In this document: positions 1 to 40,168 of the stretch, in pieces
Position numbering within the stretch: the stretch's first letter is position 1
Layout of the letters: every line of letters begins with the position of its first letter
DNA from: Pseudomonadota bacterium
Lineage (GTDB): Bacteria; Myxococcota_A; UBA796; GCA-2862545
Assembly: GCA_023954855.1 (NCBI GenBank)
Contig: JAGSGY010000051.1
Location: 1 to 40,168 of the forward strand
DNA: 40,168 nucleotides
Reading direction: 5' to 3'
Notes under the pieces: generated by a model
The model's input: only the letters and a program-made list of their open reading frames with translations
Told to the model about the DNA's origin: nothing
Databases searched by the model: none
Made by a program: the position numbers and the translations under genes

Positions 1-1
1 A

Positions 2-535
2 CTCGGTGACGGTGTAGACGGCTTTGCTGACGACCGCACGGACATTCGCCACTGGGTTCCCTCGGCGCCGGTCGAGGGCCTCGCTGCGGACGCGGTGTGG
101 CTCGATATTGACGCTGGACAGCAGGTTGCTGCCTTGCGACGTGGCAAGGAACTGCTGTACGTCACCGTCGTGAGCTCGGGTACCTCGGGACGCCACGCGA
201 CCCCCCTCGGCATCTACGAACTCACCGACAAGACGGCGTGGGGAGACATGGCGAGTCGCGCCGGTGCGGACGAGGTCTACCACGTCGAGAATGTGCCTTG
301 GGTCGCCCACTTTTGGCCTCGCTACGCCCTTCATGGCGCTTTTTGGCACTGGGGCTTCGGCAACCGCGCCAGCCACGGCTGCATCAACCTCGCCCCCCGC
401 GACGCCATTGCATTGCTCGAGGCACTCGAACCGCTTCAGCCGCTCGGCTGGCACTCGGTGTACGCGACAGACGACCATCCGGGTGCTGTGATTCGCATCC
501 GGGATGGACTGAGCGCCGTACGCGACAAGCGCTAG
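2..535 (+). CDS. L,D-transpeptidase (YkuD fold), 5' end outside window
   Basis: The reading frame is open from the first bases of the window, so the N-terminus is missing. The visible 178 residues hold the C-terminal part of a YkuD catalytic domain. There is an HGAFWHWGFG segment followed by SHGCINL, in which the Cys encoded at 380-382 is the expected nucleophile. Enzymes of this family form 3-3 cross-links in peptidoglycan or attach proteins to it, acting in the periplasm after export. The first Met/Val codon in frame (GTG at 95) is unlikely to be the start because coding sequence continues upstream. The gene converges on the FNT channel gene and the two share the bases CTAG for their stop codons. 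The family is clear; the substrate cannot be read from this fragment. Confidence 0.88.
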   Translation, partial: LGDGVDGFADDRTDIRHWVPSAPVEGLAADAVWLDIDAGQQVAALRRGKELLYVTVVSSGTSGRHATPLGIYELTDKTAWGDMASRAGADEVYHVENVPWVAHFWPRYALHGAFWHWGFGNRASHGCINLAPRDAIALLEALEPLQPLGWHSVYATDDHPGAVIRIRDGLSAVRDKR

Positions 536-1359
536 CGAGCGCGTAGGTAGACGGACCAGTAGACGAGGCCGACCAGGACGCTTCCGCCGAGGATGTTGCC
601 GATGGTGACGGGCAGAAGGTTCGAGACCAGAAAGGCGTCCACCGTCAGCGCGGGGTAGTCCGCGGCGCTCGCGCCGATATCGGTCCAGAAGCTCGCTGGA
701 GCACCGTGCTTGATCAGCAGGGCCATCGGTACGAAGTACAGGTTGGCGATGGAGTGCTCGAAGCCGGCTGCGACGAATGCGGCGATGGGCGGCACGATCA
801 CCGCCACGCGGTCGACGGTGGTTCTTGCGCTGAAGGCGAGCCAGACGGCCAGGCAGACGAGCACATTGCAGAGCACACCAAGGGCGATGGCCTCGAGGGG
901 AGCCAGGCTGCACTTTGCCTCGGCGATTGCAAGTGCGGTGGAGCCGACGGACCCACCGCCGAGCTTGTACTGACCCGCCGCGAAGTTCAGGACGGCGGTC
1001 CCCACGCCACCGACCAAGTTTCCGGCGAAGACGACGGACCAGTTCCGGAGAATGCCGGCCGTCGTGACCCGGCCGGAAGCCCAGGCCATGACGATCAGGT
1101 TGTTCCCCGTGAACAGCTCAGCGCCGCCGACGATGACGAGCACGAGTCCGAGCGAGAACACCGTCCCGGACAAGACGCGCGTGACGCCGAACGGCAGTGT
1201 CGAACCCGCCACCGCCGTCGTAGCAAAGATGGCCCCGAGAGCGATGAATGCACCGGCAAGCACCGCGAGGGTGAACGTCTTGCCCACCGGCATCGCAACC
1301 TTGGCGACGCCGATCTGTTCGGCCTTCTCGGCCATCTCGGGGGGGAGCAGTGCGTCCAT
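532..1359 (-). CDS. Formate/nitrite transporter family channel (FocA/NirC-like)
   Basis: This 275-residue membrane protein has the length and six hydrophobic segments of the FNT family, pentameric inner-membrane channels for formate, nitrite or hydrosulfide. Family marks are visible: GAELFTGN at residues 79-86 and FEHSIANLYFVP at 200-211. His202 lies at the position of the gating histidine of FocA. A Cys-containing LGVLCN segment lies at about 160-165. The start ATG at 1359 gives a normal short cytoplasmic N-terminus rich in charged residues. It stands alone between an L,D-transpeptidase and a tRNA gene. No formate dehydrogenase, pyruvate formate-lyase or nitrite reductase is nearby, so the substrate cannot be assigned. 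Confidence 0.93.
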   Translation of the reverse strand: MDALLPPEMAEKAEQIGVAKVAMPVGKTFTLAVLAGAFIALGAIFATTAVAGSTLPFGVTRVLSGTVFSLGLVLVIVGGAELFTGNNLIVMAWASGRVTTAGILRNWSVVFAGNLVGGVGTAVLNFAAGQYKLGGGSVGSTALAIAEAKCSLAPLEAIALGVLCNVLVCLAVWLAFSARTTVDRVAVIVPPIAAFVAAGFEHSIANLYFVPMALLIKHGAPASFWTDIGASAADYPALTVDAFLVSNLLPVTIGNILGGSVLVGLVYWSVYLRAR

Positions 1360-1398
1360 GGGGCTCTCGCAGTTGGCTTCCAGGCGGTGCGTGGAAAC

Positions 1399-1474
1399 TG
1401 GTACCCCCGAGAGGAATCGAACCTCCGACCTTCGGATTAGGAATCCGCTGCTCTATCCACTGAGCTACGGGGGC
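1399..1474 (-). tRNA. tRNA-Arg (anticodon CCU)
   Basis: Read on the minus strand this is a 76-base cloverleaf. Its seven-base acceptor stem begins GCCCCCG and pairs with CGGGGGU, with a terminal G-U pair. The D arm contains AGCTCAGTGGATAGAGC and the T arm contains GGAGGTTCGATTCCTC. The anticodon loop TTCCTAA gives CCU, reading the Arg codon AGG. The terminal anticodon-stem pair appears to be a G-A mismatch. The discriminator base is A and the CCA end is genomically encoded (1399-1401). It lies 39 bases upstream of the FNT gene on the same strand. Confidence 0.93.
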
Positions 1475-1556
1475 CCGCCGCGACGCTAACTCGACTTCGA
1501 TTGAATGCCGAGAAGGTCATCGTCGTCCTTGCTTCTCTAACGCCAGGGGAAGACAG

Positions 1557-2285
1557 ATGCGTTTCGCGGTGATTTTAGCCTTTCCGCTCGTCGCGGCCTG
1601 CGGGTCTATGGAGCAGCAAGCCTTTGAGCTTCAGCTCGATCCGGAGGACTCGACGGTGCTTCGCGCGGATACCAACGAAGGGGATGTGGCGCTGTATGGC
1701 GTCGAAGGCGGGCTCGTCGAGGTGTTTGGAACCTCGGTGGGGCGCGGTCGAAACAGCGACAAGGCCCGTGAGGCACTCGCTACCAATCGTTGGGGCGGTT
1801 CGGTCGACGACGGCGTCGTTCGCCTCTTCGGCGAAGCCGGCTCCCGGGGAGAGGTCGAGCTGCACGTCGAGGCGCCGCGGCTCCTCTCGGCCGATGTGAT
1901 CGCTGGTGGCCTTGCGACGCTGCAAGACATCGAGGGCTCGCACGTTGCGACCGCCGATCGAATCGTCACGCGAAGGGTCATCGGCGACGCTGACTTCTAC
2001 GCGCGGAGCGGTGGGCTCGACGTCGAGATCTGGCCCTATCTCGAAGGCGAGGTGCGACTGCAGTCCCATGGGGGCGACGTCATCGTGTACTTGCCCTACG
2101 GCGCGGACTACGACCTTCAGGTCTTCGGCGACGCGGAGCACGAGCTGACGGTGGCGGATCTTGGGTTCGACTTCACCCACCTCGGGGCCGGCTACTTCGC
2201 CGGAGAGCGCGGAAACGGTCGAGTAGATGTGTCGATTCACGTAGAAGGTGGGTCGGTCGAGGTGCGAGAGTCTCTCGCCAGATAG
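1557..2285 (+). CDS. Putative lipoprotein, DUF4097-like beta-repeat protein
   Basis: The 242-residue product starts with a short signal ending in the lipobox VAAC (Cys15), so it should be a lipid-anchored envelope protein. The ATG at 1557 follows AGGGGAAG at good spacing. The rest is rich in short alternating beta strands with Gly/Asp turns, and lines such as GVVRLFGEAG and GGDVIVYLP resemble DUF4097-type repeated beta structure. That match is by general pattern only. It lies 18 bases upstream of the kinase gene and is probably co-transcribed with it, so it may be an envelope partner of that kinase. No catalytic motif is visible. Confidence 0.8.
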   Translation: MRFAVILAFPLVAACGSMEQQAFELQLDPEDSTVLRADTNEGDVALYGVEGGLVEVFGTSVGRGRNSDKAREALATNRWGGSVDDGVVRLFGEAGSRGEVELHVEAPRLLSADVIAGGLATLQDIEGSHVATADRIVTRRVIGDADFYARSGGLDVEIWPYLEGEVRLQSHGGDVIVYLPYGADYDLQVFGDAEHELTVADLGFDFTHLGAGYFAGERGNGRVDVSIHVEGGSVEVRESLAR

Positions 2286-2303
2286 ACTGTCCCTGGAGGA
2301 TTT

Positions 2304-4985
2304 ATGCTGGAACCAGGCGAGGTGATCGACCGCTACACCGTCGAGGAGATCCTCGGGCAGGGTGGCATGGCTGTCGTCTACCGCGTGCGCCACAACCAGC
2401 TCGATAGCTTCCACGCCATCAAGATCCTCACGATCACGAATCCGAGCATCAAGGACCGCCTGATCCAGGAGGGCAAGGTCCAGGCCTCGCTGCGCCACCC
2501 GAACATCGTGGCCGTGACCGACGTGCTCGAGATCCGCGGCGCTCCGGGTTTGGTGATGGAGTTCATCGAGGGACCGGGTCTCGATGAGTGGCTCGAGCAA
2601 CACGAACCCACGGTCGACGACTCGATCCGCATCTTCGAAGCGATGGCGCTAGGCGTCGCGCACGCCCATGACAAGGGTGTTGTGCACCGCGACCTGAAGC
2701 CCGCCAACGTCCTCATGGCGCCCGCTTCAGGGGCATGGGTGCCGAAGGTCGCCGACTTTGGCCTGGCCAAGGCCGTCACCGAAGATGGGTCCATGCAGAA
2801 GACGCGCTCCGGCGTGACCATGGGCACCCCTCAGTACATGGCGCCGGAGCAGATCCGCGACGCCAAGAGCGTCGACCAGCGGGCGGATGTGTTCAGTCTC
2901 GGCTGCATTCTCTATGAGCTGGTCTGCGGGCGGCCGCCCTTCGTCGGTCCCGACATCCTGTCGATCTTCAATGCCGTCGCCTCTGGCAGCTTTCCGGCGG
3001 CGGTCAGTCTGGTCCCCGATCTGCCTCCGGGCGTGCGCGATGCGATCGAAGGGGCGCTGGTCGTAGACCGAGACAACCGTATCGGGAGCGTCGCTGAGAT
3101 GCTTCAAGTCCTTCGGGGAGCGCCGCTGTCTGCGGCCACCTCACAGGCGCGTCACGAGCGGCTGAGTGGCGGACCGAAGACCTGGGCACCCGACTCTCCA
3201 GGAATGGCGGTCGCGGCAAGTGCGGTGTCTCGTGCCGCCTCCCGTGCGGGCAGCCCGTCTGGCGGCACGATCGACCCCGGATCGGCGGCCTCGTTCGGCG
3301 GGAGCGGACCCAAGAAGCGCCGCGTGGGCATGATGGTCGGTGGAGGCCTGATTGTCGTCAGCGGCGTGGCGGGCCTCGCGGTGGCGGGTCTCGCCGGTGG
3401 TGCGCTGTTCGCTTCGAACGCGGTCGAGACCTCGGTGGCCGACACTCTGGCACGCAGCGGCGACCTCTCCGCGAGCGACGTCTCTCTCGGGCCCACAGGC
3501 TTGGTGCTCACCGATTTCGCCATCGACGGCCCCGATGGGGAGCCCGTTCTTACGGCCAAGTCGCTGAGCTTCGAGGCTAATCCCTCCGCCTTTCGGGGAA
3601 GTGATTGGCAGGTGTCCCGTGTCGTGATTAGCGGTGTGGGCGGTGAGCTCCAGCGCGGGGTCGATGGCCGTTTCCACCTTGCCGGAACGGCTGAGAAGCG
3701 CCTTCGCGACGGCTTACCCTTTCGCATTCGGGCCGCTGAGCTCGTGATCGAAGAGGGTGAAGTCGATTTGTCGAGCAAGGGCACGCTGCAGGTGGCCTGG
3801 GACAGTGCCTCGCTGACCGACTTCGACCTCAACCTCGACGGCGGTATGGAGTGGAGCTCCAGCGCTGGAACGCTGACTTCCTTGGAGGTTGGAGCCGTTG
3901 AGCCTCTGCTCCGGGTCGAACAGATCTCGGTCGCGGACGGAGACGCCACTCTCGAAGGACTTGAGCTGTGGGTGCGCGGTCGCACCGACGGCATGCTCGA
4001 CCTTCCTCCGGTTCTCGCCGATGAGGTGGCCGATTGGGCCGGCGGTACGCGCCATCAGCCCGAGAGCCGTGACTGGCTCGGCATCGACACGACGTCGCTT
4101 CCGGTGGCGGTGAACCAGGTACACGCGAAAGACGGCACGCTTCACATCATCGATCGCGCAAACGGCGTGAAGACCGTCGGCTGGGACATCGAGCTCGACC
4201 GCGTCGCACTTGGCCCTCGCACGTCCGAGCGCTTCCCCGTCGGGTTGTCGGGTTCGGTCGGGGATGGCCGCATCACACTCGATGGGGACATTGCAGCCGA
4301 TGGCCTGATGCGCTTCGAGATGGGGCTTCGCTACCTTCCCGTCGAGCTGCTCGAACCGTACTTTGCGCCTTCGCTGAAGCAGTACGGCGTCGCGATCGAA
4401 GGCGGTAAGGTCGGCGGAACGATGGCCATGACCGCCCAGCAGAACACTTTCGCCTCGGTGGTCGAACTGACGGGCGAAGACATCGCGTTCACCGGCGCCT
4501 CGCCCACTCGAAAGGGCAAGCGCCTGCTGTCGACTCGGGCGAAAGTCGAGTCGTCGAAGCGGATCGAGGGCAACCTCGCGGGCCCGAAGCTCTCACCCTT
4601 CGCGGCGGTCATCGACCAGATCGAGCAGATGGTCTTCGCTCCGGCCGGCGGCGGCGTGGTGGATGCCGCGCGGGCAGCCGAGCGTGCGAAGGCACAGCGC
4701 CAACGCGAGCGCGACCTGGCGGCGGCACGTGCGGCTGCAGCAGCGGCAGACGTCGAGGCCACCCCGGAAGTTGCGCCCGCACCGGCCCCGGCCGAGCCGA
4801 CCTCGGGAACCTCTATGTCGCGAGGAGGCGAGGGGACGCCCGAGGCCGAGCCGACGACGCCCGAGCCCGAGACGCCTGCGGAGGAGCCCGCTCCGCCAAC
4901 GCCGGAAGAGGCAAAGAAGGTCTGGCAGCAGATGAACCGTGGGGTTCGAGACGCTCTCGATTCGATCCCCATACGGAAGAAGTAG
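2304..4985 (+). CDS. Ser/Thr protein kinase with AsmA/DUF748-like extracytoplasmic domain
   Basis: The protein has 893 residues. Residues 10-275 form a complete Hanks-type kinase: glycine loop GQGGMAVVY (18-26), Lys40 in AIK, Glu56 of helix C, HRDLKPAN (128-135) with catalytic Asp130, DFG at 151-153, then GTPQYMAPE. A Ser/Ala/Gly-rich linker leads to KKRR (337-340) and one membrane segment (about 342-370), so the kinase is inside the cell and the rest is in the periplasm. Residues about 375-770 are beta-rich with motifs such as AKDGTLHIIDRA, which resemble AsmA/DUF748 proteins and not the PASTA or WD40 sensors usually seen. A charged coiled coil and a Pro/Glu/Ala-rich tail follow. The ATG at 2304 has GGAGGA just upstream. 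Kinase activity is well supported; the periplasmic assignment is by motif reading. Confidence 0.93.
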   Translation: MLEPGEVIDRYTVEEILGQGGMAVVYRVRHNQLDSFHAIKILTITNPSIKDRLIQEGKVQASLRHPNIVAVTDVLEIRGAPGLVMEFIEGPGLDEWLEQHEPTVDDSIRIFEAMALGVAHAHDKGVVHRDLKPANVLMAPASGAWVPKVADFGLAKAVTEDGSMQKTRSGVTMGTPQYMAPEQIRDAKSVDQRADVFSLGCILYELVCGRPPFVGPDILSIFNAVASGSFPAAVSLVPDLPPGVRDAIEGALVVDRDNRIGSVAEMLQVLRGAPLSAATSQARHERLSGGPKTWAPDSPGMAVAASAVSRAASRAGSPSGGTIDPGSAASFGGSGPKKRRVGMMVGGGLIVVSGVAGLAVAGLAGGALFASNAVETSVADTLARSGDLSASDVSLGPTGLVLTDFAIDGPDGEPVLTAKSLSFEANPSAFRGSDWQVSRVVISGVGGELQRGVDGRFHLAGTAEKRLRDGLPFRIRAAELVIEEGEVDLSSKGTLQVAWDSASLTDFDLNLDGGMEWSSSAGTLTSLEVGAVEPLLRVEQISVADGDATLEGLELWVRGRTDGMLDLPPVLADEVADWAGGTRHQPESRDWLGIDTTSLPVAVNQVHAKDGTLHIIDRANGVKTVGWDIELDRVALGPRTSERFPVGLSGSVGDGRITLDGDIAADGLMRFEMGLRYLPVELLEPYFAPSLKQYGVAIEGGKVGGTMAMTAQQNTFASVVELTGEDIAFTGASPTRKGKRLLSTRAKVESSKRIEGNLAGPKLSPFAAVIDQIEQMVFAPAGGGVVDAARAAERAKAQRQRERDLAAARAAAAAADVEATPEVAPAPAPAEPTSGTSMSRGGEGTPEAEPTTPEPETPAEEPAPPTPEEAKKVWQQMNRGVRDALDSIPIRKK

Positions 4986-5016
4986 TCGGCCGCTCGCTTC
5001 GGGGTATCGTTCGCGC

Positions 5017-5400
5017 ATGAGTACTGGAACCGCACGCTACCGCTTCGAATTCCGACTTCTCGACTGGGCCGAGGGCTACGTTCGCACCCTCGCCGGATCC
5101 CGACGATCGTTCTTCGTCGGGTTCCGCCAGGACGGGAGCCTACGCCGCCTGTACGTTTCGCTTCCGGGCCACGAGTTCGACGGCGAGGGCAAGCGCCTGC
5201 TCACCGAGGCCTACACGAGCTGGTTTCTGTTCCAGCCGCACGAGGAGGCGGGAGCTGGCTACCTCGAGTGGCTCGATCTCCCGGTCGAAGTTCCGGAGCG
5301 GTGGCTCGGCGAGCGCTTTGGCGCCGAGGACTACCTCGATGTGCGCCACGCCGAGTCGCGGGAAGACTGGCCACGTTCTTGGCGAGTCGTGGTCCGCTAG
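5017..5400 (+). CDS. Hypothetical protein, 127 aa
   Basis: I do not recognise this protein. It is a soluble 127-residue product without signal peptide or membrane segment, rich in Arg, Glu and aromatic residues (YRFEFRLLDWAEGYV near the start). The frame stays open upstream to 4939, overlapping the kinase gene. The ATG at 5017 is preferred because it lies just past the kinase stop, where the product begins MSTGTARYRF. No strong ribosome-binding site precedes it. It is followed by an 81-base gap before the SUMF1 gene. The frame agrees with the local coding direction. Confidence 0.65.
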   Translation: MSTGTARYRFEFRLLDWAEGYVRTLAGSRRSFFVGFRQDGSLRRLYVSLPGHEFDGEGKRLLTEAYTSWFLFQPHEEAGAGYLEWLDLPVEVPERWLGERFGAEDYLDVRHAESREDWPRSWRVVVR

Positions 5401-5481
5401 AACACGCCTTGCCGGTGTGACACGACCGCGCCCCGACGTTACCTGTGGCGTCACGGCGGTGGAGCCGTCTACGGAGGCGAC

Positions 5482-6336
5482 GTGAGCGTGCAGTCCCCTG
5501 AGCTCGATGCAGTTCAGAACCTTGCTCCCAACGAGCGCATTGCTGCGCTGGTCACTCTCGGCAAGCGGGTTCTCGCGGATGGTGGCGACAGCGATGCCAC
5601 GGTCGCGGCGCTTCTCGGTGAGCTCGAGGCCGGCACCGGCACAGCCGCTGAGCGCGTAGAGCTCGGCGAGGTTCTCGGCCAACTCGGCGATCCTCGCGTG
5701 CGCATTCCCGCCGACGAAGAGTACTGGGCCCGTGTTCCCGGCGAAGATGGGGACATCACCATCGGCCGATACCTCGTGACCAACGCCGAGTACCAGGCCT
5801 ACGTCGACGCCGGTGGCTACGAGCCCGGCGAGCACTGGGACGAAGCCGGCCGCGCCTGGCTCGACTCGGTCGAAGATGCCTGGCCCGCTCGCGCACAAGC
5901 CGCCGAGGCGGCCAACTTCATCGTGGCCAACCAGCCCGTCGTCGGTGTGAGCTGGCACGAAGCTTCAGCCTACGCCCGCTTCCACGACTGTCGCTTGCCC
6001 CGCTTCGACGAGCGCCTCTGGGTGGTTCGTGGGGAAGAGCGGCGCCCGTACCCGTGGGGAGCCCCGTTTGGCTCGGGCAACGCCAACACCAAAGAAGAAG
6101 TCATCGGCCGACCGACGGCAGTGGGCCTGTTCCGCAGTGATCGCACGCCTGAGGGTGTGTACGATCTTGCCGGCAACGTGGCCGAGTGGACCGAAGACGG
6201 CTCGGGCGACGATCGCTGGATCCACCCGGGTGCCTGGGACCAACCGTCCATGGCCGCCTGGGCCAAGGCTCGCGAGTACGAGCCCACCACTGCGCGCTGG
6301 GGTGGCCTCGGCTTCCGCCTTGCGCGGGGCAAATGA
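5482..6336 (+). CDS. SUMF1/FGE-fold protein lacking catalytic cysteines
   Basis: Residues about 75-284 carry the formylglycine-generating-enzyme (SUMF1) fold signature: PVVGVSWHEASAYARF, LPRFDERLW, YPWG, VYDLAGNVAEWTED and a final GFRLA. True FGE enzymes have a Cys pair in the last third that carries the copper site. Here the segment between AEWTED and GFRLA has no Cys, so it should not make formylglycine. It is better read as a SUMF1-fold binding or accessory protein. Residues 1-75 are helical. The GTG at 5482 follows GGAGGCGA. Its stop overlaps the next start (ATGA at 6333-6336), so the two genes are translationally coupled. Confidence 0.85.
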   Translation: MSVQSPELDAVQNLAPNERIAALVTLGKRVLADGGDSDATVAALLGELEAGTGTAAERVELGEVLGQLGDPRVRIPADEEYWARVPGEDGDITIGRYLVTNAEYQAYVDAGGYEPGEHWDEAGRAWLDSVEDAWPARAQAAEAANFIVANQPVVGVSWHEASAYARFHDCRLPRFDERLWVVRGEERRPYPWGAPFGSGNANTKEEVIGRPTAVGLFRSDRTPEGVYDLAGNVAEWTEDGSGDDRWIHPGAWDQPSMAAWAKAREYEPTTARWGGLGFRLARGK

Positions 6337-7037
6337 GCAAACAGCGCAAGACCGGTCGCGAGGCCGGGCACAAGAGCGCTAGCGCCCAGAAGGCGCCCGA
6401 GACCAGCACCGAGTCCTTGGTGGGAAACCGCGCAGTCGCCGACCAGTTCTCGGCGACGGAAGTGGACCGCAAGGAGCCGGGTCTCGACACCGTTCGCGAA
6501 GTCGCCTTTCCGCTGATCGAGCGGGCGTCACTCGCACTGCACCTCGAGCCGAAGCCTGCTGCAGAGGTGGAGCGATTCATCGCCATCCTCGAGCGCAGCC
6601 ACTTCGACCGTTCGCACAAGGACGCGCTCATCGACAAGGTCGAGGGCGACCAGGCTGCTGCCATCGCTGTCCAAGACGCGGTGGAGCGAGCGCTGGGCAC
6701 CGTCGACGATGAGCTGCGCAGCGGTGTGATCGATGCGCTCGACAAGGCGTGGACGTCGCTTCACGAGGGCTCGCCGGGTCAGGACAGCTGGGTGCACGGC
6801 GAGGCCACACTGGAGCTGTCCGAAGCCTCACTCGTGGGCCCCGTCGGGGACCGGGCCGGCGGGTTGATTGCCGATCTGGTGAATCACCTGGGTTCGGACG
6901 AGATGAAGCAAGGCCTCGACGAGAAGGGCGCAGGGGCGGCGATCGCCCACTTCTGCCGCAGTGTCGTGCTGGCCTACCACTTCGAAGAAGAAGAAGAAGA
7001 GGAGTTCGGCAGCCTTGCCGGCCCCGAGGAGAGCTGA
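6333..7037 (+). CDS. Hypothetical helical protein, coupled to SUMF1 gene
   Basis: This 234-residue soluble protein is of unknown family. The first 30 residues are basic and Ser/Ala-rich (MSKQRKTGREAGHKS). Then comes a SLVGNRAVADQF stretch, then a long helical region, ending in a run of seven Glu (EEEEEEEFG) close to the C-terminus. The ATG at 6333 overlaps the stop of the SUMF1-fold gene by four bases and the stop overlaps the next ATG (TGATG at 7035-7039). The three genes are therefore almost certainly one translation unit and their products probably act together. No signal peptide or metal site is visible. Confidence 0.75.
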   Translation: MSKQRKTGREAGHKSASAQKAPETSTESLVGNRAVADQFSATEVDRKEPGLDTVREVAFPLIERASLALHLEPKPAAEVERFIAILERSHFDRSHKDALIDKVEGDQAAAIAVQDAVERALGTVDDELRSGVIDALDKAWTSLHEGSPGQDSWVHGEATLELSEASLVGPVGDRAGGLIADLVNHLGSDEMKQGLDEKGAGAAIAHFCRSVVLAYHFEEEEEEEFGSLAGPEES

Positions 7038-7831
7038 TGTCGCTCACGCCGGCCGATCGCGCCGCCTTCCTTGAGATCTTCGCCGATCTCGGTCCCGAGG
7101 GCGACGGCTCTCACGCCGTGGCCTTGCTGAGCCCGCTTCGCGAGCCAGCGATGGCCGAGCTGGGCGACCGCCCGGGTATGGACCAGGTCCGTGCGGGTGT
7201 GCTGCGCACTCTGCCGTTCATGGGCGGACTCGAGGATGCTCACCGCGATGCGGCCATCGCCGCCATCGAGGGCTACGCCGAGGACGTCGCAGAGCCGGAT
7301 CCGGCGGTGCTGCTCGAGCGTGCACCCGCATGGGTGGGCCTCGCGTACCTCGAAGCTCTCGGAGAGCAGGGCTGGACGACCGAAGCCGCTCGCACCGCCG
7401 CGGATCACGCGCGGATCGGCTTTGCGGCTGCCCGCCTCGAGGGTGTGGGTACCGGCGAGGTGCTCTGGGCGCTCGCCGAAGCAGCCGGAGACGTCGGTTG
7501 GACCGACCGAGAGCGCTTTCTGCTCGATGAAGCACGCGGCGCGTCCTTCGAGGACATCGAGAGAGCAGGCGAGGTGGCGCTTCTGTACGCGTTGCGCTGT
7601 CTTCAGGATGGCGATGCCGAGGGTGTGACGTTGCTCGAGGCCGTCGCTTCGCTCGACACGGCGGCGCCGAGGACCCGGATTCACGCTCGCGCCGTGCGCG
7701 GCGCCATTGCCGAAGAATCCGACGAGCCGGCCGCGGCACGCGAGTGGTACGTCGCAGCACGTGCCGAGGTCGATGCCGAAGAGGAGCCCGATGTGGCTGC
7801 ACAGCTCGATGCGGCGATCGCGGCCTTCTAG
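7037..7831 (+). CDS. Hypothetical helical-repeat protein, last of coupled trio
   Basis: The 264-residue product is acidic and almost wholly helical, rich in Ala, Glu and Leu, with paired-helix units that look like degenerate TPR or HEAT repeats. I cannot assign a family. It has no signal peptide, Cys or catalytic motif. The ATG at 7037 overlaps the preceding stop by one base. The longer open frame from 6749 lies inside the neighbouring gene and is not expected to be used. A 92-base gap with a small inverted repeat (CGTTC at 7885-7889 and GAACG at 7893-7897) follows before the next gene. Confidence 0.75.
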   Translation: MSLTPADRAAFLEIFADLGPEGDGSHAVALLSPLREPAMAELGDRPGMDQVRAGVLRTLPFMGGLEDAHRDAAIAAIEGYAEDVAEPDPAVLLERAPAWVGLAYLEALGEQGWTTEAARTAADHARIGFAAARLEGVGTGEVLWALAEAAGDVGWTDRERFLLDEARGASFEDIERAGEVALLYALRCLQDGDAEGVTLLEAVASLDTAAPRTRIHARAVRGAIAEESDEPAAAREWYVAARAEVDAEEEPDVAAQLDAAIAAF

Positions 7832-7923
7832 GCGTGATGTCGGGCGAGCTGGCGCCGCTGGGACCAAGCTGGGGTGAATAGGCGCGTTCGCGGAACGTCG
7901 ACTGAGCAATCAGGAGACCGCCC

Positions 7924-8571
7924 ATGCGCACACTCATTGCACTGCTCGCCCTCTCGATGGCTTCCCCGGCTCTGGCGCAGGAGTCCGCCGACGCCTCCCT
8001 CTCGGCCGAAGAGCTACGGGAGTCGAAGCGCGACCGACGCGATGCGAAGCGCGACCTTCGGAAGCTCCAGCGCGCCATCAAGAAGTGGGAGCGGGCCGCA
8101 GCGAAGCGCCAGTGGGACAAGGCACACAAGCAGGATCCCGTGATCTTCGCCTGGCTCCGTGGCGAGCGTGCCGAGACCCGAGAAGAGATCGAAGAGGCGG
8201 AGGCTGAGTTGGCCTCGTCAAAGCGCGAGGTCCGTCAGGCAAAGCGAGAGGCCGAGGCGGCATCCGCCGGCACGCGCCGCGATGAACGGGCCGACCTACG
8301 CGACGACAAGAAGGATGCCGAGGACGATCAGCGGGACCTGCGTACTGAGCAGGTGCGTCGCGACCGCCTCAAGCGAGTCGCCGAAGACCTTCGCGTTGTG
8401 CAGCCGGCTTTTCGAGAAGGGCGGCCCGGCCCTGCGAAGGCCAAACGCAAGCGCGAGTTGCTGCTTCAGCTCGAGCAGCTGGCGGTGCGGGACCTTCGCC
8501 AAGCGGGGCGTGAAGTCAGCGAGGACAAGGCCGAGCGTATCGAGGACCGTGTCGAGCGTCGAGAGGACTAG
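7924..8571 (+). CDS. Secreted/periplasmic coiled-coil protein
   Basis: The 215-residue protein starts with a clean Sec signal peptide (hydrophobic core LIALLALSMASPALA, cleavage after ALA). The mature part is extremely rich in Lys, Arg, Glu and Asp and reads as a long charged coiled coil, for example REEIEEAEAELASSKREV. This resembles periplasmic structural or spacer proteins, but no family is recognised. The ATG at 7924 follows CAGGAGA. It converges on the next minus-strand gene and both stop codons use the same CTAG at 8568-8571. Confidence 0.75.
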   Translation: MRTLIALLALSMASPALAQESADASLSAEELRESKRDRRDAKRDLRKLQRAIKKWERAAAKRQWDKAHKQDPVIFAWLRGERAETREEIEEAEAELASSKREVRQAKREAEAASAGTRRDERADLRDDKKDAEDDQRDLRTEQVRRDRLKRVAEDLRVVQPAFREGRPGPAKAKRKRELLLQLEQLAVRDLRQAGREVSEDKAERIEDRVERRED

Positions 8572-9350
8572 GGGGCGGACGCCTCTTCCGTGGCCTCCTC
8601 TGACTCAGCGGGCTCCTCCGTCGGTTCCGGCGCTGCGTCGACAAAGCGCATGACGAGGTTGAGGGTGCGCTCGGCTCCGGCCTCGAGCTTGGGGAGGCAG
8701 GAAGTGACCCGGACGGCGCAGAGTTCGACCACGCCCTCGGCGGCGCCCTTTGTGGACTTGCTGTCCATGGACGTTCCGTCTTCGGTCCATCCCGCTTTGA
8801 GAGTGAGGCTCAGCGTTCCGGGGAGCTCGCCACCGTCTGCGGCGACGCAAGCGGCGACCGCAGCGGGAATATCCGCGGAGGCGGTGGCCCAATCATCGCG
8901 GCTCATGCCCTCAGGTAGCGACGGGCGCAGCAGCTCGATCCGCGAGGTCGGCTCTAGAGCGAAGGTCTCGGCGAGGCCGTTCTCGCGGCAGGCGGCGATG
9001 GCCTCGGCGCGCTCGTCGAGCTCGGGCTCGCAGGCGCCAGCGGTGCGAATGGTCACGTTGCGCCCGCCGCCGCCGAGGATCAGGCCACAGGGGGAATCGG
9101 CCTTCTTCATCAGGCCCTTGAGCTGAGAAGCGGGATCACCGCCTACGCCCATTCGCTTGGCGAGCACAAAGTCGAGCGGGCCGACGATAGGCTTTAGGCG
9201 CTCTTCGACGTCGAAGCCCGCGTAGCCAACTGGCAGCCTCTCGACGTCGAGCTGCTCACGAAGCTCGGACAGATGGTCGACGAGGGTCTCTTTGGGGATG
9301 GTTTCGACTGCGTGGGCGGGCGTGATGAGGGCGAGCCATAGCGCGACCAT
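8568..9350 (-). CDS. Hypothetical exported protein, 260 aa
   Basis: The start is set at the ATG at 9350. GGAGGTCAC lies immediately upstream and the product then begins with a short signal peptide (MVALWLALITPAHA). An in-frame codon 30 bases upstream would place the ribosome site inside the coding region. The mature protein has six or more Cys residues, suggesting disulfides in the periplasm. It ends in a Pro/Glu/Ser/Ala-rich tail of about 25 residues. No family is recognised. A bulged inverted repeat (9360-9408) sits between this gene and murG, directly upstream of the ribosome-binding site. Confidence 0.72.
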   Translation of the reverse strand: MVALWLALITPAHAVETIPKETLVDHLSELREQLDVERLPVGYAGFDVEERLKPIVGPLDFVLAKRMGVGGDPASQLKGLMKKADSPCGLILGGGGRNVTIRTAGACEPELDERAEAIAACRENGLAETFALEPTSRIELLRPSLPEGMSRDDWATASADIPAAVAACVAADGGELPGTLSLTLKAGWTEDGTSMDSKSTKGAAEGVVELCAVRVTSCLPKLEAGAERTLNLVMRFVDAAPEPTEEPAESEEATEEASAP

Positions 9351-9359
9351 GTGACCTCC

Positions 9360-9408
9360 GAATTGAGTGCCGGATAGCACAACAACGCCGAGGCCGGCAG
9401 TGCAATTC
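9360..9408 (-). other. Intergenic bulged inverted repeat downstream of murG
   Basis: GAATTG (9360-9365) and TGCCGG (9368-9373) pair with CCGGCA (9394-9399) and CAATTC (9403-9408). The result is a 12-pair stem with a 2/3-base internal bulge and a 20-base loop. On the minus transcript it starts just after the murG stop and ends one base before GGAGGT of the next gene. No T-run follows, so it is not a classic intrinsic terminator. An RNA-processing, stability or translation-control structure is more likely. Confidence 0.4.
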
Positions 9409-9412
9409 CTGC

Positions 9413-10498
9413 TCAGCGTGAGAGCAGCTTCTCGACCACGTCAGCGCCACGCTCCGCGGCGTCCATGCGCGCTTGGGCTTTGGCCTTGGCTGCCATGTCC
9501 TTCAGTGCATCCGTACCCGCCATGAGTTCGTGGACCTTGGCAGCGGCGGAATGGATGTCCCAGCCTGCTTCGATCAACACCTCGGCGGCCCCGACCTCTT
9601 CGAGGCCTCGCGCGTTCTCTTCCTGGTGGTTCTCGGTCACGTTGGGGGAGGGGATCAGCAGCGACGCCTTGCCCACCGCGGTGAGCTCTGCGAGTGTCGA
9701 CGAGCCGGCGCGGCAGACGACGAGGTCGGCGCAGGCGTAGGCATCACCCATGCGGTCTTCGTAGTCGACCAGTGCCACATGGCCGGGCACTTCGTCGGCA
9801 AAGGCACCTCGAACCTCGGCGTGGTACCGCTTGCCCGTGAGGTGCAGGACCTGGTAGCCGGGCGTGCTCTTCGCAATCGCGATGGCGAGCTCGTTGAGTC
9901 GGGCGGCACCGAGCGACCCACCGACGAAGAGAACCGTCGGGACCGCGGGGTCGAGCCCGTAGCGCGAACGGGCGACGCTGCGGTCTCCCTCGAGGACTGC
10001 CGGGTTCACCGGAACGCCGACGACGTTGCGCGGGGCTGCACCGGGAAGCCGGGTGGCGGTCTTTTCGTAGGTGAGCAGGATCTGCTGTGCCACGCGAGCG
10101 CACAGCTTGTTGGCCATGCCCGGCACGACGTTCGCCTCGTGGATGGCGCGACCGCGGCCGAGGGTCCACGACGCGAGCACCGCTGGCGCCGAGATGTATC
10201 CGCCGACACCGAGCACGGCGTCGACCTTGTCGCGCTTCAACGCAGACCGCGTGGCGAGCGTGGCCTTCAGCAGGCCAAGGGCAAAGCGGATCTTCCCGAC
10301 CAGTCCCGATCGCGGGTACTGCGGGGCGACGACCGGGCGGAACTCGTAGCCCCGCTGAGGTGCGACACGGGCCTCGAGTCTCTCGGGGTCGCCGTAGTAG
10401 AGAACGGTGTGGCCGCGGGAGCGCAGCTCGTCTCCGATCGCGATTGCGGGGTAGACGTGTCCGCCGGTTCCGCCACCTGCCAGTGCAATGACGGCCAT
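9413..10498 (-). CDS. murG: MurG, lipid II-forming N-acetylglucosaminyltransferase
   Basis: MurG transfers GlcNAc from UDP-GlcNAc to lipid I at the inner face of the membrane, the last cytoplasmic step of peptidoglycan precursor synthesis. The 361-residue protein has the usual length and the GT28 marks: glycine loop GGGTGGHVYPA (8-18), a second glycine motif GGSLGA, and the UDP-GlcNAc site region SPNVTENHQEENAR. The gene lies outside any dcw cell-wall cluster; no mur, fts or ddl gene adjoins it. It overlaps the stop of the upstream M20 peptidase gene by one base (10498), so the two are coupled. Confidence 0.96.
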   Translation of the reverse strand: MAVIALAGGGTGGHVYPAIAIGDELRSRGHTVLYYGDPERLEARVAPQRGYEFRPVVAPQYPRSGLVGKIRFALGLLKATLATRSALKRDKVDAVLGVGGYISAPAVLASWTLGRGRAIHEANVVPGMANKLCARVAQQILLTYEKTATRLPGAAPRNVVGVPVNPAVLEGDRSVARSRYGLDPAVPTVLFVGGSLGAARLNELAIAIAKSTPGYQVLHLTGKRYHAEVRGAFADEVPGHVALVDYEDRMGDAYACADLVVCRAGSSTLAELTAVGKASLLIPSPNVTENHQEENARGLEEVGAAEVLIEAGWDIHSAAAKVHELMAGTDALKDMAAKAKAQARMDAAERGADVVEKLLSR

Positions 10499-11901
10499 CA
10501 GCCCTTCACTCCGGTCTTGCCCAGTGCGCCGAGCTCAGCGAGCAGGTGTACGTTTGCGGCGACCGCCTTTGCGAAGATGCCGACATGAAGCGACTCGTTT
10601 GGGCCGTGTGCGGTGGTGCGCGGGTCCATGACGCCGTTGAGAATCAGAGGAAGGTCCCCGAAGCGTTTGCCGAACAACGCGACGAAGGGAATCGAGCCAC
10701 CGACGCCCACCTGAACAGGGCGGGTGCCCCAGGTGGCTTCGTAGGCACGGTCGACGGCGTCGAACGCAGGACCACTGGGCTCGTAGAGCCAGCCCTCGCC
10801 GGCCCAGCCAGCCTGAGCGACCGAGACCTTCACGCCGGCAGGGGGCGAGGCGGTGAGTGCCTCTTTGACGACTGCGAACATCGCCTCGGCCGACTGGTCG
10901 GGCGCCAAGCGAATCGACAGCGTGGCCGATGCCGTGCGGCGGAGCGCGTTCTTCTTGTTGGCCGCCGTGGGAAGCGTGGTCGCCACGACGGTGATTGAAG
11001 GCTGACGCCACAGCCACTCGGCCGGCGGAATGTCTCGGGCGGGAAGCGGGTCGACGCCCTCGACGATGTGGGCACCATCGCGGATCGTGGCCTCGTCGAG
11101 GGGCACGTCCCACGCGGCCTTTCGCCAGGTCTGTGGGACGTCCACGCGGCCGACAGCCATGCGCCCATCTTCGTCGGTGAGGCGTGCAATCAGGCGAATC
11201 AGCGCGATGGACACGTCCGGAACCATGCCTCCCCACAGGCCACTATGCACGTCGGCGCCAAGGGCCTCGCAGGTGAGTTCGACCTCGAGCAGTCCACGAA
11301 GAGACACGGTCAAACCCGGAACGTCGACGGACGGGTTCTCGCAGTCGGTCAGTACCATCACGTCGGCTTCGAAGGCCTTTGGGTAGGCGTCCATGAAGCG
11401 CTCGAGGTTTGGACTCCCGATTTCCTCTTCGCCTTCGATGACGAGGCGCACGTTGCAGGGCAGCTCACCGGTTTCTTCGAGCCAAGCGCGAATGGCGCCC
11501 ATGTGAGACACCCAGCCGCCCATGTCGTCGGCAGAGCCACGGGCGTAGAGGCGGTCGCCGCGACGCGTCGGCACATGAGGGTCGCTGTTCCAGTGTTCGA
11601 TCTCGACCGGCTGCAGGTCAAGGTGCCCGTAGATCAGAACCGTGGGCTTGTCGGCGCCGGCCTTCATCCACTCAGCAACGACGATGGGCAGGGCACCATC
11701 GAGCTCGAGTACCTCGCAGGCGCTCAAGCCGAGCTTCTCGAGATCGTCGCGAATGCGGGCTGCGAGCAGGCGCACATCGGCGTGATGCTCGGCTTCGCAA
11801 GAGATGGCGGGGATGGCCAAGTAGTCGGCCAACAGGTCCAGCGTCTCGCCCATCTGGGCGGATGCCCGGGCTGCGGTGGCGGGAACGGCGGGGTGGGGCA
11901 C
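10498..11901 (-). CDS. M20-family metallopeptidase (dipeptidase/carboxypeptidase)
   Basis: The 467-residue protein carries the M20 di-zinc site: YGHLDLQPV (His and Asp ligand region), GSADDMGG (bridging Asp), EGEEEIGS (catalytic and ligand Glu), TDCEN, and AHGPNESL near the C-terminus with the last His. A lid/dimerisation domain is inserted in the middle. Its length and motifs match the cytoplasmic M20A dipeptidase group (PepV/CNDP-like), which hydrolyse dipeptides or related amides. The GTG at 11901 has GAGGAG five bases upstream. An internal ATG (codon 17) is a possible alternative start. Coupling to murG may reflect cell-wall peptide turnover, but this is inference. Confidence 0.9.
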   Translation of the reverse strand: MPHPAVPATAARASAQMGETLDLLADYLAIPAISCEAEHHADVRLLAARIRDDLEKLGLSACEVLELDGALPIVVAEWMKAGADKPTVLIYGHLDLQPVEIEHWNSDPHVPTRRGDRLYARGSADDMGGWVSHMGAIRAWLEETGELPCNVRLVIEGEEEIGSPNLERFMDAYPKAFEADVMVLTDCENPSVDVPGLTVSLRGLLEVELTCEALGADVHSGLWGGMVPDVSIALIRLIARLTDEDGRMAVGRVDVPQTWRKAAWDVPLDEATIRDGAHIVEGVDPLPARDIPPAEWLWRQPSITVVATTLPTAANKKNALRRTASATLSIRLAPDQSAEAMFAVVKEALTASPPAGVKVSVAQAGWAGEGWLYEPSGPAFDAVDRAYEATWGTRPVQVGVGGSIPFVALFGKRFGDLPLILNGVMDPRTTAHGPNESLHVGIFAKAVAANVHLLAELGALGKTGVKG

Positions 11902-11905
11902 GGGA

Positions 11906-11922
11906 GCTCCTCTGAGGGGAGC
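11906..11922 (-). promoter_or_regulatory. Hairpin covering the ribosome-binding site of the M20 gene
   Basis: On the minus transcript GCTCCCC (11922-11916) pairs with GAGGAGC (11912-11906) across a three-base TCA loop, with one G-U pair. The 3' arm contains the Shine-Dalgarno GAGGAG, which lies five bases before the GTG start. Folding would hide the ribosome site. The stem is short, so it could be fortuitous in GC-rich DNA. Confidence 0.35.
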
Positions 11923-11952
11923 GAATGTAGCCGATTTTACCCGCCCGTGGAC

Positions 11953-11977
11953 CCCCGATCGCGTCGATGAATCGGGG
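11953..11977 (-). other. Hairpin downstream of the heme lipoprotein gene
   Basis: CCCCGAT (11953-11959) and ATCGGGG (11971-11977) form a perfect seven-base stem with an 11-base loop in the 96-base gap between the Tll0287-like gene and the M20 gene. It follows the stop of the Tll0287-like gene at 11998. The sequence after it on the minus strand (GTCCACGGGC) has no T-run, so it could be a weak or factor-assisted terminator or an RNA-stability element. Confidence 0.35.
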
Positions 11978-11997
11978 CGCTCCGCGGTTTGGTCGAC

Positions 11998-12594
11998 TTA
12001 GGGGGTGACGTCAGCCTCAGCCCAGAGCGCGCCACGCAGCTGACCCGCGGTGTAGCCGGTCGCAGCGTCGTTCGGATAGGCCTTGGCGAGGGCCGCCTGA
12101 ACATCCTCGGCCGGCTCTCCGTGGCAGGCCAGACAAGGCTCGCCAACGGCAATCGGTGCCACAAAGCGAGCGACGCGTGTTCCGTCGACGTCCACGACCT
12201 CCGTGTGCGGCTTGATGTCAGCTGTTGCCGTCTCGGCGACCTCTGCGAGCCATGCCTGGACCCACTCTGGGCCGGCGTTCGCGGGGTTGCGCAGCTTGGT
12301 GGACGCCCGGCCGACGCGAACCCCCGTCTCGCCGGCGACCAGGGCCGTCATGCCCTGCGCCTCTTGGCTACACATCTCGAGGGTCTTGGCAGGGCCTTCG
12401 CCGGCGAGTCCTTCGACCACCTTGGCCTTGAGGGTGCCTCCGAGCTTCTTGGCGCTCTCTTTCGCGCGCTCGATGGCTGCCTCTTCGTCGGCCTTGGTGG
12501 GCGCGGCCGGGGCTTCGACGGCGGGGGGCGCTGCGACCTCGGGCGTGGGAGGGGTCGGGTCAGAGCAGGCGAGAATGAAGAGCAGGGAGATCAT
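11998..12594 (-). CDS. Tll0287-like (DUF3365) heme lipoprotein
   Basis: The 198-residue product has a very short signal and lipobox (ILAC, Cys10), a Pro/Ala/Glu linker (about 12-40), then a domain with family marks of DUF3365/Tll0287: GVRVGRASTKLRNPANAG (91-108) and one heme c motif CLACH at 154-158. Such domains are PAS-like heme c folds found as periplasmic redox sensors or small electron carriers. The protein is expected on the periplasmic face of a membrane. It lies eight bases downstream of the MlaF-like gene end on the same strand and could be read through from it. Its redox partner is unknown. Confidence 0.88.
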   Translation of the reverse strand: MISLLFILACSDPTPPTPEVAAPPAVEAPAAPTKADEEAAIERAKESAKKLGGTLKAKVVEGLAGEGPAKTLEMCSQEAQGMTALVAGETGVRVGRASTKLRNPANAGPEWVQAWLAEVAETATADIKPHTEVVDVDGTRVARFVAPIAVGEPCLACHGEPAEDVQAALAKAYPNDAATGYTAGQLRGALWAEADVTP

Positions 12595-12602
12595 GGCGAA
12601 CC

Positions 12603-13382
12603 CTAGGGAGGAGGAATGAGCGGCCCAGACGCGGGCGGGAGGTCGGCATTCCGCTTCAGGAAGTCGCGGACGATGGCCTGGTTGCTGTGTAGAAACTGGT
12701 CGACGGTGCCGTACTCGATCAGCTTTCCGTCGTAGAGCATGCCGATGCGGTCGGCGATGTTGAGGCAGCTGACAATGTCGTGGGTGATCACCACGAAGGT
12801 CATGCCGAGCTCTTGCTTCATGCGCCCAATCAGCGCATCGATGGTGTCGCTGGTCATCGGGTCGAGGCCAGAGTTGGGCTCGTCGAACAACACCACCTCC
12901 GGCTCGAGCACGATGGCGCGGGCTAGGCCGACCCGCTTTCGCTGCCCACCAGAGAGTGCAGACGTCGGTCGGTCGTAGAGCCCAGGCAACTCGACAAGCG
13001 CGAGCTTCTCTTCGGCCTTGGCGCGACGCTCGGCCTCGCTCATCCGGGTGTGGTAGCGCAGCGGAAAGGCGACGTTCTCGCCAGCGGTCAGCGAGTCGAA
13101 GAGGGCGCCGCCCTGAAACAGCATCCCAAAGCGCTTGCGGACGGCCAGCTTCTGCGACTCCGAGGCGTGGGCCATGTCGACGTCATCGACCCAGATGTGG
13201 CCGCTGTCCGGCTCGAGAAGGCCGACGACATGCTTGATCAGCACGCTCTTTCCGGTGCCGGACGGTCCGATGATTGCCGTGGTCTGGCCCCGCGGAATGT
13301 CGAAGCTGACGCCCTTGAGGACCGACAAGGAGCCAAAGCTCTTGTGGACATCCACGAAGCGAATGATTGGCGCGTCGCTCAC
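12603..13382 (-). CDS. MlaF-like ABC transporter ATPase
   Basis: The 259-residue ATPase has Walker A GPSGTGKS (39-46), signature LSGGQ (142-146), Walker B VVLFDEP (162-168) and the His-loop THD. Sequence features such as FQGGALFDSLTAGENVAFPL are typical of the Mkl/MlaF group, which powers phospholipid transport between the membranes together with MlaE and an MCE protein. The GTG at 13382 is chosen because it overlaps the stop of the upstream permease gene in the form GTGA and begins just before the beta strand of the fold. The open frame extends 138 bases further, but inside the permease gene. It forms one operon with the two permeases. Confidence 0.93.
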   Translation of the reverse strand: MSDAPIIRFVDVHKSFGSLSVLKGVSFDIPRGQTTAIIGPSGTGKSVLIKHVVGLLEPDSGHIWVDDVDMAHASESQKLAVRKRFGMLFQGGALFDSLTAGENVAFPLRYHTRMSEAERRAKAEEKLALVELPGLYDRPTSALSGGQRKRVGLARAIVLEPEVVLFDEPNSGLDPMTSDTIDALIGRMKQELGMTFVVITHDIVSCLNIADRIGMLYDGKLIEYGTVDQFLHSNQAIVRDFLKRNADLPPASGPLIPPP

Positions 13383-14128
13383 AGGCCTCTCCCCGAGAAC
13401 AGGATCTCGGACATCAAGTAGTTCAGCAAGGCGCAAGACACCGCCGAGACCACGACCGAGGCGTTGGTGGCTTCGCCGACGCCGTTCGGCCCCGACTTCG
13501 AGTTGAAGCCGTAGAAGCACGAGACCAAGCAGATGATGATGCCGAAGAAGAAGGCCTTGATCATGCAGTACACCAGGTCCATCGGCTCGGTGGTGTCGGT
13601 GAAGTACGCGAGGAACTCCGCGCCGTTCAGTCCGAGCTGCAGGGTGCTGACGAGGTAGCTCGAGACCGTGAGCGTGAAGATCGAGATGACCGTCAGCGGC
13701 GGCAAGACGAGAAGAATGCCGATGAAGCGGGGCGTGATCAGGAACCAGTGGGGATTGATCGCCATCACCTCGAGCGCGTCGATCTGCTCCCGAATGCGCA
13801 TGACGGCGATCTGCGAGGCCATCTCGGTGCCGGCCTTCGCCGCGACCATCGACGCCACCATCATCGGTGCGAGCTCGCGAACGCCGGCGAGCGCCACGAA
13901 CATCCCGACCAGGCGCTGACCGCCGAGGGGTGCGAAGGCGTTGTACCCCTGCAGGGCCAGGTTCGTTCCGACGAATGCGCTGATGATCAGCAGGATGGGA
14001 AGCGACAGAACGCCGATGCGGTACGCTTCCTCGATGGACCGCCGAACCGGGGGAGGATGGGTGGCACTCGCCCGCGCAAAGGTGGCCACGAACAGGCCAA
14101 AGCGTCCGAACTCGGCAAGGGCGTTCAT
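13379..14128 (-). CDS. MlaE/YrbE-like permease (second of pair)
   Basis: The 249-residue inner-membrane protein has the MlaE family layout: an N-terminal amphipathic segment, then five to six membrane segments. Conserved stretches include SAFVGTNLALQGYNAF, GVRELAPMM, AAKAGTEMASQIAVM and ALEVMAINP. It should be the channel part of an MCE-type lipid transporter. It overlaps the ATPase gene (GTGA) downstream and the first permease gene (ATGA, 14125-14128) upstream. Two clearly different MlaE paralogues in tandem suggest a heterodimeric permease, as proposed for actinobacterial YrbEA/YrbEB, and not the homodimer of E. coli. Confidence 0.93.
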   Translation of the reverse strand: MNALAEFGRFGLFVATFARASATHPPPVRRSIEEAYRIGVLSLPILLIISAFVGTNLALQGYNAFAPLGGQRLVGMFVALAGVRELAPMMVASMVAAKAGTEMASQIAVMRIREQIDALEVMAINPHWFLITPRFIGILLVLPPLTVISIFTLTVSSYLVSTLQLGLNGAEFLAYFTDTTEPMDLVYCMIKAFFFGIIICLVSCFYGFNSKSGPNGVGEATNASVVVSAVSCALLNYLMSEILFSGRGL

Positions 14129-14871
14129 TGAATCGCCCCGAACAGGGCCGAGGTCAGGAAGTAGTTGGCGATCACGAAGGCCGTGACCGAGATCACCACC
14201 GTATCGTTCACCGCCTTACCCACGCCCGCGGCGCCACCTGTGGCGTAGTAGCCCTGGTACGTTGCAATGAGCCCGATCAGCACGCCGAACACGGTGGTCT
14301 TGAACAGGCCGCCGAAGACGTCCGAGGAATGCGTGAGCGCCCAGATGTTGCCCCAATACACGCCGGCGGTCTCGCCCTTCAGGCAGACGGCGGTGAAGAA
14401 GCCACCACCAATCCCGGCAATCGAACCGATCAGGTTGAGGATCGGAGTGGCAATGACCGTAGCGAGCACGCGTGGCACGACGTGGGTGCGCAGTGAGTCG
14501 ATGGCCATGATCTCTGTGGCATCGAGCTCCTCCTTAATGCGCATAGCGCCTAGCTCAGCGGCGAATGCTGACCCGCCTTGAGCTGCGACGAGGACCGATG
14601 CCAGGACTGGGGACAGCTCTCGAAACACGGCGACGCTCACCAGCGAAGAGAGGAGACGCTGGGCGCCGAAGATCTCGAAAATCTCGAGTCCCTGCAACGC
14701 CATGACCATGCCGAACGGGAACACCACGGCGGTCACTGGCAGCAGGCATCGGGTCGCGATGAGCCAGGTGTGCCGCGCGGTCTCCTGCACCTCCCACCAC
14801 GGGGTCAGGACGCGCCATCCCACGCGCGCAGAGAAAATGGTGAACCTGCCCAGGGCAGCGATGCGCTCCAT
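14125..14871 (-). CDS. MlaE/YrbE-like permease (first of pair)
   Basis: The 248-residue membrane protein of the MlaE family shows FGMVMALQGLEIFEIFGAQRLL, FRELSPVLASVLVAAQGGSAFAAELG and AMRIKEELDATEIMAID in three separate conserved blocks. It is only distantly similar to its downstream neighbour, which argues for a specialised two-subunit permease and not a recent duplication. It is the first gene of the minus arm of the locus; its ATG at 14871 is 64 bases from the divergent plus arm that carries the MlaD-like gene. No strong Shine-Dalgarno is seen. Confidence 0.93.
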   Translation of the reverse strand: MERIAALGRFTIFSARVGWRVLTPWWEVQETARHTWLIATRCLLPVTAVVFPFGMVMALQGLEIFEIFGAQRLLSSLVSVAVFRELSPVLASVLVAAQGGSAFAAELGAMRIKEELDATEIMAIDSLRTHVVPRVLATVIATPILNLIGSIAGIGGGFFTAVCLKGETAGVYWGNIWALTHSSDVFGGLFKTTVFGVLIGLIATYQGYYATGGAAGVGKAVNDTVVISVTAFVIANYFLTSALFGAIQ

Positions 14872-14935
14872 CCTGCGGAGTTAACTCGTAGGCCGACGCC
14901 CCGATTCTGGATATGACGGGGCATCGGAGGCTTAC

Positions 14936-15370
14936 ATGCCGCATGAGAAAGACCCCACGGACGAAGAGGTCAAGGCCGAAGAGGCGGAAGAGGCGGAAGC
15001 GGAGGCCGCCGCAGAGGCGGCGGGTGAAGACGACGCGTCCCTGCCTCACGAAGACGAGGAAGAGGGTGATGAACGCGGCATCTTCGGTCGGTTCACGCGC
15101 AAGCTTCGGGACCGCCGCGAGCTTACGGATGATGCCTGGAAGGCGGTCGGAGCGGTCATCAGCACCAGCGATCGCGCCAAGAGCGACTTTATTCGCATGA
15201 TGGGCCGTGAGGTTCGGCACTACCTCGACGGTCTCAAGCTCACCGATGACTTTCGCGAGTTGATCACGAACCATAGCCTCGAGGTCCACGCGAGCCTTCA
15301 TCTCAAGCCGCTGGTCAGCGAGCCAGAGCCCCCCCCAGAAGAGCCCGAGGAAGAGCCTGAGCCCGCCTAA
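14936..15370 (+). CDS. Acidic hypothetical protein next to MCE genes
   Basis: The 144-residue soluble protein has three parts: an N-terminal run of Glu and Ala (about 1-48), a conserved-looking helical core with RAKSDFIRMMGREVRHYL, and a Pro/Glu tail. The core resembles short helical proteins that accompany MCE transporters in deltaproteobacteria. That is a memory-based impression, not a searched match. The ATG at 14936 follows CGGAGG at good spacing. It starts the plus arm of the locus, divergent from the permeases and 36 bases upstream of the MlaD-like gene. A cytoplasmic accessory role in lipid transport is a guess from context. Confidence 0.75.
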   Translation: MPHEKDPTDEEVKAEEAEEAEAEAAAEAAGEDDASLPHEDEEEGDERGIFGRFTRKLRDRRELTDDAWKAVGAVISTSDRAKSDFIRMMGREVRHYLDGLKLTDDFRELITNHSLEVHASLHLKPLVSEPEPPPEEPEEEPEPA

Positions 15371-15406
15371 TTGGCCCGAGGCTCGCTGGAGCGATAGTCC
15401 GCTGCG

Positions 15407-16345
15407 ATGGCGAGAACCCGTCGATACGAAGTGGGCGTTGGCCTCCTCATTGTAGGAGCGCTCGCGGTACTCGCTTTCATGGCCCTCCAGGTGGGGGCGC
15501 TGAGTGGCTTTGGGCCGCGCACAGAGGTGAGCGTCCGCATTCCCAATGCTTCCGGTCTGTCCGTGGGCGCCACGGTCGCGGTGGCCGGTGTAGACGTCGG
15601 TACCGTCGACAGTCTGCGTCTTGACCATGACCACGCGATGCTCGGCCTGGCCATCGACCCCAGCTATCCCATCCGTCGCGATGCATTGGCTCAGGTTCGT
15701 GCCCGTTCGGTGCTCGGCGAGAAGTACATCGAGATCGTGCCGCAGAGCATCGAAGCCCAGCTGATCCAGGACGGAGATGTACTGGCCGCCGGTCCCGAGA
15801 CCACCGAGATCGACGAGATGGTGAACATGCTCGGCCCCCTCATCGCGGCACTCGAGCCCGACAAGGTCGCGGACTTGGTCGACGGCATGACGGCGACGCT
15901 CGAAGAGGACCCGGAGCGGGTCGGTCGAATGATTGAGAACCTCGACACACTGCTAGAGAATGGAGCGACCGCGAGTGCGGAGCTACCGGGCTTGATGACC
16001 GATGGCAAGCGCACTCTCGCTGTGGCTCGATCGGCGCTGAGTGATGTGGAACGGCGCGCTGAAGAAGCCGAGCCGGTGCTCGCCCACGCCGATGCGGTGC
16101 TCACGGAGATCGGCGCCAAGGCGCCGGACCTACTCGCAGATATGGACCTCGCTGTGGGGGACGCCCGCGCGCTTATCGACGAATCGCGCGGCAAGATTGA
16201 AGTGATCCTCGACAATTTCTCGGGTATCGACAAGTGGGAACTGAGGCGCCTCCTCCGCGAGGAGGGTATTGTCGTACGCCTGCGATCCCGTGAGGTCGTT
16301 CCGACCGACAACCCCACCTACAAGAAGAAGGGGCAGACCAAGTGA
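15407..16345 (+). CDS. MlaD-like MCE domain protein
   Basis: The 312-residue protein has an N-terminal signal anchor (VGVGLLIVGALAVLAFMAL, about 9-27) followed by one MCE domain (about 37-115). Typical features are IPNASGLSVGATVAVAGVDVG, then RARSVLGEKYIEI. MCE proteins form hexameric rings in the periplasm that bind lipid and sit on MlaE-type permeases. After the domain comes a long helical region (about 130-290), probably forming a needle or coiled-coil tube as in longer MCE proteins. It is the substrate-binding partner of the divergently encoded ATPase and permeases. Its stop overlaps the next gene (GTGA). Confidence 0.92.
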   Translation: MARTRRYEVGVGLLIVGALAVLAFMALQVGALSGFGPRTEVSVRIPNASGLSVGATVAVAGVDVGTVDSLRLDHDHAMLGLAIDPSYPIRRDALAQVRARSVLGEKYIEIVPQSIEAQLIQDGDVLAAGPETTEIDEMVNMLGPLIAALEPDKVADLVDGMTATLEEDPERVGRMIENLDTLLENGATASAELPGLMTDGKRTLAVARSALSDVERRAEEAEPVLAHADAVLTEIGAKAPDLLADMDLAVGDARALIDESRGKIEVILDNFSGIDKWELRRLLREEGIVVRLRSREVVPTDNPTYKKKGQTK

Positions 16346-16698
16346 CGCGCATTCTCTGCACTCTCGCCGCACTCCTCGTCTCCAGCTCGGCCTTTGCCCA
16401 AGAAACGGCATGGGCGATCGAAGACGTCGCCTCCAAGCGCTTCCCCGATGCCGAAGTCGAAGGCCCCAAGGTCTCCGAGGGCGCTCGCGTGACGGTGTTG
16501 GTCCGTGAAGAAGAGCGTGTCCGCGTTCGCGTGGGTACCGACTACGGCTGGATTCCAGCTGCCTCGCTCAGCGATGAGAACCCCGCTGGTGCGCTTCCGC
16601 CCACCGCCTTTGATCCAGAGGCGCTTCAGAGGCTCCTCGAGCAAGCCCAGGGTGGCCTGCAGGTCAACCCCGGCGGCGCCGTTGGTGGGCCGCGCTAG
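16342..16698 (+). CDS. Exported SH3-like small protein
   Basis: The 118-residue product has a signal peptide (MTRILCTLAALLVSSSAFA) and a mature part containing an SH3b-like strand pattern ending in GTDYGWIPAASL, a sequence common in bacterial SH3 domains. A Gln/Gly-rich tail follows. Bacterial SH3 domains often bind peptidoglycan or peptides. The GTG at 16342 overlaps the MlaD-like stop, so the protein is made together with the lipid transporter and may be a periplasmic partner. It converges on the next gene and shares CTAG (16695-16698) for the stop codon. Confidence 0.75.
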   Translation: MTRILCTLAALLVSSSAFAQETAWAIEDVASKRFPDAEVEGPKVSEGARVTVLVREEERVRVRVGTDYGWIPAASLSDENPAGALPPTAFDPEALQRLLEQAQGGLQVNPGGAVGGPR

Positions 16699-16916
16699 TC
16701 TTCCTGCTCGAGCTCTTCAGAGAAGAGAACGCGCCAGCCGTAGACGCAGTAGAAGCCCCAGACGCCCATCGCGAGGCCTAGACCGGCGCGCTGTGGCAAG
16801 GTCATTGCGTCGGCGGGGATTGCGAACAGGCCGACCAAGAGTCCGGCAACGGTGCAGCCCGCCGCGATCACGATCAGCGTGTTTCGGGAGTGCTGTCCGT
16901 AGAGTGTGTCTTCCAT
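16695..16916 (-). CDS. Small membrane protein, two transmembrane segments
   Basis: The 73-residue protein has two hydrophobic segments (NTLIVIAAGCTVAGLLVGLF and GLGLAMGVWGFYCVYGWRVLF) joined by a short polar loop, and an acidic C-terminus ELEQED. No family is recognised. The ATG at 16916 is preferred because the product then starts MEDTLYGQ. An upstream in-frame start at 16955 would add 13 residues, and no clear ribosome site separates the two. The gene follows the WalJ-like gene on the same strand with only a few bases between and may be read with it. Confidence 0.6.
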   Translation of the reverse strand: MEDTLYGQHSRNTLIVIAAGCTVAGLLVGLFAIPADAMTLPQRAGLGLAMGVWGFYCVYGWRVLFSEELEQED

Positions 16917-16958
16917 GGCCACAATGTAGGGCGATTCTCCCGCGCGCGCACGCACCTG

Positions 16959-17885
16959 TCAGCCGGTGAACAAACTCATCTGGTCGGCTGTCGGCGCGGC
17001 GGAGGTCGGCCTGATCTTCGGAGACACACGTGCCGGCCGGGGACGCCGCTGGACGGCCTCGAGGGGCACATCCGCCGTCACCGGTGCCAGTGGCTCGCGT
17101 TGCTTTCCGACATGCAGGCGAATGTCGCTGCGACGGGCGCGGGACACCGCGGCATCTGCTGCGAGCAACGCCCGCTCAGGGCGGTTGTTCTCATCGGAGA
17201 GGTGGGCCAGCATCACTTCGCGGAGCCGGCCGGCTGAGGCGGCGCGAGTCAACAACTCGGCGGACTGCGCATTCGACAAGTGTCCGTGGCTGCTCCGAAT
17301 GCGCTGCTTGAGCTGCCAGGGGTAGCTGCCCTCCATGAGCATCTCGACGTCGTGATTGAACTCAAGAACCGCCACGTCCAAGGATGCGAGCTTTGCCTCC
17401 ACCAGCTTGGTCGAGCGGCCGAGGTCGGTGATGACACCGGCGCGTGCTCCGCCGCTCTCGAAGGCGTATGCAACGGGATCGACGCCATCGTGGGGGACCG
17501 CAGTGGGCTCGACGGTCAAGCTTCCCAGGCGAAAGGACCGACCAGGGGTGACGCGCTGCACGTTCTGTGGCCGGACGCGATCCGAGAGCCGCTGGTGGGT
17601 GCCCATGGTCATGTGGAACGGGATTCGGTGGCCGTCGCGCTTGAAGATGCGATCGTCCAGAACCCGTGCGGCGGCGACGTGATCGCTGTGCTCATGAGTG
17701 ATGAATACGCCGGAGATGGGTGCATCGGCTAGGCCGATTTGCTCCATCCGAAGCAGGATCTGCTTCGTGGAGATGCCGCAGTCGACGAGCACCCCCGTGC
17801 GGCCGTCGCCGATGTAAGTGCAGTTTCCGCGCGAGCCCGAAGCGAGCACAGCGACAATCAAACGGTCGTGGAAGAGGGCGGTCAT
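16959..17885 (-). CDS. WalJ/YycJ-like metallo-beta-lactamase-fold protein with clamp-binding tail
   Basis: The first 265 residues match the WalJ/YycJ group of the metallo-beta-lactamase fold: LASGSRGNCTYI near the start, LVDCGIS, zinc motif HEHSDH at 64-69, PHDG, ITDLG and a late HLSDENN. WalJ/YycJ proteins are cytoplasmic and have been linked to DNA exonuclease activity, mismatch repair and coordination of replication with division in Firmicutes. Here a basic Pro-rich tail of about 45 residues ends in QMSLFTG. Residues 302-306 (QMSLF) fit the beta-sliding-clamp-binding pentapeptide Q-L-S/D-L-F. The usual WalRK neighbours are absent. No clear Shine-Dalgarno precedes the ATG at 17885. Confidence 0.87.
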   Translation of the reverse strand: MTALFHDRLIVAVLASGSRGNCTYIGDGRTGVLVDCGISTKQILLRMEQIGLADAPISGVFITHEHSDHVAAARVLDDRIFKRDGHRIPFHMTMGTHQRLSDRVRPQNVQRVTPGRSFRLGSLTVEPTAVPHDGVDPVAYAFESGGARAGVITDLGRSTKLVEAKLASLDVAVLEFNHDVEMLMEGSYPWQLKQRIRSSHGHLSNAQSAELLTRAASAGRLREVMLAHLSDENNRPERALLAADAAVSRARRSDIRLHVGKQREPLAPVTADVPLEAVQRRPRPARVSPKIRPTSAAPTADQMSLFTG

Positions 17886-17902
17886 GGGGGACCCGGGGAA
17901 GG

Positions 17903-18556
17903 TCAGTCGGAGAGGTGCAGGCGGCGTTCGAGTTCGCCTACATAAGCGGCGAGGCGAGGTGAGGGGGAGAGGCTGTGTGCGGCAGTGGCAAGATCCAGCG
18001 CCTCGGAGACATTTCCGAGCGCCTCGTGTGCGATGGCGCGGGTCTCAAGTCCGCGTGGCGACTCTGGCGAGGCGGCGGGGTAGATGCGACGGTCCACAAG
18101 TCCCGAAGGGGCGATCTGGTCGGCTACGTCGTCGATCAGCGAGCTGCGAAGTGCACCGCGGAGGGGACCCCGTCGTGACGGCATGATCTCGGCGCCATCG
18201 CCTCCGGTGCCGATCAAGCGACCGAGGGCGACCCCGTCCTGCTCGACCACGACCAGCGCTGAACTTCGGCCTTCCCAACCGCGAGAACGCCCGCCGTCCT
18301 GGTGAATGGACACTGTGGGGATCAGGCTCTCATTGCAGCCCACGACCGCAATGCGGGTCTCGGCCCTGGGGTCCACGTGAATCGTGCGGCCAAGTTGTTG
18401 GGTCAGCCGGTCCGCGATCGATCTACAGGCCGGATCCCCGGCGACGACCGCCACGGATGGGCCTTCGACATCAACGGCCGCGCGGGTTGGCACCTCAACG
18501 GTGACCGTCTTTGCGCAGCCTGCGGTGAGCAGTAGCCATGGAAGGTAGCGGACCAT
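17903..18556 (-). CDS. Hypothetical lipoprotein, 217 aa
   Basis: The product starts with a signal ending in the lipobox LTAGC (Cys14) and should be membrane-anchored outside the cytoplasm. The middle part has alternating strands and helices (VDVEGPSVAVVAGDPACRSI, then TRIAVVGCNES), which looks like a small alpha/beta domain. The C-terminal 60 residues are helical and TPR-like (LETRAIAHEALGNVSEALDLA). No family is recognised. It lies 17 bases upstream of the WalJ-like gene on the same strand and is divergent from the phosphofructokinase operon. Confidence 0.72.
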   Translation of the reverse strand: MVRYLPWLLLTAGCAKTVTVEVPTRAAVDVEGPSVAVVAGDPACRSIADRLTQQLGRTIHVDPRAETRIAVVGCNESLIPTVSIHQDGGRSRGWEGRSSALVVVEQDGVALGRLIGTGGDGAEIMPSRRGPLRGALRSSLIDDVADQIAPSGLVDRRIYPAASPESPRGLETRAIAHEALGNVSEALDLATAAHSLSPSPRLAAYVGELERRLHLSD

Positions 18557-18627
18557 GTCCTAAGGTATCTGCTGAATCTCCCGATGAAAAGCTGGCCGCG
18601 ATAGGGTGGCGTGCTGGAGGTGCCTGG

Positions 18628-19716
18628 ATGACGCGACGCGTCGGCATTCTTACCGGTGGCGGAGACGCCCCTGGTCTCAACGCGGTGATCCGCGCATTCG
18701 TCAAGCGCGGGGCGGGACAGCTCGGTTGGGAAGTTCTTGGACTCGAAGACTCGTTCGACGGGCTGCTCGATACCCCCCGTCGTGTCGTCGAACTCTCCCC
18801 GCGAAGCTGCCAGGGGCTGCTTCATCGCGGCGGCACGATTCTCGGCACCACCAATCGCGGCGACCCATTCGATTTCCCTGGTCCAGACGGGATCAGCGAT
18901 CGCGGTCAGGACCTGCTCGCAGCGGTGAAAGGGGAGCGCCTCGAGGGCCTTGTGGTCATCGGTGGTGACGGCTCACAGGCGATTGGTCTGCGCGTGATGG
19001 AGGAACTTGGAATCCCGGTGGTGGGTGTGCCGAAGACCATCGACAACGATCTCTCTGCCACCGACCAGACCTTTGGGTTTCAGTCCGCGGTCGACGTCGC
19101 GACCGACGCTCTGGATCGCCTGCACACCACCGCCGAGTCGCATGACCGAGTGATGTTCCTCGAGGTCATGGGGCGCGACGCGGGCCACATCGCTCTGCAC
19201 GCAGGGATTGCGGGTGGCGCCGACGTCATTCTCTTGCCGGAGTTTCCCTACGATCCCGAGCGGGTGGCGGCGAAGATCCGACGGCGCAAATCACTCGGTC
19301 GGCCGTTCTCGCTGGTGGTGGTTGCCGAGGGTGCGCTTCCTGTTCAGCCGGATGGCTCGGCGGTTCCGCATGACCAAGTCAAGGCCCGTCTCAAGCGAGG
19401 GCGCGGGGCGGCCGCCATCGCGATGGCGCAGCTCGAGGGCCGCATTGAAGCCGACATGCGCGTAACCGTGCTCGGCCACATTCAGCGGGGTGGCAGTCCC
19501 GTCGCCGTCGACCGAATTCTCGCGACCCGCTTTGGCTGTGCAGCCGTCGACCTGATTCAAGCGGGTCGGTGGGGTGAGATGGTGCGCCTGCACAACGGCA
19601 AGGTCGATGGGGTTCCGATTCGCGAGGCCGTCGACACCTACCGCCTCGTCGACACACAGGGGGAGCTTGTGTCCGTCGCGCGTGCCGTGGGCGTCGAGTT
19701 CGGGGAGGCCCGATGA
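18628..19716 (+). CDS. pfkA: 6-phosphofructokinase, predicted ATP-dependent (group III-like)
   Basis: The 362-residue enzyme phosphorylates fructose-6-phosphate in glycolysis. Motifs are GILTGGGDAPGLN (6-18), GTTNRGDPF (73-81), GGDGS (112-116), PKTIDND (135-141), MGRDAGHIALHAG, and HIQRGGSPVAVDR. Donor choice in this family follows two positions: Gly115 here equals Gly104 of E. coli (Asp in pyrophosphate enzymes), while Lys136 replaces Gly124. Gly plus Lys is the pattern reported for actinobacterial ATP enzymes, so ATP is the likely donor. The ATG at 18628 has GGAGG seven bases upstream; the longer open frame from 18538 is rejected. The stop overlaps the folE start (ATGA). Confidence 0.93.
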   Translation: MTRRVGILTGGGDAPGLNAVIRAFVKRGAGQLGWEVLGLEDSFDGLLDTPRRVVELSPRSCQGLLHRGGTILGTTNRGDPFDFPGPDGISDRGQDLLAAVKGERLEGLVVIGGDGSQAIGLRVMEELGIPVVGVPKTIDNDLSATDQTFGFQSAVDVATDALDRLHTTAESHDRVMFLEVMGRDAGHIALHAGIAGGADVILLPEFPYDPERVAAKIRRRKSLGRPFSLVVVAEGALPVQPDGSAVPHDQVKARLKRGRGAAAIAMAQLEGRIEADMRVTVLGHIQRGGSPVAVDRILATRFGCAAVDLIQAGRWGEMVRLHNGKVDGVPIREAVDTYRLVDTQGELVSVARAVGVEFGEAR

Positions 19717-20216
19717 AGCCCGAGCAGGCCGTCGACGCGCTCATCGCCTCACTTGGCTGGGAAGACGAGGAACTGTCGAGCACGCCCGACCGGTTTGCTG
19801 GACTCCTTCGCGAGTTCACGCCGGGTGAAGTGCCGTCGGTGTCGCTGTTCGATCACGATGGGACCGACATCGTCGTGCTCGAGGACCTTCCGTTCTACTC
19901 GCTCTGCGTGCACCACCTCGTGCCCTTCTTTGGGCATGCCACGGTGGCCTACGTGCCGAGTGGCAAGGTGGCGGGACTCTCGTGCATTGCGCGGTCGTTG
20001 CGGCACTTCGCGAGGCAGCCGCAGCTTCAGGAGCGGATTGCCACCCAACTCGCCGATCGCCTTCATGACGTGCTGGGCGCCGAAGGCCTGGTCGTGCGGT
20101 TGTCGGCTCGGCAGATGTGCATGGAGATGCGAGGCGCGGAGTCGACGGGAATGGTCCACGTCACGGCGTCGAGGGGACGTGTAACGGAGGCCCTTCGCGT
20201 TGCGTCTCTCGGCTGA
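19713..20216 (+). CDS. Divergent GTP cyclohydrolase I-family protein with altered active site
   Basis: The 167-residue protein is a short type-I FolE, a family that converts GTP to dihydroneopterin triphosphate. The fold is clear: TPDRFAGLL, LCVHHLVPFFGH, HFARQPQLQERI and MCMEMRG. The zinc ligands Cys65, His68 and Cys136 are present, as are His67, Glu107, Arg94 and Arg140. Three normally fixed residues differ. The Glu of CEHH is Val66; the triphosphate-binding Lys of GLSK is Cys91; and the His before MC (His179 of E. coli) is Gln134. E. coli His179 mutants are known to stop at the formamidopyrimidine intermediate, so the product here may differ. The gene overlaps pfkA (ATGA) and is followed by the radical SAM gene. 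Confidence 0.88.
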   Translation: MKPEQAVDALIASLGWEDEELSSTPDRFAGLLREFTPGEVPSVSLFDHDGTDIVVLEDLPFYSLCVHHLVPFFGHATVAYVPSGKVAGLSCIARSLRHFARQPQLQERIATQLADRLHDVLGAEGLVVRLSARQMCMEMRGAESTGMVHVTASRGRVTEALRVASLG

Positions 20217-20229
20217 AGAGGAGGCCTCT

Positions 20230-21096
20230 GTGCAATCCGCCCGTCCGCGGCTTGAGCTGCCGTTCTTGTACCTGGATACGCTCTGGCTCCAGGTGACCGG
20301 AACAATCTGCAACATCGCCTGTCGCCACTGCTTCATTTCGTGTGGACCCAAGGTCGACAAGCACAAGATGATGTCTCGGAAGTTGTGTCGCGAGTCCATG
20401 CGCGATGCTGTCCGAAAGGGGGTTCGTGAGATCTGGTTCACCGGGGGCGAGCCGTTTCTGCACGAGCAGATCCTAGAGATCCTCGACGATGCACTTGCCC
20501 TTGCTCCGGTCGGGGTGCTCTCGAACGGCATGCTGATCACACCGGAGCTTGCTGAAGCTCTGGGTGAGCGCTTTCGGACCGCGCCCTACAACCTCGAGAT
20601 TCGCATCTCGCTGGACGGCCCAGACGAAGAGTCGAACGACCGAATTCGCGGAAACGGTGTGTTCGAGGCGACCTGTCGCGGTATTCGGAACCTCGCTAAG
20701 GCCGGAGTGGAGCTGATCGTCGCGGTCAGTGTGCTCGACGACAATGAGCCCGACCGCGAGCGCTTCATGGAGCTTCTTCGCGAGCTCGGCGTCCCCCGGC
20801 CGAGGGTGAAGTGGATTCCGGTGTTCAGGATCGGACGAGAGGCTGGGCGTCAGCGCTCCTACGAGCCGTGGGAGGTACTCGCCGCCGAAGATCTCGCCGT
20901 CGAAGATGCCGCGGTGCGTCTGATGTGTGGCACGGGTCGCACGGTGACCAGCGAGGGCGTGTTCCCGTGTCCCATCCTCATCAATGAGCCCGCCTTTCGG
21001 ATGGGCGACAGCTTGGAACAGGCTCGCGGGAGCGCTCCGGTAGACCATCCGGCGTGTTCGACCTGCTGGCAGGAGAGCTTCTCATGCTCGACCTAG
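20230..21096 (+). CDS. Radical SAM protein with C-terminal SPASM-like cysteines
   Basis: The 288-residue enzyme has the radical SAM iron-sulfur motif CNIACRHC (Cys27, 31, 34), followed by an extra Cys38, the GGEP motif in WFTGGEPFLH, and the later barrel elements LEIRISLDGP and NGVFEATCRGI. The C-terminal 60 residues hold five Cys (MCGTG, FPCP, ACSTCWQ, SC), suggesting an auxiliary cluster of SPASM or twitch type. The GTG at 20230 is preferred because GGAGG lies five bases before it. A TTG at 20200, preceded by another GGAGG, would overlap folE and add ten residues. The substrate is unknown. Position between the divergent FolE and a phosphoesterase suggests action on a GTP-derived or pterin-like molecule, or a peptide. 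Confidence 0.88.
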   Translation: MQSARPRLELPFLYLDTLWLQVTGTICNIACRHCFISCGPKVDKHKMMSRKLCRESMRDAVRKGVREIWFTGGEPFLHEQILEILDDALALAPVGVLSNGMLITPELAEALGERFRTAPYNLEIRISLDGPDEESNDRIRGNGVFEATCRGIRNLAKAGVELIVAVSVLDDNEPDRERFMELLRELGVPRPRVKWIPVFRIGREAGRQRSYEPWEVLAAEDLAVEDAAVRLMCGTGRTVTSEGVFPCPILINEPAFRMGDSLEQARGSAPVDHPACSTCWQESFSCST

Positions 21097-21884
21097 GCAG
21101 CTTCACGAAGGTGGCCCTCTTTGGAGGAACCTACAACAACTGGATCGCCCTCGAGGCCACGGTGGCTGACGCCAAGGCGCGTGGGGCACAGGCCATCGTG
21201 TTTCTCGGCGACGCCGGCGGCTTTGGGCCGCACCCCAACCGGACCGTGGAGCGACTCCGGAACTTGCCGATTCACAGCATCCAGGGGAACTACGACGATT
21301 CGGTGGGCAACAGTCTTGAGGATTGTCAGTGCGGGTATGTCGACCCTCGAGACAACCAGTTTGCGCAGATCTCGTACGACTACACACTTCAGAACACGCA
21401 TGCCGACCATCGGCGCTGGCTGAGGGCGCTCCCCACGCGTGGGCGGCTTCAAGTCGGCGACAAGAAGGTGCTGCTGTGTCACGGCTCCCCGCGTCGGGTG
21501 AACGAGTTCCTCTGGGAGAGCACCACGCCCGCGGGCTTCATCGAGCATCTCTGCAACACGGAGGACGCGGACCTGATCGCGTGTACCCACACGGGTATTC
21601 ACTGGGAGCGTCGCCTCGAGGATGGTCGTGGCGTACTGAACGTCGGCGCGATTGGTCGTCCGCCCAATGACGGTCAACGAGAGGTCTGGTACTCCATGCT
21701 CGAGTTGGATCGGGACCGGGTGCGCTCGACCTTCGTGCCCGTGTCCTACGATTGGAAGCGACTTGCCGCTGAGATGGATGCAGAGGGCCTCCCCGCCGAG
21801 TTCTCCGCGACCATTCGGACCGGTTGGTGGACGACCTGCCTCGAGATCTTACCCGGACGGGAACGGGCTCGCGGACGCTTCTGA
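21084..21884 (+). CDS. Calcineurin-fold phosphoesterase lacking the DxH motif
   Basis: The 266-residue protein aligns by eye to the YfcE-like metallophosphoesterase fold: FLGDAGGFGPHP, IQGNYDD, LLCHGSPRRVNEF, THTGIH and NVGAIGRP. The first metal motif, normally DxHGN, reads GTYNN here (residues 15-19), so the Asp and His ligands are replaced by Gly and Tyr. The remaining GD, GN, HG and HxxxH sites are kept. A Cys-rich CQCGY and a WWTTCLEILPG ending are further marks. The ATG at 21084 follows AGGAG and overlaps the end of the radical SAM gene by 13 bases. It may remove phosphate from the product of the upstream genes, or have a changed chemistry. Confidence 0.82.
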   Translation: MLDLGSFTKVALFGGTYNNWIALEATVADAKARGAQAIVFLGDAGGFGPHPNRTVERLRNLPIHSIQGNYDDSVGNSLEDCQCGYVDPRDNQFAQISYDYTLQNTHADHRRWLRALPTRGRLQVGDKKVLLCHGSPRRVNEFLWESTTPAGFIEHLCNTEDADLIACTHTGIHWERRLEDGRGVLNVGAIGRPPNDGQREVWYSMLELDRDRVRSTFVPVSYDWKRLAAEMDAEGLPAEFSATIRTGWWTTCLEILPGRERARGRF

Positions 21885-21930
21885 CAGCGACACGAGGTTC
21901 GGCTACTCTTGCTGCCTGGAGGAACTCGCG

Positions 21931-23691
<1,761 letters not shown>

Positions 23692-24408
23692 CTATTCCGG
23701 AAGGTACAGCGCGAGGTCGAAGGACAGGTCGTCCGATTGGCGGCCGCTCTGGTGTACGGACACCGCGAGTGTGTTGCGCCCTTCGACCAGGGCGTCGGCC
23801 TCGACAGCGGTCCTGAGAAGCGCGTCTTCGGTGTCGGCGAGGGCGTAGGCGTCGGAGGTGACCGTCCCGGCAGGCAGGTTCGTCCGCAAGATCTCTTCGC
23901 CATTGAGCATGACCAGCGCGCCATCATCACAGAGGATGTCGAGGACGAGGCCGGCGGGAAGGGAGCCGTCGACGGTGAACTCCCGAATGAAGGCGACACT
24001 GGCGAGGCGCTGACCAGGACTCGGCGCCAGGAACAGCTCGGTGACCTCATCGCCGTCGCCATAGCCGAGCTCTGCGGGTCCGCTCTCCCATGAAGTCGCG
24101 TCGAAGTCGGTGTTTCGCCACCCTGTAGGGGGTGTGGCGTCGTCGAGGTAGGACCATGTCGATCCGAGCTCGACAAGTGGGGCGCCCACGGGGATCGTTC
24201 CGGTGTCGTCTGCGCCCTCGTCGACTTCTCCATCGCAGTCGTTGTCGACGCCGTCGAGCAGCTCGTCGGCGCCTTCATGGGTGGTCGGGTCGGCATCGTC
24301 GCAGTCCGCGGGCCACTCGGAACCGTCGCCGTCCACATCGAGGCGGTCGCGCGTCTGACCTGGGCCGATCAGGCATCCGGTCAGCAGTAGGGGGAGGAGG
24401 TGTCGCAC
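23692..24408 (-). CDS. Lipoprotein with MopE-type motif and galactose-binding-like domain
   Basis: The 238-residue product begins at a GTG (24408) that gives a short signal with lipobox LTGC. Residues about 22-65 contain a MopE-type Asp-rich motif (DVDGDGSEW, DCDDADPT, LLDGVDNDCDGEVDEG). The remaining part is a beta-sandwich with WSYLDDATPPTGW, FDATSWESGPAELGYGDGD, DDGALVMLNGEEILRTN and GRNTLAVSVHQ, a pattern typical of jelly-roll domains in secreted proteins. The open frame continues upstream through the actF region, but that part is out-of-frame shadow and is excluded. It is probably a surface lipoprotein; no enzymatic site is seen. Confidence 0.82.
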   Translation of the reverse strand: MRHLLPLLLTGCLIGPGQTRDRLDVDGDGSEWPADCDDADPTTHEGADELLDGVDNDCDGEVDEGADDTGTIPVGAPLVELGSTWSYLDDATPPTGWRNTDFDATSWESGPAELGYGDGDEVTELFLAPSPGQRLASVAFIREFTVDGSLPAGLVLDILCDDGALVMLNGEEILRTNLPAGTVTSDAYALADTEDALLRTAVEADALVEGRNTLAVSVHQSGRQSDDLSFDLALYLPE

Positions 24409-24435
24409 ACCTAGAGTAGACCACACCGTGATCCA

Positions 24436-24468
24436 ACGAAAAAGGCCCCGCCGAGAGGGCAGGGCCTT
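24436..24468 (-). terminator. Intrinsic terminator of the act operon
   Basis: On the minus transcript AAGGCCC (24468-24462) pairs with GGGCCTT (24448-24442) and is followed by a T-rich tail TTTTTCGTT. It lies 18 bases after the actF stop. The shape is that of a classic rho-independent terminator and it marks the 3' end of the six-gene operon. Confidence 0.85.
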
Positions 24469-24485
24469 GGTTCGAAACGGAGGGC

Positions 24486-26147
24486 TTAGTAGCCGCCAGC
24501 CGTATCGCGCCAGGCGCGGTTGTTGACCACGACCAGGATGAGAACGCCTGCGACGAGGGTCACGATGCTCCAGTCCGAAGCAGCCAGTCGAGACAAGTTG
24601 TCGAGACCGGTGAAGCCGACGCCAGCGAAGTCCGAGTTCAGCGGTCCACCGACCCAGCCGAAGCTGTCGTAGAGACCGAGGATACCGAAGCCGGTGGCGA
24701 GGCCGCCGACGAGGTAGCCCATCATGTAACGGAGCTGGTTCGCCTTGCTCTGCGTGTCGTCGTGGTGCGCATGGTGGCGCAACGAGTGCACGTGGACGTC
24801 CCACGGGTGGGGGTCGAGGAAGGGGTCCGAGAGCGGCAGCGGCGGAAGCTTGGCCATGGCCGAAGCGACGACCAGGACGAACGCGCCCATGAAGCCAATC
24901 CAGACCAGGATGCCCATCGCGAAGTTGAACACCGGGAACTCGGCGCCGAAGAACACGGCGGGCATGACGAGCAGGGTGCGCTCGAGCATGACGCCCACGA
25001 GGATGAGGGAGAGCACGCCGACGAAGGGCAGGCTCATCTTCTTCACACCGCGGCCAATCAGGATGGTGAACGGCGCGAGGAAGCAGGTGACGGCCACGAG
25101 CTTCGCGAGCCACTGCCACTCGGGCAGGCTCATGCGAACCAGGAGGTAGTCGATCTCTTCCGGCATGTTCGAGTACCAGATCGGCAGGATCTGCGCGAAC
25201 GTCGTGTAGGCCCAGAACATGCAGAGCGCGAGAACGAGCTTGCCGAGGTCGTGGGTGACGATGTTGGTCACGTAGGTGCCGGTCTTCAGCCAGTTGCGCG
25301 AGGACACCGCGAGGATGCCGATCATGCAGAGGGCCGTCCAGAAGCTGGACATAAAGAACCAGCCGCCGAACATGTTCGTGTACCACCACGGCGACATGCT
25401 CATGAGCAGGTCGAAGGCCAGGAAGCTGAAGCCGAGGGCGTAGGCGAAGCCGATGACCGGCATCAGGATGCCTTGGGTCTTGAGGCCTGCCGCGGCAGCC
25501 TTCTCGACGTCGGTCTCCTTCGGCATGAAGTAGGACCACCAGCCGGGAGCGACGAAGCTCGGGTTCGACTGCTTCAGGCGCTGGCTGGCCATCAGAAGGT
25601 CGGGACCGAGGCTCGCCTTGAGGAACATCATGTCCACGACGACGAGGAACCCGAGGATGCCGACCTGACGTGCGATGAAGAAGCCGCTGCTGAGCCACAA
25701 GGGCTTGGCCGACCACGCAGCGGGGCTGTGCGGTGCGATGTCGATGGCGGCGCCCGTCTCGGTGACGATGTTGCCGTCAGCCCAAGGGTACAGGGCACCG
25801 GTTCCGAAGAACGTGGCGACGAGCCAGAGCACCATCGCGACCCAGACGATGGGCATGAACAGCGCCATGGTCTCGGCGATGCGCTTGAGCGGGCGACCCC
25901 AGCGGGCTTCGGTGCCCACCATGATCACGCCGTACATGATGCCGCCCTGTGCAAGCGCCATCGTGTAGAGAATGCCGATGAGCACCGCACCCATGCCCCA
26001 GGCCACGGCTCCGGTGCCCATGAGGGCTCCGAATCCGGCTAGGCCGGCGAGCATGGCTGCAATTGCGCCATTGCGGACGTTGCCAGGAAGCTGGCGGCCG
26101 GGCATCGCATCGATGACCGCGTCGAGTGAAAGACGACCCGCGCTCAT
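24486..26147 (-). CDS. actF: Alternative Complex III subunit ActF (NrfD-like membrane subunit)
   Basis: The 553-residue polytopic membrane protein is the last gene of the act operon and has the quinol-oxidising NrfD/ActF character. It has about ten or more membrane segments, with blocks such as QVGILGFLVVVDMMFLKASLG split by short loops, SWFFMSSFWTAL-like Trp/Phe-rich helices, and NIVTHDLGKLVLALCMFWAY. ActF works with ActC to take electrons from quinol in the inner membrane. The protein is somewhat long because of a C-terminal extra helix pair. Its ATG overlaps the actE stop (ATGA at 26144-26147). Confidence 0.92.
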   Translation of the reverse strand: MSAGRLSLDAVIDAMPGRQLPGNVRNGAIAAMLAGLAGFGALMGTGAVAWGMGAVLIGILYTMALAQGGIMYGVIMVGTEARWGRPLKRIAETMALFMPIVWVAMVLWLVATFFGTGALYPWADGNIVTETGAAIDIAPHSPAAWSAKPLWLSSGFFIARQVGILGFLVVVDMMFLKASLGPDLLMASQRLKQSNPSFVAPGWWSYFMPKETDVEKAAAAGLKTQGILMPVIGFAYALGFSFLAFDLLMSMSPWWYTNMFGGWFFMSSFWTALCMIGILAVSSRNWLKTGTYVTNIVTHDLGKLVLALCMFWAYTTFAQILPIWYSNMPEEIDYLLVRMSLPEWQWLAKLVAVTCFLAPFTILIGRGVKKMSLPFVGVLSLILVGVMLERTLLVMPAVFFGAEFPVFNFAMGILVWIGFMGAFVLVVASAMAKLPPLPLSDPFLDPHPWDVHVHSLRHHAHHDDTQSKANQLRYMMGYLVGGLATGFGILGLYDSFGWVGGPLNSDFAGVGFTGLDNLSRLAASDWSIVTLVAGVLILVVVNNRAWRDTAGGY

Positions 26148-26710
26148 TCCGTCTCCTCAACCGGCGCTGGGGGAGTGTACTTCCCGTCAGGCTGGCTTCG
26201 CAGGTAGTGGACCAGGGACCACATTTCGTCGTCCGTCATGGCCCATCCGTAGTAGGGCATCACTGCGCCGCCATTGCGGACAGTGAGGTAGATGAAGCCG
26301 TCGGTGCGCTTGGCGACCTGGCCGTTAGGTCCGAGCAGCGGAAGCACGCCTGGGAACCGGCCGGGCTGTCCGACGGGGCCAGGGTTGATGCCATCGGCGC
26401 CGTGGCACGGGGTGCAGTACACCTCGTACATGCGCTGTCCGTTGGCGAGCACAGCCTCGTCGGCTGCGAACGGTGCGGTCAGCGCCATGCCCTCGGGGCT
26501 GGTGCGCTCGTAGTTCGGGGTCCAGGAACGCGGCGTGAGCACGTGTTCCTGACTGACGACGCCCTCTGGAAGGGGGGCGGCCTCACGCTCGTAGGCCTTC
26601 ACGGCCTGCGAGTCGGCCATGTCGATGTCCCAGGGCAGACCAAAGGTCACCGTGGAGAAGGCGAGTACGCCGACAACGACTGCGCCGGCTTGGTACAGCT
26701 GCCTACGCAT
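26144..26710 (-). CDS. actE: Alternative Complex III subunit ActE (mono-heme cytochrome c)
   Basis: The 188-residue protein has an N-terminal membrane anchor (about 7-24) and one heme c motif, CTPCH, at residues 99-103. A later Met-containing segment (AVMPYYGWAM) could supply the distal ligand. The PWDIDMADSQAVK stretch after the anchor is typical of ActE. It carries electrons from the iron-sulfur/heme part of the complex toward the periplasmic acceptor. It overlaps actD by eight bases and actF by four, so synthesis is tightly linked. Confidence 0.93.
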   Translation of the reverse strand: MRRQLYQAGAVVVGVLAFSTVTFGLPWDIDMADSQAVKAYEREAAPLPEGVVSQEHVLTPRSWTPNYERTSPEGMALTAPFAADEAVLANGQRMYEVYCTPCHGADGINPGPVGQPGRFPGVLPLLGPNGQVAKRTDGFIYLTVRNGGAVMPYYGWAMTDDEMWSLVHYLRSQPDGKYTPPAPVEETE

Positions 26711-27257
26711 TGGGCACCTCGTAGATGGCGTCGGCTCCGTGAGTGACCTCGACGGCGCCAGAACCCTTCAGGAGCTCTTCGATGCGCTCGCGCTGTGACG
26801 CGGGGGCACCAATGAAGCTGATGGTGAACTTGTCGTCGACCACCCGGGGATCCTGGAGGATCTTCGGAAGGCCCAGGCTCGGGAGCCCGGTGTGCACAAT
26901 CATGCCCGCGAAGGTCGCGAGACCGCCGATGAGGATGGTGCACTCGAACATGATGACGGCGAAGGTCGGCAGCGACACGACCGGCTTTCCGCCGGGGTTG
27001 ATCATCGGCCACTGTGCGTGCGTCAGAGACGGCAGCAGGAAGCCGACGGTCAGTCCGGTGACTGCGCCGATGAGCGTCCACCAGCGAACTGGGGACGGCC
27101 GTCCTTCATAGATGGCCTCTTCAATCTCGTGGCGGGGGAGCGGCGCCTGCACGGTCCAGCCGGTAATTCCGGCGGACTTCAGGTCGTCGATGCCCGTCAG
27201 GAGGCAGTCGAGGTGGGCGTAGACGCCCTTGATCTGCGTTCCGCTAGCTGTAGACAT
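26703..27257 (-). CDS. actD: Alternative Complex III subunit ActD (DUF3341)
   Basis: The 184-residue protein shows the DUF3341 layout: a soluble N-terminal part with GVYAHLDCLLTGIDDLKSAGI, two membrane helices (TLIGAVTGLTVGFLLPSL and FAVIMFECTILIGGLATFAGM), and a soluble C-terminal region with DDKFTISF. ActD is a structural membrane subunit without cofactors. The ATG at 27257 starts one base after the actC stop. The longer open frame from 27398 lies inside actC and is rejected. Confidence 0.93.
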   Translation of the reverse strand: MSTASGTQIKGVYAHLDCLLTGIDDLKSAGITGWTVQAPLPRHEIEEAIYEGRPSPVRWWTLIGAVTGLTVGFLLPSLTHAQWPMINPGGKPVVSLPTFAVIMFECTILIGGLATFAGMIVHTGLPSLGLPKILQDPRVVDDKFTISFIGAPASQRERIEELLKGSGAVEVTHGADAIYEVPNA

Positions 27258-27258
27258 C

Positions 27259-28605
27259 TCAGCCCTCCAGGGAGCCCTTGACAGGCGGCTCGACCATTTC
27301 CTTGATTTCGGTAATGGCGACGCCCGGCAGGGTCTTGGCGAAGAGAAGGAACCAGAAGGAGAACCAGCCCGCGGAGCCGAGCAGGATGCCCCACTCAACG
27401 ACGGTCGGCCAGTAGAGGTCCCAGGTGGACGGGTCGAAGCTGCGGCTGGTGGACGAGGCGACGATGTTGAGGCGCTCGAACCACATGCCGATGTTCACGA
27501 AGATGCTGACGACGAACAGAATCACGTGATTCTGGCGCCAGGCCTTCTTGTACCAGACCAGCGGAATGATGCAGTTGCAGACGACCATGGTCGCGAAAAT
27601 CCACCACTGCTCACCGACGGTGCGCCAGTAGAAGATGTACTGCTCGTACGGGTTCTGGCTGTACCAGGCGATGAAGTACTCCATGAAGTAGGAGTAGGTC
27701 AGGATGCCGCTCGTGAGCAGACACATCTTCGCCAGGCTCTCGTAGTGCCAGGTGTTGACGTAGTCGTGCCACTTGAAGAGGTACGACATCGGCATGAGCA
27801 GCGTGATGACCATCGCGCAGCCACTGAAGATGGCGCCGGCGACGAAGTAGGGCGGGAACAGCGTGGAGTGCCAGCCTGCGGTGTTCGACATCGCGAAGTC
27901 CCAGGAGACGACGCTGTGAACCGAGAGGACCAGCGGGGCGGCGAATGCGGCGAAGAAGCCGTATGCCGCCATGTAGCTGTGCCACTGCTTGTTCGTTCCG
28001 CGCCAGCCGAGGGCGAGGATGTTGTAGATGCGCTTGACGAGGCCCGTGCTGTGGTCGCGAACGATGGCCATGTCAGGGACAAGACCGACGTAGAAGAACA
28101 CGCTCGAGATCGTGAAGTACGTCGAGATGGCGAACACGTCCCACATGAGCGGGGACTTGAAGTTCATCCAGAGCTCGCGCTGGTTCGGGTAGGGGAAGAA
28201 CCAGTACATCTGCCAGACGCGGCCAAGGTGCAGCGCCGGGAAGAGCAGGGCGGTCATGACGGCGAAGATGGTCATCGCCTCCGACGCCCGGTACACGCCC
28301 GTCCGCCACCTGGAGCGAACCAGGTAGAGAATCGCGGAAATCAGCGTTCCGGCGTGGCCGATGCCGACCCAGAACACGAAGGTCACGATGTACACACCCC
28401 AGAAGGTGGGGTGCTTGATGCCTGCAACGCCCATGCCCCAGGTGATCTGCAGGTACCAGCAGTACCCGCCGTACACCATGGCTGCGGTGGCCAGCACAAA
28501 GGCTGCCACCCACATGACCGTCGGAGTCAGCAGAGGGCGAATGATGTCGCGGTTAGCGGCAGCGTAGGTCGCTGGCCGGTTGGCCTCACGGTACTTGTCG
28601 TCCAC
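27259..28605 (-). CDS. actC: Alternative Complex III subunit ActC (NrfD-like quinol site subunit)
   Basis: The 448-residue membrane protein belongs to the NrfD/PsrC family with about ten helices. Recognisable blocks are ITWGMGVAGIKHPTFWGVYI, WVGIGHAGTLISAILYLVR, and FALSVHSVVSWDFA-like sequence after the middle. ActC holds a quinol-binding site next to ActB and, with ActF, may form a proton path. The GTG at 28605 is chosen: AGGAGG lies seven bases upstream and overlaps the end of actB. It starts 12 bases after the actB stop. Confidence 0.94.
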   Translation of the reverse strand: MDDKYREANRPATYAAANRDIIRPLLTPTVMWVAAFVLATAAMVYGGYCWYLQITWGMGVAGIKHPTFWGVYIVTFVFWVGIGHAGTLISAILYLVRSRWRTGVYRASEAMTIFAVMTALLFPALHLGRVWQMYWFFPYPNQRELWMNFKSPLMWDVFAISTYFTISSVFFYVGLVPDMAIVRDHSTGLVKRIYNILALGWRGTNKQWHSYMAAYGFFAAFAAPLVLSVHSVVSWDFAMSNTAGWHSTLFPPYFVAGAIFSGCAMVITLLMPMSYLFKWHDYVNTWHYESLAKMCLLTSGILTYSYFMEYFIAWYSQNPYEQYIFYWRTVGEQWWIFATMVVCNCIIPLVWYKKAWRQNHVILFVVSIFVNIGMWFERLNIVASSTSRSFDPSTWDLYWPTVVEWGILLGSAGWFSFWFLLFAKTLPGVAITEIKEMVEPPVKGSLEG

Positions 28606-28616
28606 GGTGGCCCCTC

Positions 28617-31600
28617 CTAGTGCGCCGCGTCGTGCGCGGGCTCTTCATGGTGGGCACCTTCGGCTTCGGGGGCGTGCGCGGCGTCGCCGTGCTCGTCTCC
28701 GTGGGCCTCGGGCTCGTGATGCTCGCCGCTATCGGCGCCATGGTGACTATCCTGGGGATGGAAGGTCGCCTTGGCGAGGTAGTGGACAGCGGAGAAGGTG
28801 TTCAGCTCGGCAAAGACCTGGTAGGCACGTCCGCTCTTAGCGAGCTTGGTGACTCCGGACTCGGCGTCGATGAGGTTGCCAAAGGTGATGGCGTCGGTCG
28901 GGCAGGCTTCGGCACACGCGGTCACGTGTGTGAGGGCCTCCTCGGGGACGACTTCCACTCCCTGATCCCGGTATGCGCTCTTGGTGTTCCGCAGGCGCTG
29001 GACGCAGAAGGTGCACTTCTCCATCACGCCCATGGTCCGAGCCATGACATCGGGGTTGAGCTGGAGGTTGAAGGGCTCCGGCCAAACGTACGAGTGGTAG
29101 TTGAAGCGACGCACGATGTACGGGCAGTTGTTCGCGCAGTAGCGCGTACCCACACAGCGGTTGTAGATCATCGCGTTGAGGCCATCGATGGTGTGGTAGG
29201 TCGCGAGGACCGGGCACACCGACTCGCAGGGCGCGTGAGCACACTGCTGGCACATCATCGGGAGGAAGCGGGTCTCGACCGGGCCGGAGCCATCGGTGTA
29301 GCCCCAGTAGCGGTTGACGCGAATCCAGCCCATCTCGCGACCGTCGCGAACCTTCGCCTTACCGACAACCGGGAGGTTGTTTTCGGCGTAGCAGGCAACA
29401 GCGCAAGCACCGCAGCCCGTACAGGCGTTGATGTCGACGCTCATGCCCCAGCGGTACGTGGGGTGGTCGGGGATGTCGTAGAAGTCGACGGCACCGCGCT
29501 CGGCAAGACGGGGGTCAAGGCCGAGGTGGTGAATGCCCGTGAGCTCACCGGGGTGGTGGCTCTCGGAGTCGCCGACCTTGGCCAGTGCCTCGTGATCGGT
29601 CACCGGCGCCATCTGGCGGTGGTGGTCCGTGTCCGAGCCGACCGTGGTCACGAGGTCAGCCGTGCCAACCTTCTTGAAGGCGACCTTGGCCTGCTGCCAG
29701 GCAATCGCGCCGAAGCCGTCGACCTTGGCGGAGAGCAGGCTCACCACGTTCGCGCCGACGTTGTTAGCGTAGCGACCGTTGGCGATGTGACCCTGACCGA
29801 AGGCGATGGCAAAGGTATCCTTGCGAGTGCCCTGGTAGAAGTCGACGCCGACCTTGATCGAGCCCGCCGCGGTGGTGAGCTCCAAGAGGTCGTTGCGGGC
29901 AATACCAAGGCGCTTGGCCGTGTCGGGATGCACACACACCCAGCTGTCCCATACCTGGCCAGTCATCGGGTCAGGCGTTTCCTGGGCCCATGGCTGGTTG
30001 GCAAAGCGGCCGTCCTTGCGGAACGGGTGCGGGTAGGCGTGGAGGAAGTATTCTCCAGCGCCCTCGATAGCCGCGGCGCCGGCGATGACCGGAGCACCAG
30101 GAGACACCTGGGCGCCTCCGATGGAGGTCTCGGTGGCGACGAAGCCGTCGGCGAGACGCTCCTGGAACCAGAGGTCGAAGGAAGCACCCTTGCCGCTGCT
30201 GTGCTGCCAGGTGGCCTTGACGTAGTCGCGGTAGGTTGCGGGCGTGAAGCCGACCGGGCCGAGCGCTGCGGGAGCGTCGCCCTCGGTGCCTTCAGTTCCC
30301 TCGGCGCCTTCGACGTTCCAGGCGAGGCCGTCGACCTGAATCGCGGCGCCGTCCGAGCCCTCGGTTCCTTCGGTGCCAGCAGTCGCGGCGGCAACCGGTG
30401 CGACGGGCTGAAGCCCTGCGTCCCGGGCGGCTGCGAGCAGTACGTCGCCGAGGGACAGTGCATCGTAGAGCGGCGACTGTGCCGGCTGGCGGAGCAGACG
30501 CAAGCCACTGTGCAGTTCTTCGTCGCCCCAGTCCTCAAAGACGTCGGCAACGGGAAGCACGAGGTTGGCCAGTGCGGTGGTCTCGTCCGGCTGCGAGTTG
30601 AAGCTCGCGACGAACGGGACCTTGCCGAGCGCTTCGGCGAAGCCGCTGTCGGCGGGCAGGGCGTAGGCGGGGTTGGTGTCTCCGAGGAGGACCGCACCCA
30701 CTTCGCCGTTGTTCATCGCGTCGACCAGGCTCTTCACATCGCCGTAGGATGCGATGGCGCCCTCGTAGGCTCGGCCGAGACCGAAGGTCTTGCCGGCCAT
30801 GCCGCTGACGACGTTGATGAGGAAGGTGGCCATGGCCAGCTCGGTGGCTGCCGTGGAAGCACCCGCCGCGCCGCCGGGAAGAACGACCGAGTCACGCGCT
30901 GCAATCTGTGCGGCGATGGCGTCGATATCACCGGCGTCGAGACCGCTTGCGGCTGCTGCGCTTGCCGGGTCACCGGCAGCGACCAATCGGGTCGCGGGGC
31001 CGGTGTAGCCCTTCTTGGCAGCGACCAGCTTGGCGATGGCTAGGGCGACCTGCGCTGCCGTTCCGGGCTTGCAGCCATACCAGTCGTCGGCGTTGACGCC
31101 AGACTGGTCCTGGTAGGGGCTGACGAGCGCGAAGCGCGCGACGAAGCCGCCGTCGTTCGGGTTCTTGGCCGAGGCGTACTGGTTCGACAGCTCCCATCCG
31201 CCCCAGCCCGACAAGAAGTCGGCGCCGAAGCTGACGATGTACTTGGCCTTCGAGAGGTCGTAGGCCGGAAGCACGCGGCGTCCGAAGACCTTCTCGGCGG
31301 CGAGGGCGTCTGCCTCGTAGCCAAGCGGCTCCCAGTGAAGCGCGTTGTCTGCGGTCACGTCCTTGAGCAGGTTCGCGAGCGAGCCAGAGGCGTAGGGGCC
31401 GAGCCAAGCGATCTTCTTTCCGCCAGCGCGAGCGGCCTTGAGGCCCTCGACCAGCTGTCCGCGGGCCGCGTCCCACTCAAGCTCGGCGCCGTCTTTAGAG
31501 ACGGGCTTCGCGTAGCGGTCGGGCGAGAAGTGACGCTGCAGCTCGAAGAGCGCGTCGGTCGGCACGATGCTCGCCATCGGCGAACGCGTGTTTGCGCCGA

Positions 31601-31844
31601 CGTTGACGACGCGGCCGTCGCGGTGCCGTGCAAGCACGGTGTGCGCGTTCGGGCCAGTGCCGAGCGTGGTTGCGAAGAACGTAGGCGTTCCGGGGGTGAC
31701 CTGCTCCGGCTTCACGACGTACGGCAGAACCTGCTCGATCGGCGTGTAGTACCGGTTGTCATCCATGCGGCACGCGGACATCACGGAAGCGCCCGAGCCA
31801 ATGCCCAGAGCCTTCAGGAAGTCACGACGGTTGAGTCCAGCCAT
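28617..31844 (-). CDS. actB: Alternative Complex III subunit ActB (molybdopterin-like/iron-sulfur fusion)
   Basis: The 1075-residue protein joins a molybdopterin-oxidoreductase-like domain that normally has lost its cofactor (about 30-770) to an iron-sulfur domain (about 795-1000). The latter has four Cys groups (CTGCGACAVAC, CQQCAHAPCESVC, CVGTRYCANNC, CTFC with CAEAC). A twin-arginine signal is visible at the start (NRRDFLKALG, residues 5-14). It lies on the periplasmic side and links quinol oxidation to the heme subunits. Residues about 486-521 carry TEG-rich repeats that look like an extra loop. A His/Glu/Ala-rich tail ends the protein. The ATG at 31844 follows GAGG; an ATG at 31856 overlaps actA but has no ribosome site. 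Confidence 0.95.
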   Translation of the reverse strand: MAGLNRRDFLKALGIGSGASVMSACRMDDNRYYTPIEQVLPYVVKPEQVTPGTPTFFATTLGTGPNAHTVLARHRDGRVVNVGANTRSPMASIVPTDALFELQRHFSPDRYAKPVSKDGAELEWDAARGQLVEGLKAARAGGKKIAWLGPYASGSLANLLKDVTADNALHWEPLGYEADALAAEKVFGRRVLPAYDLSKAKYIVSFGADFLSGWGGWELSNQYASAKNPNDGGFVARFALVSPYQDQSGVNADDWYGCKPGTAAQVALAIAKLVAAKKGYTGPATRLVAAGDPASAAAASGLDAGDIDAIAAQIAARDSVVLPGGAAGASTAATELAMATFLINVVSGMAGKTFGLGRAYEGAIASYGDVKSLVDAMNNGEVGAVLLGDTNPAYALPADSGFAEALGKVPFVASFNSQPDETTALANLVLPVADVFEDWGDEELHSGLRLLRQPAQSPLYDALSLGDVLLAAARDAGLQPVAPVAAATAGTEGTEGSDGAAIQVDGLAWNVEGAEGTEGTEGDAPAALGPVGFTPATYRDYVKATWQHSSGKGASFDLWFQERLADGFVATETSIGGAQVSPGAPVIAGAAAIEGAGEYFLHAYPHPFRKDGRFANQPWAQETPDPMTGQVWDSWVCVHPDTAKRLGIARNDLLELTTAAGSIKVGVDFYQGTRKDTFAIAFGQGHIANGRYANNVGANVVSLLSAKVDGFGAIAWQQAKVAFKKVGTADLVTTVGSDTDHHRQMAPVTDHEALAKVGDSESHHPGELTGIHHLGLDPRLAERGAVDFYDIPDHPTYRWGMSVDINACTGCGACAVACYAENNLPVVGKAKVRDGREMGWIRVNRYWGYTDGSGPVETRFLPMMCQQCAHAPCESVCPVLATYHTIDGLNAMIYNRCVGTRYCANNCPYIVRRFNYHSYVWPEPFNLQLNPDVMARTMGVMEKCTFCVQRLRNTKSAYRDQGVEVVPEEALTHVTACAEACPTDAITFGNLIDAESGVTKLAKSGRAYQVFAELNTFSAVHYLAKATFHPQDSHHGADSGEHHEPEAHGDEHGDAAHAPEAEGAHHEEPAHDAAH

Positions 31845-31852
31845 TGTGGGCC

Positions 31853-32530
31853 TCATTTGTGGCAGGTCCAGCAATCCTTCAGCTCTGCACGCCGAAGGTC
31901 TGCCTTCTCACCGTAGTTCTCGTTGACCGAAGGATGGGTCTCATGACAGCCGAGGCACCAACCCATCTGCAGGGTGGTCTCCCGAATCATGGTTCCCTCG
32001 ACCACGCCATCTTCGTTCCGGACGCCGCTGAGCAGGGGAACCTGCCCATGGCACTCGGTGCAGTCGACGCCCGCGCGCACATGGCGCTTGTGCTCGAAGT
32101 GCACGTAGTCCGGAAGGTCGTGAACCTTGTTCCACGGAATGGCTTCGCCCTTCTCGTAGTACTCGGCCACACGCTTGATTTCCGGAGAGTCCGTCTTCAC
32201 GTACTTGTGGCAGTTCATGCACGTCTGCGTGGGAGGCACGCCGGCGTGAAGAGACTTCCGCGCCTCGGAATGGCAGAACTCACACTCCATCCCCAGCGTC
32301 TGCACGTGGGTGTTGTGTGGGAACGCGATGGGCTGTTCAGGGCCCTCGCCGGTGGTAGCACCGGCCGCGATCTGTCCATTCTCCGAGGTGTACTCGGGGA
32401 AGAGTTGATGGGGAGCGCGAGGATGATTTTCATCACCCGCGTATTCGTCTGCTGGCGGGCAACCGCCGATGAAGGCGGAGAGCAGAAGCAGCATGGCTGC
32501 TTGGCTGGTGGTCCGCACTTGATGCCGCAT
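31853..32530 (-). CDS. actA: Alternative Complex III subunit ActA (pentaheme cytochrome c lipoprotein)
   Basis: The 225-residue protein has five heme c motifs: CEFCH (83-87), CMNCH (104-108), CTECH (157-161), CLGCH (192-196) and CWTCH (220-224). Several extra His residues can act as distal ligands. The signal ends in the lipobox IGGC (Cys24), so it is a lipid-anchored periplasmic electron carrier. It is the first gene of the actABCDEF operon, which replaces cytochrome bc1 in passing electrons from quinol to cytochrome c or directly to an oxidase. The ATG at 32530 directly follows GGAGGGCCC, which is part of a hairpin. Confidence 0.95.
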   Translation of the reverse strand: MRHQVRTTSQAAMLLLLSAFIGGCPPADEYAGDENHPRAPHQLFPEYTSENGQIAAGATTGEGPEQPIAFPHNTHVQTLGMECEFCHSEARKSLHAGVPPTQTCMNCHKYVKTDSPEIKRVAEYYEKGEAIPWNKVHDLPDYVHFEHKRHVRAGVDCTECHGQVPLLSGVRNEDGVVEGTMIRETTLQMGWCLGCHETHPSVNENYGEKADLRRAELKDCWTCHK

Positions 32531-32570
32531 GGGCCCTCCGCGCCTTCGCACGTGTCCAGGTGGAGGGCCC
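32531..32570 (-). promoter_or_regulatory. Hairpin sequestering the actA ribosome-binding site
   Basis: On the minus transcript GGGCCCTCC (32570-32562) is the exact complement of GGAGGGCCC (32539-32531), a perfect nine-base stem with a 22-base loop. The 3' arm is the Shine-Dalgarno of actA and ends at the base before the ATG. If transcribed in full, the fold would block initiation on the first gene of the operon. A weak promoter-like pair (TTGAAG near 32598 and TATAGA near 32577) could instead start the RNA inside the 5' arm and free the site. Confidence 0.45.
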
Positions 32571-32600
32571 GTCTATAGGGCCTGCCTATGCGCTTCAAGC

Positions 32601-32642
32601 GTGCCGCAATGATTCGCGGCACCACTCATTTTCGCTGCCGCG
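32601..32642. other. Three-arm inverted repeat in the act/oxidoreductase gap
   Basis: GTGCCGC (32601-32607) pairs with GCGGCAC (32616-32622). The middle arm, read as CGCGGCA (32615-32621), also pairs with TGCCGCG (32636-32642). The two stems cannot form together. The element sits in the 162-base gap upstream of actA and downstream of the biliverdin-reductase-like gene. It could be an operator, a terminator region or an RNA switch; no T-run supports a terminator. The rest of this gap contains no gene that I can support. Confidence 0.3.
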
Positions 32643-32692
32643 CGCAGGTTTCGAACGGTGGCTGGATTGCCTGCCGCTCTCCCGGCCTTTGG

Positions 32693-33559
32693 CTAGAGCG
32701 CTCCGGTGCTTCCGGCTGCGAGGCGTTCGGCGATCTCGAGGACCTGAACGACCCTCCGTTGCGACACGTAGGTCGGGGCGGCGTGCGTCACGAGCTCGGT
32801 AGCGTAGCGGTGATCGGTCACGAAGACTGGTTCGGTCGGCACCAACTCGACGGGCTCGCCGTCGAACGTCAGACCGCGATCGGCCTGGCGCCAGCGACCC
32901 TCCGCTGTGGTCAGTTCCATGATGGTGTGTCGTGAGTGTCCGGGCCCCTGTCGGAAGGCGAGCGTCGCTCGGCTCCCTGTCTTCAGGGTCATCGAGGCGA
33001 GCAGCTCGCCCTCGGCGTGATCGACTGCGTCGATGCGGATGGGCATGCCGGCAACGCCGACCAAGCGGTGAAGGCGCGCGATGTTTCGAATCGCGAGCTG
33101 GTCGCCACTCAGAAGGGGACCCGGAGCCGAGAAGAACAGCTCGACGCGTCGGATGGTGTGGGAACGCACCCTGTCGGACAGGGTCCGTGCCGTCGCAGAG
33201 AGAAGCTCGATGTGGGCAACGTGAAGCATAAGCCCACGGCTTCGAGCCAGTGCGTAGAGCTGCTCTGCCCGCTCGGTTGTGGTTGCGAGCGGGTACTCGG
33301 TGACCACGGACCTGCCCGCTCGTAGGACCTGCTCAACCTGGTCGGCATGTGCTTCGAGCGGGCTGCACACGTAGACGGCGTCGGCGAGCCCGACTGCATC
33401 CTCGAGGCTTTGGGCCACCGGAGCCCCGGCATCCGCGGCAAAGCGTCCCCTCCACACTGCCGCGAGCTGGGACTTTGGGTCTGCGTGAATCGCCTCTACG
33501 CGGCGTCGGCCGGCGCCGCCTACCCCGAGTACCGCCCATCGCAGTGGACCCTTTGTCAC
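32693..33559 (-). CDS. Gfo/Idh/MocA-fold oxidoreductase, biliverdin-reductase-like
   Basis: The 288-residue protein has an N-terminal NAD(P) Rossmann site GVGGAGRRRV (12-21) and a C-terminal beta-sheet domain. Most Gfo/Idh/MocA enzymes carry EKP with a catalytic Lys; this one reads EYP (88-90). EYP, then HVAHIELL, an F-x-A-x-GPL strand and ARLHRLVGVAG, are shared by memory with biliverdin reductase A/BvdR, which reduces biliverdin to bilirubin. The GTG at 33559 has GGAG upstream and begins at the first strand of the fold; the open frame to 33676 adds a Cys/His-rich, unlikely N-terminus. No heme oxygenase gene is nearby, so the biliverdin role is tentative. Confidence 0.85.
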   Translation of the reverse strand: MTKGPLRWAVLGVGGAGRRRVEAIHADPKSQLAAVWRGRFAADAGAPVAQSLEDAVGLADAVYVCSPLEAHADQVEQVLRAGRSVVTEYPLATTTERAEQLYALARSRGLMLHVAHIELLSATARTLSDRVRSHTIRRVELFFSAPGPLLSGDQLAIRNIARLHRLVGVAGMPIRIDAVDHAEGELLASMTLKTGSRATLAFRQGPGHSRHTIMELTTAEGRWRQADRGLTFDGEPVELVPTEPVFVTDHRYATELVTHAAPTYVSQRRVVQVLEIAERLAAGSTGAL

Positions 33560-33698
33560 GACATCTCCATCGGCTCGGCTCGCGCCGTGTGCGATGGCAA
33601 GGCTAACACCGCAGCCGAGGTCAGCACGATGCCTCATGCATCTCGGAGAAAGGCAGACCGTCCCCACGTTTGGCACGACGGGACGCTAAAGGAAGCGA

Positions 33699-34211
33699 AT
33701 GAGCATTCGACTCACAGGTGGAACGGCACGAAGCCGTGTCTTGCGCGAGAAAGTCGTGGACGGGGTGCGCCCTACGTCAGCGCGCGTCCGCGAGGCGTTC
33801 TTCGCCATCGTCGGCCACAACTTGGAGGGGGTGCGCTTTCTCGACGCATTCGGAGGCGCAGGATTGATGGGGCTGGAGGCCTGGTCGCGCGGGGCGGAGG
33901 TCACGGTGGTCGAGAAACGGCGGGTAGCTGTGGCGTCGATCCGAAGACGTGGAGCCGAAGTCGACGCGGACTGGACGGTGCTTCAGGGAGACGTTCTTCG
34001 AGTCCAACTCGAGCCCTTCGATGGCGTGTTCGTGGATCCGCCATATGCGATGGGCGCCGACCCCTTGGAAGTTCTAGCGCCCCTGGCGAAGCACTGGCTC
34101 GTGCTCGAGGCCTCGGCCGATATTGTGATTCCACCTGCCGCCGGCAAGCTGTCGCTCGACCGAGTCCGTAGGTACGGGGGGTCGCAGCTCGCGATCTACC
34201 GCGCTTCATGA
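33699..34211 (+). CDS. rsmD: RsmD-like 16S rRNA (guanine966-N2)-methyltransferase
   Basis: The 170-residue protein has the RsmD order of motifs: RPTSARVREAFFAIVG (24-39), the SAM-binding FLDAFGGAGLMGLE (47-60), VVEK, and the catalytic DPPY at 113-116. RsmD methylates G966 of 16S rRNA during small-subunit assembly. The length is slightly below the usual 185-200. In many bacteria rsmD precedes coaD; here it is coupled through ATGA (34208-34211) to an unrelated flavoprotein-like gene. Confidence 0.9.
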   Translation: MSIRLTGGTARSRVLREKVVDGVRPTSARVREAFFAIVGHNLEGVRFLDAFGGAGLMGLEAWSRGAEVTVVEKRRVAVASIRRRGAEVDADWTVLQGDVLRVQLEPFDGVFVDPPYAMGADPLEVLAPLAKHWLVLEASADIVIPPAAGKLSLDRVRRYGGSQLAIYRAS

Positions 34212-35023
34212 GGGTGTTCATCAGTGCAACACCGGCGGGCCTCGCCCGGGCGGCGATGTTGGCCAGAGCGGGTGAACAGGTGCGCGTGCTGCGTGTGGGG
34301 GACCTCCGGGGCCTTGGCGCCGCGCCGATCGACCACGTCGACCAACTCGCCGCGCTGCGTGCCCTATGGGGACCACTGGCGTGGGTGCCGAAGCACGAGC
34401 GGCGGCAGTTACACACCTCGGTTGGCGCAGAGCCGCTTGGCCATGGCTCCCGCCTCGGCTCGTTGAGTGAGGTGCCGGGCTTGCATGCCGGTCATCGAGG
34501 TGGCTGGGTGCGCCCTGCGCGTGGATGGGCGATGGCTGAGCGGCGCCAGATCGAGCGGATTCAGGCTGCCGGCGGCGACGTCATTCACACGACCGTCGAA
34601 GAACTCGAGATCGAGGACGGGCAGGTGGTGGGCGTCACCACGGCCACGGGCTTTGAATGGGTAGACGCGATCGGCACCGACGTCGATCCGAACGCTGTGC
34701 TGGCCTGGCTCAAGCAGCCGCACGGCCCGGTGGGGAAGATTGCCGAGGTCGAGGTCGAGGGAACGTCGAGCTTCGCGTGGGAGCTGTTGGTGCCACGTGG
34801 CCCGGTGTTTCGCGTGTCTCGATGCCTCTCGCGGCCCGAGCGGGTCACCGTCCACCTCCGTGACCCCGTCCGGGCCCGGCACCAGGCGCTCGAGTTTCTC
34901 GCGGACCACATGGTCGTCGACACGGTGCGTGAGGTCCGCATTGCAAGTGTGGCGTGGAGCGATGAGGCTGCGGCACAGCGTGTGTCCGGATTCAGCATCG
35001 AGGTTGTTCCGGCCCTAATCTGA
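34208..35023 (+). CDS. Degenerate FAD/NAD(P)-oxidoreductase-like protein
   Basis: The 271-residue protein begins with a beta-alpha-beta unit resembling a flavin-binding Rossmann fold (VFISATPAGLARAAMLARAG), but the GxGxxG loop reads SATPAG. A later stretch, IERIQAAGGDVIHTTVEELE followed by DGQVVGVTTATG, has the pattern of phytoene-desaturase and amine-oxidase FAD proteins. The protein is shorter than those enzymes (450 or more residues) and lacks a clear substrate domain, so it may have lost cofactor binding. It is translationally coupled to rsmD. No firm function can be given. Confidence 0.68.
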   Translation: MRVFISATPAGLARAAMLARAGEQVRVLRVGDLRGLGAAPIDHVDQLAALRALWGPLAWVPKHERRQLHTSVGAEPLGHGSRLGSLSEVPGLHAGHRGGWVRPARGWAMAERRQIERIQAAGGDVIHTTVEELEIEDGQVVGVTTATGFEWVDAIGTDVDPNAVLAWLKQPHGPVGKIAEVEVEGTSSFAWELLVPRGPVFRVSRCLSRPERVTVHLRDPVRARHQALEFLADHMVVDTVREVRIASVAWSDEAAAQRVSGFSIEVVPALI

Positions 35024-35029
35024 ACCTGG

Positions 35030-35500
35030 CTACTGGATGTTCAGACACCACTCGGCGTCGAACTCACCTGCCACGCCGCTGTCGGTCAGACTGATCGAGA
35101 AATTGCCCTTCACGCCCTTGGGGCTGATGTCGGTGATCTCGACCGAGCCCTCGCGTCCGACGTGGACATTGAACGCATCGCCGCGTCCGGCCATGCCGTA
35201 GGCCTTGACCGGAGAGTCGTTGCCAAGCCCGAACACGCCGGTCTCCAGGGCGGCGCCAGTGCGCTGGCTAATCTGAACACCGACAAACTCCTGGCCAGGC
35301 CACGGGTTCGTGCCGTCGAAGTAGCGGTCGTCCACCCAGGGAAGATCGATGCAGTCGGCGTCGTCGACGATCATGATGTGGGACTCACCATGGTACGCGC
35401 GGGTCTTGCTCGTGAACTCGTTTCCGTCGATATCGCCCACCACGTAGGCACTGGGCGAGCAGGCGGCGAGGGAAAGCATCAGGGGAAGAGCGATGCGCAT
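35030..35500 (-). CDS. Hypothetical lipoprotein, 156 aa
   Basis: The product has a lipoprotein signal with lipobox LAAC (Cys14) and a beta-rich mature part with two further Cys residues (DCIDLPW and the final EWCLNIQ), which may form a disulfide. No family is recognised. The ATG at 35500 follows GGAGGT. It converges on the flavoprotein-like gene with six bases between and is divergent from meaB. The divergent gap holds a seven-base inverted repeat, CGAGCGG at 35510-35516 and CCGCTCG at 35548-35554, which could be an operator. Confidence 0.75.
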   Translation of the reverse strand: MRIALPLMLSLAACSPSAYVVGDIDGNEFTSKTRAYHGESHIMIVDDADCIDLPWVDDRYFDGTNPWPGQEFVGVQISQRTGAALETGVFGLGNDSPVKAYGMAGRGDAFNVHVGREGSVEITDISPKGVKGNFSISLTDSGVAGEFDAEWCLNIQ

Positions 35501-35572
35501 GGGGACCTCCGAGCGGGCAGGATAGTCGCAGACAGCGAGACGGGCTACCGCTCGTGACGAGGAGAGAACACC

Positions 35573-36502
35573 TTGCCCACCGCTGCCGACGTCTTGAAGC
35601 GTGCGCTAAATGGTGAGCGCCGCTGGCTTGCGCGCGCCGTGACCCTGATTGAGCATCGCCGTGCGGGGGCCGAGCTGGCCTCTCTCTCGGTGCGCCGACA
35701 TCGCGCTCCTGGCGTTCCACACGTGGTCGGGATCACGGGGCCGCCCGGCGCAGGCAAGAGCACCTTCGTCGACCGACTCATCGGCCATGCTCGCGCCAAG
35801 GGACAGCGTGTGGCGGTGGTCGCGGTCGATCCCAGTTCTCCATTCTCGGGTGGGGCGATCCTCGGTGACCGCATTCGCATGGAGCGGCACACGGGCGACT
35901 CAGGGGTGTACGTGCGCTCGCTGTCGAGCCGCGGGCATCTCGGCGGCTTGTCCTCGGCTACGGCGGAGGTCGTCAACTTGCTCGATGCTGCGGGCTTTGA
36001 CCTCATCCTCGTCGAGACGGTGGGAGTCGGCCAGTCCGAGCTCGGGGTGATCGAAGTCGCGGACACCGCCATCGTCGTGCTCACCCCGGAGTCGGGTGAC
36101 ACCGTCCAGACCATGAAGGCCGGCCTGCTCGAGATCGCGGATGTCTTCGTGGTGAACAAGGCAGACAGGCCTGGAGCGGACCGGCTGGCGCGCGAGCTCA
36201 GCCGTAGCGTTGAGATGGGCCCGGATGACGAGTGGCGGGCTCCGGTTCGCACGGCTTCGGCTCTTGAGCGCAAGGGTGTCGAGGCCGTGCTCGAAGACGC
36301 AGCCAACCACCTGCAATGGTGCTGTGGCGACGGAAAAGCAGTCTGGCGACGGCGGCGCGGGGACGCTCAGGTCCGCCTGTTTCTAGACCTCGTGGCGGAG
36401 CGGGCCAGGGCCCAAGCTCTCTCAAACCTCGAACCCGAAGTGGCCGCGGCGCTTCGTGGCTTCGAACTCTCGCCTCACGCGGCGCTGGAGACCCTCTCAT
36501 GA
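35573..36502 (+). CDS. meaB: MeaB/ArgK-like G3E GTPase, methylmalonyl-CoA mutase chaperone
   Basis: MeaB guards and reactivates adenosylcobalamin-dependent methylmalonyl-CoA mutase, gating cofactor loading with GTP. The 309-residue protein has Walker A GPPGAGKST (56-64), DPSSPFSGGAILGDRIRM, VETVGVGQSE (switch region) and NKAD for guanine. The start is a TTG at 35573 with GAGGAG about eight bases upstream; no ATG or GTG fits better. Its stop overlaps the next start (ATGA), coupling it to the ECHDC1-like decarboxylase. No mutase gene is present in the window. Confidence 0.93.
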   Translation: MPTAADVLKRALNGERRWLARAVTLIEHRRAGAELASLSVRRHRAPGVPHVVGITGPPGAGKSTFVDRLIGHARAKGQRVAVVAVDPSSPFSGGAILGDRIRMERHTGDSGVYVRSLSSRGHLGGLSSATAEVVNLLDAAGFDLILVETVGVGQSELGVIEVADTAIVVLTPESGDTVQTMKAGLLEIADVFVVNKADRPGADRLARELSRSVEMGPDDEWRAPVRTASALERKGVEAVLEDAANHLQWCCGDGKAVWRRRRGDAQVRLFLDLVAERARAQALSNLEPEVAAALRGFELSPHAALETLS

Positions 36503-37314
36503 GCCTCGAACAAGCGATCGACCGCCTCGAGGCACTCGTCGAGAAGGTGCCGGCCTCTGGCGGCCACATCCACTTGCATGTGGAAGGGCGACTCGCGCGC
36601 ATTCTCATCGACCACCCCCAGGCCCGAAACGCGCTCACCGCGGGCATGATGCTCGAGCTCGCTCGTGCGGTGAAGCGCTTGTCGGAGTCTGATGTCATCG
36701 CCATCGTGCTGCACTCGGCCGAGGGCGGTGCCTTCTGCGCCGGTGGGCATCTACGCGAGGTGCAGAAGGCGCTCGGAACGCCCGCGAATGGGCATCAAAT
36801 GGCGCTCGCCATGGGCGCAGTACTCGATGCGCTCGCGAACCTGCCCGCGATTAGCCTTGCCGCCATCGAGGGGCCTGCGATCGGCGGGGGGGCCGAGATT
36901 GCCCTGACGGCGGACTACCGAGTTCTTGGCAGTGACGCGGCGATCCACTTCGTGCACACACGCTTGGCGGTGGTGCCGGGCTGGGGTGGTGCGGGACGTC
37001 TGGTGGACCGGCTGGGCAGGCATCATGCTCTCGATGTGCTTCTCGGTGCCCGCTCGATGCCCGCGAAAGAGTGCCTCGAGCTTGGTTTGGCCGATGCCGT
37101 TGTGCCGGCTGGCGGCGCGTTCGAGGAAGCCACAGCGAGGGCCGAGCGCATCCTCCGGAGGGGAGCCGCGGCCCGAGCCGCCAAGACTGCGGTCTTGGCC
37201 CGTGGTGTGCGAAGTCGTGAGCAGCAAGCTGCCGAGGCCGCGGCATTCGGTTCCGTCTGGGGGAGCGGCGCTCATCGCGCGGCGCTGGCTCGGGTACTCG
37301 GGCGGCTCAAGTGA
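36499..37314 (+). CDS. ECHDC1-like acyl-CoA decarboxylase (crotonase fold)
   Basis: The 271-residue crotonase-fold protein has the oxyanion-hole segments AFCAGGHL (78-85) and AIGGGAEIALTADYR (127-141). Several stretches follow the vertebrate ethylmalonyl-CoA decarboxylase ECHDC1, from memory: LGTPANG (92-98), IHFVHTRLAVVPGWGGAGRLV, and a C-terminal FGSVWGSGAHRAALAR. ECHDC1 removes ethylmalonyl-CoA and methylmalonyl-CoA made by carboxylase side reactions. Coupling to meaB fits such a repair role. A general enoyl-CoA hydratase cannot be excluded, but the Glu pair of true hydratases is not clearly present. Start at the ATG overlapping meaB; the longer frame from 36316 is rejected. Confidence 0.85.
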   Translation: MSLEQAIDRLEALVEKVPASGGHIHLHVEGRLARILIDHPQARNALTAGMMLELARAVKRLSESDVIAIVLHSAEGGAFCAGGHLREVQKALGTPANGHQMALAMGAVLDALANLPAISLAAIEGPAIGGGAEIALTADYRVLGSDAAIHFVHTRLAVVPGWGGAGRLVDRLGRHHALDVLLGARSMPAKECLELGLADAVVPAGGAFEEATARAERILRRGAAARAAKTAVLARGVRSREQQAAEAAAFGSVWGSGAHRAALARVLGRLK

Positions 37315-37820
37315 AGTGGGGCTTGCTCGCGCTGGTGCTGATCGGCTGTCCAAAGCCGCAGAAAGCCCCAGAGGAAACGCAGTGGCTCGACGCCGCGAAC
37401 GACGCCCCAGTCGACTCCATCGCGGTGGAGAAGGGGGAGTGGAGAGGGGATGGCGTCACCGTCTGGGTCGCTCCAGGCTGGTCGGGTACGCACACCGAAG
37501 GGCCGCCAGAGGTGCTCGAACTCGTCGATGGCGAGACCGCCACGGTTCTTCGCGTCGAACTCGGCGCGGATGGTCTCGACCTTCCCAGAGGCTGCGAGGC
37601 GCTCTTCGAGGACAGCGGCACCTATCGAAGTGTGCCACTCGATGAGCTTCAGACCGCATCTTGCGTGGACGAGGACGGCACGCTCCTCCAGGTCTGGGTA
37701 GGGCGTGCGGACTTCGTGTCGGTGCGCGTCGAGGCACGCTACCCCATCGGCAGAGCCGTGAGCGGGCGGCAGAGGGCCGAGACGATTCTATCGACGCTTA
37801 GCGCTGCCGGCGGCGCATAA
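37311..37820 (+). CDS. Hypothetical lipoprotein, 169 aa
   Basis: The product begins with a short signal and lipobox LIGC (Cys13), then a beta-rich region with GDGVTVWVAPGWSG and two Cys further on. No family is recognised. The GTG at 37311 overlaps the stop of the acyl-CoA decarboxylase gene (GTGA), so it is the third gene of the meaB unit. Its last 23 bases overlap the end of the convergent gene for the 588-residue surface protein. Confidence 0.72.
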   Translation: MKWGLLALVLIGCPKPQKAPEETQWLDAANDAPVDSIAVEKGEWRGDGVTVWVAPGWSGTHTEGPPEVLELVDGETATVLRVELGADGLDLPRGCEALFEDSGTYRSVPLDELQTASCVDEDGTLLQVWVGRADFVSVRVEARYPIGRAVSGRQRAETILSTLSAAGGA

Positions 37821-39564
37821 GGCCCACGACCAGCGGCACCACGAACATGAGCGCCCGACTGGGGCTCGGTCCGGTCACGCCACAGCCGGCGTCGCAGCCG
37901 CCCGAGTCACAGCCGCCGCTGTCATCGCAGCCACCCGCGTAGGGCACGGTTCCGATGCTGGCGTAGCCGCCGACCCAGTCGCCGCCGGGGCCAGACGCTG
38001 CGAAGGTCAGGCTCTGCAGTCCGAACCCATCGAGGGAGGGGACCGCGAACGACAGGTCAGAGAGCAGGCCGCCCGCGACAGTGTCGATGACGGTGCCGAG
38101 GAGGCCGCCGAAGCTGTCGGCGATCTCGTCGTCCTGACCGGGGGCCAGTTCGTTGAACACGACGTAGGTGTCGATCTGCTCGGCGTCGAGGCCGATGTCG
38201 ATGGCGAGGCCACCGGTCTGACCGTCGAAGTTCAGGTTCAGGCCGACGTCGGTCTCGAGCTCGGCACCGACGATGCGGGCCATGCGGTGGTCAAGGCCCG
38301 CGTAGAAGTCGAGGCCAAGGTCGCGCACCGCGAGGTTCAGGTCATCCGCCGTGTCGGTCGTGATGAGGGGTGGAGTGCGCGGACGCGTCTCGATGATGAG
38401 CGGCGTGTCCTCGGGGAACAGCGGGCCGTAGATGTCGCTGTTGATGAGGGACATCAAGCTGCTGTTGAGCGGAATCGGAAGGTCGAGTCCGGAGTCCTCG
38501 GAGACGGTGAAGCACAAGAGGCCACCGCGCCATGCAGCGAATGCTGCGGAGTTCGCGAAGTCGTCGTCGAGGAACAGGCCCACGTGGTGAGGCTGCGGGA
38601 CACCGGCTGCGGCGCCACCAATGACCTCGGCGCCACCGGGCGTCGCGAGCGAGCCTTCGTGACCGTACTGCGCGATGCAGGGGTTCTCGTCAGCGTAGAC
38701 GGAGCCGAGCATCGAGACGCGCGCGCCCTCGGGGACGATGACGACGTCGGAGGGGGCGAGGTGGATGTCGAGCTGCGAGCCCATGAGGTCGAGCGACTGG
38801 TCGATGACGAGCTGGTTGAACAGATCCTCGATGGTGGTCTCGAGGTCACCGGTCAGGTTGCCAACCTGGTCGTCGATCACGCCCTGAAGGACCGGCCGGA
38901 GAAGGCTTATGAGGTCGAGGCCGATGTCGTTGAGAAGCTCGAGGATGTCGCCAATCGTGCAGTTGTTCAGGTGCAGATCGTTGCCGTCGAGGTCGTTCAG
39001 GTTGAGCGACAGCGCGCCAATGCTGGCATCGAGCGAGGAGGTGTCGGCGACGCCGTCACCGTCGGTGTCGACATCGACGACGACGAGACCAATCTCGGCG
39101 CTAATCGGGACCGTGACGGGGTCGACGTGCGTGTCGCAGGTCGTGTTGATGACCGTGCTGCAGATCCACCCAAACAGCGGATCGCAGACTTCGGCGTCCG
39201 CGTGGATGTAGAACGGGTTGCTCTGATCGTTCACGCTGAGGACGAGGTCGGCCTCGAGGTAGATGACGTCGTAGTCGGGGCGAAGCGACATGTACGGAAT
39301 CTGGATCTGGGCATCCATATTCGAGACGCTGAGGTTGTACGTGGCGAAGTCGCCACCAAAGAGGCCGTCGACGCCGCCGCTCTGGTTGATGGAGGGAATC
39401 GGCAGGGACGACGGGATGACCGCGCCGACGAGGCCACCGAGCTCGTTGAAGCCGTCGGCGGTAATGTCGACATGAAGCGACGGATCGATCTCCGCTCCTG
39501 GTGGCCATTCCTGCGCATTGGCAGAGGCGGCGAGGAGCAGAAGTAGGGGCGTTGCGCGAAGCAT
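37798..39564 (-). CDS. Large exported protein with MYXO-CTERM-like tail
   Basis: The 588-residue protein has a Sec signal (MLRATPLLLLLAASANA), a long mature region, and a C-terminal tail. The tail consists of a Cys/Gly/Asp segment (about 550-567, five Cys), a hydrophobic helix (ALMFVVPLVVGLM) and RRRQR at the very end. This tail order is that of MYXO-CTERM and related sorting signals for surface attachment. The mature region is rich in Leu, Ile, Asp and Gly with paired motifs such as NELGGLVGAVIPS and DLISLLRPVLQGVIDDQVG. These recall lipid-binding BPI/TULIP domains, a weak inference. A DVDTDGDGVAD loop could bind calcium. Function unknown; surface location well supported. Confidence 0.82.
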   Translation of the reverse strand: MLRATPLLLLLAASANAQEWPPGAEIDPSLHVDITADGFNELGGLVGAVIPSSLPIPSINQSGGVDGLFGGDFATYNLSVSNMDAQIQIPYMSLRPDYDVIYLEADLVLSVNDQSNPFYIHADAEVCDPLFGWICSTVINTTCDTHVDPVTVPISAEIGLVVVDVDTDGDGVADTSSLDASIGALSLNLNDLDGNDLHLNNCTIGDILELLNDIGLDLISLLRPVLQGVIDDQVGNLTGDLETTIEDLFNQLVIDQSLDLMGSQLDIHLAPSDVVIVPEGARVSMLGSVYADENPCIAQYGHEGSLATPGGAEVIGGAAAGVPQPHHVGLFLDDDFANSAAFAAWRGGLLCFTVSEDSGLDLPIPLNSSLMSLINSDIYGPLFPEDTPLIIETRPRTPPLITTDTADDLNLAVRDLGLDFYAGLDHRMARIVGAELETDVGLNLNFDGQTGGLAIDIGLDAEQIDTYVVFNELAPGQDDEIADSFGGLLGTVIDTVAGGLLSDLSFAVPSLDGFGLQSLTFAASGPGGDWVGGYASIGTVPYAGGCDDSGGCDSGGCDAGCGVTGPSPSRALMFVVPLVVGLMRRRQR

Positions 39565-39596
39565 GGGCGTTCCCGGGGCGAGGAGACCGGTGTCGC

Positions 39597-39610
39597 CTGG
39601 TGGTCACCAG
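39597..39610. promoter_or_regulatory. Palindrome upstream of the surface-protein gene
   Basis: CTGGTG (39597-39602) and CACCAG (39605-39610) form a 14-base near-perfect palindrome, 33 bases upstream of the ATG of the 588-residue protein gene on the minus strand. It has the size of a dimeric regulator operator. No promoter boxes could be placed around it with confidence. The 106-base gap contains nothing else that I can support. Confidence 0.25.
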
Positions 39611-39670
39611 ACAAATTCTGCCGCAGGATACCCGGTGACTCGCCCGATCACAACGCTCAGTGTACGAACG

Positions 39671-40168
39671 TCAGCGGAACCAGCCACGGCGGGTGAGCTG
39701 CTTCGTCACGAAGGCGCAGCGCGCCGAGGCCCACTCATGCTTGTCGGCTCGCCGCCCCTCGGTGGCTCTTGCCAGATCGCCATACCACCGACCTAGGTGT
39801 TCGAGGTGCGGGCGGAGGAGCGGGTCATCGCCGGTCAGCAGTACGGGGCCGAGCTCGAGCTCGAGCCCAGAGTGCGTCTCTTCTCCGGGCTCGATCAGCA
39901 GGACCTCGGCATAACGCCGTGCCTCTGGGGCTAACCGCTCGTCGACGATCTTCCAGCCGAGCCTGGGCAGGAGCAGCCGAAGGGTGGGCGGGTCGTCTGG
40001 GGCGTGGACCAGTGCGCGTGCAGGAGCCGGTCCGCGTTCGAGGATGCCGGCGATGGTGTAGGCACCCATTCCAGCGATGATTGCCGTGTCGACGCGCTCG
40101 AAGCAGGACAACCCGTCGGCTACGACCCACGGCACATCCGAACGACCCATACGGCCTGGTTTTCGCTC
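39671..40168 (-). CDS. TrmK-like tRNA (adenine22-N1)-methyltransferase, 5' end outside window
   Basis: The frame is open through the end of the window, so the N-terminal part with the SAM-binding loop is missing. The visible 165 residues show the TrmK pattern: VADGLSCF, DTAIIAGMGAYTIAGIL, HAPDDPPTLRLLLPRLGWKIVDERL and YAEVLLIEPG in separate blocks. TrmK methylates N1 of A22 in the tRNA D-loop. The ATG at 40150 is not the true start because the coding pattern continues upstream. A related class I methyltransferase with another target is possible, since TrmK is best known from Gram-positive bacteria. Confidence 0.8.
   Translation of the reverse strand, partial: ERKPGRMGRSDVPWVVADGLSCFERVDTAIIAGMGAYTIAGILERGPAPARALVHAPDDPPTLRLLLPRLGWKIVDERLAPEARRYAEVLLIEPGEETHSGLELELGPVLLTGDDPLLRPHLEHLGRWYGDLARATEGRRADKHEWASARCAFVTKQLTRRGWFR

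Follow-up and report, generated by a model that had tools for sequence, protein, structure and literature searches.

A FolE variant clade with a partly altered active site in uncultured Myxococcota and other phyla

Introduction

FolE (GTP cyclohydrolase I) is a textbook enzyme, and genome annotation proceeds on the assumption that the residues of its active site do not vary. The window analysed here, a stretch of 40,168 nucleotides, encodes a FolE-like protein in which three of these residues are replaced, and it raises the question of what such a protein makes. The original prediction was that it may stop at a ring-opened formamide, as ArfA-like enzymes do, and not produce dihydroneopterin triphosphate (DHNTP).

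The roles of the residues are known from T. thermophilus FolE: in its numbering, Lys134, Arg137, Arg183 and Arg64 contact the phosphates, Ser133 binds the ribose hydroxyls and Glu150 the guanine, while His177 protonates N7 and His110 serves ribose opening (PMC4005822). In E. coli FolE, replacement of His179 is reported to abolish activity (PMC4005822), and His179 mutants are reported to form the ring-opened formamide intermediate (Bracher 1999, as cited in PMC7750480). We use E. coli numbering (Ec) below, and FolE-X as a working name for the FolE subfamily without Glu111 and Lys136.

Sequence and predicted fold of the FolE-like protein

The gene and its three altered codons lie on the plus strand, directly behind a 6-phosphofructokinase gene:

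18538..19716, plus strand: 6-phosphofructokinase gene, overlapping the start of the FolE-like gene by 4 bases (ATGA)
19713..20216, plus strand: FolE-like gene (GTP cyclohydrolase I family), 167 aa, member of the FolE-X clade (PF01227, alignment, tree and AF2 model)
19908..19910, plus strand: codon GTG, Val66 at the Ec Glu111 position (CVHH), by alignment
19983..19985, plus strand: codon TGC, Cys91 in place of Ec Lys136, which contacts phosphate in canonical FolE (alignment; role of the lysine from PMC4005822)
20112..20114, plus strand: codon CAG, Gln134 at the Ec His179 position (alignment; role of the histidine from PMC4005822)

The protein scores 144.3 bits against Pfam PF01227 (cut-off 27) over residues 4-158, and this is the only Pfam family that it matches; FolE2 (GCYH-IB, PF02649), the alternative GTP cyclohydrolase I of many of the same genomes, is a different Pfam family. 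It misses every NCBIfam cut-off for FolE (TIGR00063, 124.6 against 181.6; NF006826, 144.7 against 162). A weak match to TIGR03139, the model of the T-fold nitrile reductase QueF, reaches E 8.5e-4 and 19.2 bits against a cut-off of 86.9. The AF2 model, built on a 28-row alignment, has a pLDDT of 97 and a pTM of 0.90; its top PDB match is the GTP cyclohydrolase I 1wm9 (TM 0.91), pointing to a T-fold. Since the active site of FolE is formed between subunits, the pocket is not visible in this monomer model.

We aligned the protein with solved FolEs and with E. coli FolE, whose residue numbering was checked. The alignment bears out all three changes, Val66, Cys91 and Gln134, together with the retained zinc ligands C65, H68 and C136 (Ec C110, H113 and C181). 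Also kept are the catalytic H67 (Ec H112), Q106/E107 (Ec Q151/E152) and the equivalents of Ec R65, R139 and R185: among the phosphate contacts K136 is replaced by Cys91 and all three arginines stay, while the place of the catalytic His179 is taken by Gln134.

Likeness to FolE thus covers the predicted fold and these retained residues; the differences are the absence of E111, K136 and H179, the NCBIfam scores, and a subfamily that stands beside canonical FolE in five genomes. Judged by its sequence, the protein is a member of a distinct FolE variant subfamily, whose function is assigned by inference only.

A clade without Glu111 and Lys136

Relatives were collected by a family-level search, a scan of genome contigs and then a class-level search. 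Family-level orthologues read C[VA]HH, have Gln in the place of His179 and replace Lys136 by a small residue. In a tree of 114 rows, made by a quick method with the trait columns left out, 55 distinct relatives without E111 and K136 form one clade (SH-aLRT 99), hosted by uncultured Myxococcota, Acidobacteriota (Blastocatellia) and Eisenbacteria. The changed positions belong to the active site, and the changes are conserved across a clade. We found no description of such a FolE clade in the open-access literature searched; FolE-X is a widespread and seemingly undescribed offshoot of FolE. Two of the MAG records that carry it, CAMAXZ010000007.1 (L030) and CAMBIK010000170.1 (L041), are titled Klebsiella pneumoniae; the species title of the former looks wrong.

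Within the clade, K136 is absent from all 55 members, E111 is lost as well, and S135, the ribose contact, is mostly lost; the equivalents of R65, R139 and R185 are mostly retained. In 34 sequences with Gln at 179 (Q-type), the zinc ligands, H112, Q151 and E152 are kept in 100%, K136 is absent and S135 has become Gly in 82%. Seven near-neighbour pairs give dN/dS values of 0.06-0.36, indicating purifying selection. Because the substitutions recur in relatives they are not sequencing errors, and recurrence in 55 relatives together with purifying selection also excludes random decay. Compensating charges at R178/E183 were considered and dropped, since the search pattern itself accounts in part for their conservation.

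The tree rows fall into grades, one of them canonical FolE. Seventeen rows have lost E111 and kept K136 and H179; fifteen have lost E111 and K136 and kept H179; and of the 41 rows in 114 with Gln at position 179, 40 have lost both E111 and K136, making Gln the commonest state of the FolE-X clade (40/55). Here the original prediction went too far in counting Ec E111 among normally fixed positions: these seventeen, otherwise intact FolEs from Acidobacteriota, Gemmatimonadota, Latescibacterota and others, have A, S or L there. As the sequences read, what defines the clade is that Glu111 and Lys136 have gone, in most members together with Ser135, after which His179 is free to become Gln. His and Gln do interchange at 179 within the clade, with seven changes on the best tree, of which at least two are forced by starred branches.

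A histidine displaced to a neighbouring position was set beforehand as grounds for refuting the formamide prediction; the alignment of relatives shows no invariant His around Ec position 179 that could stand in for it.

A second FolE group (L156-L159, from G021, G056, G052 and G053) has CPHH, lacks Lys136 and carries Pro (or Gln) where His179 would stand. It is apparently an independent loss, separate from FolE-X.

Folate and GTP cyclohydrolase genes in the host genomes

With 6.1 Mb at 97% completeness, the window genome contains FolB, FolK and GTP cyclohydrolase II, and the FolE-like gene encodes the sole PF01227 protein found there; neither FolE2 (PF02649) nor PTPS/QueD was found in it. A queuosine role for FolE-X in this genome was set aside, as no QueD/PTPS was found there. 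The same constellation recurs in the 99% complete genome G003: FolE-X as the sole FolE-type protein found, alongside FolB and FolK and with no FolE2 found.

These two genomes speak for the most probable alternative: FolE-X would be a working GTP cyclohydrolase I making DHNTP for folate, with Gln134 or another residue in place of His179 and the arginines sufficing for the phosphates. Retention of the zinc and guanine sites, of H112 and of the arginines suits it as well, and such a role is possible in the window genome, which has FolB and FolK but where the search for a further FolE or a FolE2 came up empty. We nevertheless consider it rather improbable, given the reported loss of activity in E. 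coli His179 replacements cited above and two further observations. Five members of the window's own family (G001, G002, G005, G012 and G013) have FolB and FolK, yet no FolE and no FolE2 turned up in them, a hole in the folate pathway from which it follows that the family may have another source of DHNTP. Elsewhere, FolE-X coexists with canonical FolE.

We sampled 50 genomes of the class, each at least 85% complete. FolE-X occurs in 34 of them: 5 also have canonical FolE, 22 have FolE2 and 7 have neither. Another 12 genomes lack any PF01227 protein, 6 of them with FolE2 and 6 with neither. A second GCYH-I is thus wanting no more often in genomes with FolE-X (7/34) than in those without PF01227 (6/12; Fisher p 0.07, a value that ignores kinship). 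These counts argue against FolE-X as a simple substitute for GCYH-I, although gene absences are provisional because some genomes are incomplete. FolE2 beside a genuine FolE is a known pattern, that of a zinc-independent backup.

In the sister families f5 and f6, canonical FolE accompanies FolE-X in 5/5 sampled FolE-X genomes, so FolE-X is a paralogue there. The part of the original prediction that denied DHNTP as the product fares unevenly: it is plausible that FolE-X is not simply a DHNTP synthase in these five genomes, where it looks like a paralogue with a job of its own, and it is less secure in the window genome, which has FolB and FolK and no other FolE or FolE2.

GTP cyclohydrolase II (PF00925) is present in 50/50 genomes. 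All but one have at least two matches, and in the window's family the second is very divergent (G000:C64 and G000:C128; about 74-98 bits, compared with 105-153 in most others). Archaeal ArfA and bacterial RibA are ring-opening GTP cyclohydrolases from families unrelated to FolE, and any ring-opened product of FolE-X would resemble that of ArfA. With GTP cyclohydrolase II in every sampled genome, an ArfA-like riboflavin role is unlikely, and FolE-X as a replacement for RibA was rejected on the same count.

Genomic neighbourhood of FolE-X

The order of 6-phosphofructokinase followed by FolE-X is also found in G014, G003 and G009. On the other side of the gene the window has two further genes:

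20230..21096, plus strand: radical SAM protein with a C-terminal Cys cluster (SPASM/twitch-like), GTG start; first gene of a module
21084..21884, plus strand: calcineurin-like metallophosphoesterase in which the DxH motif and the last His of GHTH are missing; second gene of the module

Downstream of the 55 distinct FolE-X loci lie an ABC permease (20), a TrxR-like flavoprotein (11), the radical SAM and phosphoesterase pair (5) or none of these (19, some of them on short contigs). The permease loci, mostly of families f2 and f4, often have an ATPase too, and several have an NMT1/THI5-like binding protein. Directly 3' of FolE-X, the TrxR-like flavoprotein stands at L044-L047, L049, L055, L056, L059, L060, L084 and L095; in the copies read (L044, L045, L046 and L049) the CxxC cysteines are missing. 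Riboswitches at Rfam gathering scores were found in none of 22 sources, and no formamidase was recognised beside FolE-X.

Importantly for the proposed product, sequences with His and with Gln at 179 sit in the same operons: the ABC importer accompanies 4 H- and 16 Q-types, the FAD oxidoreductase 3 H- and 8 Q-types. Since the two residues interchange in the clade with the same gene neighbours, Gln at 179 alone is probably not reaction-defining, and the idea that a formamide product follows from H179Q as such finds no support. We accordingly find it doubtful that loss of His179 makes the enzyme halt at the ring-opened formamide (2-amino-5-formylamino-6-ribosylamino-pyrimidinone triphosphate) for use by a separate enzyme. 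The substitution is real and the majority state of the clade, and the E. coli mutants described in Bracher 1999, as cited above, are altered at the same position; FolE-X, however, is a natural clade also changed at 111, 135 and 136, with both H and Q at 179. The lack of a recognised neighbouring formamidase counts against this halt too, as does GTP cyclohydrolase II, whose presence leaves no riboflavin gap to fill. A formamide is one of several possible outcomes, and His179 by itself is too narrow a basis for assigning it.

Very unlikely, finally, is a salvage enzyme acting on an imported small heterocycle (a formamidopyrimidine or purine) in place of GTP: the eroded phosphate and ribose contacts and the permease 3' of FolE-X in 20/55 loci would fit, as would the NMT1/THI5-like protein, for which the search returned a single solved relative, the formylaminopyrimidine-binding protein 3ix1, but that match is weak (E 1e-4), the NMT1 family binds many ligands, and the window has no importer, only the 6-phosphofructokinase and radical SAM/phosphoesterase genes adjoining.

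The phosphoesterase occurs in 39/377 genomes of the phylum. It retains the GD, GN, HGS and first-His ligands, with [FL]GG.Y.N replacing the DxH motif, a pattern consistent with what we take to be one metal site. In 20 loci fetched around its other homologues, the radical SAM gene adjoins in 20/20 and FolE in 0/20; the pair is thus an independent two-gene module, and a fixed three-gene pathway with FolE-X is weakened by the same counts. Beyond the window, the module is represented by L225-L243, L211 and L192, and it is conserved across the phylum.

Two other features of the region were noted. A predicted protein 3' of the phosphoesterase has a long Asp-Thr repeat tract, (DT)n, at about 21900-22300 on the plus strand, with similar tracts in relatives. 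At 24486-31874 on the minus strand, two NrfD-like membrane proteins, a cytochrome c and a molybdopterin/4Fe-4S protein resemble an alternative complex III cluster.

Proposed activity of FolE-X

We propose, and give an even chance to, a zinc hydrolase that acts on a guanine-type base with altered or absent handling of the ribose-triphosphate, or with incomplete late steps, and whose product is not DHNTP. Among the Q-type sequences, the half of the site that serves zinc and guanine does not vary, which makes catalysis on a guanine-like ring likely, and the pattern of replaced residues suggests that ribose-phosphate handling or the late steps are likely changed. A zinc-activated water would attack C8 of the base and open the imidazole ring. 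The ribose-triphosphate of the substrate might be held differently or be absent; otherwise, the Amadori rearrangement and ring closure might not be completed. Either way, the product would be a formamido- or diaminopyrimidine. Gln at 179 would then be one tolerated state of a site whose positions 111 and 136 had already changed, and not the switch.

Three points count against the zinc hydrolase. With R65, R139 and R185 mostly retained, the triphosphate may still bind. In addition, a sole PF01227 protein alongside FolB and FolK, with FolE2 not found in the window genome, would be simply explained by a true DHNTP synthase. Finally, coexistence with FolE2 would also suit a genuine FolE that has FolE2 as its backup.

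A bolder extension, which we regard as unlikely, is that FolE-X is a new activity on the FolE scaffold, in which zinc-driven attack on a guanine-type ring goes with changed handling of the ribose-phosphate. It would start or feed a pathway of pterin or pyrimidine type, so far undescribed, in uncultured Myxococcota and in other phyla. Its partners would differ from clade to clade: an importer of the NMT1 type, a TrxR-like flavoprotein that lacks CxxC, or a radical SAM protein with a mono-metal phosphoesterase.

Implications for FolE annotation and folate reconstruction

Across several phyla, the FolE-X clade has kept the half of the FolE site that binds zinc and recognises the base, and has dropped part of the half that serves phosphate, ribose and proton transfer. 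Database entries that call its members normal GTP cyclohydrolase I may therefore misstate the product. If FolE-X does not make DHNTP, folate reconstructions for the host genomes are wrong, and some lineages, those where FolB and FolK are encoded but neither FolE nor FolE2 turned up, must obtain it in another way. Should FolE-X make DHNTP after all, the accepted view that His179 and Lys136 are required would have to be revised.
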